Source: Desulfamplus magnetovallimortis (GTDB lineage Bacteria; Desulfobacterota; Desulfobacteria; Desulfobacterales; Desulfobacteraceae). Taken from it: a stretch of 40,092 nucleotides of DNA. Position numbers and translations under genes: made by a program. Shown piece by piece: positions 1 to 40,092 of the stretch (its first letter is position 1; each line of letters starts with the position of its first letter). The notes under the pieces were generated by a model. That model saw only the letters and a program-made list of their open reading frames with translations. It made no database searches and was not told the DNA's origin. Location: the NCBI RefSeq assembly GCF_900170035.1, contig NZ_LT828546.1, positions 234,694 through 274,785 on the forward strand, written 5' to 3'.

Positions 1-1696
1 CAATTGATTTAATTGCATCCACGGATTCTCTCGTTGTTGTCTGCACCTCACCAATCTTCAATCCTATTTCATCTGTAGCTTCTGCGGTCTGCTTTGCAAG
101 TGCTTTGATTTCACCGGCCACTACGGCAAATCCCTTACCAGCCTCTCCGGCCCTGGCAGCTTCGATGGTTGCATTGAGTGCCAAAAGATTTGTCTGCTCA
201 GAGATATCTGAAATCGTTTCTGTGACCTTGCTGATCTCCATGGCTGCCCTACCCAGGGCATCAACTTTCCGGGAAATATGTTCGGCTTTGGCTACTGCAT
301 CCGATGTCGTCTTACTTCCTTTAGCAGTGTTTGAAGCAATTTCATTAATGGTGGCAGACATTTCCTCTGCTGCAGAGACTATCATCTGAAGATTGGTAGT
401 TGTCTGTTCAGTGGCTGCTGCCACACTGTTCATGGCTGTTGCCATCTCTTCCGCTGCAGACGATACATTATTGGCTTTCTCAGATGACTGCTCTGCACTG
501 GATGACACTTGCAGGGATACTGCTGACAATTCTGTTGAAGAAGAGGTAAGGGTCTGAACTCCGCCCGAGATCTCTTTAAACATATTTTTTAAATTATCTG
601 ACATCTGTTTCATGTTGGCATACACACCGGTTATCTGTTTCCCGTTTGATTGGAATTCAAAGGTCAGATCACCTGCAGCAATCAGGTCGGCAACTTTGGC
701 AATTTCCGAAGGATCATGCCCTAAAAGTGCCATTATCCCTTTAACAAACAACAATACCGCCAATACTGTAAGAACAAGAAATATTCCTCCGGCCAGAAGG
801 ACAACATTTCTGATGGAAACAACAGGTGCCATAAATTCCGATTCATTTTGGGTGACAACAAGACTCCAGCCGGTGGAATCAACAGGAGCAAATCCGGCAA
901 TTTTATCAACCCCCTTAAAACGATATTTTTCAACACCGGATTCATGGGCAAGTGATCGACGTGCAATCTCTTCCATACCCTGAAGTTTGGCAACGTTGAG
1001 GTCAAAAATGTACTCTTTCACTGGATGAGCAATGAAAAGGCCATCTTTGGCCACCATAAAAGGATAACCAGTTTCGCCAATTTTGACCTGTGTGATCTCA
1101 TCAGATAAAGCGGTCAATTTTACGACCGATGCCAGAATACCTGCAAAGGAATTTGAACTGTTTTTTAATGTCACAGCCACAACAACTACAGATTCACCAC
1201 TTGCCTTTGATATAACAGGTTCGCCTATAATCACATTACCGGACATAGCTGACTGGAAATAATCTCTATCTGCTACACTTATTTTTTGCTGTCTAAATTT
1301 GCCTTCAGCACTGTCCGCAATAATGAGTCCAGAGGAATCTGTAACAAAGAAGAAATCGTAGTTTTTCCCGATTTTTCGATATACATCCGAGAGATATGAC
1401 TCCAAAGCAGATATTTCCCCAGACGCATTTTCAATACTTTCGCTTTTTATCTTTTGGATCATTTTTTTAATAAGAGGCTCGGATGCCATTGTCTGGGCTT
1501 TTTCTATTTCCTGCTCCATTGAATGGTTAACCATAGCTGCAAGGCTTTGTGCGGTTAATTCCGCCTGACCCCGGGAAACTGAAACAAGGGCTGATGACGA
1601 TTTGTTTATTGCAAAAAGCCCAACAACTATCAGTGGCAGAATGGATGCTACAACGCCACCGATTATTAATTTTGATTTTAATGTCATTGTTTTCAT
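1..1696 (-). CDS. Methyl-accepting chemotaxis protein, C-terminus cut by window edge
   Basis: Translating the minus strand from the ATG at 1696 gives about 565 residues of a chemoreceptor that continues past position 1. It should sit in the inner membrane and signal through CheA/CheW. A first membrane segment lies near residues 9-31, followed by about 260 extracytoplasmic residues resembling a double Cache sensor (for example [16 protein letters not shown]), a second membrane segment near 299-320, a short HAMP-like linker and then long signalling helices. The hairpin tip is clear: [19 protein letters not shown]. The start is supported by GGAG eight bases upstream and by the membrane segment directly after it. 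The gene is alone; the next gene upstream is separated by an R2 repeat. The ligand cannot be told. The family call is very secure; the missing end hides whether a CheR-docking tail exists. Confidence 0.93.
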
Positions 1697-1760
1697 TTGA
1701 TATTCTCCATTGTTTTTATTTCATATTTTCCTTTGTTAATTTTCTTTCATTACGATTCCT

Positions 1761-1866
1761 GGCATGCTTCATTTCCCAGTTTACACTTTCCGGAGAGAAA
1801 ACTCTGTGTGGCGGGAATCTCTCACAAAAAAGTGTAAAGTATTTTTGGGTTCAAATGAAGGATGCC
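1761..1866. repeat. R2 dispersed inverted repeat, copy 1
   Basis: The ends are inverted copies of each other: ggcatgcttcat at the left and atgaaggatgcc at the right. Just inside them are tttacacttt and aaagtgtaaa. The same end sequences recur at 15073-15372, 21312-21361 and 23146-23304. There is no open frame inside. It fills the gap between the chemoreceptor start and the 3' end of the hybrid kinase gene, so its hairpin could also stop transcription. Confidence 0.75.
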
Positions 1867-1877
1867 CGATTCCTTAT

Positions 1878-4502
1878 CTATTTTTCAAGAAGCCTCCTGA
1901 TTTCAGTGAGCAGATCCATGCTTTGCAAAGGTTTCATTAAATATTTATCTGCACCAATTTTGCGGGCAATGGTTTCATCCATCAAGTTGCTGAAACCGGA
2001 GCATATGATGACCGGAATCTTTTTGTCCAAACTTCTGATGTCGGCGACTAAATCTGATCCGGTTTTCTCCGGCATAGTCATATCAGTCACCACAAGGTCA
2101 AATCGTTTTGGTTCAGCTCTGAATTTTTCAATTGCATCTACTCCATCACTGAAAACAACCACCTGATAACCATGTCTTTCCAAAAAATCTTTATATGAAT
2201 CCCTGATTGCTTTTTCATCATCCACAAGCATGATGGTTTCACTCCCATTCAGGGTGAGGGTTTTTTTTACATCAGGTCTCTTTTTTCGGCTCTTCCGTTC
2301 CACAATCGGAAAATAGAGAGAAAATTGAGTGCCCTCTCCAATGGAACTCGATACATCCAGAAACCCCTCATGTTCATCAACAATTGCCTGGACAATAGAC
2401 AATCCAAGTCCTGTTCCCTGTCCGACTTTTTTTGTTGTAAAATAGGGCTCAAATGCTTTTTCCAGGATCTCGGCATCCATTCCGCAACCGGTATCACTGA
2501 TTGTGAAAACCAGATATTTTCCAGGAGGCATCTTCTTGTTTCTTAGCTGCCTTGATTCTAATATATCAAGGTCATCTAATAATACTGTAAGAGTCCCTCC
2601 CGAGCTTTCCATGGCATGATATGCATTGGTGCAAAGATTCATGACAATCTGATGGATTTTAGTGGGATCTGCTGATATCAAGGAACGGGAGATCAGCTTG
2701 TTTTGAATTTTTATATTTACGGGTATGGATGAACGGATAAGTTTAAGTGCCTCATTTATTTCAAAATAGACACATAGAGGAAGTTTTTTGTATTCTGTCT
2801 GCCTGCTGAATGTCAATATCTGCTGTACCAGTTCAGATGCTCTTTGAGAGGCACTTACTATATTTGAGAGGCATTTAAGGGTTTTTTCCTGATTCTTTAT
2901 ATTCATTTGAGCGATCTGAGTATATCCGAATATCCCTGACAGAATATTATTAAAGTCATGGGCAATGCCGCCGGCAAGTGTTCCAATGGCCTGCATTTTC
3001 TGGGACTGATAGACTTGCCTCTCAATATCTTTTTGTTGGGTGATATCTCTGCGAATCGAAACAAATGCCGATATATTGTTTTTTGCATCCGTGATTGGTG
3101 TGATGGTTGTGTCATGCAGGATTATGCTGCCATCTTTCTTTTTGTTCTTCAGCATCCCCTTCCAGGAGTTGTTCTTCAGTATGGTGTTCCACAACTCCTT
3201 GTAGAAAGATTGATCATGGAGACCGCTTTTCAAAACAGAGGGTCTCCTTCCGATCACTTCAACCGAAGAGTAGCCGGTGTTTTGTTCAAAAGAGGGGTTG
3301 ACATATTCAATGATTCCTTTTGGTGAAGTTATTAAAACTTCTTCATCTGCCTGTTCAATTACTTTGGCAAACTGCAATAATTTGTCTTCACGAACTTTTT
3401 TCTCGGTAATATCTTCAAAAGCACCATCTATGTATAGAACATTTCCGCTGTCATCTTCCACGGCACGGGCAGAAATTGATACCCAGGCAATCTTGTCGTC
3501 ACCTTTTTTGATTTGGCATTCGAAACCATTAATCTCTTTTTCATGCAATGTTTTACGGATCATTTCCTGGCGGTCAACAGGATTCAGGTAAAAATTTTCC
3601 GCTCTATACTGACCAATGTCATGATCCGACTGGATGTTCAGTAAATTTAAAAGGAAGCGATTATATTCAATTATTTTTCCATCAACACCTATCCTGAAAA
3701 AACCTATCGGAATATTATCGTTCATTGATCGATATTTTTCTTCACTTTCACGTAGGAGTTGCTCTGTTATCCTGTGCTTATCTATCTCCTCTTCAAGTTT
3801 TTTGTTTGATCTAATCAGCTCTTTCTGGCGGTTTTCAATTTTAAGGGACATTTTCTGGATATTGTCAAAAACGTCCTTAAGCTCACGGTAAACATCCGTT
3901 GCCGTGTTAAAATCATAATTACCGTCAGCAATTGCTTTAATCCGTGCCGAAAAATCCCATAAAGGTTTTTGAAGAAAACGATTCACACAGAAAGTAACTG
4001 CCAGCATGACCCCGATGATGACCATCAATGTGTTGATAATACCTGTGATGAGCCATTGTTTCTGTTGGTGAAGAAATTCATCCTCTGACAAACGCAACTC
4101 AAAAGCCCCCACAAACCGATCACGAAATTTTATCTCATGCTTCTCCATGGAATCACGATACTTACCGAGGCTGCCCATTAGAAAAATCTGGTTACCTTTG
4201 GCATCTTCAACAGATAAAAACGACAGTTTTTCGACTTCCATCATTGTCTGCCCGATCTTTTTAACAGCCATCACATCATAGTTCCACAAAGGCAATTGAA
4301 GAGTGTCGGCCAGAAAAGCAACATATTTCGCCTGCTCCTGATTAATGTGATTCCGATGATTTCTGGATGTGGCGAACAGAAACACTGACAAAGAAGCACC
4401 GGAAATCAACACCACCGACAGAACGATTATCATTATCATGTTTCCGGCCAATGACGGGCCTTCGATTCCCTTTGTATAATATGATTTTCGAAAAAAATTC
4501 AT
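1878..4502 (-). CDS. Membrane hybrid histidine kinase: HAMP, two PAS, HisKA, HATPase, receiver
   Basis: This 874-residue protein is an inner-membrane hybrid sensor kinase. Membrane segments lie near residues 20-45 and 150-172 and flank about 100 extracytoplasmic residues. Then come HAMP (about 173-225), a coiled coil, two PAS domains (about 260-375 and 380-500), a HisKA domain with the phospho-accepting histidine in GGIAHDFNNILSG, a HATPase domain (DTGCGMD, GTGLGLSIV) and a C-terminal receiver with the acceptor Asp in VVTDMTMPEKTG and the Lys in LMKPL. A frame extends five codons further to a TTG at 4517, but that would overlap the upstream stop, so the ATG at 4502 was chosen; its ribosome site is weak, which suggests translational coupling. 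The gene lies five bases after a binding-protein gene, so that protein probably delivers the ligand. No separate output regulator is adjacent. Confidence 0.93.
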   Translation of the reverse strand: MNFFRKSYYTKGIEGPSLAGNMIMIIVLSVVLISGASLSVFLFATSRNHRNHINQEQAKYVAFLADTLQLPLWNYDVMAVKKIGQTMMEVEKLSFLSVEDAKGNQIFLMGSLGKYRDSMEKHEIKFRDRFVGAFELRLSEDEFLHQQKQWLITGIINTLMVIIGVMLAVTFCVNRFLQKPLWDFSARIKAIADGNYDFNTATDVYRELKDVFDNIQKMSLKIENRQKELIRSNKKLEEEIDKHRITEQLLRESEEKYRSMNDNIPIGFFRIGVDGKIIEYNRFLLNLLNIQSDHDIGQYRAENFYLNPVDRQEMIRKTLHEKEINGFECQIKKGDDKIAWVSISARAVEDDSGNVLYIDGAFEDITEKKVREDKLLQFAKVIEQADEEVLITSPKGIIEYVNPSFEQNTGYSSVEVIGRRPSVLKSGLHDQSFYKELWNTILKNNSWKGMLKNKKKDGSIILHDTTITPITDAKNNISAFVSIRRDITQQKDIERQVYQSQKMQAIGTLAGGIAHDFNNILSGIFGYTQIAQMNIKNQEKTLKCLSNIVSASQRASELVQQILTFSRQTEYKKLPLCVYFEINEALKLIRSSIPVNIKIQNKLISRSLISADPTKIHQIVMNLCTNAYHAMESSGGTLTVLLDDLDILESRQLRNKKMPPGKYLVFTISDTGCGMDAEILEKAFEPYFTTKKVGQGTGLGLSIVQAIVDEHEGFLDVSSSIGEGTQFSLYFPIVERKSRKKRPDVKKTLTLNGSETIMLVDDEKAIRDSYKDFLERHGYQVVVFSDGVDAIEKFRAEPKRFDLVVTDMTMPEKTGSDLVADIRSLDKKIPVIICSGFSNLMDETIARKIGADKYLMKPLQSMDLLTEIRRLLEK

Positions 4503-4507
4503 GGCTA

Positions 4508-5287
4508 TTATTTCCAATCCGTTAATCCGTATTTTGTGAGAATTTTTTTAAATCCTCCGGAAGCCCTGAGAATATCTATTCCCTTGCTCAATATATCTGC
4601 GTAGTTTTTAGATTCAGGAAGTTTTGGAGAAAAAGCGATATAGATGTAAGAGACCTCTGTACCGTATCCAGCAAGGGTAATCTGATTGCTGACTCCCATT
4701 TTTCCGGCGACATTAACGATAACCGCCTCGTTGTCAACAATGGCATCAATTCGTCCATCAATCAGCTTCATTATATTTCTTTGAAGGGGATTTTGGCCAG
4801 TGATGACCTGGACTTTGTCAAAATTGTCTTGATTATCCTGGATATAATCAAGCAGCCACCTGCGATAGTCGTATCCGGCTATGACTCCCAATGCAACCCT
4901 TTCAATATCAGATCTATCTGTAAACCGCCACGATGTATCTTTTCTCACATAAAAAGAAATGCAGTTGCGTGCCAATTCTTCAGATGGGAAGACAAAATCA
5001 GGAGCATCTGTTTTGGAAGCCCCGATAAGTCCATTGTTATATCCTTCCCTTACCATTTCAACCGCCCGTTTCCAGGCAAGTGTTTCGTATGAAACTTCTA
5101 TTCCATTGTTCTCAAAGACAGATCTTGCCACATCCACTATAAACCCTTCATTTTCAGAGTTGGGTACGCCGTTAAATGGTGGCCATTCATCTGCCACAAG
5201 TGATATCTTCTCTGCATTTGCAGCAGTTGAAAGAATTATCATGACAACAAGAGTGACAAAACCAATTTTTCTGTTCAGCGTAAACAT
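4508..5287 (-). CDS. Periplasmic solute-binding protein (SBP_bac_3 type), probable sensor partner of the kinase
   Basis: The product is about 259 residues with a signal peptide (hydrophobic stretch ending STAANA) and the pattern of family 3 extracellular solute-binding proteins: an N-terminal ADEWPPFNG strand, a middle EGYNNGLIGAS loop and a late DGRIDAIVDNE segment. Such proteins normally bind polar amino acids or similar solutes, but the ligand cannot be read from sequence. There are no ABC permease or ATPase genes beside it. It is followed after five bases by a membrane kinase, which suggests a role in signalling rather than uptake. The ATG at 5287 was chosen because ggatgg precedes it; an ATG four codons upstream (5299) has no ribosome site. 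Confidence 0.85.
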   Translation of the reverse strand: MFTLNRKIGFVTLVVMIILSTAANAEKISLVADEWPPFNGVPNSENEGFIVDVARSVFENNGIEVSYETLAWKRAVEMVREGYNNGLIGASKTDAPDFVFPSEELARNCISFYVRKDTSWRFTDRSDIERVALGVIAGYDYRRWLLDYIQDNQDNFDKVQVITGQNPLQRNIMKLIDGRIDAIVDNEAVIVNVAGKMGVSNQITLAGYGTEVSYIYIAFSPKLPESKNYADILSKGIDILRASGGFKKILTKYGLTDWK

Positions 5288-5312
5288 ATTTCCATCCATT
5301 TAAAAAAACCGT

Positions 5313-5479
5313 ATTAGTTCTACTTTGTTAGCTTATCTTAGCTTCCTATTTTTAGTGTCTGAATCAGGATGCCCAGGATGTTCAGGATTAACAAGATTTT
5401 GCATAATTACCTTTTATCCTGTGAATCCTGACTATCCTGATTCAGACATTTTAAGAAGATAACAAAGTAGAATTAGTAT
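5313..5479. repeat. R1 dispersed inverted repeat, copy 1
   Basis: The core ends are tgtctgaatcaggat (5356-5370) and its exact complement atcctgattcagaca (5434-5448). Outside them lies a second inverted pair, attagttctactttgtta on the left and taacaaagtagaattagt on the right. The interior is rich in short aggat/atcct words. There is no coding capacity. The outer arms differ from those of other R1 copies, so the core may have entered another palindrome. Confidence 0.8.
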
Positions 5480-5508
5480 TACACTCCATAAATATTTGCC
5501 GTAGATTA

Positions 5509-6147
5509 TCATTTGTAGAAAATTTCACTGCAATCTGTGCAGATCGTGTGGGTGAAATCCGCATCAGTGTGTTCACGGACATAAGCTTCTAAAGGCCACC
5601 ATTTGTTATTATCATCACGTATCCTTTTACAACCACTGCAGATGGGTAAAAGCCCTGTAAGGATCCTGTTTTCTTTCAAAAGCCTCTCATTTTCTGCAAT
5701 CATCTTCCCCAACCGGACAATGGTATCTTCTTTTTCCTGTTCAGCTTTTTTACGATCTGTCACATCCCTTGATACGCCGATTACTTTTAATCCACCTTCC
5801 GGCGATTTATAAAGCTTTGCCCTTATTTCCACCCAATAAAAACGCCCTGTTCTATGAATCAGTTCCAGCTCCATGTTGCGAATTTTTTTTTGATGTGATT
5901 CAAAACTTGAAATTTCTTCAGATAAAATTTTGAATACTGAGCCAAATGTATCCTGTGACATCGTTTTATGCACAGATTGGCCAATATACTCTTCAGCGCT
6001 GTATCCACTTATATTTATGATTGACCTGCTTATATATTCATACGTAAGGGTTTTTACGTCCACGGACCAAACCGCATCTGCAAGATCTTTGGAAAGAACG
6101 GCGTGTATTGTTTCTAATTCAATTGCTTTATTGACTGCTGTGCTCAT
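5509..6147 (-). CDS. Small PAS protein with C-terminal four-cysteine module
   Basis: This 212-residue soluble protein has one PAS/PAC domain (about residues 10-135, ending in VSRDVTDRKKAE), a short coiled coil and a C-terminal module CSGC-x29-CTDC with RIRDD after the first pair and THTIC before the second. No kinase, cyclase or DNA-binding domain follows. The cysteine spacing suggests a metal-binding knuckle, probably zinc; that is inference. The same module with identical spacing ends the protein at 35469-36728. An open frame continues upstream to 6273, but its extra codons are R1 repeat sequence. The ATG at 6147 has aagagg about ten bases upstream and is preferred. The PAS assignment is secure; the output is unknown. 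Confidence 0.82.
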   Translation of the reverse strand: MSTAVNKAIELETIHAVLSKDLADAVWSVDVKTLTYEYISRSIINISGYSAEEYIGQSVHKTMSQDTFGSVFKILSEEISSFESHQKKIRNMELELIHRTGRFYWVEIRAKLYKSPEGGLKVIGVSRDVTDRKKAEQEKEDTIVRLGKMIAENERLLKENRILTGLLPICSGCKRIRDDNNKWWPLEAYVREHTDADFTHTICTDCSEIFYK

Positions 6148-6183
6148 AAAAAAAAGAACCTCTTTCTGTGTTATATACTCAAA

Positions 6184-6263
6184 GATGACACCTATGATAT
6201 TTTGAGCCTTGTCATTACTGTCTGAATCAGGATTCCCTGGATTAACAAGATAAGGCAGGATCA
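6184..6263. repeat. R1 half element (one arm plus part of the interior)
   Basis: The sequence contains tgtctgaatcaggat at 6219-6233, preceded by the R1 outer arm words gacacctatgat and ttttgagccttgtca. The opposite arm is missing. It overlaps a spurious upstream extension of the PAS protein gene. Confidence 0.65.
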
Positions 6264-6413
6264 TCTTTCCCACACCTCTACCCTTTTACCTGCACAAAGA
6301 CTCAATTAACTGATAGCAGAATCTGTGCCAATGGGAAAAAAACTATTTATTTTAAAATAAAAGCAAATAGTTATGATATTTAGAGGGCAAACAGAAGAGA
6401 GGAGGATTATTAA

Positions 6414-6433
6414 GATTCTTGTAAACAAGAATC
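6414..6433 (-). terminator. Possible terminator hairpin after the sigma54-type regulator
   Basis: gattcttgt and acaagaatc form a perfect 9-bp stem with a 2-base loop, 56 bases after the regulator's stop codon. On the minus strand it is followed by ttaataatcc, not a clean U tract, so intrinsic termination is only possible. Confidence 0.3.
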
Positions 6434-6488
6434 AAATTGATTCCAGTTTATAAGAATGGGAAGCTGTAGTGAGAGAGATACTGTTTTA

Positions 6489-7895
6489 TTAGTTGGAGCC
6501 GAATCCGGGAAGATTATATTTGTTCAACAGTGCATATAATCTGGCCTGTGAGATGCCGGACAAACGGCAGGCAGCTTTTCTGTTGCTGCCCGCTTTTTCA
6601 AGAAGACGTTTGAGGTAGTCCCTTTCAAGCTTTTCCCGACACGCATTCAGTGAAGGAAATTCACTGTCACTATTTTCCAGAACATTGTCGATAATCTGTT
6701 GAGTATCCTTTTTTACAGGCAGCAGAAACTCAAGCTTTGAAATTCTGTAATCCGGAGGAAGATGTTTTGACACCAGGGTCGGATCATTTCCAGCCGAGGC
6801 AATGGAATAGTCCAGAACATTTAAAAGCTCCCTGATATTGCCGGGCCAGTTGTTGGAGGCCAGAGTTTCAATATATTCGTCAGATACTGCCTTGGCTTCA
6901 AGTTTGTACCTTTTTGACAGCTCGTGAATTTTTTTTAAAACAATCTCTTCAATATCTTTTCCCCTATCACGCAAAGGTGGCAGATGAATTTCCATGGCGC
7001 GTATTCGATAGAGAAAATCTTCCCTGAACTGTTTTTCTTTGACCATTGAATCCAAAGAAAGATTGGTCGCCGAAATGATACGGATATCTACTTTTATTTC
7101 CTTTCTTCCCCCGATGGGGCGAACAACCCTTTCCTGGAGTGTTCTCAAAAGTGCCTTCTGCATGGACAATGGCAGCTCACCAACTTCATCAAGCATCAAC
7201 GTGCCGCCGTCCGCCTGCAGGATCAGGCCTTCCTGTTTATGAGAAGCCCCTGTAAAAGCCCCTTTTTCATGACCGAAGAGGGTACTTTCAATCAACGTCT
7301 CGGTAAGAGAGCCGCAATCTACAGGGACAAACGGTTTTGAAGCCCGTTTACTGTTTTCATGAATCGCCCGTGCAAACAACTCCTTTCCGGTACCTGTTTC
7401 GCCGGTTACCATGACACTGGCGTCGGTTGAAGCAGCCTTGCCTACTTCATCAAGACATTGCTGTAACACCTGTGATTCACCGATTATCCTGGATCGTTTC
7501 AACGGGATTAACCGGTGGGATGCCATCTTTTCTTTTCGATACTGCAACGCCCTTTGAATGGGAAGAGAAACATCATCAAGGCGAAATGGTTTCTGCACAA
7601 AATCCCATGCACCGTTTTTAAACGCAATTTCTGCTCCCCTGATATCGCCCGTACCTGTTATGATAATTATTTCAGGAGAAGATGGCAGATTAACAAGATC
7701 CGGCATGATATCCAGTCCGTTCCCGTCCGGCAGTTCAAGGTCAAGCAGGATGATATCAAAAGCTTCTTTTGCCGTGAACTTTTTTGCTTCACTGATCCTT
7801 TTCGCAGTAACGGTTTCACACCCCATCCTTTCAAGAACCGTCTCAAAAAACAGACAAATTTTTGAATCGTCATCAACAATCAGTACCCGAATCAT
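6489..7895 (-). CDS. Sigma54-dependent response regulator (NtrC/AtoC family)
   Basis: The 468-residue protein has the standard three-domain build: a receiver (residues 1-120, acceptor Asp in IILLDLELPDGNG, Lys in VQKPF), an AAA+ domain (about 143-365) with Walker A GETGTGKE, the sigma54-contact loop GAFTGA and a Walker B-like LMLDEVGELP, and a C-terminal Fis-type helix-turn-helix (RKAACRLSGISQARLY). All residues needed for phosphorylation, ATP hydrolysis and sigma54 activation are visible. It should activate transcription from sigma54 promoters when phosphorylated. The ATG at 7895 starts directly at the receiver. Upstream on the same strand is a large hybrid kinase, separated by an R4 repeat, which is the likely partner. 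I saw no convincing sigma54 promoter in the window, so its targets may lie elsewhere. Confidence 0.95.
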   Translation of the reverse strand: MIRVLIVDDDSKICLFFETVLERMGCETVTAKRISEAKKFTAKEAFDIILLDLELPDGNGLDIMPDLVNLPSSPEIIIITGTGDIRGAEIAFKNGAWDFVQKPFRLDDVSLPIQRALQYRKEKMASHRLIPLKRSRIIGESQVLQQCLDEVGKAASTDASVMVTGETGTGKELFARAIHENSKRASKPFVPVDCGSLTETLIESTLFGHEKGAFTGASHKQEGLILQADGGTLMLDEVGELPLSMQKALLRTLQERVVRPIGGRKEIKVDIRIISATNLSLDSMVKEKQFREDFLYRIRAMEIHLPPLRDRGKDIEEIVLKKIHELSKRYKLEAKAVSDEYIETLASNNWPGNIRELLNVLDYSIASAGNDPTLVSKHLPPDYRISKLEFLLPVKKDTQQIIDNVLENSDSEFPSLNACREKLERDYLKRLLEKAGSNRKAACRLSGISQARLYALLNKYNLPGFGSN

Positions 7896-7975
7896 AGTAT
7901 TCCCTGCCGTTGTTTTTTAAGCTGCACATCTGAAACGGGACAAATCATAGCCTTGCTAAAGGCAGTCAAAGCCAT

Positions 7976-8077
7976 CTATAGTATTCCAGATAATTAAATT
8001 GATAATGGAACAATATAACTATCTCTTATCTGGATTAATTTTGTTACCAAAAAATAAAATATTTTTCTGGAAAGCTA
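7976..8077 (+). repeat. R4 repeat, copy 1
   Basis: About 102 bases beginning ctatagtattccagat and ending near ttttctggaaagcta. They match, in reverse complement, the stretch at 23581-23682 over nearly the whole length. The copy ends a few bases beyond the stop codon of the 1087-residue kinase, in the gap before the sigma54-type regulator. Confidence 0.8.
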
Positions 8078-8081
8078 AATT

Positions 8082-11000
8082 TCATAGTTTGTCCCTGCTC
8101 AGGTGGGTGGCTGATTTTTTATTAATCGCCTTGTCAATAGTGGATGAAAGCTCGCCGAGTATCATAGGCTTCATAACCATATCCATAATACCGACAGACT
8201 TGCATTTTTCTCTGGTCAGCCCATGACTGAACCCCGTACATAAAACAATAGGGATATCAGGATTGATTTTTCGGATTTGCTTTGCCAGATCAAGACCATT
8301 CATATTGGGCATTGTCATATCAGTTAAAACAAGGTCATAGAAACCTGGATTTTTTTGAACTGCTGCAACAGCCTTGAGTGCATCAATTTCACCAGTCACT
8401 GAATACCCAAGCTTGGATAAAAGTTCACAAGTGCTTTCAATAATAGCCTCCTCATCATCAACGATAAGGATATTGCCCTGGCCTGTTTTTAATATAAGTT
8501 CTCTGTTTTCTTGTGCTTCACCCTGATGTTGCTCCGGCATAAGGATTTTGAATGTTGTTCCAACGCCCTGTTCACTGTAAACAGAAATGCCACCTTCCAT
8601 TTCCTTAAGTATGCCATAGACAGTTGCCAACCCCATTCCTGTACCTTCTTCCCTCTTTTTAGTGGTAAAAAAAGGTTCAAAAATCCGGTCAATTATTTTT
8701 TCAGGGATACCACAACCGGTATCAGAGATGTTCAACTGAAGGTAATTCCCTGGAGATATCTTTCCAAAATATCCTATCTGACTTTCGTCCAGTTCAACTG
8801 AGTCCAGGGTAACTTCAAGAATACCCCCCTTTTCTTTCATGGCATGACCCGCATTTGTAAAAAGGTTCATCAAAACCTGGTGTATCTGGGTCGTATCACT
8901 AAAAACGTTTGCGTCTTCAACCCTCAGATCTTGCCGGATTTCGATATTGGCCGGCAGGGAAGCTCGTATAAATTTTAATGTCTCTTTAATAACAGGAATA
9001 ATGGTTATGGTTAGTTTTTTTGTATCTGATTTTCTGCTGAAGGTGAGAATATGCCTGACAAGATCCCTGGCTCTTAAACTTGAATATGAAACTTGATTCA
9101 GATAATGTTTAAGCTTTTCATTCCCTTGGGCTTCAAGCATGGCAAGATCTGTGAAGCCCATCAAACCCGAAAGGATGTTGTTGAAATCATGTGCAATGCC
9201 ACCTGCCAGAATCCCGATGGCCTCCATTTTCCTTGCCTGGATGAGATGCTCCTGGAGCCTCTTTTTTTCCTCCTCTATCTCTTTTCTGTCCGAGATATCC
9301 TGAAGCGCACCAATGATGCGGATTATTTTGCCGGAACGGTCTTTTACAGCCTCCCCTGTGGCCCTGACCCAACGGCGCCTGCCTTTGGCGGTGATAATCT
9401 CAAACTCTTCGTCCAGGCTGCCACCATATTGGATGCAATCCCTGTAATTCTTTACAACCTTGTCCCGCCACTCAGGTGCTATAAATTCACTACCGTCATC
9501 AAGGGAGAGACTAAAACCAGTTTCTTTATCGTGAATAATCGCCACCTCGTCCGACCAGGCCAGTTTACGATTCTCAAGATCTGCACTCCAGCCACCCACC
9601 TTTGCTATCCTTCCCGCTTCTCTCATAAGCTCGGTATTCTGCTTTAAGATTGCTTCTGATTCCCGTAAACGTTCCGTTGTACGCTGTAAAGCATCATTGG
9701 TACGCTTACGCTCTGAAATGTCCCTGGAAATTCCCAATATTCTGTCAGGTTCACCCTTGTCATTTGTTAAAAATCTGGATGTGATCTCAACCCATATGGA
9801 GTTGCCGTCTTTTTTAACCATTTCCAGTTCAACTGTTCTTAAAAAACTTGAATCAAAGCCACTACCAAACTCCCGATCCAACTCTTCTGATATGATTTTA
9901 GGCACAAGTTTAAATGATGCATCCTTCAAAAAATCTTTCATCGCCAAAGTAGAAAACTCAGAAGGTGTATATCCCAGAAGATATTGTATGGCCGGACTGA
10001 CATAGCTGAATTTTAAATCTGAAAGCTGTAAAACCCAAATGGCATCCCTTGCATTTTCAGCTAAAAGCCGATATCTTTCTTCACTATTTTTCAACTCGAT
10101 TTCGGCTTTTTTTCGCTGAAGTATTTTCCACATCCCATCCATCATTAACTGTAGTTGACGGACATCAGAATCGTTATAATCCTCTTTTTTGTTTCCCACG
10201 CCGGTCAAGGCAACCATCTTGTTTCCATCAAAAACGGGCACACTCATTAGCCTGTAAATTTTTACATGCCCCTTTGGAAATCCTTTTTTGGGGAGTTTGT
10301 CAAAATTTTTATAATCGTTAATGACAGATACCTTTCCGGATCTTGCAGCTTCAGCCCACAAGCCCGCATCATCAACATTGTACACCAGTATTTTGTCATC
10401 TATTTCACATTCTTGCATGGTTTGTTTTGACCATGAGTGCATGGTCAGTTGAGATTGATCTTCACTTAAAAAAGCAAGGTAGCCAATTTCACTACGGGTT
10501 AAATTGATGGCTTCCTCCAGAGCAAATTTTGAAAGTGTGTCAATGGTTCCTTCACCCATTTGACTTAATTCAAATAGTTTTTTTAATCGCAACTCTTCCA
10601 GCTTTCTTAACTTTTCAGCATAATCCTTCTGCTTTTCAATACAAAATATCTGCCTTGAAATATAAAGGGAAATAGCTGCTATGAAGACAAAAACAGCTCC
10701 AAAAATCTGGAATAATTTTTTGGTAATACCTTGTATTTCCCGATTAATATCATCTGTGTAAACACCTGTTCCCACAACCCAGTTCCAGGCTGGAAACCTT
10801 TTAACATATGAGGTTTTTGCTATGATTCTATGCTGTTCATCTTTCCATTGCCAATAATAATCGACATAGCCACCATCAGGCAAAAGGGCTTTTTCAACCA
10901 TCTCAACAAAAGGATATTTCCCCTCACTATCTTTATAGAGAGTCAAATCTTTCCCTTCTAAATCAGGACGATAGGGATGCATGATCATGAATGGGTGCAT

Positions 11001-11345
11001 ATCATTAATCCAGAAATAATCTTTCCCCTCCGGACCAAATCTAAGTCTGCGAATTTGATTTACAGCCTGCTCACGGGCATCTTCAGGCTTAAGAGATCCC
11101 TGCTCAACTCTCAAGTTAATTTCAGATAATAAACTGATAACATTATCCGTCAACTGACGGATTGTCTCTTTTTTCTGGCTCAACAACTGTTTTTTTTGCT
11201 GGGGTATGAATATAAAAAAAATGCTTAATATAAAAATGATATAGGTGATGTACAAAGGTATGAGAATTCTTAAAGAGTGGGATAATATTCTTTTAGTCGG
11301 GACATTACCAGTCAGATTGTTTTTCTTGATGGCAGCTTTTTCCAA
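8082..11345 (-). CDS. Large hybrid histidine kinase: Cache, GAF, two PAS, HisKA, HATPase, receiver
   Basis: This is a 1087-residue membrane sensor kinase. A membrane segment near residues 27-50 precedes a single Cache-type periplasmic sensor (DYFWINDMHPFMIMHPY; WNWVVGTGVYTDDI) to about 215, then a second membrane segment, a GAF domain (about 255-420), two PAS/PAC domains (about 425-550 and 580-700), HisKA with GGIAHDFNNILSG, HATPase (DTGCGIP, GTGMGLATVYGI) and a C-terminal receiver with LVLTDMTMPNMNG and MVMKPM. The start is a TTG at 11345, chosen because AAGGAG stands five bases upstream; the ATG between them is in another frame. It is followed by the sigma54-type regulator, so the pair may form one pathway, with the receiver passing phosphate through an unseen Hpt protein or acting on its own. 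Cache and GAF suggest a small carboxylate and a cytosolic cue, but this is not provable here. Confidence 0.94.
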   Translation of the reverse strand: MEKAAIKKNNLTGNVPTKRILSHSLRILIPLYITYIIFILSIFFIFIPQQKKQLLSQKKETIRQLTDNVISLLSEINLRVEQGSLKPEDAREQAVNQIRRLRFGPEGKDYFWINDMHPFMIMHPYRPDLEGKDLTLYKDSEGKYPFVEMVEKALLPDGGYVDYYWQWKDEQHRIIAKTSYVKRFPAWNWVVGTGVYTDDINREIQGITKKLFQIFGAVFVFIAAISLYISRQIFCIEKQKDYAEKLRKLEELRLKKLFELSQMGEGTIDTLSKFALEEAINLTRSEIGYLAFLSEDQSQLTMHSWSKQTMQECEIDDKILVYNVDDAGLWAEAARSGKVSVINDYKNFDKLPKKGFPKGHVKIYRLMSVPVFDGNKMVALTGVGNKKEDYNDSDVRQLQLMMDGMWKILQRKKAEIELKNSEERYRLLAENARDAIWVLQLSDLKFSYVSPAIQYLLGYTPSEFSTLAMKDFLKDASFKLVPKIISEELDREFGSGFDSSFLRTVELEMVKKDGNSIWVEITSRFLTNDKGEPDRILGISRDISERKRTNDALQRTTERLRESEAILKQNTELMREAGRIAKVGGWSADLENRKLAWSDEVAIIHDKETGFSLSLDDGSEFIAPEWRDKVVKNYRDCIQYGGSLDEEFEIITAKGRRRWVRATGEAVKDRSGKIIRIIGALQDISDRKEIEEEKKRLQEHLIQARKMEAIGILAGGIAHDFNNILSGLMGFTDLAMLEAQGNEKLKHYLNQVSYSSLRARDLVRHILTFSRKSDTKKLTITIIPVIKETLKFIRASLPANIEIRQDLRVEDANVFSDTTQIHQVLMNLFTNAGHAMKEKGGILEVTLDSVELDESQIGYFGKISPGNYLQLNISDTGCGIPEKIIDRIFEPFFTTKKREEGTGMGLATVYGILKEMEGGISVYSEQGVGTTFKILMPEQHQGEAQENRELILKTGQGNILIVDDEEAIIESTCELLSKLGYSVTGEIDALKAVAAVQKNPGFYDLVLTDMTMPNMNGLDLAKQIRKINPDIPIVLCTGFSHGLTREKCKSVGIMDMVMKPMILGELSSTIDKAINKKSATHLSRDKL

Positions 11346-11360
11346 AACATCTCCTTAATA

Positions 11361-11430
11361 GTAGCCTGGGCATCCTTATTCAGACAATTTTGACAAAGCT
11401 CAAAAGATCATAGGTGTCAACTTTGAGTAT
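11361..11430. repeat. R1 half element
   Basis: cctggg, catccttattcagaca and then ttttgacaaagctcaaaag and aggtgtcaactttgagta match the right half of the full R1 copy at 23336-23510. The left half is absent. It fills the gap between the kinase start and the stop of the FapA-type gene. Confidence 0.65.
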
Positions 11431-14127
11431 TTAATACAAATCTGAAATTATCATCTCATAAACAGGCTGAAATGCCCCCTCATCTGTTCTGACTTCGTGA
11501 ATACGGCATCGGCTTCGGTCATCACTTACAACTATTTTGCTTTTCATTCCTGCAACCTGGGTGCCTGCGGTTATGGATTTTTTTACAGTGACATAAGATT
11601 TTGGCTCTGTTCGCAAACTAAATTCCCTTATACCTCTTTTTTTAAGAACAATAGCTTTATTCAAGGTTTCAATTTTTTCAATTTCCCTTTGGCGTAACTG
11701 AATAATCTCCATAATATTGTCCTGGCGGGCAAATGCATCATTTATGATCTCTTCAGCCTCCATTGCACGCTCCTGAAGCTCCTTGACCATCTCAATTGAC
11801 TCCCTTACTGCCTGAATATCGTTTGACTCCTGCATCTCCGGCAGTTTTTTCTGAATATCTCTCAGCTCAATTTGGGCTCTGTCCTGGACATAGGCTGCAT
11901 TGGAAATTTTTTCGTGCAACATTTTTTCCTCGGCCTCAATAGCCTCAATATCGTTTTTAAGTTTTTTGATTCCCAGATTATTCCCCTCTATCCTCTCATC
12001 AAGCTCAGCAATTATCATCTCCATCAACCCTTCAGTACCAACTTCAAGCTTGGATGCAGAAGCTTTAAGAGTTCCGACCTGCCCAGCCTTTATACCCCCT
12101 TTTGCATTAATAAACGAAGATATCACAACCCCATTTTCATTTATGCACGTACCACCTGCGAAGAGATGGGAATCCATGATCTCCCTCTGAACAATAATAT
12201 CCCTGAACGCCTTTACCCTTGAATTATTAATATATTTTGTCTGTATATTTCCCTGGACATTAATAACATGAGAATTAATAATACCAGAAGAGACATTAAG
12301 ATCACCAGTAATATTAATCTCTGCTCCATGAATCTGATCCACAGTTAAATTGGCACACCTGACGCTGAATCCCTCCTTGATAGTTCCCGAAACCACAAGA
12401 TTTCCATTAAAATTTATATTGCCTGTCTCATAGTCAACATCACCATCAATCCTTAACTCAGGATAGATGGCAACAACCCCCATTGCACTAAGACTTGGTT
12501 GACCATCTGCGGTGGCATATATCTTAAGGCCGTCATCTGAAAAACGTGTATTGCTGCCGGCATCAAAAAGCAGATCCTCCACATACTCAACTTCGATGAT
12601 ATTGCCATAAATATCCCTGCCTGGAATGCCCTGTCTCAAAGGAACTTTTTCAGCAAGTAATTTTCCGGCCTTGACAAAAGGGATTTTTCCTCTGTCCCTG
12701 AAATCAATTGTTCCGTCACTGTTTATTTTTCCTGCATGCAAAAAATCAACATCAAAGTAAAACTTTATTTCAGGATAAACAGGCTGAATTGGAGCATCTC
12801 CCCTTGCAACAACAAGGGTACTTTCTGGCTCTGGTGATGAGGTCAGCCACTCTTCAATTACGGTATCATCCTCAATGCCACAGATTATTTTCTCCTGTTT
12901 CAGGCTACTCATAATATCCTGAAGCATACTGAAGTTGCCAATGGTCTGTTTCATGATATGGATTGATGCTGAAAGACAATCCTTTGAAACAACAATTTTG
13001 AAACTTTCGCTCTCTGAAGCAGAATCCCCTTCTTCCCCAACGCAGATATCTGACTGAAGGCAAAAGAGTTTCTCAGCCTTGCAGAATTCATCAGCGAGAA
13101 AGGCTTGCAACAATTGATTAACAATCTTAGATTCAGTAACACCACCATTTAGCCATGTTGATTCAGTGACGCCTGCTTGCTCGCCTGATAAATAAGGATT
13201 TAACTCTATGGGCAAAAATTTGCTGTTGTCAACATCTTCAAGTCTGATATTTTTTTCACAAAGAAGCTCTTCAACAAAGGATTTAAGCTTAAAAGAGAGG
13301 CTGCGAAACTCTTTTTCAAGAAATTGCTGGTCTCTTTGAATTCCTTTAATATCCAGGAGTTTATCAATGGAAAAACCTTCCTTTTTTTTCCATTGAGCTG
13401 CTCTGTAATGGACTAACCTGTCATAACCTGCGCTGCCATTGGCTGCCCTGTCATGGGCTCTACTCCCGTTTATCAATGCCTTGCTATCTGGGGAGAAGCT
13501 ATCCATAGGCCCTTCAAGAGAAACATTTTTTATATCAAGGTCTCCATCAGAGATAGTTTTTGTGTTTTTTCCTCTGTTACTGTTCTTTAAAGCCTGTAAC
13601 TCACCCTTTTTTTCACTTATTTTACGGGAAAATGCCTCTTTTTTCTCCTTTAGACTCATTGCCATTTTGTAGAACTGTTTGTTCTGATGACGGGTGACTT
13701 TTAAAAGGCGTTCCCTCTTCTGCACTCTGTCAAACTGATCACATCTCTGGGAAATCTCTGCAAGAAATATCTCATCCTGGAAGGGAACCTGAATGCAACT
13801 GTGTATGCCTGCCCTGTTTACAGCACTTACAACTGTAGCGATCTCACTGGGATTCACAAGCATTACCCTCTGGGTATCAGGTGAAATACTACAGGCGTTT
13901 CTCATAAGTTCATCTCCGCCCATTCTGGGCATACTATAACTTGAAACAACAACTGAAAAAGGTTCATGCTCAGCACCTTCAAGGGCTGCAAGGGCTGCAA
14001 ACGAGGTATTGACACGGCGAACATTATAGCCCGCACTTTCAAGAATCTGCTCCATGGTCTCCCCAAGGGCCTGGTCATGCTCAACGATCAATATTTTTCG
14101 TTCTATTTTGTCCAATTTTGCACCCAC
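11431..14127 (-). CDS. FapA/DUF342 protein with N-terminal degenerate receiver
   Basis: The 898-residue protein starts with a receiver-like domain (about 10-130). The phosphoacceptor Asp is replaced by Ser (VVVSSYSMPRMGG) and the usual Lys of the KP pair by Val (IQVPF). After a coiled coil and a variable region comes a FapA-type core (about 440-700): FDVDFLHAGKINSDGTIDF, then PLRQGIPGRDIYGN and a stretch of short repeats such as NINFNGNLVVSGTI expected to form a right-handed beta helix. A long coiled coil and a small C-terminal domain follow. FapA-type proteins are linked to flagellar assembly or cell-surface functions in some bacteria; the role here is unknown. The start is GTG at 14127 with AAGGA seven bases upstream. 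It lies 11 bases after the receiver gene at 14139-14972, whose receiver is recognisably its intact relative. The protein is probably cytoplasmic. Confidence 0.85.
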   Translation of the reverse strand: MGAKLDKIERKILIVEHDQALGETMEQILESAGYNVRRVNTSFAALAALEGAEHEPFSVVVSSYSMPRMGGDELMRNACSISPDTQRVMLVNPSEIATVVSAVNRAGIHSCIQVPFQDEIFLAEISQRCDQFDRVQKRERLLKVTRHQNKQFYKMAMSLKEKKEAFSRKISEKKGELQALKNSNRGKNTKTISDGDLDIKNVSLEGPMDSFSPDSKALINGSRAHDRAANGSAGYDRLVHYRAAQWKKKEGFSIDKLLDIKGIQRDQQFLEKEFRSLSFKLKSFVEELLCEKNIRLEDVDNSKFLPIELNPYLSGEQAGVTESTWLNGGVTESKIVNQLLQAFLADEFCKAEKLFCLQSDICVGEEGDSASESESFKIVVSKDCLSASIHIMKQTIGNFSMLQDIMSSLKQEKIICGIEDDTVIEEWLTSSPEPESTLVVARGDAPIQPVYPEIKFYFDVDFLHAGKINSDGTIDFRDRGKIPFVKAGKLLAEKVPLRQGIPGRDIYGNIIEVEYVEDLLFDAGSNTRFSDDGLKIYATADGQPSLSAMGVVAIYPELRIDGDVDYETGNINFNGNLVVSGTIKEGFSVRCANLTVDQIHGAEINITGDLNVSSGIINSHVINVQGNIQTKYINNSRVKAFRDIIVQREIMDSHLFAGGTCINENGVVISSFINAKGGIKAGQVGTLKASASKLEVGTEGLMEMIIAELDERIEGNNLGIKKLKNDIEAIEAEEKMLHEKISNAAYVQDRAQIELRDIQKKLPEMQESNDIQAVRESIEMVKELQERAMEAEEIINDAFARQDNIMEIIQLRQREIEKIETLNKAIVLKKRGIREFSLRTEPKSYVTVKKSITAGTQVAGMKSKIVVSDDRSRCRIHEVRTDEGAFQPVYEMIISDLY

Positions 14128-14138
14128 ATGATTATCCT

Positions 14139-14972
14139 TTACTGTGAAGTGAGAAGAAACTCAAAGCCACGCTGCAAGGCTATTTTTTGAAAATCAGCAA
14201 AGATTTTTTTAACAGCTTCCTCAAAAATAAGGGTTGCTTTTTTTTCATCCATACCATCAACCATTAAAATTTTCTTTTTGATCTCTTCTATAGCTGTTTG
14301 TGAGTCAAAATCAGAAAATTTTCCGGATTCCAACCTCTTATCTTTAACTGTCTTTTTGCTGGGAGAAGCAGGATCATTAATCAGGCATCCCTCTTCTGAA
14401 GTAGAAGTTAGTTCCATTTTAATCTTTTCATGTGCTATCTCCTCTTCAAGCTCTGCCAGAATTTTAGTCTGTCGCGCCGCGCTCTGTTTCAGATCTTTGT
14501 TCAATGCATAAAGTCTTGCATTCTGCTCCTTGGCAATCCTGAAAAGATTTTCTGACTCAACTAAGAGTTCATACTGTTTAAGGCCTGCTTTTAAATCTTC
14601 AAAAAGCTGCTCTGTCTGCCATGGTTTGGAAATGTATTTGTGAATGCGCCCCCTGTTAACAGCTTCCACCACAGCATTTATATCCGCGTACCCTGTGGTG
14701 AGAAAACGCACTGTGTCAGGAGATATCTGGCTAATCCTTTCCAGCAGCTCTGTTCCTTTCATTCCGGGCATACGCTGATCTGTTATAACAAGAGAAAAAG
14801 TAGATCTCATTTTTTCTATCTTGGAAAGAGCTTCAACACCATTTGAAGCATAAACAGAGCTTACCCCAATCTGCTTCAAAATAGCAGCAAGTACATTGCC
14901 CACCTGAATATCATCATCCACAATAAGAACCTTATGATCAAACTTCATTTTCTCTCCACCTTGATTTTTCAT
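14139..14972 (-). CDS. Response regulator with intact receiver and coiled-coil tail
   Basis: This 277-residue protein carries an RpfG-like receiver (about residues 10-130) with acidic VDDD, acceptor Asp in VITDQRMPGMKG, Thr in FLTTGYAD and Lys in ISKPW. A coiled coil (about 140-200) and about 55 C-terminal residues of no recognised family follow. There is no HD-GYP, GGDEF or DNA-binding domain, so the output is likely protein contact. It is co-transcribed with the FapA-type gene (11-base gap). The ATG at 14972 has cggagg seven bases upstream. A second ATG eight codons later also has a good ribosome site (ggtggag), so the N-terminus could be shorter. Phosphorylation of this receiver may control the partner whose own receiver is inactive; that is inference. 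Confidence 0.88.
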   Translation of the reverse strand: MKNQGGEKMKFDHKVLIVDDDIQVGNVLAAILKQIGVSSVYASNGVEALSKIEKMRSTFSLVITDQRMPGMKGTELLERISQISPDTVRFLTTGYADINAVVEAVNRGRIHKYISKPWQTEQLFEDLKAGLKQYELLVESENLFRIAKEQNARLYALNKDLKQSAARQTKILAELEEEIAHEKIKMELTSTSEEGCLINDPASPSKKTVKDKRLESGKFSDFDSQTAIEEIKKKILMVDGMDEKKATLIFEEAVKKIFADFQKIALQRGFEFLLTSQ

Positions 14973-15396
14973 TAGAAAGCCTCCGTAACATACTCATATA
15001 CAGCGACTTTCATGTTTAGTTGTGATGCGTAAGCAAACATGGGGGGTTATTAGAAAGAATGGTTCAAATTAGTGCATCTTTCATTTATCAGTTTACACTT
15101 TTTGTGGCTTATTCTTTTGTCTGAATCACGGATTAAACTGATTAAAAGATTAAACTGATTAAAAGATTACACTGATTGAAAAAATCGGTAGTGTCATAAA
15201 AGTGTTGATATCTTTTTGTGAAAGCCCTGCTGAATCAAGGTTTGTGAAGAGCTCATCAACATATTTGGGACACCACCAAAAAATCTGTGTAATCAGCGTA
15301 ATCTGTGGCAATCCGTGATTCAGATAATAAAAAAAAAGTGTAAACTACTTTGAAGCTGATATGAAGGATGCCAAAATGAGGAGCAACTCCTTAAAT
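14973..15396. other. Intergenic region filled by nested repeats
   Basis: No gene is seen. Positions 15003-15035 weakly resemble R5 (gcgactttcatgtttagttg). The stretch 15073-15372 is an R2 element with an R1-like palindrome inside it. Nothing else was recognised. Confidence 0.6.
15073..15372. repeat. R2 element enclosing an R1-like palindrome
   Basis: The outer ends are gcatctttcattta / gtttacacttttt at the left and aaaaagtgtaaac / atgaaggatgcc at the right, matching R2. Inside, tgtctgaatcacggatt (from 15118) is mirrored by aatccgtgattcagata (to about 15326), an R1-type end pair with changed bases. Between them, actgattaaaagattaa is repeated in tandem. No transposase is present. The nesting indicates that one repeat inserted into, or evolved within, another. 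Confidence 0.75.
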
Positions 15397-18300
15397 TTAT
15401 ATCATCAGATGAATTTCACGATACAAAGCATCAAGTCTTGCCGGCGATATCTTGATAGATGTTTTAATCTCCTGGGCAAAAAGGGATATTTTGTACTCTT
15501 CAAGCATCCAGAAAAATTTTTCAACAGCATCTGCTTTCTCCCGTGAAGAGTCGTTATCAAGCTCATTGAGCATGGCAGAAAGTTTGTCCGAATAGTCAGA
15601 AAGAGCTGCTGCTTTTTTCTGATCCCTTGTCATGTCAACATCTGCCCGCTGGACACGGATCCTTATGGCGGCAATGTATCTTTCAAGAAGCTCAATGCGT
15701 TCATGGGTATAAATATCAAGGAAATCAGCCGGCATCAGTGATTCAAGGTCTTTTTGCAACTGCTCTGAAAGGGCATAAAGCTGTGGTCGTTTTCTGCTTT
15801 TAAGATTTATGTTTCTCAAAACAGAAGCTGTCTCTTCATATGACTCACAAAGATTTGTCACCCAGCTTATAAGGATCTGGCCTGTGGAATAAAGCTCTGG
15901 CAAGGCTTTACCTGCATGTTTCTCAAACGAATTCCTGTCCCTTATATCCACAGAGAAAAGCTGCCTTGTCACTGATCTGAACATGGCATTATTGAGGTTC
16001 TCGGCTCCACCAAAAAAAGAGGCATATCTTTTAAGACGCGAAGCACCTTTTATATCCTTTTTAAGGGCATTGAAATCCTTTTCATAACAGATTGTAAAAA
16101 GGACTCTTACTCCTTCCATGTGGGATTCAACGGCACTGTTTCTGTTCTTAAACAGACGAAGAGAGACCACGCCATTTTCAACAGTAAAGGCTGGAAAGAG
16201 AGTTAATCTTTTTTCAGAAGCAGCAGTCCGGTTACCGGAATCACCAGAAACATTGGCAAAATCAACATTAGAAGCGGAAAAATCCGCAGCAGCATTAGCA
16301 AAATCAGCTCCAGAAGCGGAAAAATCCGCAGCAAAACCGGAAGCTCCGGCATCGTCAGATAAAGCAACAACATCTCCAGATTCTTTGAAAGTCACAGAAT
16401 CTTTGATCTCTCCAAGACTCCAATCCCGAATATTTTCCTTTTCATAGCGTTTTCTTGCCTCTTCAAATGCATCTTCACCGGAAAAAGTGACGTTGGAAAA
16501 ATCATTTAATACGCTCCTGTTTCTTGATGCTGCAATCTCATGATCATTTTCATCACGAATGGATATACGCATTTTTAAATGATCTTCAACACTTTTCTCT
16601 GACCAGGCAGATGGCGGAATCTGTGCTCCAAACCTTTTTCTTACAAAAAAGCTGAGTTCATTAAACAGGGGGCGTCCATTATATGATAGCTCTTTTGCAA
16701 TTATGTCTGCCTTTTCCGATGCAGGAAGCAGCTTGACTCTGTGGGATTTGGGAAGACTTTTAATCAGAGCTGTGATCTTTTCCCTGAAAAGTCCAGGGAT
16801 TCCCCACTCCAAAGCCTGTGGATCTGCAGAAGCTGCTGCAACAGCCGGTATTTTAACTGTTACGCCATCCTTTTCCGCTCCAGGTTCAAAACCGTACTCC
16901 AGATGAAATGCAAGTGTGCCCATCTCAATTTTATCCGGAAAACCTTCAAGATCAATATCATCCATGGATTTTTGTTGAAGATCATCAAGCGTCATGAATA
17001 GAAAATTCTTATCCTTCTCCTTTATCGCCCTGTTTTTAATATATTTTGCAAAGGTTCTGATGTTAAAAAAATCACGGTCAATGTTTTTTCTATAAAAAAG
17101 ATAGATATCATCATCTGTTACAAGTATATCGCGCTTCCTGGTCTTATCCTCAATATCCTGAAGCTCGGCTATGAGCTTCTGGTTGTGCAGCATAAAGGGA
17201 AAGGGTCTTGCCACTTCACCTTCAACCAGAGCTTTTCTTATGAAAATTTCACCTGCCTCGGCAGGATTGACCCTGCCATATGAGACAGTTCTTTCCGGTA
17301 CAATTACAAGGCCAAACAAGGAGACCTGCTCTGATGCAACAACTTCCCCCCTTTTTTTCTCCCAGCGCGGGGATGACCAGGTAAATGTGCAAAGTTCCCT
17401 GCCAAGCTCCTCAAGCCAACCAGGATCAATTGTGGCTGCGGTTCTTGCAAACAACTGGGAGGTTTCCACATATTCAGCAGCCACAATCCAGTTACCGGCC
17501 TTGCCGAAAATCCCTGAACCCGGAAAAATCATGGCCTTCTGCCCCTTGGCAGCATGATAAATATTTTTATCTTTTTTATGGGCAATATTCCCAAGATATC
17601 CGCAAAGCAATGATTTGTGAAGCTCGGTATAAAATTGCCCACCAATCTCAAACTCCTTTGACTTCAACCCCTTGGTGCCGGATTCAATGTTTATGCGCCT
17701 CTCACCTTTGACACCATGCTCCCTTAATACAGAAAGTATCTGTCCATGTATATCGTTCCACTCCCTGAGGCGCTTAAAAGATAAAAAATGTTCCTGGCAG
17801 AATTTTCTCACCTGACTCCGGCTTTTGAGTCGCTTTTGTGCGCTGTGATACGCTTTCCATATATTAACAAGGGAGATAAAATCCGATGCAGGATCTTTAA
17901 AAAGTGCGTGTTTCTGATCTGCCTGCTGGGTCTTGTCCTGGGGTCGCTGCCTTGGATCAGATATGGAAAGGGCAGAAGCTATGACTGCTGCCTCTTCAAG
18001 GCATCCTCTCTCATCAGCTTCTATAAGAATCCTTGAAAGTTTGGGGTCAACAGGGATTCCTGCCATTATGCGGCCATTATCTGTCAGAACATATTCCCTG
18101 GAGCTTCGTTTTTTTTCAGCAGATGCTCTTTTTTCAACTTTAATGGCACCAAGCTCAAAAAGAGTTTCAAAGCCATCCTTTACAGATTTTGAAGATGGTG
18201 CATCAATAAATGGAAAAGATGCCACATCGCCAAGTTTCAGGGATATCATCCGCAAAATAACCTCTGCAAGGTTACTTCTCAAAATTTCAGGAGAGGTGAA

Positions 18301-19431
18301 AAGGGGTCTTGATGCATAATCATCCTCGTCAAACAGCCGGATACAGATTCCATTTGCAACCCTTCCGCATCTTCCCTTTCTCTGATCTGCACTGCTTCTC
18401 GATATGGGGGTAACCGGCAAAGCGGTTGTGCGGGTTCTTGGTGAGTAGTGGGGTATCCTTGCAAATCCAGTATCAACTACATATTTGATACCTGGAATGG
18501 TCAGTGAAGTCTCTGCAACATTGGTTGAAACAATTATCTTTCTGCCTGGCCCCCTGTGAAAAATTCTCCCCTGTTCACCTGCTGAAAGCCTTGCATAAAG
18601 CGGCAAAACAGTTACCCCTACATAGCGTCTGCCCCTTAAAATTTCAATTGTCTCTGTGATATCCTGCTCTGTTGGCATGAAAATGAGGATATCTCCATAA
18701 CGGGACTCCTTCTGAATCATCTCCACAGCATCGGCTGCGGCCTCCACATAACCCTGGTCGTCCTGCTCCGGATCATCTGACCCCTGAACCGGCATATAAC
18801 GTACTTCCACAGGATACATACGTCCAGATACCTCTATAATAGGTGCATCATCAAATGCCCTTGAAAATTTTTCAGTATCAATTGTGGCAGAAGTGATAAC
18901 CAGGGTCAAATCCCTGCGTTTCCTGACAAGGTTTCTCAAAATTCCCAGTGTAAAATCAATGTTAAGGCTTCTTTCATGGGCTTCATCAACAATGATGGTA
19001 TCATATTCCCGCAGAAGAGCATCTCTTTGGGTCTCTGCCAGCAGAATACCGTCTGTCATAACCTTTATGATTGAATCAGATGCTGTCTTATCATCAAAAC
19101 GGATTTTATAGCCCACTGACTTTCCAAGGGGCTCTTCCAGCTCCTCTGCAATTCTTGAGGCAACATTAATGGCAGCTATTCTTCGTGGCTGGGTACAGCC
19201 TATGGTGCCTTTAACCCCTCTGCCTGCTGCAATGCAAAATTTGGGAATCTGAGTGGTTTTACCGGAGCCTGTTTCACCGGACACAATAACAACCCTGTGT
19301 TTTTTCAGGGCATCTATAATCTCATCTTTTTTATCAGTAATGGGTAACTCTTTAATAAAAGAGATCTTTGGCATGGCCTTCTGCCTTACCACCCTTTTAC
19401 TGACTTTCATTTCTCTTGCTCTATTTTTCAT
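15397..19431 (-). CDS. hrpA: ATP-dependent RNA helicase HrpA (DEAH family)
   Basis: The product is about 1344 residues, close to the usual length of HrpA. It shows motif I GETGSGKTTQIPKF, motif II DEAHERS, motif III TSATID, the second RecA fold with TNVAETSLTIPGIKYVVDTG and motif VI QRKGRCGRVANG, then the helicase-associated domains and a long C-terminal DUF3418-like region. It should unwind structured RNA or rescue stalled ribosomes, as known for HrpA. An in-frame TTG exists at 19482; the ATG at 19431 was chosen but has no clear ribosome site, and ATGs at 19410 and 19374 remain possible. Near residues 1030-1060 the C-terminal region holds a low-complexity stretch with two near-identical 14-residue units (ADFSAS, DFAN), absent from typical HrpA. 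The gene stands alone. Confidence 0.95.
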   Translation of the reverse strand: MKNRAREMKVSKRVVRQKAMPKISFIKELPITDKKDEIIDALKKHRVVIVSGETGSGKTTQIPKFCIAAGRGVKGTIGCTQPRRIAAINVASRIAEELEEPLGKSVGYKIRFDDKTASDSIIKVMTDGILLAETQRDALLREYDTIIVDEAHERSLNIDFTLGILRNLVRKRRDLTLVITSATIDTEKFSRAFDDAPIIEVSGRMYPVEVRYMPVQGSDDPEQDDQGYVEAAADAVEMIQKESRYGDILIFMPTEQDITETIEILRGRRYVGVTVLPLYARLSAGEQGRIFHRGPGRKIIVSTNVAETSLTIPGIKYVVDTGFARIPHYSPRTRTTALPVTPISRSSADQRKGRCGRVANGICIRLFDEDDYASRPLFTSPEILRSNLAEVILRMISLKLGDVASFPFIDAPSSKSVKDGFETLFELGAIKVEKRASAEKKRSSREYVLTDNGRIMAGIPVDPKLSRILIEADERGCLEEAAVIASALSISDPRQRPQDKTQQADQKHALFKDPASDFISLVNIWKAYHSAQKRLKSRSQVRKFCQEHFLSFKRLREWNDIHGQILSVLREHGVKGERRINIESGTKGLKSKEFEIGGQFYTELHKSLLCGYLGNIAHKKDKNIYHAAKGQKAMIFPGSGIFGKAGNWIVAAEYVETSQLFARTAATIDPGWLEELGRELCTFTWSSPRWEKKRGEVVASEQVSLFGLVIVPERTVSYGRVNPAEAGEIFIRKALVEGEVARPFPFMLHNQKLIAELQDIEDKTRKRDILVTDDDIYLFYRKNIDRDFFNIRTFAKYIKNRAIKEKDKNFLFMTLDDLQQKSMDDIDLEGFPDKIEMGTLAFHLEYGFEPGAEKDGVTVKIPAVAAASADPQALEWGIPGLFREKITALIKSLPKSHRVKLLPASEKADIIAKELSYNGRPLFNELSFFVRKRFGAQIPPSAWSEKSVEDHLKMRISIRDENDHEIAASRNRSVLNDFSNVTFSGEDAFEEARKRYEKENIRDWSLGEIKDSVTFKESGDVVALSDDAGASGFAADFSASGADFANAAADFSASNVDFANVSGDSGNRTAASEKRLTLFPAFTVENGVVSLRLFKNRNSAVESHMEGVRVLFTICYEKDFNALKKDIKGASRLKRYASFFGGAENLNNAMFRSVTRQLFSVDIRDRNSFEKHAGKALPELYSTGQILISWVTNLCESYEETASVLRNINLKSRKRPQLYALSEQLQKDLESLMPADFLDIYTHERIELLERYIAAIRIRVQRADVDMTRDQKKAAALSDYSDKLSAMLNELDNDSSREKADAVEKFFWMLEEYKISLFAQEIKTSIKISPARLDALYREIHLMI
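16255..16338. repeat. Two-copy 42-bp in-frame tandem repeat inside hrpA
   Basis: Two consecutive 42-base units share gcaaaatca, agaagcggaaaaatccgcag and a following gca. They encode 14-residue repeats rich in Ala, Ser, Asp and Phe. Because the unit is a multiple of three, the frame is kept. Confidence 0.75.
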
Positions 19432-19723
19432 AAGGTGGATTTTATTATATTGTAGATAAAAGTCAACTCCATGAATTCCCAAGAGTCATAATCTTCCCAA
19501 TTTTTATAACTTCTCATATGAGTCATCTCTTCTCAATTGTGATGCAAAATGAAGTTCGACAAAATTTATTAATCTATTGCTAATAATAAGTTGACTTATT
19601 GCTAATAATAGGTGAAATATAGGCTGTTATGAGTAATTGCTTTTCCATTACTGAACATGCAGTAAGTCAGGGCTTAACCCATTTATGATTATAACAGACT
19701 TAAATTATTATTATAATGATATG

Positions 19724-19751
19724 TTGACCCTGTATTTTTTCACAATATTTA
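19724..19751 (+). promoter_or_regulatory. Candidate sigma70 promoter of the first selenoprotein gene
   Basis: TTGACC (19724-19729), a 16-base spacer and TATTTA (19746-19751) resemble -35 and -10 boxes. This would give a leader of roughly 170 bases that includes the duplicated segment. No direct evidence of use. Confidence 0.4.
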
Positions 19752-19785
19752 AAGGACTCATTAATCATAACCAACTGTTTTTAGA

Positions 19786-19899
19786 ACGACTTTCATTGTT
19801 TCGATTGTGGCGGTGAGATGCCATGTACCTTACATGAAAGTCGCCAAGATTACTAAAAAGGAATGGCTTGATGTGAGATGCCATGTACCTTACATGAAA
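19786..19899 (+). repeat. R5 repeat plus exact 27-bp duplication in the leader
   Basis: The R5 part (19786-19830) starts acgactttcat and contains tcgattgtggcggt and gccatgtac; it matches 34271-34315 in reverse. A 27-base segment, from gtgagatgccatgt to cttacatgaaa, occurs at 19813-19839 and again, identically, at 19873-19899, exactly 60 bases apart. In addition cgactttcat (19787-19796) is mirrored by atgaaagtcg (19834-19843), so the leader RNA can fold. The second copy ends about 27 bases before the start codon. Confidence 0.75.
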
Positions 19900-19926
19900 A
19901 AGAGATGAGTCAAGGAGAAATTCACT

Positions 19927-21246
19927 ATGGGTGAAGCAGTAATTAAAATTGGAAAAAAACGCAAAAGTTTTTTCAAAGACAAGGTTATGGCCCTTCTGCC
20001 TGACGGTGGAAACCTCAATGCCTGCCTGACATGTGGTGCCTGCGCGTCAGGATGTCCAGCAACCGGACTTGAGGGCATGGATCCCAGAAAATTTCTGAGA
20101 ATGGCAGCACTTGGAATGGATGAGGAGATTCTTACCAGCAACTGGGTCTGGATGTGCTCAATGTGCCAAAGATGCGTATATGTATGTCCCATGGAGATAA
20201 ATATTCCCCAACTTGTTTACAATGCAAGGGCACAATGGCCAAGGGAAACCCGTCCAAAGGGAATACTTGGATCATGCGATGCTGCACTTTCCAATGAATC
20301 AGGAAGTGCCATGGGTACTCCCATGGAAGATTTTGAATTTGTAGTGGGCGATGTCCTTGAAGAGTACAGGGAAGCCCAGCCGGAATTTGAAGAGATGGAA
20401 GCCCCCATTGACAAAGAAGGGGCAGAATTTGTTCTGAACCAGAATTCCCGTGAACCTGTAACCGAACCTGATGAACTTGTTCCCTTATGGAAAATACTCC
20501 ATCTTGTGGGTGCAAACTGGACTTACACCAGCAAGGGATGGGCAGGAGAAAACTACTGCATGTTCCTTTCTGATGACAAGTCATGGGAGCATCTGACACG
20601 CCAAAGTGTTGATGCAGCCCATAACGTGGGGTGCAAGACGTTTCTCAACACCGAGTGAGGGCACGTAACATTCTCAGTCCTGGCAGGACTGAAAAAATTC
20701 AACATTGAGCACAATTTTGAAGTTAAAAATATCTATGAGTATTATGCAAAATGGATAAGGGAAGGAAAACTTAAGGTAAACTCCGACTGGAACAAGGATC
20801 TGAAAATAAAATTTACGGTTCAAGACCCTTGTCAGATTGTGAGAAAATCCTATGGAGATGCAATTGCAGATGATCTTCGATTTGTAGTTAAATCAGTTGT
20901 TGGTGAAGAGAACTTCATTGACATGACCCCAAATAAATCAAACAACTTCTGCTGCGGCGGCGGTGGCGGTTTTCTCCAGTCAGGATTCAAAGAAGAGCGC
21001 CTGCTTTACGGCAAGATCAAGGATGACCAGATCAGAGCCACAAAGGCAGATTACTGCATTGCCGGGTGTCATAACTGCCATGCACAGATCCATGAACTCA
21101 GCGAACACTACGGTGGAAATTACCCTGTGGTACACCTCTGGACACTGATATGTCTTTCCCTTGGAATCCTTGGTCCAAATGAAAGGGAGTATCTCGGGGA
21201 TGACCTGAAAGAAGTGAATGTATTTCACCCTGAGACAGCCATGTAG
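19927..21246 (+). CDS. Selenocysteine-containing HdrD/HmcF/TmcB-like iron-sulfur protein, paralogue 1 (UGA = Sec244)
   Basis: Read through the in-frame TGA at 20656-20658, this is one 439-residue protein. Residues 1-120 carry two ferredoxin-type [4Fe-4S] motifs, CLTCGACASGCP and CSMCQRCVYVCP. Two CCG-type domains follow, as in HdrD, HmcF and TmcB. The second is complete: DPC, then NFCCGGGGGF and CHNC. In the first, the family usually has ECGH; here it reads E-UGA-GH, so selenocysteine replaces the cysteine. The frame is open on both sides of the UGA, the downstream half has conserved family motifs and no start of its own, and a hairpin follows 16 bases later. Such proteins pass electrons or reduce disulfides, usually with a membrane or flavin partner; none is encoded nearby. 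AAGGAG precedes the ATG. Annotation as two fragments or a pseudogene would be wrong unless the UGA is not decoded. The exact subfamily is uncertain. Confidence 0.88.
20656..20691 (+). promoter_or_regulatory. UGA codon and bacterial SECIS-like hairpin, paralogue 1
   Basis: After the TGA (20656-20658) and 16 bases, cagtcc and ggactg pair as a 6-bp stem (20675-20691) around the 5-base loop tggca. The loop begins 22 bases after the UGA and has G at its second position, which fits the general bacterial SECIS description as I know it. The element lies within the coding sequence. Confidence 0.75.
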
Positions 21247-21311
21247 CAGCAGAGACATAACTTCTGTTTTCTCCGTTTTTTGGGCACCTTCATATTATAC
21301 AGAATTTTTTG

Positions 21312-21361
21312 GGCATCCTTCATATCATATAGAAAGTGTAAACTGGCAAATGAAAGATGCC
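21312..21361. repeat. R2 element, compact copy
   Basis: Fifty bases running from ggcatccttcat to atgaaagatgcc, with gaaagtgtaaac inside. It appears to be the two R2 ends joined with little between them. A partial copy (gggcaccttcatattat) lies just upstream. Confidence 0.7.
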
Positions 21362-21446
21362 GTTTTTTGCCTGTAATATTACCCTGTTTTATAAATTTCG
21401 GTGCCTGTAATATTACTCTGTTTTCTACATTTTGGTGCCTGTAATA

Positions 21447-21484
21447 AAACCCATTTCAGATGATTATTCTGAAACGGGTTTTTT
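21447..21484 (+). terminator. Rho-independent terminator after paralogue 1
   Basis: AAACCCATTTCAG and CTGAAACGGGTTT form a stem of 13 positions with one mismatch around a loop of about eight bases, ending in a run of T. It lies about 200 bases after the stop of the first gene and before the second, so the two paralogues are probably transcribed separately, at least in part. Confidence 0.8.
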
Positions 21485-21601
21485 GCGTCCTTCTTACAAA
21501 AAAGATGAAATGGGTTGACATACTTCAAATTATAAGAGAAAAATATCCTACTTATGAAGTTATATTAAAAACCCAAGGGTCGTAGGTTTCTAAATCAATC
21601 A

Positions 21602-21644
21602 CTATATATGGTATTTTTAACCTTAATGAAGATACTATATATAG
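21602..21644. promoter_or_regulatory. 13-bp inverted repeat upstream of paralogue 2
   Basis: ctatatatggtat (21602-21614) is mirrored by atactatatatag (21632-21644) with a single G/A difference and a 17-base spacer. The right arm ends directly before an in-frame ATG at 21645 that lacks a ribosome site. It lies 60 bases before the likely true start. It could be an operator or an mRNA hairpin. Confidence 0.45.
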
Positions 21645-21704
21645 ATGTCATTTAAGAGAATAGAACTCATGACTGACGGGTCAAAAACGGAGGAGCAAAT
21701 CAAA

Positions 21705-23024
21705 ATGGGTGAAGCAGCAATAAAAATTGCAAAAAAACATAAAAGTGTTTTTAAAGACAAGGTTATGGAAATTCTGCCTGACGGCGGCAACCTCAATGCC
21801 TGTCTTACATGCGGGGCATGTGCATCCGGATGTCCAGCCACAGGACTTGAAGGCATGGATCCCAGAAAATTTCTGAGAATGGCAGCACTTGGCATGGATG
21901 AAGAGATACTCAGTACAAACTGGGTCTGGATGTGCTCAATGTGCCAAAGATGTATCTATGTCTGCCCAATGCAGATCAATATTCCCCAGCTTGTATATCA
22001 TGCCAGAAAATCATGGGCAAGGGATGACAAGCCCAAGGGAATTCTGGGTTCATGTGACATGGCTCTTAGAAATGATACATGCAGTGCAATGGGTGCCACT
22101 GAAGAGGATTTTGAGTTTGTTGTAACCGATGTACTTGAAGAGTACAGGGAGGCACAACCGGAATTTGCTGAAATGACAGCCGATGTCAACCGTGAAGGCG
22201 CCTATTATGTTCTCAATCAGAACTCAAGGGAACCTGTCACAGAACCTGATGAGATGGTACCTCTCTGGAAAATTCTCCACCTTGCCGGTGCTGACTGGAC
22301 ATACAGCTCAAAAGGCTTTGCTGCAGAGAACTACTGCATGTTCATGGCAGAAGATGAATCCTGGGAAAAAATTGTAAGAACCAAGGCCAAGGCTGTGGAT
22401 GATCTTGGGGCCAAGGTGTGGCTCAACACCGAGTGAGGGCACGAACTATTTGCAGTCCTGGCAGGACTGAAAAAATTCAACATTGAGCATAAATTTGAAA
22501 TCATGAGTATTATCCAGCTATACGCAAAATGGATACGTGAAGGTAAACTTAAACCAAGTTCAGAATGGAACAGGGAAAGAAAGATCAAATTCACTGTACA
22601 GGATCCATGCCAGCTTGTAAGAAAAACCCTTGGCGACCCTGTGGCTGAAGATCTTAGATATGTTGTAAAAGCTGTTGTTGGAGAGGAAAATTTTATTGAC
22701 ATGACTCCCAACAAATCCAACAACTTCTGCTGCGGTGGCGGTGGTGGTTTTCTACAGTCAGGCTTTCCTGATGCAAGACGAGCCTACGGCAAGACCAAGG
22801 CAAACCAGATACTTGCAACCAAGGCACAGTACTGCATTACACCATGCCATAACTGTCATGCACAGGTTCATGACCTAAGTGACGTTCACGATCACGCATG
22901 GCAGACTGTTCATCTGTGGACACTTCTTTGTCTCTCCCTTGGGATTCTCGGCCCCAATGAACGGGAATACCTTGGTGATGACCTTAAAGAAGTTGATGTT
23001 TTTCATCCTGAATCAGCCATGTAA
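21705..23024 (+). CDS. Selenocysteine-containing HdrD/HmcF/TmcB-like iron-sulfur protein, paralogue 2 (UGA = Sec244)
   Basis: Read through the TGA at 22434-22436, this gives 439 residues, the same length as paralogue 1, with the UGA at the same codon, 244. The proteins are roughly three quarters identical by eye. Conserved features are CLTCGACASGCP, CSMCQRCIYVCP, E-UGA-GH in the first CCG-type domain, and DPC, NFCCGGGGGF and CHNC in the second. The frame extends 20 codons upstream to 21645, but the ATG at 21705 has ggagg before it and aligns with the start of paralogue 1. It has its own leader, palindrome and probably promoter, so the copies may be expressed under different conditions. The role is expected to be electron transfer or thiol/disulfide chemistry with an unidentified partner. 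The duplication argues that the UGA is functional rather than a recent nonsense mutation. Confidence 0.88.
22434..22469 (+). promoter_or_regulatory. UGA codon and SECIS-like hairpin, paralogue 2
   Basis: The hairpin cagtcc-tggca-ggactg (22453-22469) starts 16 bases after the UGA (22434-22436), the same spacing and the same 17 bases as in paralogue 1, although the 13 bases just before it differ between the genes. That pattern suggests selection on the RNA structure. Confidence 0.75.
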
Positions 23025-23045
23025 AATATCAAGTTTGATGGTATC

Positions 23046-23127
23046 GTAAAAAGTCCAAAACGCCAAAGTCGCTATTAATAATTTCAGTGGGTTACGGCTA
23101 AAAAAATCCCAAAATCGGACTTTTTAC
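23046..23127. repeat. Inverted repeat after paralogue 2
   Basis: gtaaaaagtcc (23046-23056) is perfectly mirrored by ggactttttac (23117-23127), with 60 bases between them. It lies 22 bases after the stop codon of the second selenoprotein gene and may end its transcript or be a further dispersed element; only this copy is in the window. Confidence 0.5.
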
Positions 23128-23145
23128 AGGTTCATCAAGTTTTTT

Positions 23146-23304
23146 GGCATCTTTCATTTATAGGGTTACACTTTTTCTGAACCATGATTTTCATGATTAA
23201 GGGATTATCCTGATTTTTCATCATGTTAATCCTTAAATCATTTAATCATGGTTCAATATTTTCCAAAAAGTGTAACCTACTTTTGAGTTGATATGAAGGA
23301 TGCC
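23146..23304. repeat. R2 element with inner palindrome
   Basis: It runs from ggcatctttcattta to gatatgaaggatgcc, with ttacactttt and aaaagtgtaa inside. The centre is a second palindrome, tgaaccatgatttt at the left and aatcatggttca at the right. The architecture resembles the nested copy at 15073-15372. Confidence 0.75.
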
Positions 23305-23335
23305 TTTTTTTTGGACAGATCTTAAATAACTTCTC

Positions 23336-23510
23336 AAAATCGACACCTTATTGCTTTTTGAGCAGTTATTGAATTTGTCTGAATCAGGATAACCAGGATG
23401 AAAAGGATGCTCAGGATAAATAATCCTGCCTTATCTTGTTAATCTTGGACATCCTGATTCAGACAATGTTGACAAGGCTCAAAAGATCATAGGTGTCGGC
23501 TTTGAGTAAC
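23336..23510. repeat. R1 element, full-length copy
   Basis: About 175 bases with long imperfect inverted ends. The left arm has tcaaaatcgacacctta, ttttgagcagttatt and tgtctgaatcaggat (23376-23390). The right arm has atcctgattcagaca (23451-23465), gacaaggctcaaaag and aggtgtcggctttga. This copy shows the complete symmetry that the other copies display in part. Confidence 0.8.
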
Positions 23511-23580
23511 TTGCCAATCCACCTTCCCCCTCTCCACATCTGGAGAGGGAAAGTCATACCCCCCTCAGAACTTATTAATA

Positions 23581-23682
23581 TAGCTTTCCAGAAAAATATT
23601 TTATTTTTTGTCAAAAAAATTAATCTTGATAACAGATAGTTAGACTTTTCAATTATCAATTTAATGATCTGGAATACTATAG
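23581..23682 (-). repeat. R4 repeat, copy 2 (inverted)
   Basis: Reading the minus strand, it begins ctatagtattccagat and ends ttttctggaaagcta, matching 7976-8077 over about 100 bases with a modest number of changes. Confidence 0.8.
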
Positions 23683-23890
23683 CTATTTTGTCATTTCCGA
23701 CTTTTTTAAAAGACCATCAATGATCAATGCCAGCTCCTTCAACATCCCATACATAATCCTCACGCAAGAAAAGAGAAAAAATTTCAATTCCATGAAACAT
23801 TTTACTTGCTTATTTCCACTGTTTTCTATTAAGAACAGAAAAAGCCTAAAAATAAACATCCCCCAACATTTTCTGCAACAGGACTTAAAC

Positions 23891-25846
23891 ATGGATAATG
23901 AATCCAAAAATTCCAGCTACGAACAAATCTTGCACTATCATTCAAAGGAGACTAAAAGACCAGAAACAGAGCCATTGGTCAGCAGATTGCCATTTATTCT
24001 GGATCATCTCCCTGCATTTATTTTTATTCTGGATAAAAACCACTCTATCCAATATGCCAACCGCTTCTTTTTGCAGCATTTTGGCCACAATAACGGTAAT
24101 AACTGCTATCAGATAAAATATAAACGCACAGAGCCTTGTGAGCACTGCTCTATCTTTCATTACAATGATAAACAAAATTGTCAAAAAGCAGAATGGCACT
24201 GCGGTTACGACCAGAAGCACTATGAACTTTGCAACTATTCACTTACTGATGAAAGAGACAATTCAAATTTATTTAAAATAGCTATTGATATTACAACGCA
24301 TAAAAATGTTGCAAAAGAACTTGAAAAGTCAAAAAAACGTTTGGAAATGACTTTCAATGCAATTTCAGACTGGATATGTATTATAGACAAAGATCATAAA
24401 ATTCTTTTTTCCAACCCCAGCGTCGAGAAAATAGTAGGATTGCGGGAAAATGAGATTATAGGAGAATGTTGTCACCATGTAATACATAAAACCCGTCAGA
24501 CTCCCCTGAACTGTCCCCTTGAAAAAGCTGCAAGAACAAAAAAGCGTGAAACCCTGGAATTTCAGATTGAGGATGGCCGCTGGCTTCAGACAACAGTAGA
24601 TCCCTTTGAGTACAATGAAAATGGAGAACAGGCATTTGTTCACACAGTAAGGGATATTACTCCCATGAAACAACATGAGCAGGATACCATTGCTGCCCGA
24701 AAGGCTGAAGCCTTCTCAATCCTCTCTGGCGGTCTTGCCCATGATTACAACAATCTTCTGACAATCATATGGGGAAATATTTCCCTTTTAAAGGATAGTG
24801 CTAACAATCTCTATGATAGCAGATTGCTACAAGCCGTTGAAAAAGCCTGCGAACAGGCCAGAAACCTTACACACAACTTCATTACCCTTTCCCACTGCTC
24901 AATGCTGAGTCAATCCTCAACCAACATAAATGACATTATTGATAAAGCAATTAAAAATACAATATTTGACAATTCCATAAATATTTCCATTCATAATGAG
25001 GCAGACAGCCCTTTTATTGAAGCAGATCCAGATCTTCTTACTGCTGCAATCCAAAATATCATAACAAACTCAATTGAAGCTATGCCAAATGGCGGAGACT
25101 TTACAATTACAACAAAATCTGCACCATATATCCCCGGACTTCCTCAAAATAAAAAATATCTAAAATTGTCTTTAACAGATACAGGAAAAGGTATCCCAAA
25201 ATCTGATTTGCATAAGGTCTTTGATCCATATTTTTCCTCCAAACAGCTTGGAGTACGTAAAGGTATGGGTTTGGGACTTGCTATATCAAAGTCAATTATT
25301 GAAAAGCATGGAGGAAGTATCAATATTAATTCAAAGCTCAATAAAGGTTCCACAATAACAATAACCCTGCCCATGCCGGAAATCGATACAGACGCCTGTA
25401 AATGGAGAAAAATTCCTTCAGATCTTTTACGTCCCACAATTCTTTTCATGGAAGATGACCATATCATAAGAGAAATGATTGGCAATATGTTAAAATCAAT
25501 AAAATATGGAGCATTGCAGACTGCTGATGGACAGGAGGCTGTGGACATTTACCGGCAGACATTAAAAAACGGAAAGCCTATTGACCTGATTCTTCTTGAC
25601 CAGAATATCAAAGGCGGCATGGGTGGCATTGAGACGCTGAAAGAGCTTCGTAAACTGGGATTTCAGAAAAGGGCAATTGTGGTTACAGGCTCGCCAAGCT
25701 GCCCTGCAATAATTGACTTTAAAAAATATGGATTTGACGCAAGCCTTCTTAAACCTTTCACCATTGATGAACTGGAAGCTGTAATCAAGGCAAATATTGG
25801 CAAAAATTGTTCAAATTTTGATGGTGTCCCAAATCCGTTTATCTGA
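23891..25846 (+). CDS. Soluble hybrid histidine kinase with cysteine-rich PAS domains and receiver
   Basis: The chosen frame gives 651 residues without a membrane segment. A first PAS domain (about residues 35-140) carries six or seven cysteines, including EPCEHC and NCQKAEWHC. A second PAS (about 150-270) contains GECCHH and LNCP. HisKA follows with the histidine in SGGLAHDYNNLL, then HATPase (NSIEAMPNGG, DTGKGIP, GMGLGLAISKSI) and a receiver with LILLDQNIKGGMGG and LLKPF, so the acceptor Asp and Lys are kept. Cysteine-rich PAS domains suggest a redox, metal or iron-sulfur cue; that is inference. The ATG at 23891 has cagga before it. The frame is open back to 23720, but those codons have no ribosome site and unusual composition. 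No partner regulator is adjacent; the neighbour on the right is on the other strand. Confidence 0.88.
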   Translation: MDNESKNSSYEQILHYHSKETKRPETEPLVSRLPFILDHLPAFIFILDKNHSIQYANRFFLQHFGHNNGNNCYQIKYKRTEPCEHCSIFHYNDKQNCQKAEWHCGYDQKHYELCNYSLTDERDNSNLFKIAIDITTHKNVAKELEKSKKRLEMTFNAISDWICIIDKDHKILFSNPSVEKIVGLRENEIIGECCHHVIHKTRQTPLNCPLEKAARTKKRETLEFQIEDGRWLQTTVDPFEYNENGEQAFVHTVRDITPMKQHEQDTIAARKAEAFSILSGGLAHDYNNLLTIIWGNISLLKDSANNLYDSRLLQAVEKACEQARNLTHNFITLSHCSMLSQSSTNINDIIDKAIKNTIFDNSINISIHNEADSPFIEADPDLLTAAIQNIITNSIEAMPNGGDFTITTKSAPYIPGLPQNKKYLKLSLTDTGKGIPKSDLHKVFDPYFSSKQLGVRKGMGLGLAISKSIIEKHGGSININSKLNKGSTITITLPMPEIDTDACKWRKIPSDLLRPTILFMEDDHIIREMIGNMLKSIKYGALQTADGQEAVDIYRQTLKNGKPIDLILLDQNIKGGMGGIETLKELRKLGFQKRAIVVTGSPSCPAIIDFKKYGFDASLLKPFTIDELEAVIKANIGKNCSNFDGVPNPFI

Positions 25847-26038
25847 TAAGGAAACAGCTCTTCCGACAAACATTAACAGAGAGTTATCCACAGTTTTGGG
25901 ACACTACCGGTAAACGGTGATAGCTGGCATTCAACCACCCCGAATATGGAAATTTATATCTATTTTTACAGCAAACACTCATAGCCGATTTCGGCCACCC
26001 CCAATGATGAAAATGATGAGGGGTATTACACGGTAAAA
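25847..26038. other. Short convergent intergenic region
   Basis: Two convergent genes end here. The stretch from about 25995 to 26035 (cacccccaatgatgaaaatg, then acggtaaaa) loosely resembles a decayed R3 repeat. No terminator stands out. Confidence 0.3.
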
Positions 26039-27082
26039 TCACGACACAATCCACACTGTCATTTTCCGTGCCACATAGATCACCTTCCAGGGCACACGTC
26101 CAATATTAAAATCTGTTACATTGGATTGTCCCCTTCGGCCAAGGACAATGGTGTCGCACTTCTCCTCTTCTGCTGTTGCTGATATTACATCGCTTCTGGT
26201 GCTGGCTCCTGTTATTATTTTCTTTTTTATTCTGTCAACCGGAATACCGGCTGCCTGAAACCTTTGAGCTGCATCATCAATGGCAAGGGTTACCTTATCA
26301 AAAACCTTGTTTATCCAGCCCGGGCCATCCCCCATATTTTCATTTTTTCCCTGCCTCAATCCCAAATCCCTTAGCACGCTGCACAACACAATACGGCAAT
26401 CTGAACCTGCAACTGCTCTGATTGTGAAGTCAACTGCCTTTTTTGAACCAGGCGAGCCATCCAGTGCCAGAAAAATAGAGTTGTTTGCCCTCTGAACCCC
26501 TGCAAGAAGAATGGGAACAGAAGAGAGCTTTTCCACAATTTTTGTGGTTGTGCTTCCCATTACCATATTAAGCATGGCCCCTGCTCCCCGTCTTCTGGAA
26601 AGAAGTGCAAAATATCCTTTTGAGGCCTCATCAATGATATCCCTTGCAACGCCCCTTATCCGTTCCTGAATACGAAAAGATACTCTATCTTTTGTGTATC
26701 CTCCTGAAATGAGCTGCACCTTTGCCTCTTCCATAAAGTCTGTAATATAATGTCGCTGCTCGGTTTCCCATTGCGCTGTATCCGGCAAGGCAGGCTCATC
26801 ATTTAAAAAATCAATATTCATGTCCCAGTAAGCATCCGGCATGGGACTTAAAACATTGAAAAGAAGGATATCCTTTCCCATGAAGGGCTTGAAGTCACAC
26901 AGATATTGAATTGTTTTCAGGGATTTTTCAGAACCATCAAGGGCAACAAGAATTTTATTGCTGTTATCTTCACACTTTTTTGATTCTGACTTGCCTGTAT
27001 TGTCTGTAAATCTGGAATCTTTTATACTCTCCGGATCAACTGAACCATTTATATCATCTTTTTTAACTGAATTTTCAGACAT
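26039..27082 (-). CDS. Double-domain universal stress protein (UspA family)
   Basis: This 347-residue cytoplasmic protein has a polar N-terminal tail of about 40 residues, then two UspA domains (about 42-200 and 205-345). Each begins with the family strand, ILVALDGSEKS and IFLALDGSPGS. The first has a nucleotide-loop pattern GAGAMLNMVMGSTTT, close to the ATP-binding G-2x-G-9x-G-S/T. The second, GRRGQSNVTDFNIGRVP, keeps the glycines but lacks the final Ser/Thr, so the domains may differ in ATP binding. The start at 27082 has ggagg seven bases upstream. It is the last gene of the minus-strand transport and signalling cluster, separated from the receiver-CBS gene by repeats. A role in sensing energy status is plausible from the family and the neighbours, not shown. 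Confidence 0.9.
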   Translation of the reverse strand: MSENSVKKDDINGSVDPESIKDSRFTDNTGKSESKKCEDNSNKILVALDGSEKSLKTIQYLCDFKPFMGKDILLFNVLSPMPDAYWDMNIDFLNDEPALPDTAQWETEQRHYITDFMEEAKVQLISGGYTKDRVSFRIQERIRGVARDIIDEASKGYFALLSRRRGAGAMLNMVMGSTTTKIVEKLSSVPILLAGVQRANNSIFLALDGSPGSKKAVDFTIRAVAGSDCRIVLCSVLRDLGLRQGKNENMGDGPGWINKVFDKVTLAIDDAAQRFQAAGIPVDRIKKKIITGASTRSDVISATAEEEKCDTIVLGRRGQSNVTDFNIGRVPWKVIYVARKMTVWIVS

Positions 27083-27201
27083 ATCATCGCCTCCCTGTTA
27101 TTTTAGACGTTGCTGCATTGTCTCTTCTGTGATGCTTCTTGTTCCTGATTATCTTCTTGTTCCTGTCTGAATATAAGGATAAGCCATCCTTGAGAGCTGT
27201 T

Positions 27202-27379
27202 TACTAACTCAAAGTTGACACTTATGAGCTTCTGAGCATTGTCAATATTGTCTGAATCAGGATACCCGGGATTAACAAGATAAGTCAGGATTAGCCATCC
27301 TGAACATCCTTTTCATCCTGGTTATCTTGATTCAGACAAATGCAATAACTGCTGAAAAAGCAATAAGATATCAATTTTA
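27202..27379. repeat. R1 element, full-length copy
   Basis: The left arm has ctcaaagttgacac, tctgagcattgtcaa and tgtctgaatcaggat (27249-27263). The right arm has atcttgattcagaca (27324-27338), caataactgctgaaaaagca and ataagatatcaatttta. The layout equals that of 23336-23510. Confidence 0.78.
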
Positions 27380-27451
27380 AAAAGGTTGTCGATTTTAAAT
27401 AAGATGTCGATTTTGAATAAGATATCGATTTTGAATAAGATGTCGATTTTA
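27362..27451. repeat. Five-unit 18-bp tandem array derived from the R1 arm
   Basis: Five adjacent 18-base units close to aataagatgtcgattttg start at 27362, 27380, 27398, 27416 and 27434. The unit is the outermost part of the R1 arm (compare aataagatgtcgattttg at 36872-36889), so the array looks like local amplification of the element's tip. Confidence 0.85.
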
Positions 27452-27455
27452 AGTA

Positions 27456-28361
27456 CTAATCCCTATTCAAAATTTTCTCCATCTCAAAAAAGAGATCCTG
27501 CTCCCTTATTATACCGGCTGTTTTCCCTGCCAATGTAACCAAAAGGCGACGTTCATTTGCATAAACCATCCTGTATGCTGCCTCCATAAGATTTGCCCTG
27601 CCGTCAATTGATATCGGTGATGGAGACATGGCATCTCTTATGGTTTTATTTTTCATATCCCTGATTCCAAGTGTGAACATCCCGCTCCAGAACATGGGCG
27701 AATACTCAATGCTGTCTGCAAGGGAAGGTCTTGGGGCAGAAAGATAACCAGGCATGAGCATATCCAGCATATCCCTTATGGTTAAAATACCTGTAACCTC
27801 ACCCTGCAAGTCCACCACCAGAATGGAGCGATGGCCTGTCTCCATAAGGCTGTTTGTGGCAATTTTTGATGTAAAGGATTTTTTCAGTGCATCAATGGCA
27901 TCCTGAAGACTCTTTGTCTCTTCAATTGTTGTGTAGTCTGCAATGGATATCATTACATCCATGACTTTTGATTCATTGCGAACAACACTTTTATCCTTAA
28001 AAGAGCAGGCTTCCTTTATTTTTTCCGTCAAAAGGTTAATATCACATGGCTTGCCAAGGTAATCAAATGCCCCCTCAACAAGGGCGTCCCGTGCAGATGG
28101 CTTGTCTCCATGGCCTGTTAGCATTATCACAGGAAGCTCAGGTCTTTTTTTCCTGATCTGTTTCAGGGTTTCATGCCCATCCATTCCAGGCATTTTTATA
28201 TCAAGTATAACCACATCAGGATTATCCCCAAGTTTTGCAAGAGCATCCTCACCGCTTTCGGCAAGGATGGTATCAAATCCTTTTTTTACCAATATTTTTT
28301 TTGTGGTTTCCCGAAATCTTTTCTCATCGTCAACCATCAATATTTTTATCTGTTTCTTCAT
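27456..28361 (-). CDS. Response regulator with receiver and CBS-pair domain
   Basis: The 301-residue protein has a receiver at residues 5-120 (VDDE, acceptor Asp in VVILDIKMPGMDG, Thr in MLTGHGD, Lys in LGKPC). A pair of CBS motifs follows: the first at about 135-210 (HRSILVVDLQGEVTGILTI), the second at about 238-298 (TIRDAMSPSPISIDG, ERRLLVTLAGKTAGII). CBS pairs usually bind adenine nucleotides and control an attached or partner protein, often a transporter. There is no DNA-binding domain, so phosphorylation probably modulates protein contact. GGAGG stands nine bases before the ATG at 28361. Two R3 repeats with Fur-box-like palindromes lie upstream. It shares the strand with the symporter, lone receiver and dCache kinase genes. 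Confidence 0.92.
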   Translation of the reverse strand: MKKQIKILMVDDEKRFRETTKKILVKKGFDTILAESGEDALAKLGDNPDVVILDIKMPGMDGHETLKQIRKKRPELPVIMLTGHGDKPSARDALVEGAFDYLGKPCDINLLTEKIKEACSFKDKSVVRNESKVMDVMISIADYTTIEETKSLQDAIDALKKSFTSKIATNSLMETGHRSILVVDLQGEVTGILTIRDMLDMLMPGYLSAPRPSLADSIEYSPMFWSGMFTLGIRDMKNKTIRDAMSPSPISIDGRANLMEAAYRMVYANERRLLVTLAGKTAGIIREQDLFFEMEKILNRD

Positions 28362-28460
28362 TTTGCTTTGCCTCCAGATGATTCATTATTGACAAGCCTG
28401 TAAAAAATAATATTAACATCAATTAATCTTTTCACTTTTCACAGAGCCATCATTCCTTAG

Positions 28461-28592
28461 TTTACCGTGAAAATGACTATTATTTTTATATTTAGGTGGT
28501 GATTGATACATAATCAATCATGCCTGTTTACCGTGAAAATGACTATCATTTTTATATTTGGGGGTGATTGATACGCAATCATGTCCGTTTAC
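28461..28592. repeat. R3 repeat, two tandem copies with Fur-box-like palindromes
   Basis: Two copies of about 66 bases (28461-28527 and 28528-28592) read tttaccgtgaaaatgac, then gtgattgatac and a final catg-gttta segment. Each holds a palindrome of the form AAAATGA-N3-TCATTTT (28470-28486 with one change, 28536-28552 perfect). On the minus strand they lie upstream of the receiver-CBS gene; the second touches the stop codon of the neighbouring membrane-protein gene. Confidence 0.8.
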
Positions 28593-29110
28593 TTATAAAA
28601 AGCCAGATAAAGAGAGTATATAAAAAAGAACTGGACAACCATGGTCAGAATCAGAACCGTCAGGGCAGATTTCCATGCAAACCCGCAACTGTTTTTCAAT
28701 CCGGTATAAACAAGCCACCACTTCCAGGGTTCTGTGAACCACATAAAAACAGATACCCAGGAAAAAAGCAGCACAACTCCTGACGCAAAGGCATTGATAC
28801 TGAAAAAACGTTCAAAATGGACTTTTTTTTTCAATATCATGACAACTGTTATGTAACTCAATATTGATGAAACAGCCACCATTCCAATGCTGTTGACAAA
28901 GAGTACACTCCCCATACTGACCGGATTCTTATATTCTCCGGTCAAAAGACTTGAGGCTACATGGAATATGCTGCATATTACACAGAAACCAAGAGATTTC
29001 AGAATCGTTGTATTGCCAGGAAGTTCTGAAAAAAACTGCCGTGGCTCTATAAGAATCTGTATCACCGCATAACCATAGAACTGACAGGATTTTATTAGCT
29101 CTCCAACCAT
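28589..29110 (-). CDS. Small multi-pass membrane protein, YIP1-like
   Basis: The frame gives 173 residues with about four to five hydrophobic segments (near 30-50, 70-90, 100-115, 125-145 and 150-170). The N-terminal pattern EPRQFFSELP followed by a hydrophobic hairpin resembles bacterial YIP1-family proteins, whose function is not established. ATG 29110 is preferred because aagggg stands eight bases upstream; an ATG eleven codons earlier (29143) lacks a site. The gene follows a small membrane-protein gene and the symporter on the same strand, so it may help fold or regulate the transporter, but no residue proves this. The family call is moderate. Confidence 0.65.
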   Translation of the reverse strand: MVGELIKSCQFYGYAVIQILIEPRQFFSELPGNTTILKSLGFCVICSIFHVASSLLTGEYKNPVSMGSVLFVNSIGMVAVSSILSYITVVMILKKKVHFERFFSINAFASGVVLLFSWVSVFMWFTEPWKWWLVYTGLKNSCGFAWKSALTVLILTMVVQFFFIYSLYLAFYK

Positions 29111-29153
29111 TTCGAATATCCCCTTTTTCTGCCCGATCACCATTAAAACAGCT

Positions 29154-29450
29154 CTAAAATATTCCCATTTTCACGGCGATTCCGGCCAGTAGCATCACCA
29201 TTGTCATAAAAAACAGCACCTTGCGCTCCAGCTCCCTTGAAAAATAGAGCACTCCATTCCTGAAAACAAAACCCGATTCAAAACTCTCTTCACCAACATT
29301 ATCCGGCTCCATGCGTTTTTTTTCAGAAGATGCGCTGCCACATGAAGAAATTAAGGTTTCAGAAGCAATCCCCTCCATTTCCGGACAAACAGAATCCGGA
29401 CAAAGCATACTTTTTTGAGAAATTTCTTTAATGTTTATTTTGTTTTTCAT
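29154..29450 (-). CDS. Small single-pass membrane protein of unknown function
   Basis: About 98 residues with a polar, serine- and glutamate-rich N-terminal part containing three cysteines (CPDSVCPE, SSCGS) and one C-terminal membrane segment (VLFFMTMVMLLAGIAVKMG). I do not recognise the family. It begins 16 bases after the symporter stop, with aagga before the ATG at 29450; an ATG three codons earlier is less well placed. The tight spacing suggests co-transcription with the symporter and an accessory role, which is inference only. Confidence 0.6.
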   Translation of the reverse strand: MKNKINIKEISQKSMLCPDSVCPEMEGIASETLISSCGSASSEKKRMEPDNVGEESFESGFVFRNGVLYFSRELERKVLFFMTMVMLLAGIAVKMGIF

Positions 29451-29465
29451 ATTTCCCATCCTTGC

Positions 29466-31313
29466 CTAAAATCCTGGCAGTCCGCTAAAGCCTCTGAATA
29501 CCCAGTAAACTCCAGTAAGCAGAATCAGAATAATATTGGCGATAAAAAACACTGGTATCCCAACCCTTAAAAAATCCTTTGGCTCAAGATATCCGCTGGC
29601 ATATACAATTGCATTGGGAGGCGTGCCGATAATAAGGCAATATGCAAATGAAGATGCAATTGCTGTGGACATTGCCATAAAGGGTAGAAAAGTTGTGCCG
29701 GGATGCACAAGCCCTGCCATGTTTAGGGTAATTGGGCCAACTGCTGCTGCTGCAGGGCCGTCTGCCATAAGGTTGGTCAAAAGTGCGGTAAGTCCATTGC
29801 TGACAACCATAAGCTTTATACCTGCATCCATTCCAAGTGGTGCAAGAAAATCAATAACTGTTCTGGCAAGCCAGTAAGCAGCTCCGGTGTCATCAAGTAC
29901 CCGCCCGAAAATAATTGCTCCGGCATAGAGCCATACAACACCCCAGTCCACCTTTTCCTGGTAATCCCTCCAGTTGACGACACCTGCCAGGATATAGGCC
30001 ACAGCACCAGCCACAGCAAGCACTCCAATACCTGTACGAATGGGGTAAATACCCAAATCATAAAAGGCTTTTTCCGTAAACCATCCAAAAACCATGATAA
30101 TAAAGATGATAAGTGCCCATATCTGATGTCTGTTCCATCCACCCATCCTGTCAATTTCAGCTTTTAACTGATCCATTGCAGGAGCAAGGGATACAATTCT
30201 TGGCTTAAATCTGATATTGGTCATAAACCAAGTAACCGGAATCATGATAAAGAGGAATGGAAAACAGTAGGTAACCCACTGGAAATATCCGATATCAAAC
30301 CCGAACATATCTGCAAGATAGGTCATCATTATAACGTTTCTGGCACCACCTGAAGGGGCACCTGGACCTCCTATATTACAGGCCATTGCAATGGCAATCA
30401 TCAAAAGCTTTGCAAGCTCCTTGTCTTCGGGAATATCATTTGTCAGGCTGTTCTGATACAAAAGCATACCAATGGGTAGAAACATTGCAGCAAGTGCATG
30501 GTCGGATATAAATGCTGCTAAGGGAGTTATTATGAGGAAGAAAATAAGAGTAATCCACTTTACATTGGGAACAGCAAGTTTTTTGAACATCATAAGACAA
30601 ACCCTTTTATCAACCCCTGTCTTGACAAAAGCTGCCGCAAACATAAGACTTCCCATGATAAACCAGCATGCATCGCTCCAGTAGAGCATTGCAACATCGT
30701 TTCTTGATACAACACCTGTGAACACAAGAATAAGACCTATACAAAAAGCAACAGCAGGAAGGGGGATACATTCGGTTAGAAAACAGAGTACAACAAAAAC
30801 CCCCATTGCAACGGCAACCTTTATGTGCCAACCGCCCTTGTCTGCTGTTTTCTTGTCTTTTTCCGAAAGTTCCTCATATTTAAGGCCGGTTTTTCTCAGT
30901 TCCAACCCCTTCTGCATCATGGTGAGAAACTCTTCTTCAGATACTGATGCATCAATATATTCACGAGCCTTGTCAAAATTTTTCTGATCTGTCTCTATTC
31001 CATATTTTTTGCACCATTTAATGTCCCGCTTGAGAAACCTTGGTTTCTTCAAAGCACCGATCTGTATGCTCTGTTCCATCATTTTTGCTGCAACAAGCTG
31101 CCACTGTTCAGCGTCAGAGCTGCTCTTATTGAAAAGTGCCTTTGTAAAATGGTTAATTACAGCTTTTGGTGCAACCGTATATTCCATTCCCACATCCTTC
31201 ATCCCATAGGGAGTGGGAATAACAAGTACAACAAAAAAGAGTACCACCGGAACAATAAAGACCTTCCAGTCAACATATTTATCGTAGCCTGTAATTTTTT
31301 TGTTTTTTTTCAT
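29466..31313 (-). CDS. SLC13/DASS-type sodium-anion symporter, atypical
   Basis: This 615-residue inner-membrane transporter has about a dozen hydrophobic segments. After a first segment (about 17-36) it carries an unusual soluble stretch of about 125 residues before the second (about 168-190). The late motif IGTPPNAIVYASGY is a hallmark of divalent anion:sodium symporters. The positions where well-studied members have the substrate and sodium SNT motifs read SDHALAAMFLP and MADGPAAAAVGP here, and the first GTPPN-like loop reads GGPGAPSGGARN, so ion or substrate handling may differ. Members move dicarboxylates, citrate, tartrate or sulfate; both dicarboxylate and sulfate would make sense in a sulfate reducer. 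AGGAG precedes the ATG at 31313. It sits between a lone receiver and small membrane proteins. Confidence 0.88.
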   Translation of the reverse strand: MKKNKKITGYDKYVDWKVFIVPVVLFFVVLVIPTPYGMKDVGMEYTVAPKAVINHFTKALFNKSSSDAEQWQLVAAKMMEQSIQIGALKKPRFLKRDIKWCKKYGIETDQKNFDKAREYIDASVSEEEFLTMMQKGLELRKTGLKYEELSEKDKKTADKGGWHIKVAVAMGVFVVLCFLTECIPLPAVAFCIGLILVFTGVVSRNDVAMLYWSDACWFIMGSLMFAAAFVKTGVDKRVCLMMFKKLAVPNVKWITLIFFLIITPLAAFISDHALAAMFLPIGMLLYQNSLTNDIPEDKELAKLLMIAIAMACNIGGPGAPSGGARNVIMMTYLADMFGFDIGYFQWVTYCFPFLFIMIPVTWFMTNIRFKPRIVSLAPAMDQLKAEIDRMGGWNRHQIWALIIFIIMVFGWFTEKAFYDLGIYPIRTGIGVLAVAGAVAYILAGVVNWRDYQEKVDWGVVWLYAGAIIFGRVLDDTGAAYWLARTVIDFLAPLGMDAGIKLMVVSNGLTALLTNLMADGPAAAAVGPITLNMAGLVHPGTTFLPFMAMSTAIASSFAYCLIIGTPPNAIVYASGYLEPKDFLRVGIPVFFIANIILILLTGVYWVFRGFSGLPGF

Positions 31314-31372
31314 CTTTTTTCTCCTGCATACCTAAGTGGATATGACTCTTTAGTGTTCTTTCAAGGTTTGAT

Positions 31373-31425
31373 TGTCGGGTATAAAAGCCCTTTAACCTTT
31401 GAATTGTCTTAAAAATCACCCGACA
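31373..31425. promoter_or_regulatory. 8-bp inverted repeat upstream of the symporter gene
   Basis: tgtcgggt (31373-31380) is mirrored exactly by acccgaca (31418-31425), with 37 bases between, in the gap between the lone receiver stop and the symporter start. It may be an mRNA hairpin setting symporter levels, or an operator. Chance cannot be excluded. Confidence 0.3.
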
Positions 31426-31450
31426 GTTTAAACTTGAAGAACCACTATTT

Positions 31451-31903
31451 CTATTCAATATCTTCTTTAAGAATTTCCCTTGGGGATCTCATATATTTTT
31501 TTGCCTGGGCAACCCTTATCTTTTCCTCATGTTTCTGGAGTTTTTCAAAGGCATTGATTGATTTTTCCATGATCTCATCAATATCAGCGGGTTTCATAAG
31601 ATAATCAAATGCTCCTGCTTTAAGCCCGTCAATGGCAGAATCCACAGTTGCATGACCCGTTAGCATTATAACTTCCACAAGTGGAAATCTCTTTTTGATC
31701 TCCTGAAGGGTCTCGTTGCCATCCATATCAGGCATCTTGACATCAAGAATCACCACATGAACAAGATTACGCTGCAAAATCTCAAGGGCATCTTTTCCGC
31801 TTGATGCAGTCAATACTTCAACGCCTCTCTTCTGAATAAGTTTTGATGTTGTCTTAAGATATCTCTCTTCATCATCAACCAGCATCATTTTCATTTTTTC
31901 CAC
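31451..31903 (-). CDS. Single-domain response regulator
   Basis: A 150-residue receiver with little beyond it: VDDE, acceptor Asp in VVILDVKMPDMDG, Thr in MLTGHATVD, Lys in LMKPA, then a short charged tail. It has no output domain, so it must act by contact or as a phosphate relay. The start is GTG at 31903 with AAGGAGG six bases upstream; an ATG three codons later is possible. The gene follows the dCache kinase gene by 138 bases and precedes the symporter, so kinase, receiver and symporter probably form one unit. Its receiver is close in motif wording to that of the receiver-CBS protein, suggesting both take phosphate from the same kinase. Confidence 0.92.
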   Translation of the reverse strand: MEKMKMMLVDDEERYLKTTSKLIQKRGVEVLTASSGKDALEILQRNLVHVVILDVKMPDMDGNETLQEIKKRFPLVEVIMLTGHATVDSAIDGLKAGAFDYLMKPADIDEIMEKSINAFEKLQKHEEKIRVAQAKKYMRSPREILKEDIE

Positions 31904-32041
31904 AGTTGACCTCCTTTTTTTCCATGATTTTCAAGTTCCTTTGCCAGCCACTGTAAGTAAGCAATTTGCGGGGTAGCTACAACAACTCCTCCAAAACAAA
32001 CTGACAGATGACAAAGCAATAGATTTAATTACACAACTGTT

Positions 32042-33943
32042 TTATACATCTTTAATCGGCAGAGTAATAATAAACGTCGTGCCGATATCAAGCTCACTTC
32101 TAACTTTCATGCTTCCACCAAAACCTTCTATAATTCCGTAACAGACAGAAAGACCAAGGCCGGTACCCTTACCCACAGGTTTTGTTGTAAAAAAAGGAGA
32201 AAATATTTTTTCAATATTTTCCGGACGAATACCTGCACCGTTATCAGTTATGGTGATTTCCAGCATATCCTCAATATTTTTAAAGGACTCTATGGTCAAT
32301 CTTCCTCCTGATACCCCATGCCGATCTGCTATTGCATCCATTGCGTTGTTGAAAAGATTGAGCATAACCTGCTGAAACTGTGATGCATCACCAACAAAAG
32401 CAGGTGTATCCGCGGCAATCTCTCTGACAATTTGAATTCCATTCACGGCTGCTTTTTTTTCAATCATATGGATAATTTCAGGAATAATAAGCGACGGAAA
32501 AAGAGACTGCTTTTTTGTATCGTTTTTGCGACCAAACTTTAAAATTGCATGTGTTATCTCGGAACATCGATTGACCTGTAACTTTATCTGATCCAGAGAC
32601 TCTTCAATCTCCGCCATCAAGGCATCTGACGCATCACGGTCTGCTGACAATAAAGCTCTCTTTTCAATATCTGACTGCAATGAAGCACTCTCTTCAATAA
32701 CCGACAACGATGAAGCCGACTCTTCAATATCTGAAACCAATGGCGTTTTTTCTTCCCTTGCGACAACACTGTGTTTTGAAAGCCTTTGCTCCCTTATTTC
32801 ATCAATAAGCGTTTCAATAAGGGCGTGTTCACTCTTAATAATCTGAAGAGGATTATTGATCTCATGGGCAAAGCCTGCTGCCATTTCGCCAATTTCAGCA
32901 AGCTGAGTTGCACGTATAAGTTGATGCCCGAGGCTCTCCTTTTCCTGCCCAAGCTTTTCTATTCGTTTAACTGTTCTTTCAGTGATATAAAAAGCCATCA
33001 CAATAATAACTGCACCGCCAGCTACCATAATAAAAAGGCTTATATAGAGAGCAGAGTAAAAAGCGCTATATGCATCTTTTTTCTCCTGTCTAACCACAAG
33101 AAGCCAGTCCCTTCCATTTATCCAGGTTATTGCATAAAGATATTGATTGCCGGAATTTCCTGATTGAATAAAAGTTTGAATTGTATCCCCTGCTTTTACT
33201 AAGCTTTTCTCTTCCGCTGTTAATAAACTGCCTTTCAATGGCGGTGGAAACCTTGCAAACTCTTCATCCTTCTGCATAATCTCAACCTCACCGGAACGCC
33301 TTCCTGTCTGTGCCACCCCTTCTCTGTTAAGTATGAAGGATTCTCCACTTCTTCCTATACCTGCCTTAAAAACAAGATTATCAAAAAAAAGCGTGTCAAT
33401 GGTTGCCCGCAATATCCAACTGTCAGCCCCTTCACCTTTACGGACGGCTATTACAAAATGGGGAACATTTCTGTAGCCCAAAAAGATGTCGCTGACATAA
33501 TATCCATTCTGCATAACCTCCCGAAACCAAAGCTCATCCTGATACTTTTTCCCCTTAAGTTCATAATTTCCTGCATAGCGCACATGCAGCCCATGGGAGT
33601 CGAACAGTCCAAGATCAATGAAAGCTCCAGATCTCTCTCTTAGATTTTCAAATATGGTTTGAATTGAACCATTTTCATTGATATCTTCAAATGTATAAAT
33701 ATTGCTAATCAGTTCAAGGTCAGCTTTTCTCTCCATGAGAAAAGAATCAATCATATCACCGTGATCTCCCACTATTCTTTTAAGGCTGCTAATACTCTTG
33801 CTCTCAAGGGATGTTGTGAAATAGTAAAAACTCACGCCAATTGCCATCACAAAAGGAATAAAAGGTACAATTATCATATTAGTCAGAATTGCACGCTTCA
33901 CCTGCTCAAGTCGTCTCTTTTCAATTTGTTTTTTATTCTGCAT
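32042..33943 (-). CDS. Membrane histidine kinase with dCache sensor
   Basis: This 633-residue kinase has membrane segments near residues 18-43 and 300-322 around a periplasmic double Cache domain (DLGLFDSHGLHVRYAGNY, DELWFREVMQNGYYVSD, GRSGESFILNREG). A HisKA domain follows with the histidine in AAGFAHEINNPLQ and a HATPase with DNGAGI and GKGTGLGLSVCYG. It has no receiver of its own, and the next gene is a lone receiver. Between the HisKA helices sits an unusual insertion with repeats of the type DIEESAS (about residues 400-440). dCache domains often bind amino acids or carboxylates. A GGGTGGG stretch precedes the ATG at 33943. The divergent neighbour is an orphan TRAP binding protein that could supply a ligand-bound partner. 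Confidence 0.93.
   Translation of the reverse strand: MQNKKQIEKRRLEQVKRAILTNMIIVPFIPFVMAIGVSFYYFTTSLESKSISSLKRIVGDHGDMIDSFLMERKADLELISNIYTFEDINENGSIQTIFENLRERSGAFIDLGLFDSHGLHVRYAGNYELKGKKYQDELWFREVMQNGYYVSDIFLGYRNVPHFVIAVRKGEGADSWILRATIDTLFFDNLVFKAGIGRSGESFILNREGVAQTGRRSGEVEIMQKDEEFARFPPPLKGSLLTAEEKSLVKAGDTIQTFIQSGNSGNQYLYAITWINGRDWLLVVRQEKKDAYSAFYSALYISLFIMVAGGAVIIVMAFYITERTVKRIEKLGQEKESLGHQLIRATQLAEIGEMAAGFAHEINNPLQIIKSEHALIETLIDEIREQRLSKHSVVAREEKTPLVSDIEESASSLSVIEESASLQSDIEKRALLSADRDASDALMAEIEESLDQIKLQVNRCSEITHAILKFGRKNDTKKQSLFPSLIIPEIIHMIEKKAAVNGIQIVREIAADTPAFVGDASQFQQVMLNLFNNAMDAIADRHGVSGGRLTIESFKNIEDMLEITITDNGAGIRPENIEKIFSPFFTTKPVGKGTGLGLSVCYGIIEGFGGSMKVRSELDIGTTFIITLPIKDV
32646..32739. 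repeat. In-frame ~30-bp repeats inside the dCache kinase gene
   Basis: About three units of roughly 30 bases share ctcttcaata, gac and aatgaagc, encoding repeats like SDIEESASL. They extend the loop between HisKA helices. The period is a multiple of three, so the frame is intact. Confidence 0.65.
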
Positions 33944-34188
33944 GACTTTTACCCACCCTTATTAAGATTTCTGTTGCGTAAGAATCAGAGCAACTATGAT
34001 GCCGTTGTTGAGTCGAATTTACAAAATGATGTAACCATTTGAATTTTTTTGTTTTTTAACATTTCATCAGACAGATGATAAAAGATAGGAACAGGGCAGA
34101 TGTCAGATTTCTTTTCAACCTGTAAAAAAAGGTTGAAGCCCATCAAACTTGACTTTAAAAAGGAGTTAACGTAATCTTTTCAATATTC

Positions 34189-34218
34189 TTGACAGTCCGC
34201 TCTTCAAGCGATTTTTAT
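34189..34218 (+). promoter_or_regulatory. Candidate promoter of the TRAP binding-protein gene
   Basis: TTGACA (34189-34194) is a perfect -35 hexamer; TTTTAT after 18 bases is a mediocre -10 box. It is the best candidate in the divergent region on this strand. Confidence 0.3.
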
Positions 34219-34270
34219 CTAATACCTATTTAACAATATATTCATAATCTCTCTTTAAAAAACCATATAA

Positions 34271-34315
34271 ACGTACATGGCGGATTACCGCCACAATCGA
34301 AGGGATGAAAGTCGT
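34271..34315 (-). repeat. R5 repeat, copy 2
   Basis: Read on the minus strand it begins acgactttcat and contains tcgattgtggcggt and gccatgtac, matching 19786-19830. It includes a perfect ggcgg-atta-ccgcc hairpin. It lies in the leader of the TRAP binding-protein gene, as copy 1 lies in the leader of a selenoprotein gene, but in the opposite orientation. Confidence 0.75.
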
Positions 34316-34370
34316 TTTTAAAACAGGCTGTTACCGAGACTTTCATATAAAAAACAACATGGAGTATCTC

Positions 34371-35378
34371 ATGAAACAACATATAATTTATGTTATAATA
34401 TGCCTTATGGGTATATCTTTTTCTTCGGCATTTTCCCAAACTCTCCCACAGATGAGAATATCTGTCGAAAACAGCGAAAATCATGTTCACACAAAATCAG
34501 TAAAAATATTTGCAGATACCCTGAAAACAAAAGTTATGGGCAAAATTGATGTTCGTTTTTTCTCAGATGCACGCCTATTTAGAGATAGTGATGTCATTCG
34601 GGCAATGGTTCAGGGAAAGGTAGAGATGGCAGTTCCCGGGACGTGGCATGTGACCCAGTTTGAGCCTGATGCAGGAATTTTTTTACTGCCATTTTTTTAT
34701 GGACAACCTGTAGAGACCAACTACAATGTTCTTGACAGCATTGTGGGACGAACTTTAAATGAAAATATTGAAAAAAATCTGAAACTAAAGGTTGTGGGAA
34801 GATGGATTGATCTTGGCCATGCTCACATATTTGGAATCAACCGAAAAATAAGCAGGCATGAAGATATAGATGGACTCAAGGTAAGGGTGGCTGGCGGTGT
34901 TGCCAATAAACTAAGAATAGAAGCATTTGGTGGGATTTCAACAATTATCCCATGGCCTGATCTTCCTGAATATATGAAACTTGGCAAGGTTGATGCGGTG
35001 CTTACTACATATGAAACCATCAGAAGCGCAAAGCTTTGGGAAAAAGGGATAAAAAGCGTATTTGAGGATAATGAGTATTTTCCACAATATATCCCTTTGG
35101 TAAGACTCTCTTTCTGGCAGAAGCTTTCGCCGGATATACAGCAGATTATTGTTGACACATGGGAGGAAAATGTTAACGTTTCCAGAAAAGCATCGGCAGA
35201 TGCCCAGCAAAAAGCAAAAGAGCAATTAATTGAAAATGGTGTTGAAGTTGTTGTACCTGATGAGGATCAGCTCCGGATATGGAGAAAAAAACTTATTTCA
35301 ATGCAGAATGATTTTATAAGTGAAGTGGGTATTGACCATGAGCTTGTCATGCAACTCAATAGTATTCCTGAACTTTAA
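34371..35378 (+). CDS. TRAP-type solute-binding protein (DctP family), orphan
   Basis: The product is 335 residues with a signal peptide (MKQHIIYVIICLMG, ending in SSAFSQ) and typical DctP patterns: a central LKVVGRWIDLGHAHIFGINR strand, DIDGLKVRVAGG, GGISTIIPWPDLPEYMKLG and VDAVLTTYET. DctP proteins bind carboxylates in the periplasm and deliver them to the DctQM membrane subunits. No dctQ or dctM lies in the window, so this copy may serve sensing or work with distant permeases. The ATG at 34371 has ggag six bases upstream and starts exactly at the signal peptide; the longer frame to 34305 begins in a repeat. It is divergent to a dCache kinase and precedes a Cache membrane protein. Confidence 0.9.
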   Translation: MKQHIIYVIICLMGISFSSAFSQTLPQMRISVENSENHVHTKSVKIFADTLKTKVMGKIDVRFFSDARLFRDSDVIRAMVQGKVEMAVPGTWHVTQFEPDAGIFLLPFFYGQPVETNYNVLDSIVGRTLNENIEKNLKLKVVGRWIDLGHAHIFGINRKISRHEDIDGLKVRVAGGVANKLRIEAFGGISTIIPWPDLPEYMKLGKVDAVLTTYETIRSAKLWEKGIKSVFEDNEYFPQYIPLVRLSFWQKLSPDIQQIIVDTWEENVNVSRKASADAQQKAKEQLIENGVEVVVPDEDQLRIWRKKLISMQNDFISEVGIDHELVMQLNSIPEL

Positions 35379-35379
35379 A

Positions 35380-35466
35380 TAAACGGGCATGATTGCGTAT
35401 CAATCACCCCCAAACATAAAAATATCACCCCCAAACATAAAAATGATAGTCATTTTCACGATAAAA
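35380..35466. repeat. R3 repeat with Fur-box-like palindrome, ending two bases before a start codon
   Basis: The minus-strand orientation matches the other R3 copies. The palindrome AAAATGA-TAG-TCATTTT is at 35440-35456, 12 bases before the ATG at 35469. An internal segment (atcacccccaaacataaaaa) is duplicated. The element fills almost the whole gap between the TRAP binding-protein stop and the next start. Confidence 0.8.
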
Positions 35467-35468
35467 AA

Positions 35469-36728
35469 ATGCCACCAATATTAAAAGAAAATAAATTTTA
35501 CCTTCCCATCGTTGTTTCAACGATAGCAATTGCTGCAGCTGTTTTTTTCACCATCAGTGCAACATCAATTCTAAGGAACAAGAAATCTTATATCAATGAA
35601 TCCCACATAAAATCCAAAGCCCAGGCCCAACTGCTTGGAGAAAATGCATCCAGTGTACTTTATACCGCTGATTTCACACTTCTATCCATATCTTCAATCA
35701 TTGGAAGCCAGTGTGACGAGGATAGAGTTACTGTTTCTCCTTCTGCCGAAAGCTTCATAACAAATGAAGTCACATTTCTGCCCCATATAAAAAATTTAAT
35801 CCTGCTTGATTCACAGGAAGAGATAACTTACAGCATCAACAAAGTAGCCAATTTCACTCTGCCATCTTTTGAGGAGCATAAAGATGCCTGGATTGAATTT
35901 GCCACAGGTATATTGCCAGAAGAGAAACCCCATCCTTTTATATTTTTAAGTCGCAGAATTGAAAACAAACATGGAATATTTGCAGGGGTTATTGTTGCAA
36001 TCATTGACTCTGCTTTTTTCTATGAACGCTATGACAGTTATCTTACAATTGATGCTGACATGATAGTATTATTTGATAATAAGGAAAAAATTCTCAGCGG
36101 CTGGTTCAACAATCCCGATTCACACAAAGATATAAGAGGCCAGACAATGAGTTCGCTCACTTATTTTGATTCAATATCTAACCTTAATTTAATTAGTGGC
36201 GGGTATAAAACCCATGAAACTGATAATGCAATTATTTCAACATACCAGCTCAGAGATTTCCCATATTATGTAGCTGTAATGTACACAAAAGATAGCATTC
36301 TTGAAAAATGGCAAAAAGAGACAAAAAAAGATACTCTGATGATTCTCATTACATCAATTATCTCTCTTTTTACAATTGTACTTGCAATAAAACAGGGCAG
36401 GAAACGAACAATCGCTGAAGCCCGACTGCTGCAACATCAACTTGATCTTGAAGATACTGTTGAGAGGCGTACTAAGGAGCTGCAAAAAACAAATTTGGCA
36501 TTAATTGAAAAAAACGGAGAGATTGAAAAGGCATTAAAAGAAATCAAAACTTTAAGGGGAATTGTACCGATATGCAGCTTCTGCAAAAACATCAGGGATG
36601 ATAAAGGATATTGGGAACGGGTTGAGGTCTATGTAAAACGCCACTCCGAGGCTGACTTCAGCCACAGCATCTGCCCGAAATGTGCGAAGGAACACTATCC
36701 TGATATTGATATATATGGCACTCTTTAG
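35469..36728 (+). CDS. Cache-type membrane sensor with coiled coil and C-terminal four-cysteine module
   Basis: The 419-residue protein has membrane segments near residues 11-31 and 290-312 around a periplasmic region that looks like a double Cache domain (FLPHIKNLILLDSQEEI; LRDFPYYVAVMYTKDSIL). A cytoplasmic coiled coil (about 325-365, VERRTKELQKTN) leads into a C-terminal module CSFC-x29-CPKC with NIRDD and EADFSHSIC. There is no kinase, GGDEF, HAMP or methyl-accepting domain, so the cysteine module is the only candidate output. It equals the module at the end of the PAS protein at 5509-6147 in spacing and wording. Only one ATG fits, directly after an R3 repeat and with no classical ribosome site, which is odd. 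It lies 90 bases after the TRAP binding-protein gene and may sense that protein or its ligand. Confidence 0.82.
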   Translation: MPPILKENKFYLPIVVSTIAIAAAVFFTISATSILRNKKSYINESHIKSKAQAQLLGENASSVLYTADFTLLSISSIIGSQCDEDRVTVSPSAESFITNEVTFLPHIKNLILLDSQEEITYSINKVANFTLPSFEEHKDAWIEFATGILPEEKPHPFIFLSRRIENKHGIFAGVIVAIIDSAFFYERYDSYLTIDADMIVLFDNKEKILSGWFNNPDSHKDIRGQTMSSLTYFDSISNLNLISGGYKTHETDNAIISTYQLRDFPYYVAVMYTKDSILEKWQKETKKDTLMILITSIISLFTIVLAIKQGRKRTIAEARLLQHQLDLEDTVERRTKELQKTNLALIEKNGEIEKALKEIKTLRGIVPICSFCKNIRDDKGYWERVEVYVKRHSEADFSHSICPKCAKEHYPDIDIYGTL

Positions 36729-36762
36729 TTGTATTAGTTGTAAATCCACTACTTGTAAATAC

Positions 36763-36957
36763 TGTCTGAATCAGGATATCCAAGATAAACAGGATAAGGC
36801 AGGATGAACTATCCTGAACATCCTTTTTATCCTGGTTATCTTGATTCAGACAAATTCAGTAACTTAAAAAACAATAAGATGTCGATTTTGAGTATCCTGA
36901 ACATCCTATCCATCCTGGTTATCCTGATTCAGACAAATTCAATAACTGCAAATAACC
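36763..36957. repeat. R1 element with extra right half
   Basis: The left end tgtctgaatcaggat (36763-36777) is mirrored at 36838-36852 (atcttgattcagaca). After the outer-arm words aataagatgtcgattttg, a second right half with atcctgattcagacaaattc follows (about 36920-36939). No gene lies here. It separates the 3' ends of two convergent genes. Confidence 0.75.
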
Positions 36958-36981
36958 AATAATATGGATGCCCCAAAAGAG

Positions 36982-38640
36982 TTATGCTATCTTAAAACGT
37001 GCAACCATTTTATTGAGCCTTTCTGCAAGTCTGGAAAGATCCAAGGCACTTGTGCTAACCTGGGTACTGTTCTCGGCCATCTCTTCGGCAACCTGGCTTA
37101 CTCCTGCCACATTGGATGCAACGTCTCTTGTAACATCAGACACCTGAGCAACATTCTCATTGACATCATTTAAGCCATCCGCAGCCTGCTGAACATTCTG
37201 TGTGATTTCGCTGGTACTTGCAGACTGTTCCTCAACAGCCGCTGCAATGGTGGAGGAGATATCATTTATATTATTAATAATCTGGGAAATTGCCTTGATC
37301 TCATCAATTGATGTACGAGTTGAATCCTGCATCCTTTCAATATTTTTTTTGATTTCAAGGGTTGCATCTGCTGTCTGTCGGGCAAGATCCTTGATTTCGT
37401 TTGCCACAACTGCAAAACCCTTTCCAGCCTCCCCTGCCCTTGCTGCTTCAATTGTAGCATTAAGAGCAAGAAGATTTGTCTGCTCGGATATATCTGTAAT
37501 GGTTTCTGTAACCTTTCCTACAAGTTTAGCTGCCTCTCCAAGCTCCTCTACCCTTTCCGTTGTTCTTGCTGCCTTTGAAACTGCATCATTTGCAATTGTT
37601 CTGCCCTCTCCTGAATTTTTTGCAATCTCATTTATGGTTGCCCTCATCTCCTCTGTGGATGTTGCAATCATACCTACAGTTGTTGTTGCCTGCTCCATGG
37701 CAGATGCCACAGAAATCATGTTGGCGCTCATCTGCTCAACAGCACTTGCAACGGAATTGGCCTGAGATGCTGTCTCTTCAGAGCCTGATGCCATAACATT
37801 GGATATATCAGTAAGAAGAGAGGATGATTTAGACAAAGTATTTACCCCGTCAACCACATCTTCTATCATCTCCTTGAGATTATCCGCCATCTGGTTAAGA
37901 GCATCTGCAAGTTCTCCTGTCTCATCCTTGCGTGAATTTTCGATTCGGGCAGTAAAATCGCCTTTTTTCATGGCATTTGCCATTTTAAGTGCCTTGCCAA
38001 GAGTAACTGTTATGCCACTTGTAATAAAATAACCAAGCAAAATTGCAAAAATAATGCTTGTGAAAAGCACTGCATACTCAATCTTTATAACTCTCCGGAT
38101 CTGCAAATCAGATGTCTCTACAAACTGGGCAGCATTTTTTTCAGAAAACTCCATAAGCTCCATGAGCGACTGATTAATCTTTTTAAGCTGTGTATAGTTT
38201 TTCCCCTTAGGGGTATAATTCCCTGCCTGAACCTCGGAAATTGTATCCTTTATTATCGGCTTCCATTCACTGAAAAGGCTGAGAGAGCGGGAGAGTTTTT
38301 CTGGATCACCCATAAAACGCTCCTTAAGAAAAGCATATCCTTCAAGGACTTGCTCCTCATATGTGTCAATCTGTCTGATTTCTGAACTGACTCTTGCCTT
38401 GTCGGAATTTTTTGCAGCAATAGCCATCTCTTTCATGGCCCTGTGTATTCTCACAATATCAGCATCAATTTTGTTAAGGGTTGTCACTACTGCGTATGGA
38501 TGCTGATAAAACTGATCAATATTGCCGGCAACATGCTTCATTTCAATACTGCTCAAAACGCTTATTACGATCATCATAAAAATCATAAGAGCAAATGCAA
38601 CACCGAGTTTCCATCCCAGTTTCCAGTTTTTAACGTTCAT
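36982..38640 (-). CDS. Methyl-accepting chemotaxis protein with four-helix-bundle sensor
   Basis: The complete 552-residue receptor has membrane segments near 11-31 and 187-208. Between them lies an all-helical region of about 150 residues typical of four-helix-bundle (4HB_MCP) sensors. HAMP follows (about 210-262), then a signalling domain with the hairpin tip [19 protein letters not shown]. The C-terminus ([11 protein letters not shown]) lacks a CheR-docking pentapeptide. Such receptors respond to small extracellular ligands and signal to CheA. The start at 38640 has aaggga before it; an R3 repeat with a Fur-box-like palindrome lies 43-59 bases upstream of the start. It stands alone, facing the Cache sensor gene tail to tail. 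Confidence 0.94.
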
Positions 38641-38672
38641 TTACAACATCCCTTTCTGTTAAAGTATCTCTA

Positions 38673-38743
38673 TTTTACCGTGAAAATGACTATCATTTTT
38701 ATATTTGGGGGTGATTGATACGAAATCAATCATGCCCGTTTAT
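38673..38743. repeat. R3 repeat upstream of the chemoreceptor
   Basis: It reads tttaccgtgaaaatgacta, then gggggtgattgatac and catgcccgtttata. The palindrome AAAATGA-CTA-TCATTTT is perfect at 38683-38699. Relative to the chemoreceptor gene it has the same orientation as the R3 copies upstream of the genes at 28361 and 35469. Confidence 0.8.
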
Positions 38744-38746
38744 ACA

Positions 38747-38856
38747 ATTAAGGAATGGGTTTTAAAGAACGTGCCCATTAATTTCTGGGAACGTGGGCGT
38801 CGCACCCGCTTAGTTTAAATCAGAATGGGAAAGTTGTTTTGTGCTCATTCCTTAAT
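38747..38856. repeat. Inverted repeat with 11-bp ends
   Basis: attaaggaatg (38747-38757) is perfectly mirrored by cattccttaat (38846-38856), 88 bases apart. The interior has gaacgtgccc and gggaacgtgggcg. It is directly adjacent to the R3 repeat and has no coding capacity. Confidence 0.55.
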
Positions 38857-38881
38857 AGTCAGTTATTTTTTTATGTTATTT

Positions 38882-39613
38882 CTATCCTCCATGCCGGCTG
38901 TCAAAAATATCATTGATTCCATTAAACAGTTTTCTGAAATCATCCGTTAAATTGTTTCCCGAGCATCTGCGCAGCATATCACCACTGTTGCGTGCTCTGA
39001 TTACGCTATCCATCTCTTCCAAAGGCTTTATCAAACGCAGCCGAAGATAGCGATTAAATATCATACCTGCCACAAAAACGGCAATTGCCATAAAAACTAT
39101 TGTCCAAGCACCTGCCCTGCCGAACTGCTGGGCACGGAGGTCTTCCTGTATCATTGCCTGCCTGTTGATCTTTCCAAGAAGCACTACTCCTTCAACAGTA
39201 TTCTTTACAGCTCCGACATCTCCCCAAAAAGCATCTTTATATGATAAACTTATGGCATCAAGGGCAGTGGGTTCTTCTTTTTCTGTAATATTACTCATGG
39301 CACGTTCCAGAGCAGATTCAAAGCGGAGAAAGAGTTTCTCTTGTTTTTCATGATGGATTTTATTCTCATTATCAGCTTTATTCTCATTACCAGATTTGTT
39401 TTCTTTATCAACATTATTCTCGCTCTCAGCGAGAATAAGCGACAAAGATGCCAGCATCTCTTCACAAGCCTGAAGCGAATGCTCATTTCTTTCGATTATT
39501 ACCTGTATAGCCGGTGTCATACGCATAAAAATCCAGACAGAGCCAAGAGCCATAAGAATATTAAGAACAATAAGCAAAAGCGAACTCACCCTGACCATCT
39601 TCCCCATCTGCAT
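38882..39613 (-). CDS. Membrane protein with HAMP-like domain and no output domain
   Basis: The frame gives 243 residues: a first membrane segment (about 8-30), about 130 mainly helical periplasmic residues, a second segment (about 168-188) and a HAMP-like stretch (NRYLRLRLIKPLEEMDSVI) with about 35 residues after it. It resembles the front half of a chemoreceptor or kinase with no signalling domain. The periplasmic part contains a charged run with repeats of the ENKADN type. It starts directly after the stop of a TrkA-type gene, with gaggtg overlapping that end, so the two are translationally coupled. A role in modulating potassium transport is possible; no family name could be assigned. Confidence 0.7.
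   Translation of the reverse strand: MQMGKMVRVSSLLLIVLNILMALGSVWIFMRMTPAIQVIIERNEHSLQACEEMLASLSLILAESENNVDKENKSGNENKADNENKIHHEKQEKLFLRFESALERAMSNITEKEEPTALDAISLSYKDAFWGDVGAVKNTVEGVVLLGKINRQAMIQEDLRAQQFGRAGAWTIVFMAIAVFVAGMIFNRYLRLRLIKPLEEMDSVIRARNSGDMLRRCSGNNLTDDFRKLFNGINDIFDSRHGG
39359..39420. repeat. In-frame 18-bp repeats in the HAMP-like gene
   Basis: About three units of 18 bases begin with attctcatta or gttttcttta and encode six-residue repeats such as NENKAD. They lengthen a charged segment of the periplasmic region. Confidence 0.6.
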
Positions 39614-39614
39614 T

Positions 39615-40092
39615 TCACACCTCTTTTATCAATCTGGGAATAGCAGATTCACTTGATGCAATTATCATGGTGTCATCCTCACGCAGCATTTCAGTGGGAG
39701 AAGGCTTATCAATACGCTTTGTATCCCCTCTTCTGATTCCAACAACCATTATTCCAAAGCGTCTGGGAAGTTCAAGGTCAACAAGTGTTCTGCCTGCCAT
39801 TGACGGCTGAACGCAGATCTCGGTCAGCATAAGATCTTCACCAAGGGTGGTATCTGCAATCACATGGCGGTAAAGAAGGCGACTGGCAAAACGTTTTCCA
39901 AACTCCTGTTCAGGATTGATGATCTGGTGCGCCCCCACAAGCTGCAAGATTCTTTGGTGCATCCTGTCATTAGCCCTTGCCACAACAAGGGGTGCTCCCA
40001 TCTGACGAAGAAGTGCAGTACATATAATAGACGCCTCTTTGGAGTCATCTCCAATGGCACACACTGCAGCATCCCATCTTACTGGATCAACA
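39615..40092 (-). CDS. TrkA/KtrA-type potassium regulator (RCK_N end and RCK_C), N-terminus cut by window edge
   Basis: The frame stays open to the right edge. The visible 158 residues end an RCK_N (TrkA-N) domain (WDAAVCAIGDDSKEASII, ILQLVGAHQIINPEQEFG) and contain a complete RCK_C (TrkA-C) domain (ICVQPSMAGRTLVDLELP, GIMVVGIRRG, MLREDDTMIIAS). These cytoplasmic proteins form gating rings on Trk/Ktr potassium transporters and bind nucleotides; the NAD-binding glycine motif would lie beyond the window. An internal GTG at 40064 is not the start. The membrane subunit is expected upstream, outside the window. The next gene downstream overlaps its ribosome site with this stop. Confidence 0.9.
   Translation of the reverse strand, partial: VDPVRWDAAVCAIGDDSKEASIICTALLRQMGAPLVVARANDRMHQRILQLVGAHQIINPEQEFGKRFASRLLYRHVIADTTLGEDLMLTEICVQPSMAGRTLVDLELPRRFGIMVVGIRRGDTKRIDKPSPTEMLREDDTMIIASSESAIPRLIKEV

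Follow-up and report, generated by a model that had tools for sequence, protein, structure and literature searches.

The locus raised the question of whether a TGA in the middle of an otherwise open iron-sulfur protein gene is a stop or a selenocysteine (Sec) codon, and what the resulting protein might do. In the window (the whole stretch of DNA analysed, 40,092 nucleotides), the gene, here called copy A, was delimited at positions 19927–21246 of the forward strand using the open reading frame, Pfam, NCBIfam, and alignment. The reread frame ran from ATG to TAG over 439 codons, and its sole break was the TGA at codon 244 (20656–20658, forward strand, placed by the frame and by paralogue and homologue alignments), which bore out the single interrupted frame described in an earlier note on this DNA. 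Under the standard code, the gene was split into 19927–20658 and 20839–21246. Read through, it would encode a 439-aa selenoprotein of the HdrC+HdrB fusion type, with two [4Fe-4S] motifs, a degenerate first CCG domain carrying E-Sec-G-H, and a complete second CCG domain; the motif around Sec was NTE-U-GHVTF. A tandem paralogue, copy B, absent from the earlier note, was found at 21705–23024 of the same strand. It also encoded 439 aa, was 75% identical to copy A, and had its UGA at codon 244 as well (22434–22436, forward strand, from the frame and the paralogue alignment). Both copies were thus broken at the UGA under the standard code.

The identity of residue 244 was compared among homologues, for which 180 full frames were reduced to 145 by dropping identical sequences and lengths outside 380–520 aa. 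Of the 144 non-redundant homologues besides the A/B pair, 132 carried Sec (TGA) at residue 244 and the other 12 carried Cys, one of the latter in the same genome; nothing else was found there. The flanking residues were almost invariant (E243 144/144, H246 144/144, and G245 143/144, with Ala once). The earlier proposal that Sec stands in the position of the Cys of an ECGH motif was supported by this exchange. The Sec machinery, which the earlier note had named as a check, was present in full: the matches to selA, selB, and selD were all above the curated cut-offs, the selD match itself containing a TGA, and the tRNA-Sec, with anticodon tca, scored 76.6 bits against a gathering score of 47. Furthermore, dN between copies A and B was 0.176 before the UGA and 0.174 after it, and dN/dS was 0.137 and 0.091, respectively. 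Since dN/dS was as low after the UGA as before, the downstream part is under the same constraint.

Related genes were common at larger distances. At the class level, at least 230 of 291 genomes had a match at E ≤ 1e-90, among the matches listed. At the phylum level, 63 of 247 genomes matched the protein of the paralogue on contig C5 of the same genome at E ≤ 1e-60, and 50 of 198 matched the Cys protein on contig C2; one TGA was also present in many phylum-level matches of 35–43% identity. The window was scanned for frames interrupted by TGA with at least 80 codons before it and at least 60 after it, and five were obtained, those at 20656 and 22434 being copies A and B. The other three, at 30985, 37763, and 38383, were antisense to longer frames. 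A chance open frame was ruled out for copy A by the existence of copy B, by the TGA in 132/144 homologues, and by the constraint after the UGA.

A SECIS-like hairpin with a 7-pair stem and a GGC loop, also absent from the earlier note, was located at 20675–20691 (forward strand), 19–35 nt after the U of the UGA. The 17 bases were identical in copy B (22453–22469, forward strand), and the assignment was made by covariation and pair counts. The position of the hairpin directly 3′ of the UGA in both copies fits the bacterial SECIS consensus. All six core pairs were formed in 114 of 124 distinct Sec genes (A and B included) but in none of the 12 Cys genes; these sets were drawn from a first alignment, and every stretch listed from it had TGA or TGC at the expected codon. 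Over 70 distinct rows, paired cells made up 96.3% compared with 85.4% in shuffles, and the covariation was 0.351, against 0.160 for shuffles and no more than 0.126 for slid stems. RNAalifold recovered the same stem unprompted. Two of the five covariation measures were no better than in shuffles: changes on both sides were seen in four of the seven pairs, which was matched by 88/500 shuffles, and the number of further pair types was reached by 205/500; these two counts add nothing because the shuffles often reach them. Single-sequence folding was weak, being as good in 8/200 shuffles for copy A and in 23/200 for copy B. In the window, no Rfam family matched at gathering scores and no tRNA was detected by ARAGORN. 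In addition, dS between the copies was 0.175 in codons 245–262 (only 18 codons), compared with 1.29 before the UGA and 1.93 in the whole downstream part, and the hairpin lies in this low-dS stretch. The residue at the eighth codon after Sec (Leu, Arg, or Gln) tracked the base pair closing the loop, and the RNA therefore seems to dictate part of the protein.

The possibility that the UGA is a real stop, so that the gene is a pseudogene, an assembly error, or the source of a truncated 243-aa HdrC-like product, accords with the split of copy A under the standard code. However, the same-codon TGA in 132/144 homologues and in both window copies, the purifying selection past the UGA, the conserved hairpin, and the full Sec machinery make a stop very improbable. 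Decoding as another amino acid, by Trp insertion or a suppressor, was even harder to credit: nothing was found in its favour, the position was always TGA or Cys in the 144 homologues, and a tRNA-Sec with anticodon tca was present. UGA244 is probably read as Sec through the downstream hairpin and the SelA, SelB, SelD, and tRNA-Sec of the genome, and the two genes of the window are, as far as their sequence tells, selenoproteins.

The genome contained four genes of this type (EUGH genes): copies A and B, a third one on C5 with TGA at the codon equivalent to 244 (60% identical), and a fourth one on C2 with Cys at the equivalent position (67% identical), the last two also being missing from the earlier note. 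Distant paralogues on C1 and C22 (33% identity) carried Cys in ECGH. Copies A and B fell in two separate groups of the tree, each with Sec relatives in other genera, indicating that the pair is an old duplication. The same tandem pair was found in a Desulfamplus MAG (L056). At least seven Sec/Cys changes were counted, with the Cys forms nested in Sec groups, in a quick tree of 70 rows whose root was uncertain. One copy-A-type gene of another genome (L142 in G169, 87% identity) had Cys for Sec and lacked an intact hairpin; G169 also had a TGA form near hrpA, and the Cys form of L142 is perhaps a recent Sec/Cys change. The Cys paralogue on C2 (L050:2841-8124) had a HesB/IscA-like gene in its vicinity, as well as a hydrogenase pair of the NiFe(Se) type.

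The HdrC-like part of copy A (20023–20187, forward strand) had eight Cys residues (33, 36, 39, 43, 77, 80, 83, and 87) for two cubane [4Fe-4S] clusters, and the second CCG domain (residues 297–388; 20815–21090, forward strand) had the noncubane motif C302, C342-C343, C381, and C384. These last residues belong to the DPC (C302), NFCCGGGGGF (C342, C343), and CHNC (C381, C384) segments, which were present after the TGA as the earlier note had read them. Pfam gave a Fer4_8 4Fe-4S dicluster domain at residues 30–91 and a single CCG match at 297–388. The eight cubane-cluster and five noncubane-cluster Cys residues were invariant in 144/144 homologues. Trp198-Thr199 was invariant in the stretch where HdrB has its Cys pair (HdrB placement by eye), and Cys211, a possible second thiol, was absent in 9/144. 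The residue after His246 was Val, Glu, Ala, Ile, or Ser in 134/144 homologues. The closest solved relatives by sequence in the PDB were HdrC, HdrB, and EtfD. An AlphaFold2 model built with 47 sequences had a mean pLDDT of 87.0, and its top Foldseek match was HdrB (5odc_B, E 4.5e-06).

In the profile alignment, E-C/U-G-H paired with T-C581-P-H583 of EtfD (9ojn_A). According to the available part of the EtfD paper (PMC13083937), the two residues serve different clusters: Cys581 binds the linear one in the first CCG domain, and His583 completes the noncubane one in the second. Sec244 was two residues from His246, the equivalent of the EtfD His that reaches the neighbouring cluster. The first CCG domain is degenerate: its other ligands seem to be gone, and Sec/Cys244 and His246 are kept, so that a first-domain cluster for Sec244 to bind is probably lacking. 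The more likely site of action of Sec is therefore the second-domain noncubane cluster, on it or next to it, or else a substrate. In EtfD, the counterpart of His246 closes the noncubane cluster, which would argue for plain electron transfer over catalysis there. The earlier statement that Sec would specifically alter first-domain redox chemistry was not supported, because it presumes a cluster there; the Pfam CCG match covers residues 297–388 only.

The identity with HdrD or HmcF given in the earlier note was reduced to a resemblance. Like TmcB, HmcF, and DsrK, the protein combines Fer4 and CCG domains, and the distant paralogues of the genome have the ECGH (Cys) form. The three assignments were rejected, as the NCBIfam scores were far under the cut-offs (HmcF, 157.8 vs. 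750; TmcB, 162.9 vs. 735; DsrK, 114.5 vs. 400). The two cubane motifs of HdrD and HdrCB proteins, with their eight Cys, were found in 144/144 homologues; only the second noncubane CCG motif was complete, and the protein was regarded as HdrCB-like in layout and was not filed as HdrD. It was similar to HdrB plus HdrC of HdrABC-MvhAGD (5odc) in the fold and sequence of both parts and in the five-Cys second-domain motif. However, HdrB of 5odc has two noncubane clusters, whereas the first motif of the EUGH proteins is reduced to one Sec/Cys. EtfD (9ojn) likewise has Fer4 and two CCG domains, with C-x-H aligned to U-G-H, but, from the available part of PMC13083937, it is membrane-bound, and its first domain carries a linear [3Fe-4S] cluster whose ligands are missing in EUGH proteins. 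The EtfD type does not fit, since only the C581 and H583 equivalents remain, the C503 and C538 positions being placed by eye.

Selenoproteins of this kind have been listed before. In the available part of PMC1794560, "Fe-S oxidoreductase (GlpC)" is one of the selenoprotein families catalogued in 2006; it comprises 5 members and has an operon glpC-hdrA-frhD-frhG-frhA. The count of 2016 was 47 selenoproteins in 31 organisms (PMC5029168, in the text available), and the motif is UGH in Table 1 of a 2026 review (PMC13188914, available portion). The window genes encode Fer4+CCG proteins in which an in-frame UGA yields U-G-H, and the Sec/Cys homologue pairs, the SECIS-like hairpin past the UGA, and the Sec machinery were all found; like the GlpC/UGH family, they represent a deltaproteobacterial Fe-S oxidoreductase with Sec in U-G-H whose type occurs near HdrA and FrhD/MvhD genes. 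By motif, protein description, and taxon, on which alone the assignment is made, they belong to this published family, here in duplicate, and their kind is not new. The published GlpC operons are hydrogenase-linked, whereas the family is seen here in the company of MetV/MetF, and its two Sec copies in the window are tandem orphans. In addition, the 2009 genome paper of Desulfobacterium autotrophicum HRM2 (PMC2702500, available part) names HdrD4 among the selenoproteins; by its description, HdrD4 is a similar soluble HdrC+HdrB-type selenoprotein of a sulfate reducer.

The neighbours of EUGH genes were surveyed in 80 loci, the best 80 of 531 confirmed, which lean to close relatives. The counts are lower bounds, with 5 kb on both sides in 35/80 loci and short flanks kept, and some counted neighbours were on the opposite strand (e.g., L107, L108, and L123). 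Among these best 80 of 531, HdrA flanked the EUGH gene in at least 37 loci, and MetF or MetV in at least 24. The gene orders in relatives were HdrA-MvhD-EUGH-MetV-MetF and EUGH-MetF-HdrA-MvhD-MetV-MetF, and EUGH was encoded with HdrA, MvhD, MetV, and MetF at loci such as L060, L098, L099, and L109. The same company is found in the MetFV-HdrABC-MvhD and metF-HdrABC systems of Moorella, Sporomusa, and Seep-SRB, the metF gene lying beside HdrABC in the syntrophic sulfate reducers of the last group (PMC9430772 and PMC10553843, available parts). As far as those parts go, these complexes have HdrB and HdrC, unlike the EUGH operons. The string "seleno" occurs 0 times in the Seep-SRB paper (PMC10553843). 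Within the open-licence literature searched, no paper was found that ties the Sec family to MetVF operons, and none on Sec beside a noncubane cluster.

The genome itself had an operon on C5 with the order MetF-EUGH-HdrA-MvhD(Sec)-MetV-MetF. Two further operons for methylene-THF reductase (MTHFR) on C6 were without an EUGH gene: C6a (L232), with MetF-HdrA-MvhD-MetV-MetF, and C6b (L233), with MetV-MetF-HdrA-HdrA/MvhD; a CCG domain search of the whole genome gave no match on C6. Five relatives (L089, L091, L118, L126, and L133) showed MetV-MetF-HdrA-HdrA/MvhD-EUGH, which is the C6b order with EUGH at the end, and their MetV and MetF were 71–75% and 79–80% identical to those of C6b. Because C6a and C6b lack the subunit and the C6b-like relatives have EUGH, copies A and B, the orphans of the window, are reasonable candidates for this subunit.

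The MvhD genes of the C5 (L051:12677-13120) and C6a (L232:10729-11169) operons had an in-frame TGA of the CQYU/CNYU type. FrhD/MvhD proteins are known as selenoproteins with such a TGA, and these two MTHFR operons may be doubly selenium-dependent. A small CGGC-domain protein was encoded just 5′ of the Sec gene in at least 10 of the best 80 of 531 loci (L062, L066, L071, L073, L074, L075, L080, L083, L086, and L110), and is a possible partner in its own sub-group. Moreover, a protein of about 125 aa, whose representative had no Pfam match, followed the Sec gene in at least 13/80 loci (L059, L068, L069, L088, L093, L100, L102, L104, L107, L113, L116, L132, and L135).

Copies A and B were outside any operon with HdrA, MvhD, or MetVF. 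The pair stood alone in the window, with an hrpA-type helicase gene before it on the opposite strand (15397–19482, reverse strand; assigned by Pfam and synteny with relatives) and a histidine kinase gene after it. In 9/12 fetched regions of relatives, hrpA was near the copy-A- or copy-B-type gene, about 3 kb away in L246. Of the three regions without it, L236 and L237 were cut by contig ends, and L242 held a Cys gene. The hrpA gene is a synteny marker and no functional partner of the EUGH pair. Around the 12 A/B-type regions, the sole match to HdrA, MvhD, or MetVF was a MetV-like one in L246; since partner genes are nearly absent there, any partner named for the orphan copies is a guess.

The best overall explanation, to which we give a probability of about 0.6, is that the pair encodes full-length Sec-containing HdrC+HdrB-type fusions with Sec244 at the second-domain cluster and a link to MTHFR. 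It builds on computed features, namely the Sec codon, the hairpin, the machinery, the Sec/Cys exchange, the domain layout, and the operon association in relatives. From these, we infer that both copies would yield full-length, apparently soluble selenoproteins, in which two cubane [4Fe-4S] clusters would connect to a single noncubane [4Fe-4S] cluster located in the C-terminal CCG domain. Its N-terminal counterpart, which would have lost its cluster-ligand set and retained E-Sec-G-H alone, would deliver Sec244 (and His246) to the second-domain cluster. There, Sec might be an interchange selenol or a Se-Fe ligand, and a disulfide-type or MetVF partner would accept or donate the electrons. EUGH proteins would replace HdrBC in HdrA-MvhD-MetV-MetF complexes (Hdr-type methylene-THF reductase), and the orphan copies A and B may provide it in trans for the two MTHFR operons that have no such subunit. 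A fuller version is offered tentatively, with odds below even. In it, Sec244 and His246 of the vestigial CCG domain would form, on the single noncubane [4Fe-4S] cluster, a new selenium-iron-sulfur centre, again as an interchange selenol or a Se-Fe ligand. The HdrCB-like subunit with this centre would belong to a methylene-THF reductase of sulfate reducers that is flavin-bifurcating and depends on selenium, and the orphans would serve those complexes whose operons lack the subunit. If this version is true, it would point to selenol/disulfide chemistry at the redox partner site of Hdr-type MTHFRs; the available part of PMC9430772 leaves the second electron partner of the Hdr-type acetogen enzyme unassigned.

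Sec244 might instead bind, directly through Se, the second-domain noncubane cluster or a site shared with His246, and would then only tune or protect an electron-transfer cluster, without a thiol/disulfide substrate, the protein being a wire between HdrA and MetVF. In EtfD, that cluster has the His of this motif as a ligand (by alignment; PMC13083937, available part), and in the accessible text of PMC9430772 the Sporomusa MTHFR gave no thiol/disulfide partner with glutathione, lipoate, or dihydrolipoate. However, the invariant His246 beside Sec is already a possible ligand, so Sec need not be one, and we consider such a wire rather unlikely. Sec is mostly found at sites of direct chemistry, which also counts against it. 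The window copies could also be no MTHFR subunits at all and work by themselves as disulfide reductases, with DsrC or a small disulfide of low molecular weight as a possible substrate; comparable roles have been suggested for further CCG-domain proteins in sulfate reducers. Consistent with this, the orphans occupy an hrpA-near locus common to relatives (9/12 regions), other sub-groups have other neighbours (the CGGC-domain protein in at least 10/80 and the ~125-aa protein in at least 13/80 of the best 80 of 531 loci), and an interaction with DsrC is predicted for CCG proteins, TmcB and HdrB among them (PMC10553843, available part). But no DsrC-type Pfam match was obtained among the 19 other window frames scanned (smaller frames being outside the scan), and the subunit is missing from two MTHFR operons of the genome, so that this role is doubtful as well. 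Sec probably marks the site of chemistry, which is thereby open to selenium spectroscopy. The placing in HdrA-MvhD-MetV-MetF operons links the selenoprotein family to the Wood-Ljungdahl pathway of sulfate reducers and suggests that the EUGH family serves in an ancient carbon-fixing enzyme complex.

Some minor features surrounded the two genes. A Shine-Dalgarno-like stretch was seen by eye 5′ of the ATG in both copies, and direct repeats with TGCCTGTAATATTAC were seen, also by eye, between copies A and B (window 21300–21460). Upstream of copy A, a 23-nt element with the palindrome CATGTA-CCT-TACATG was found at 19817–19839 and again 60 nt further at 19877–19899 (both forward strand). The genome had no element of this kind beyond these two at up to 3 mismatches, and they are a possible regulatory site of copy A.
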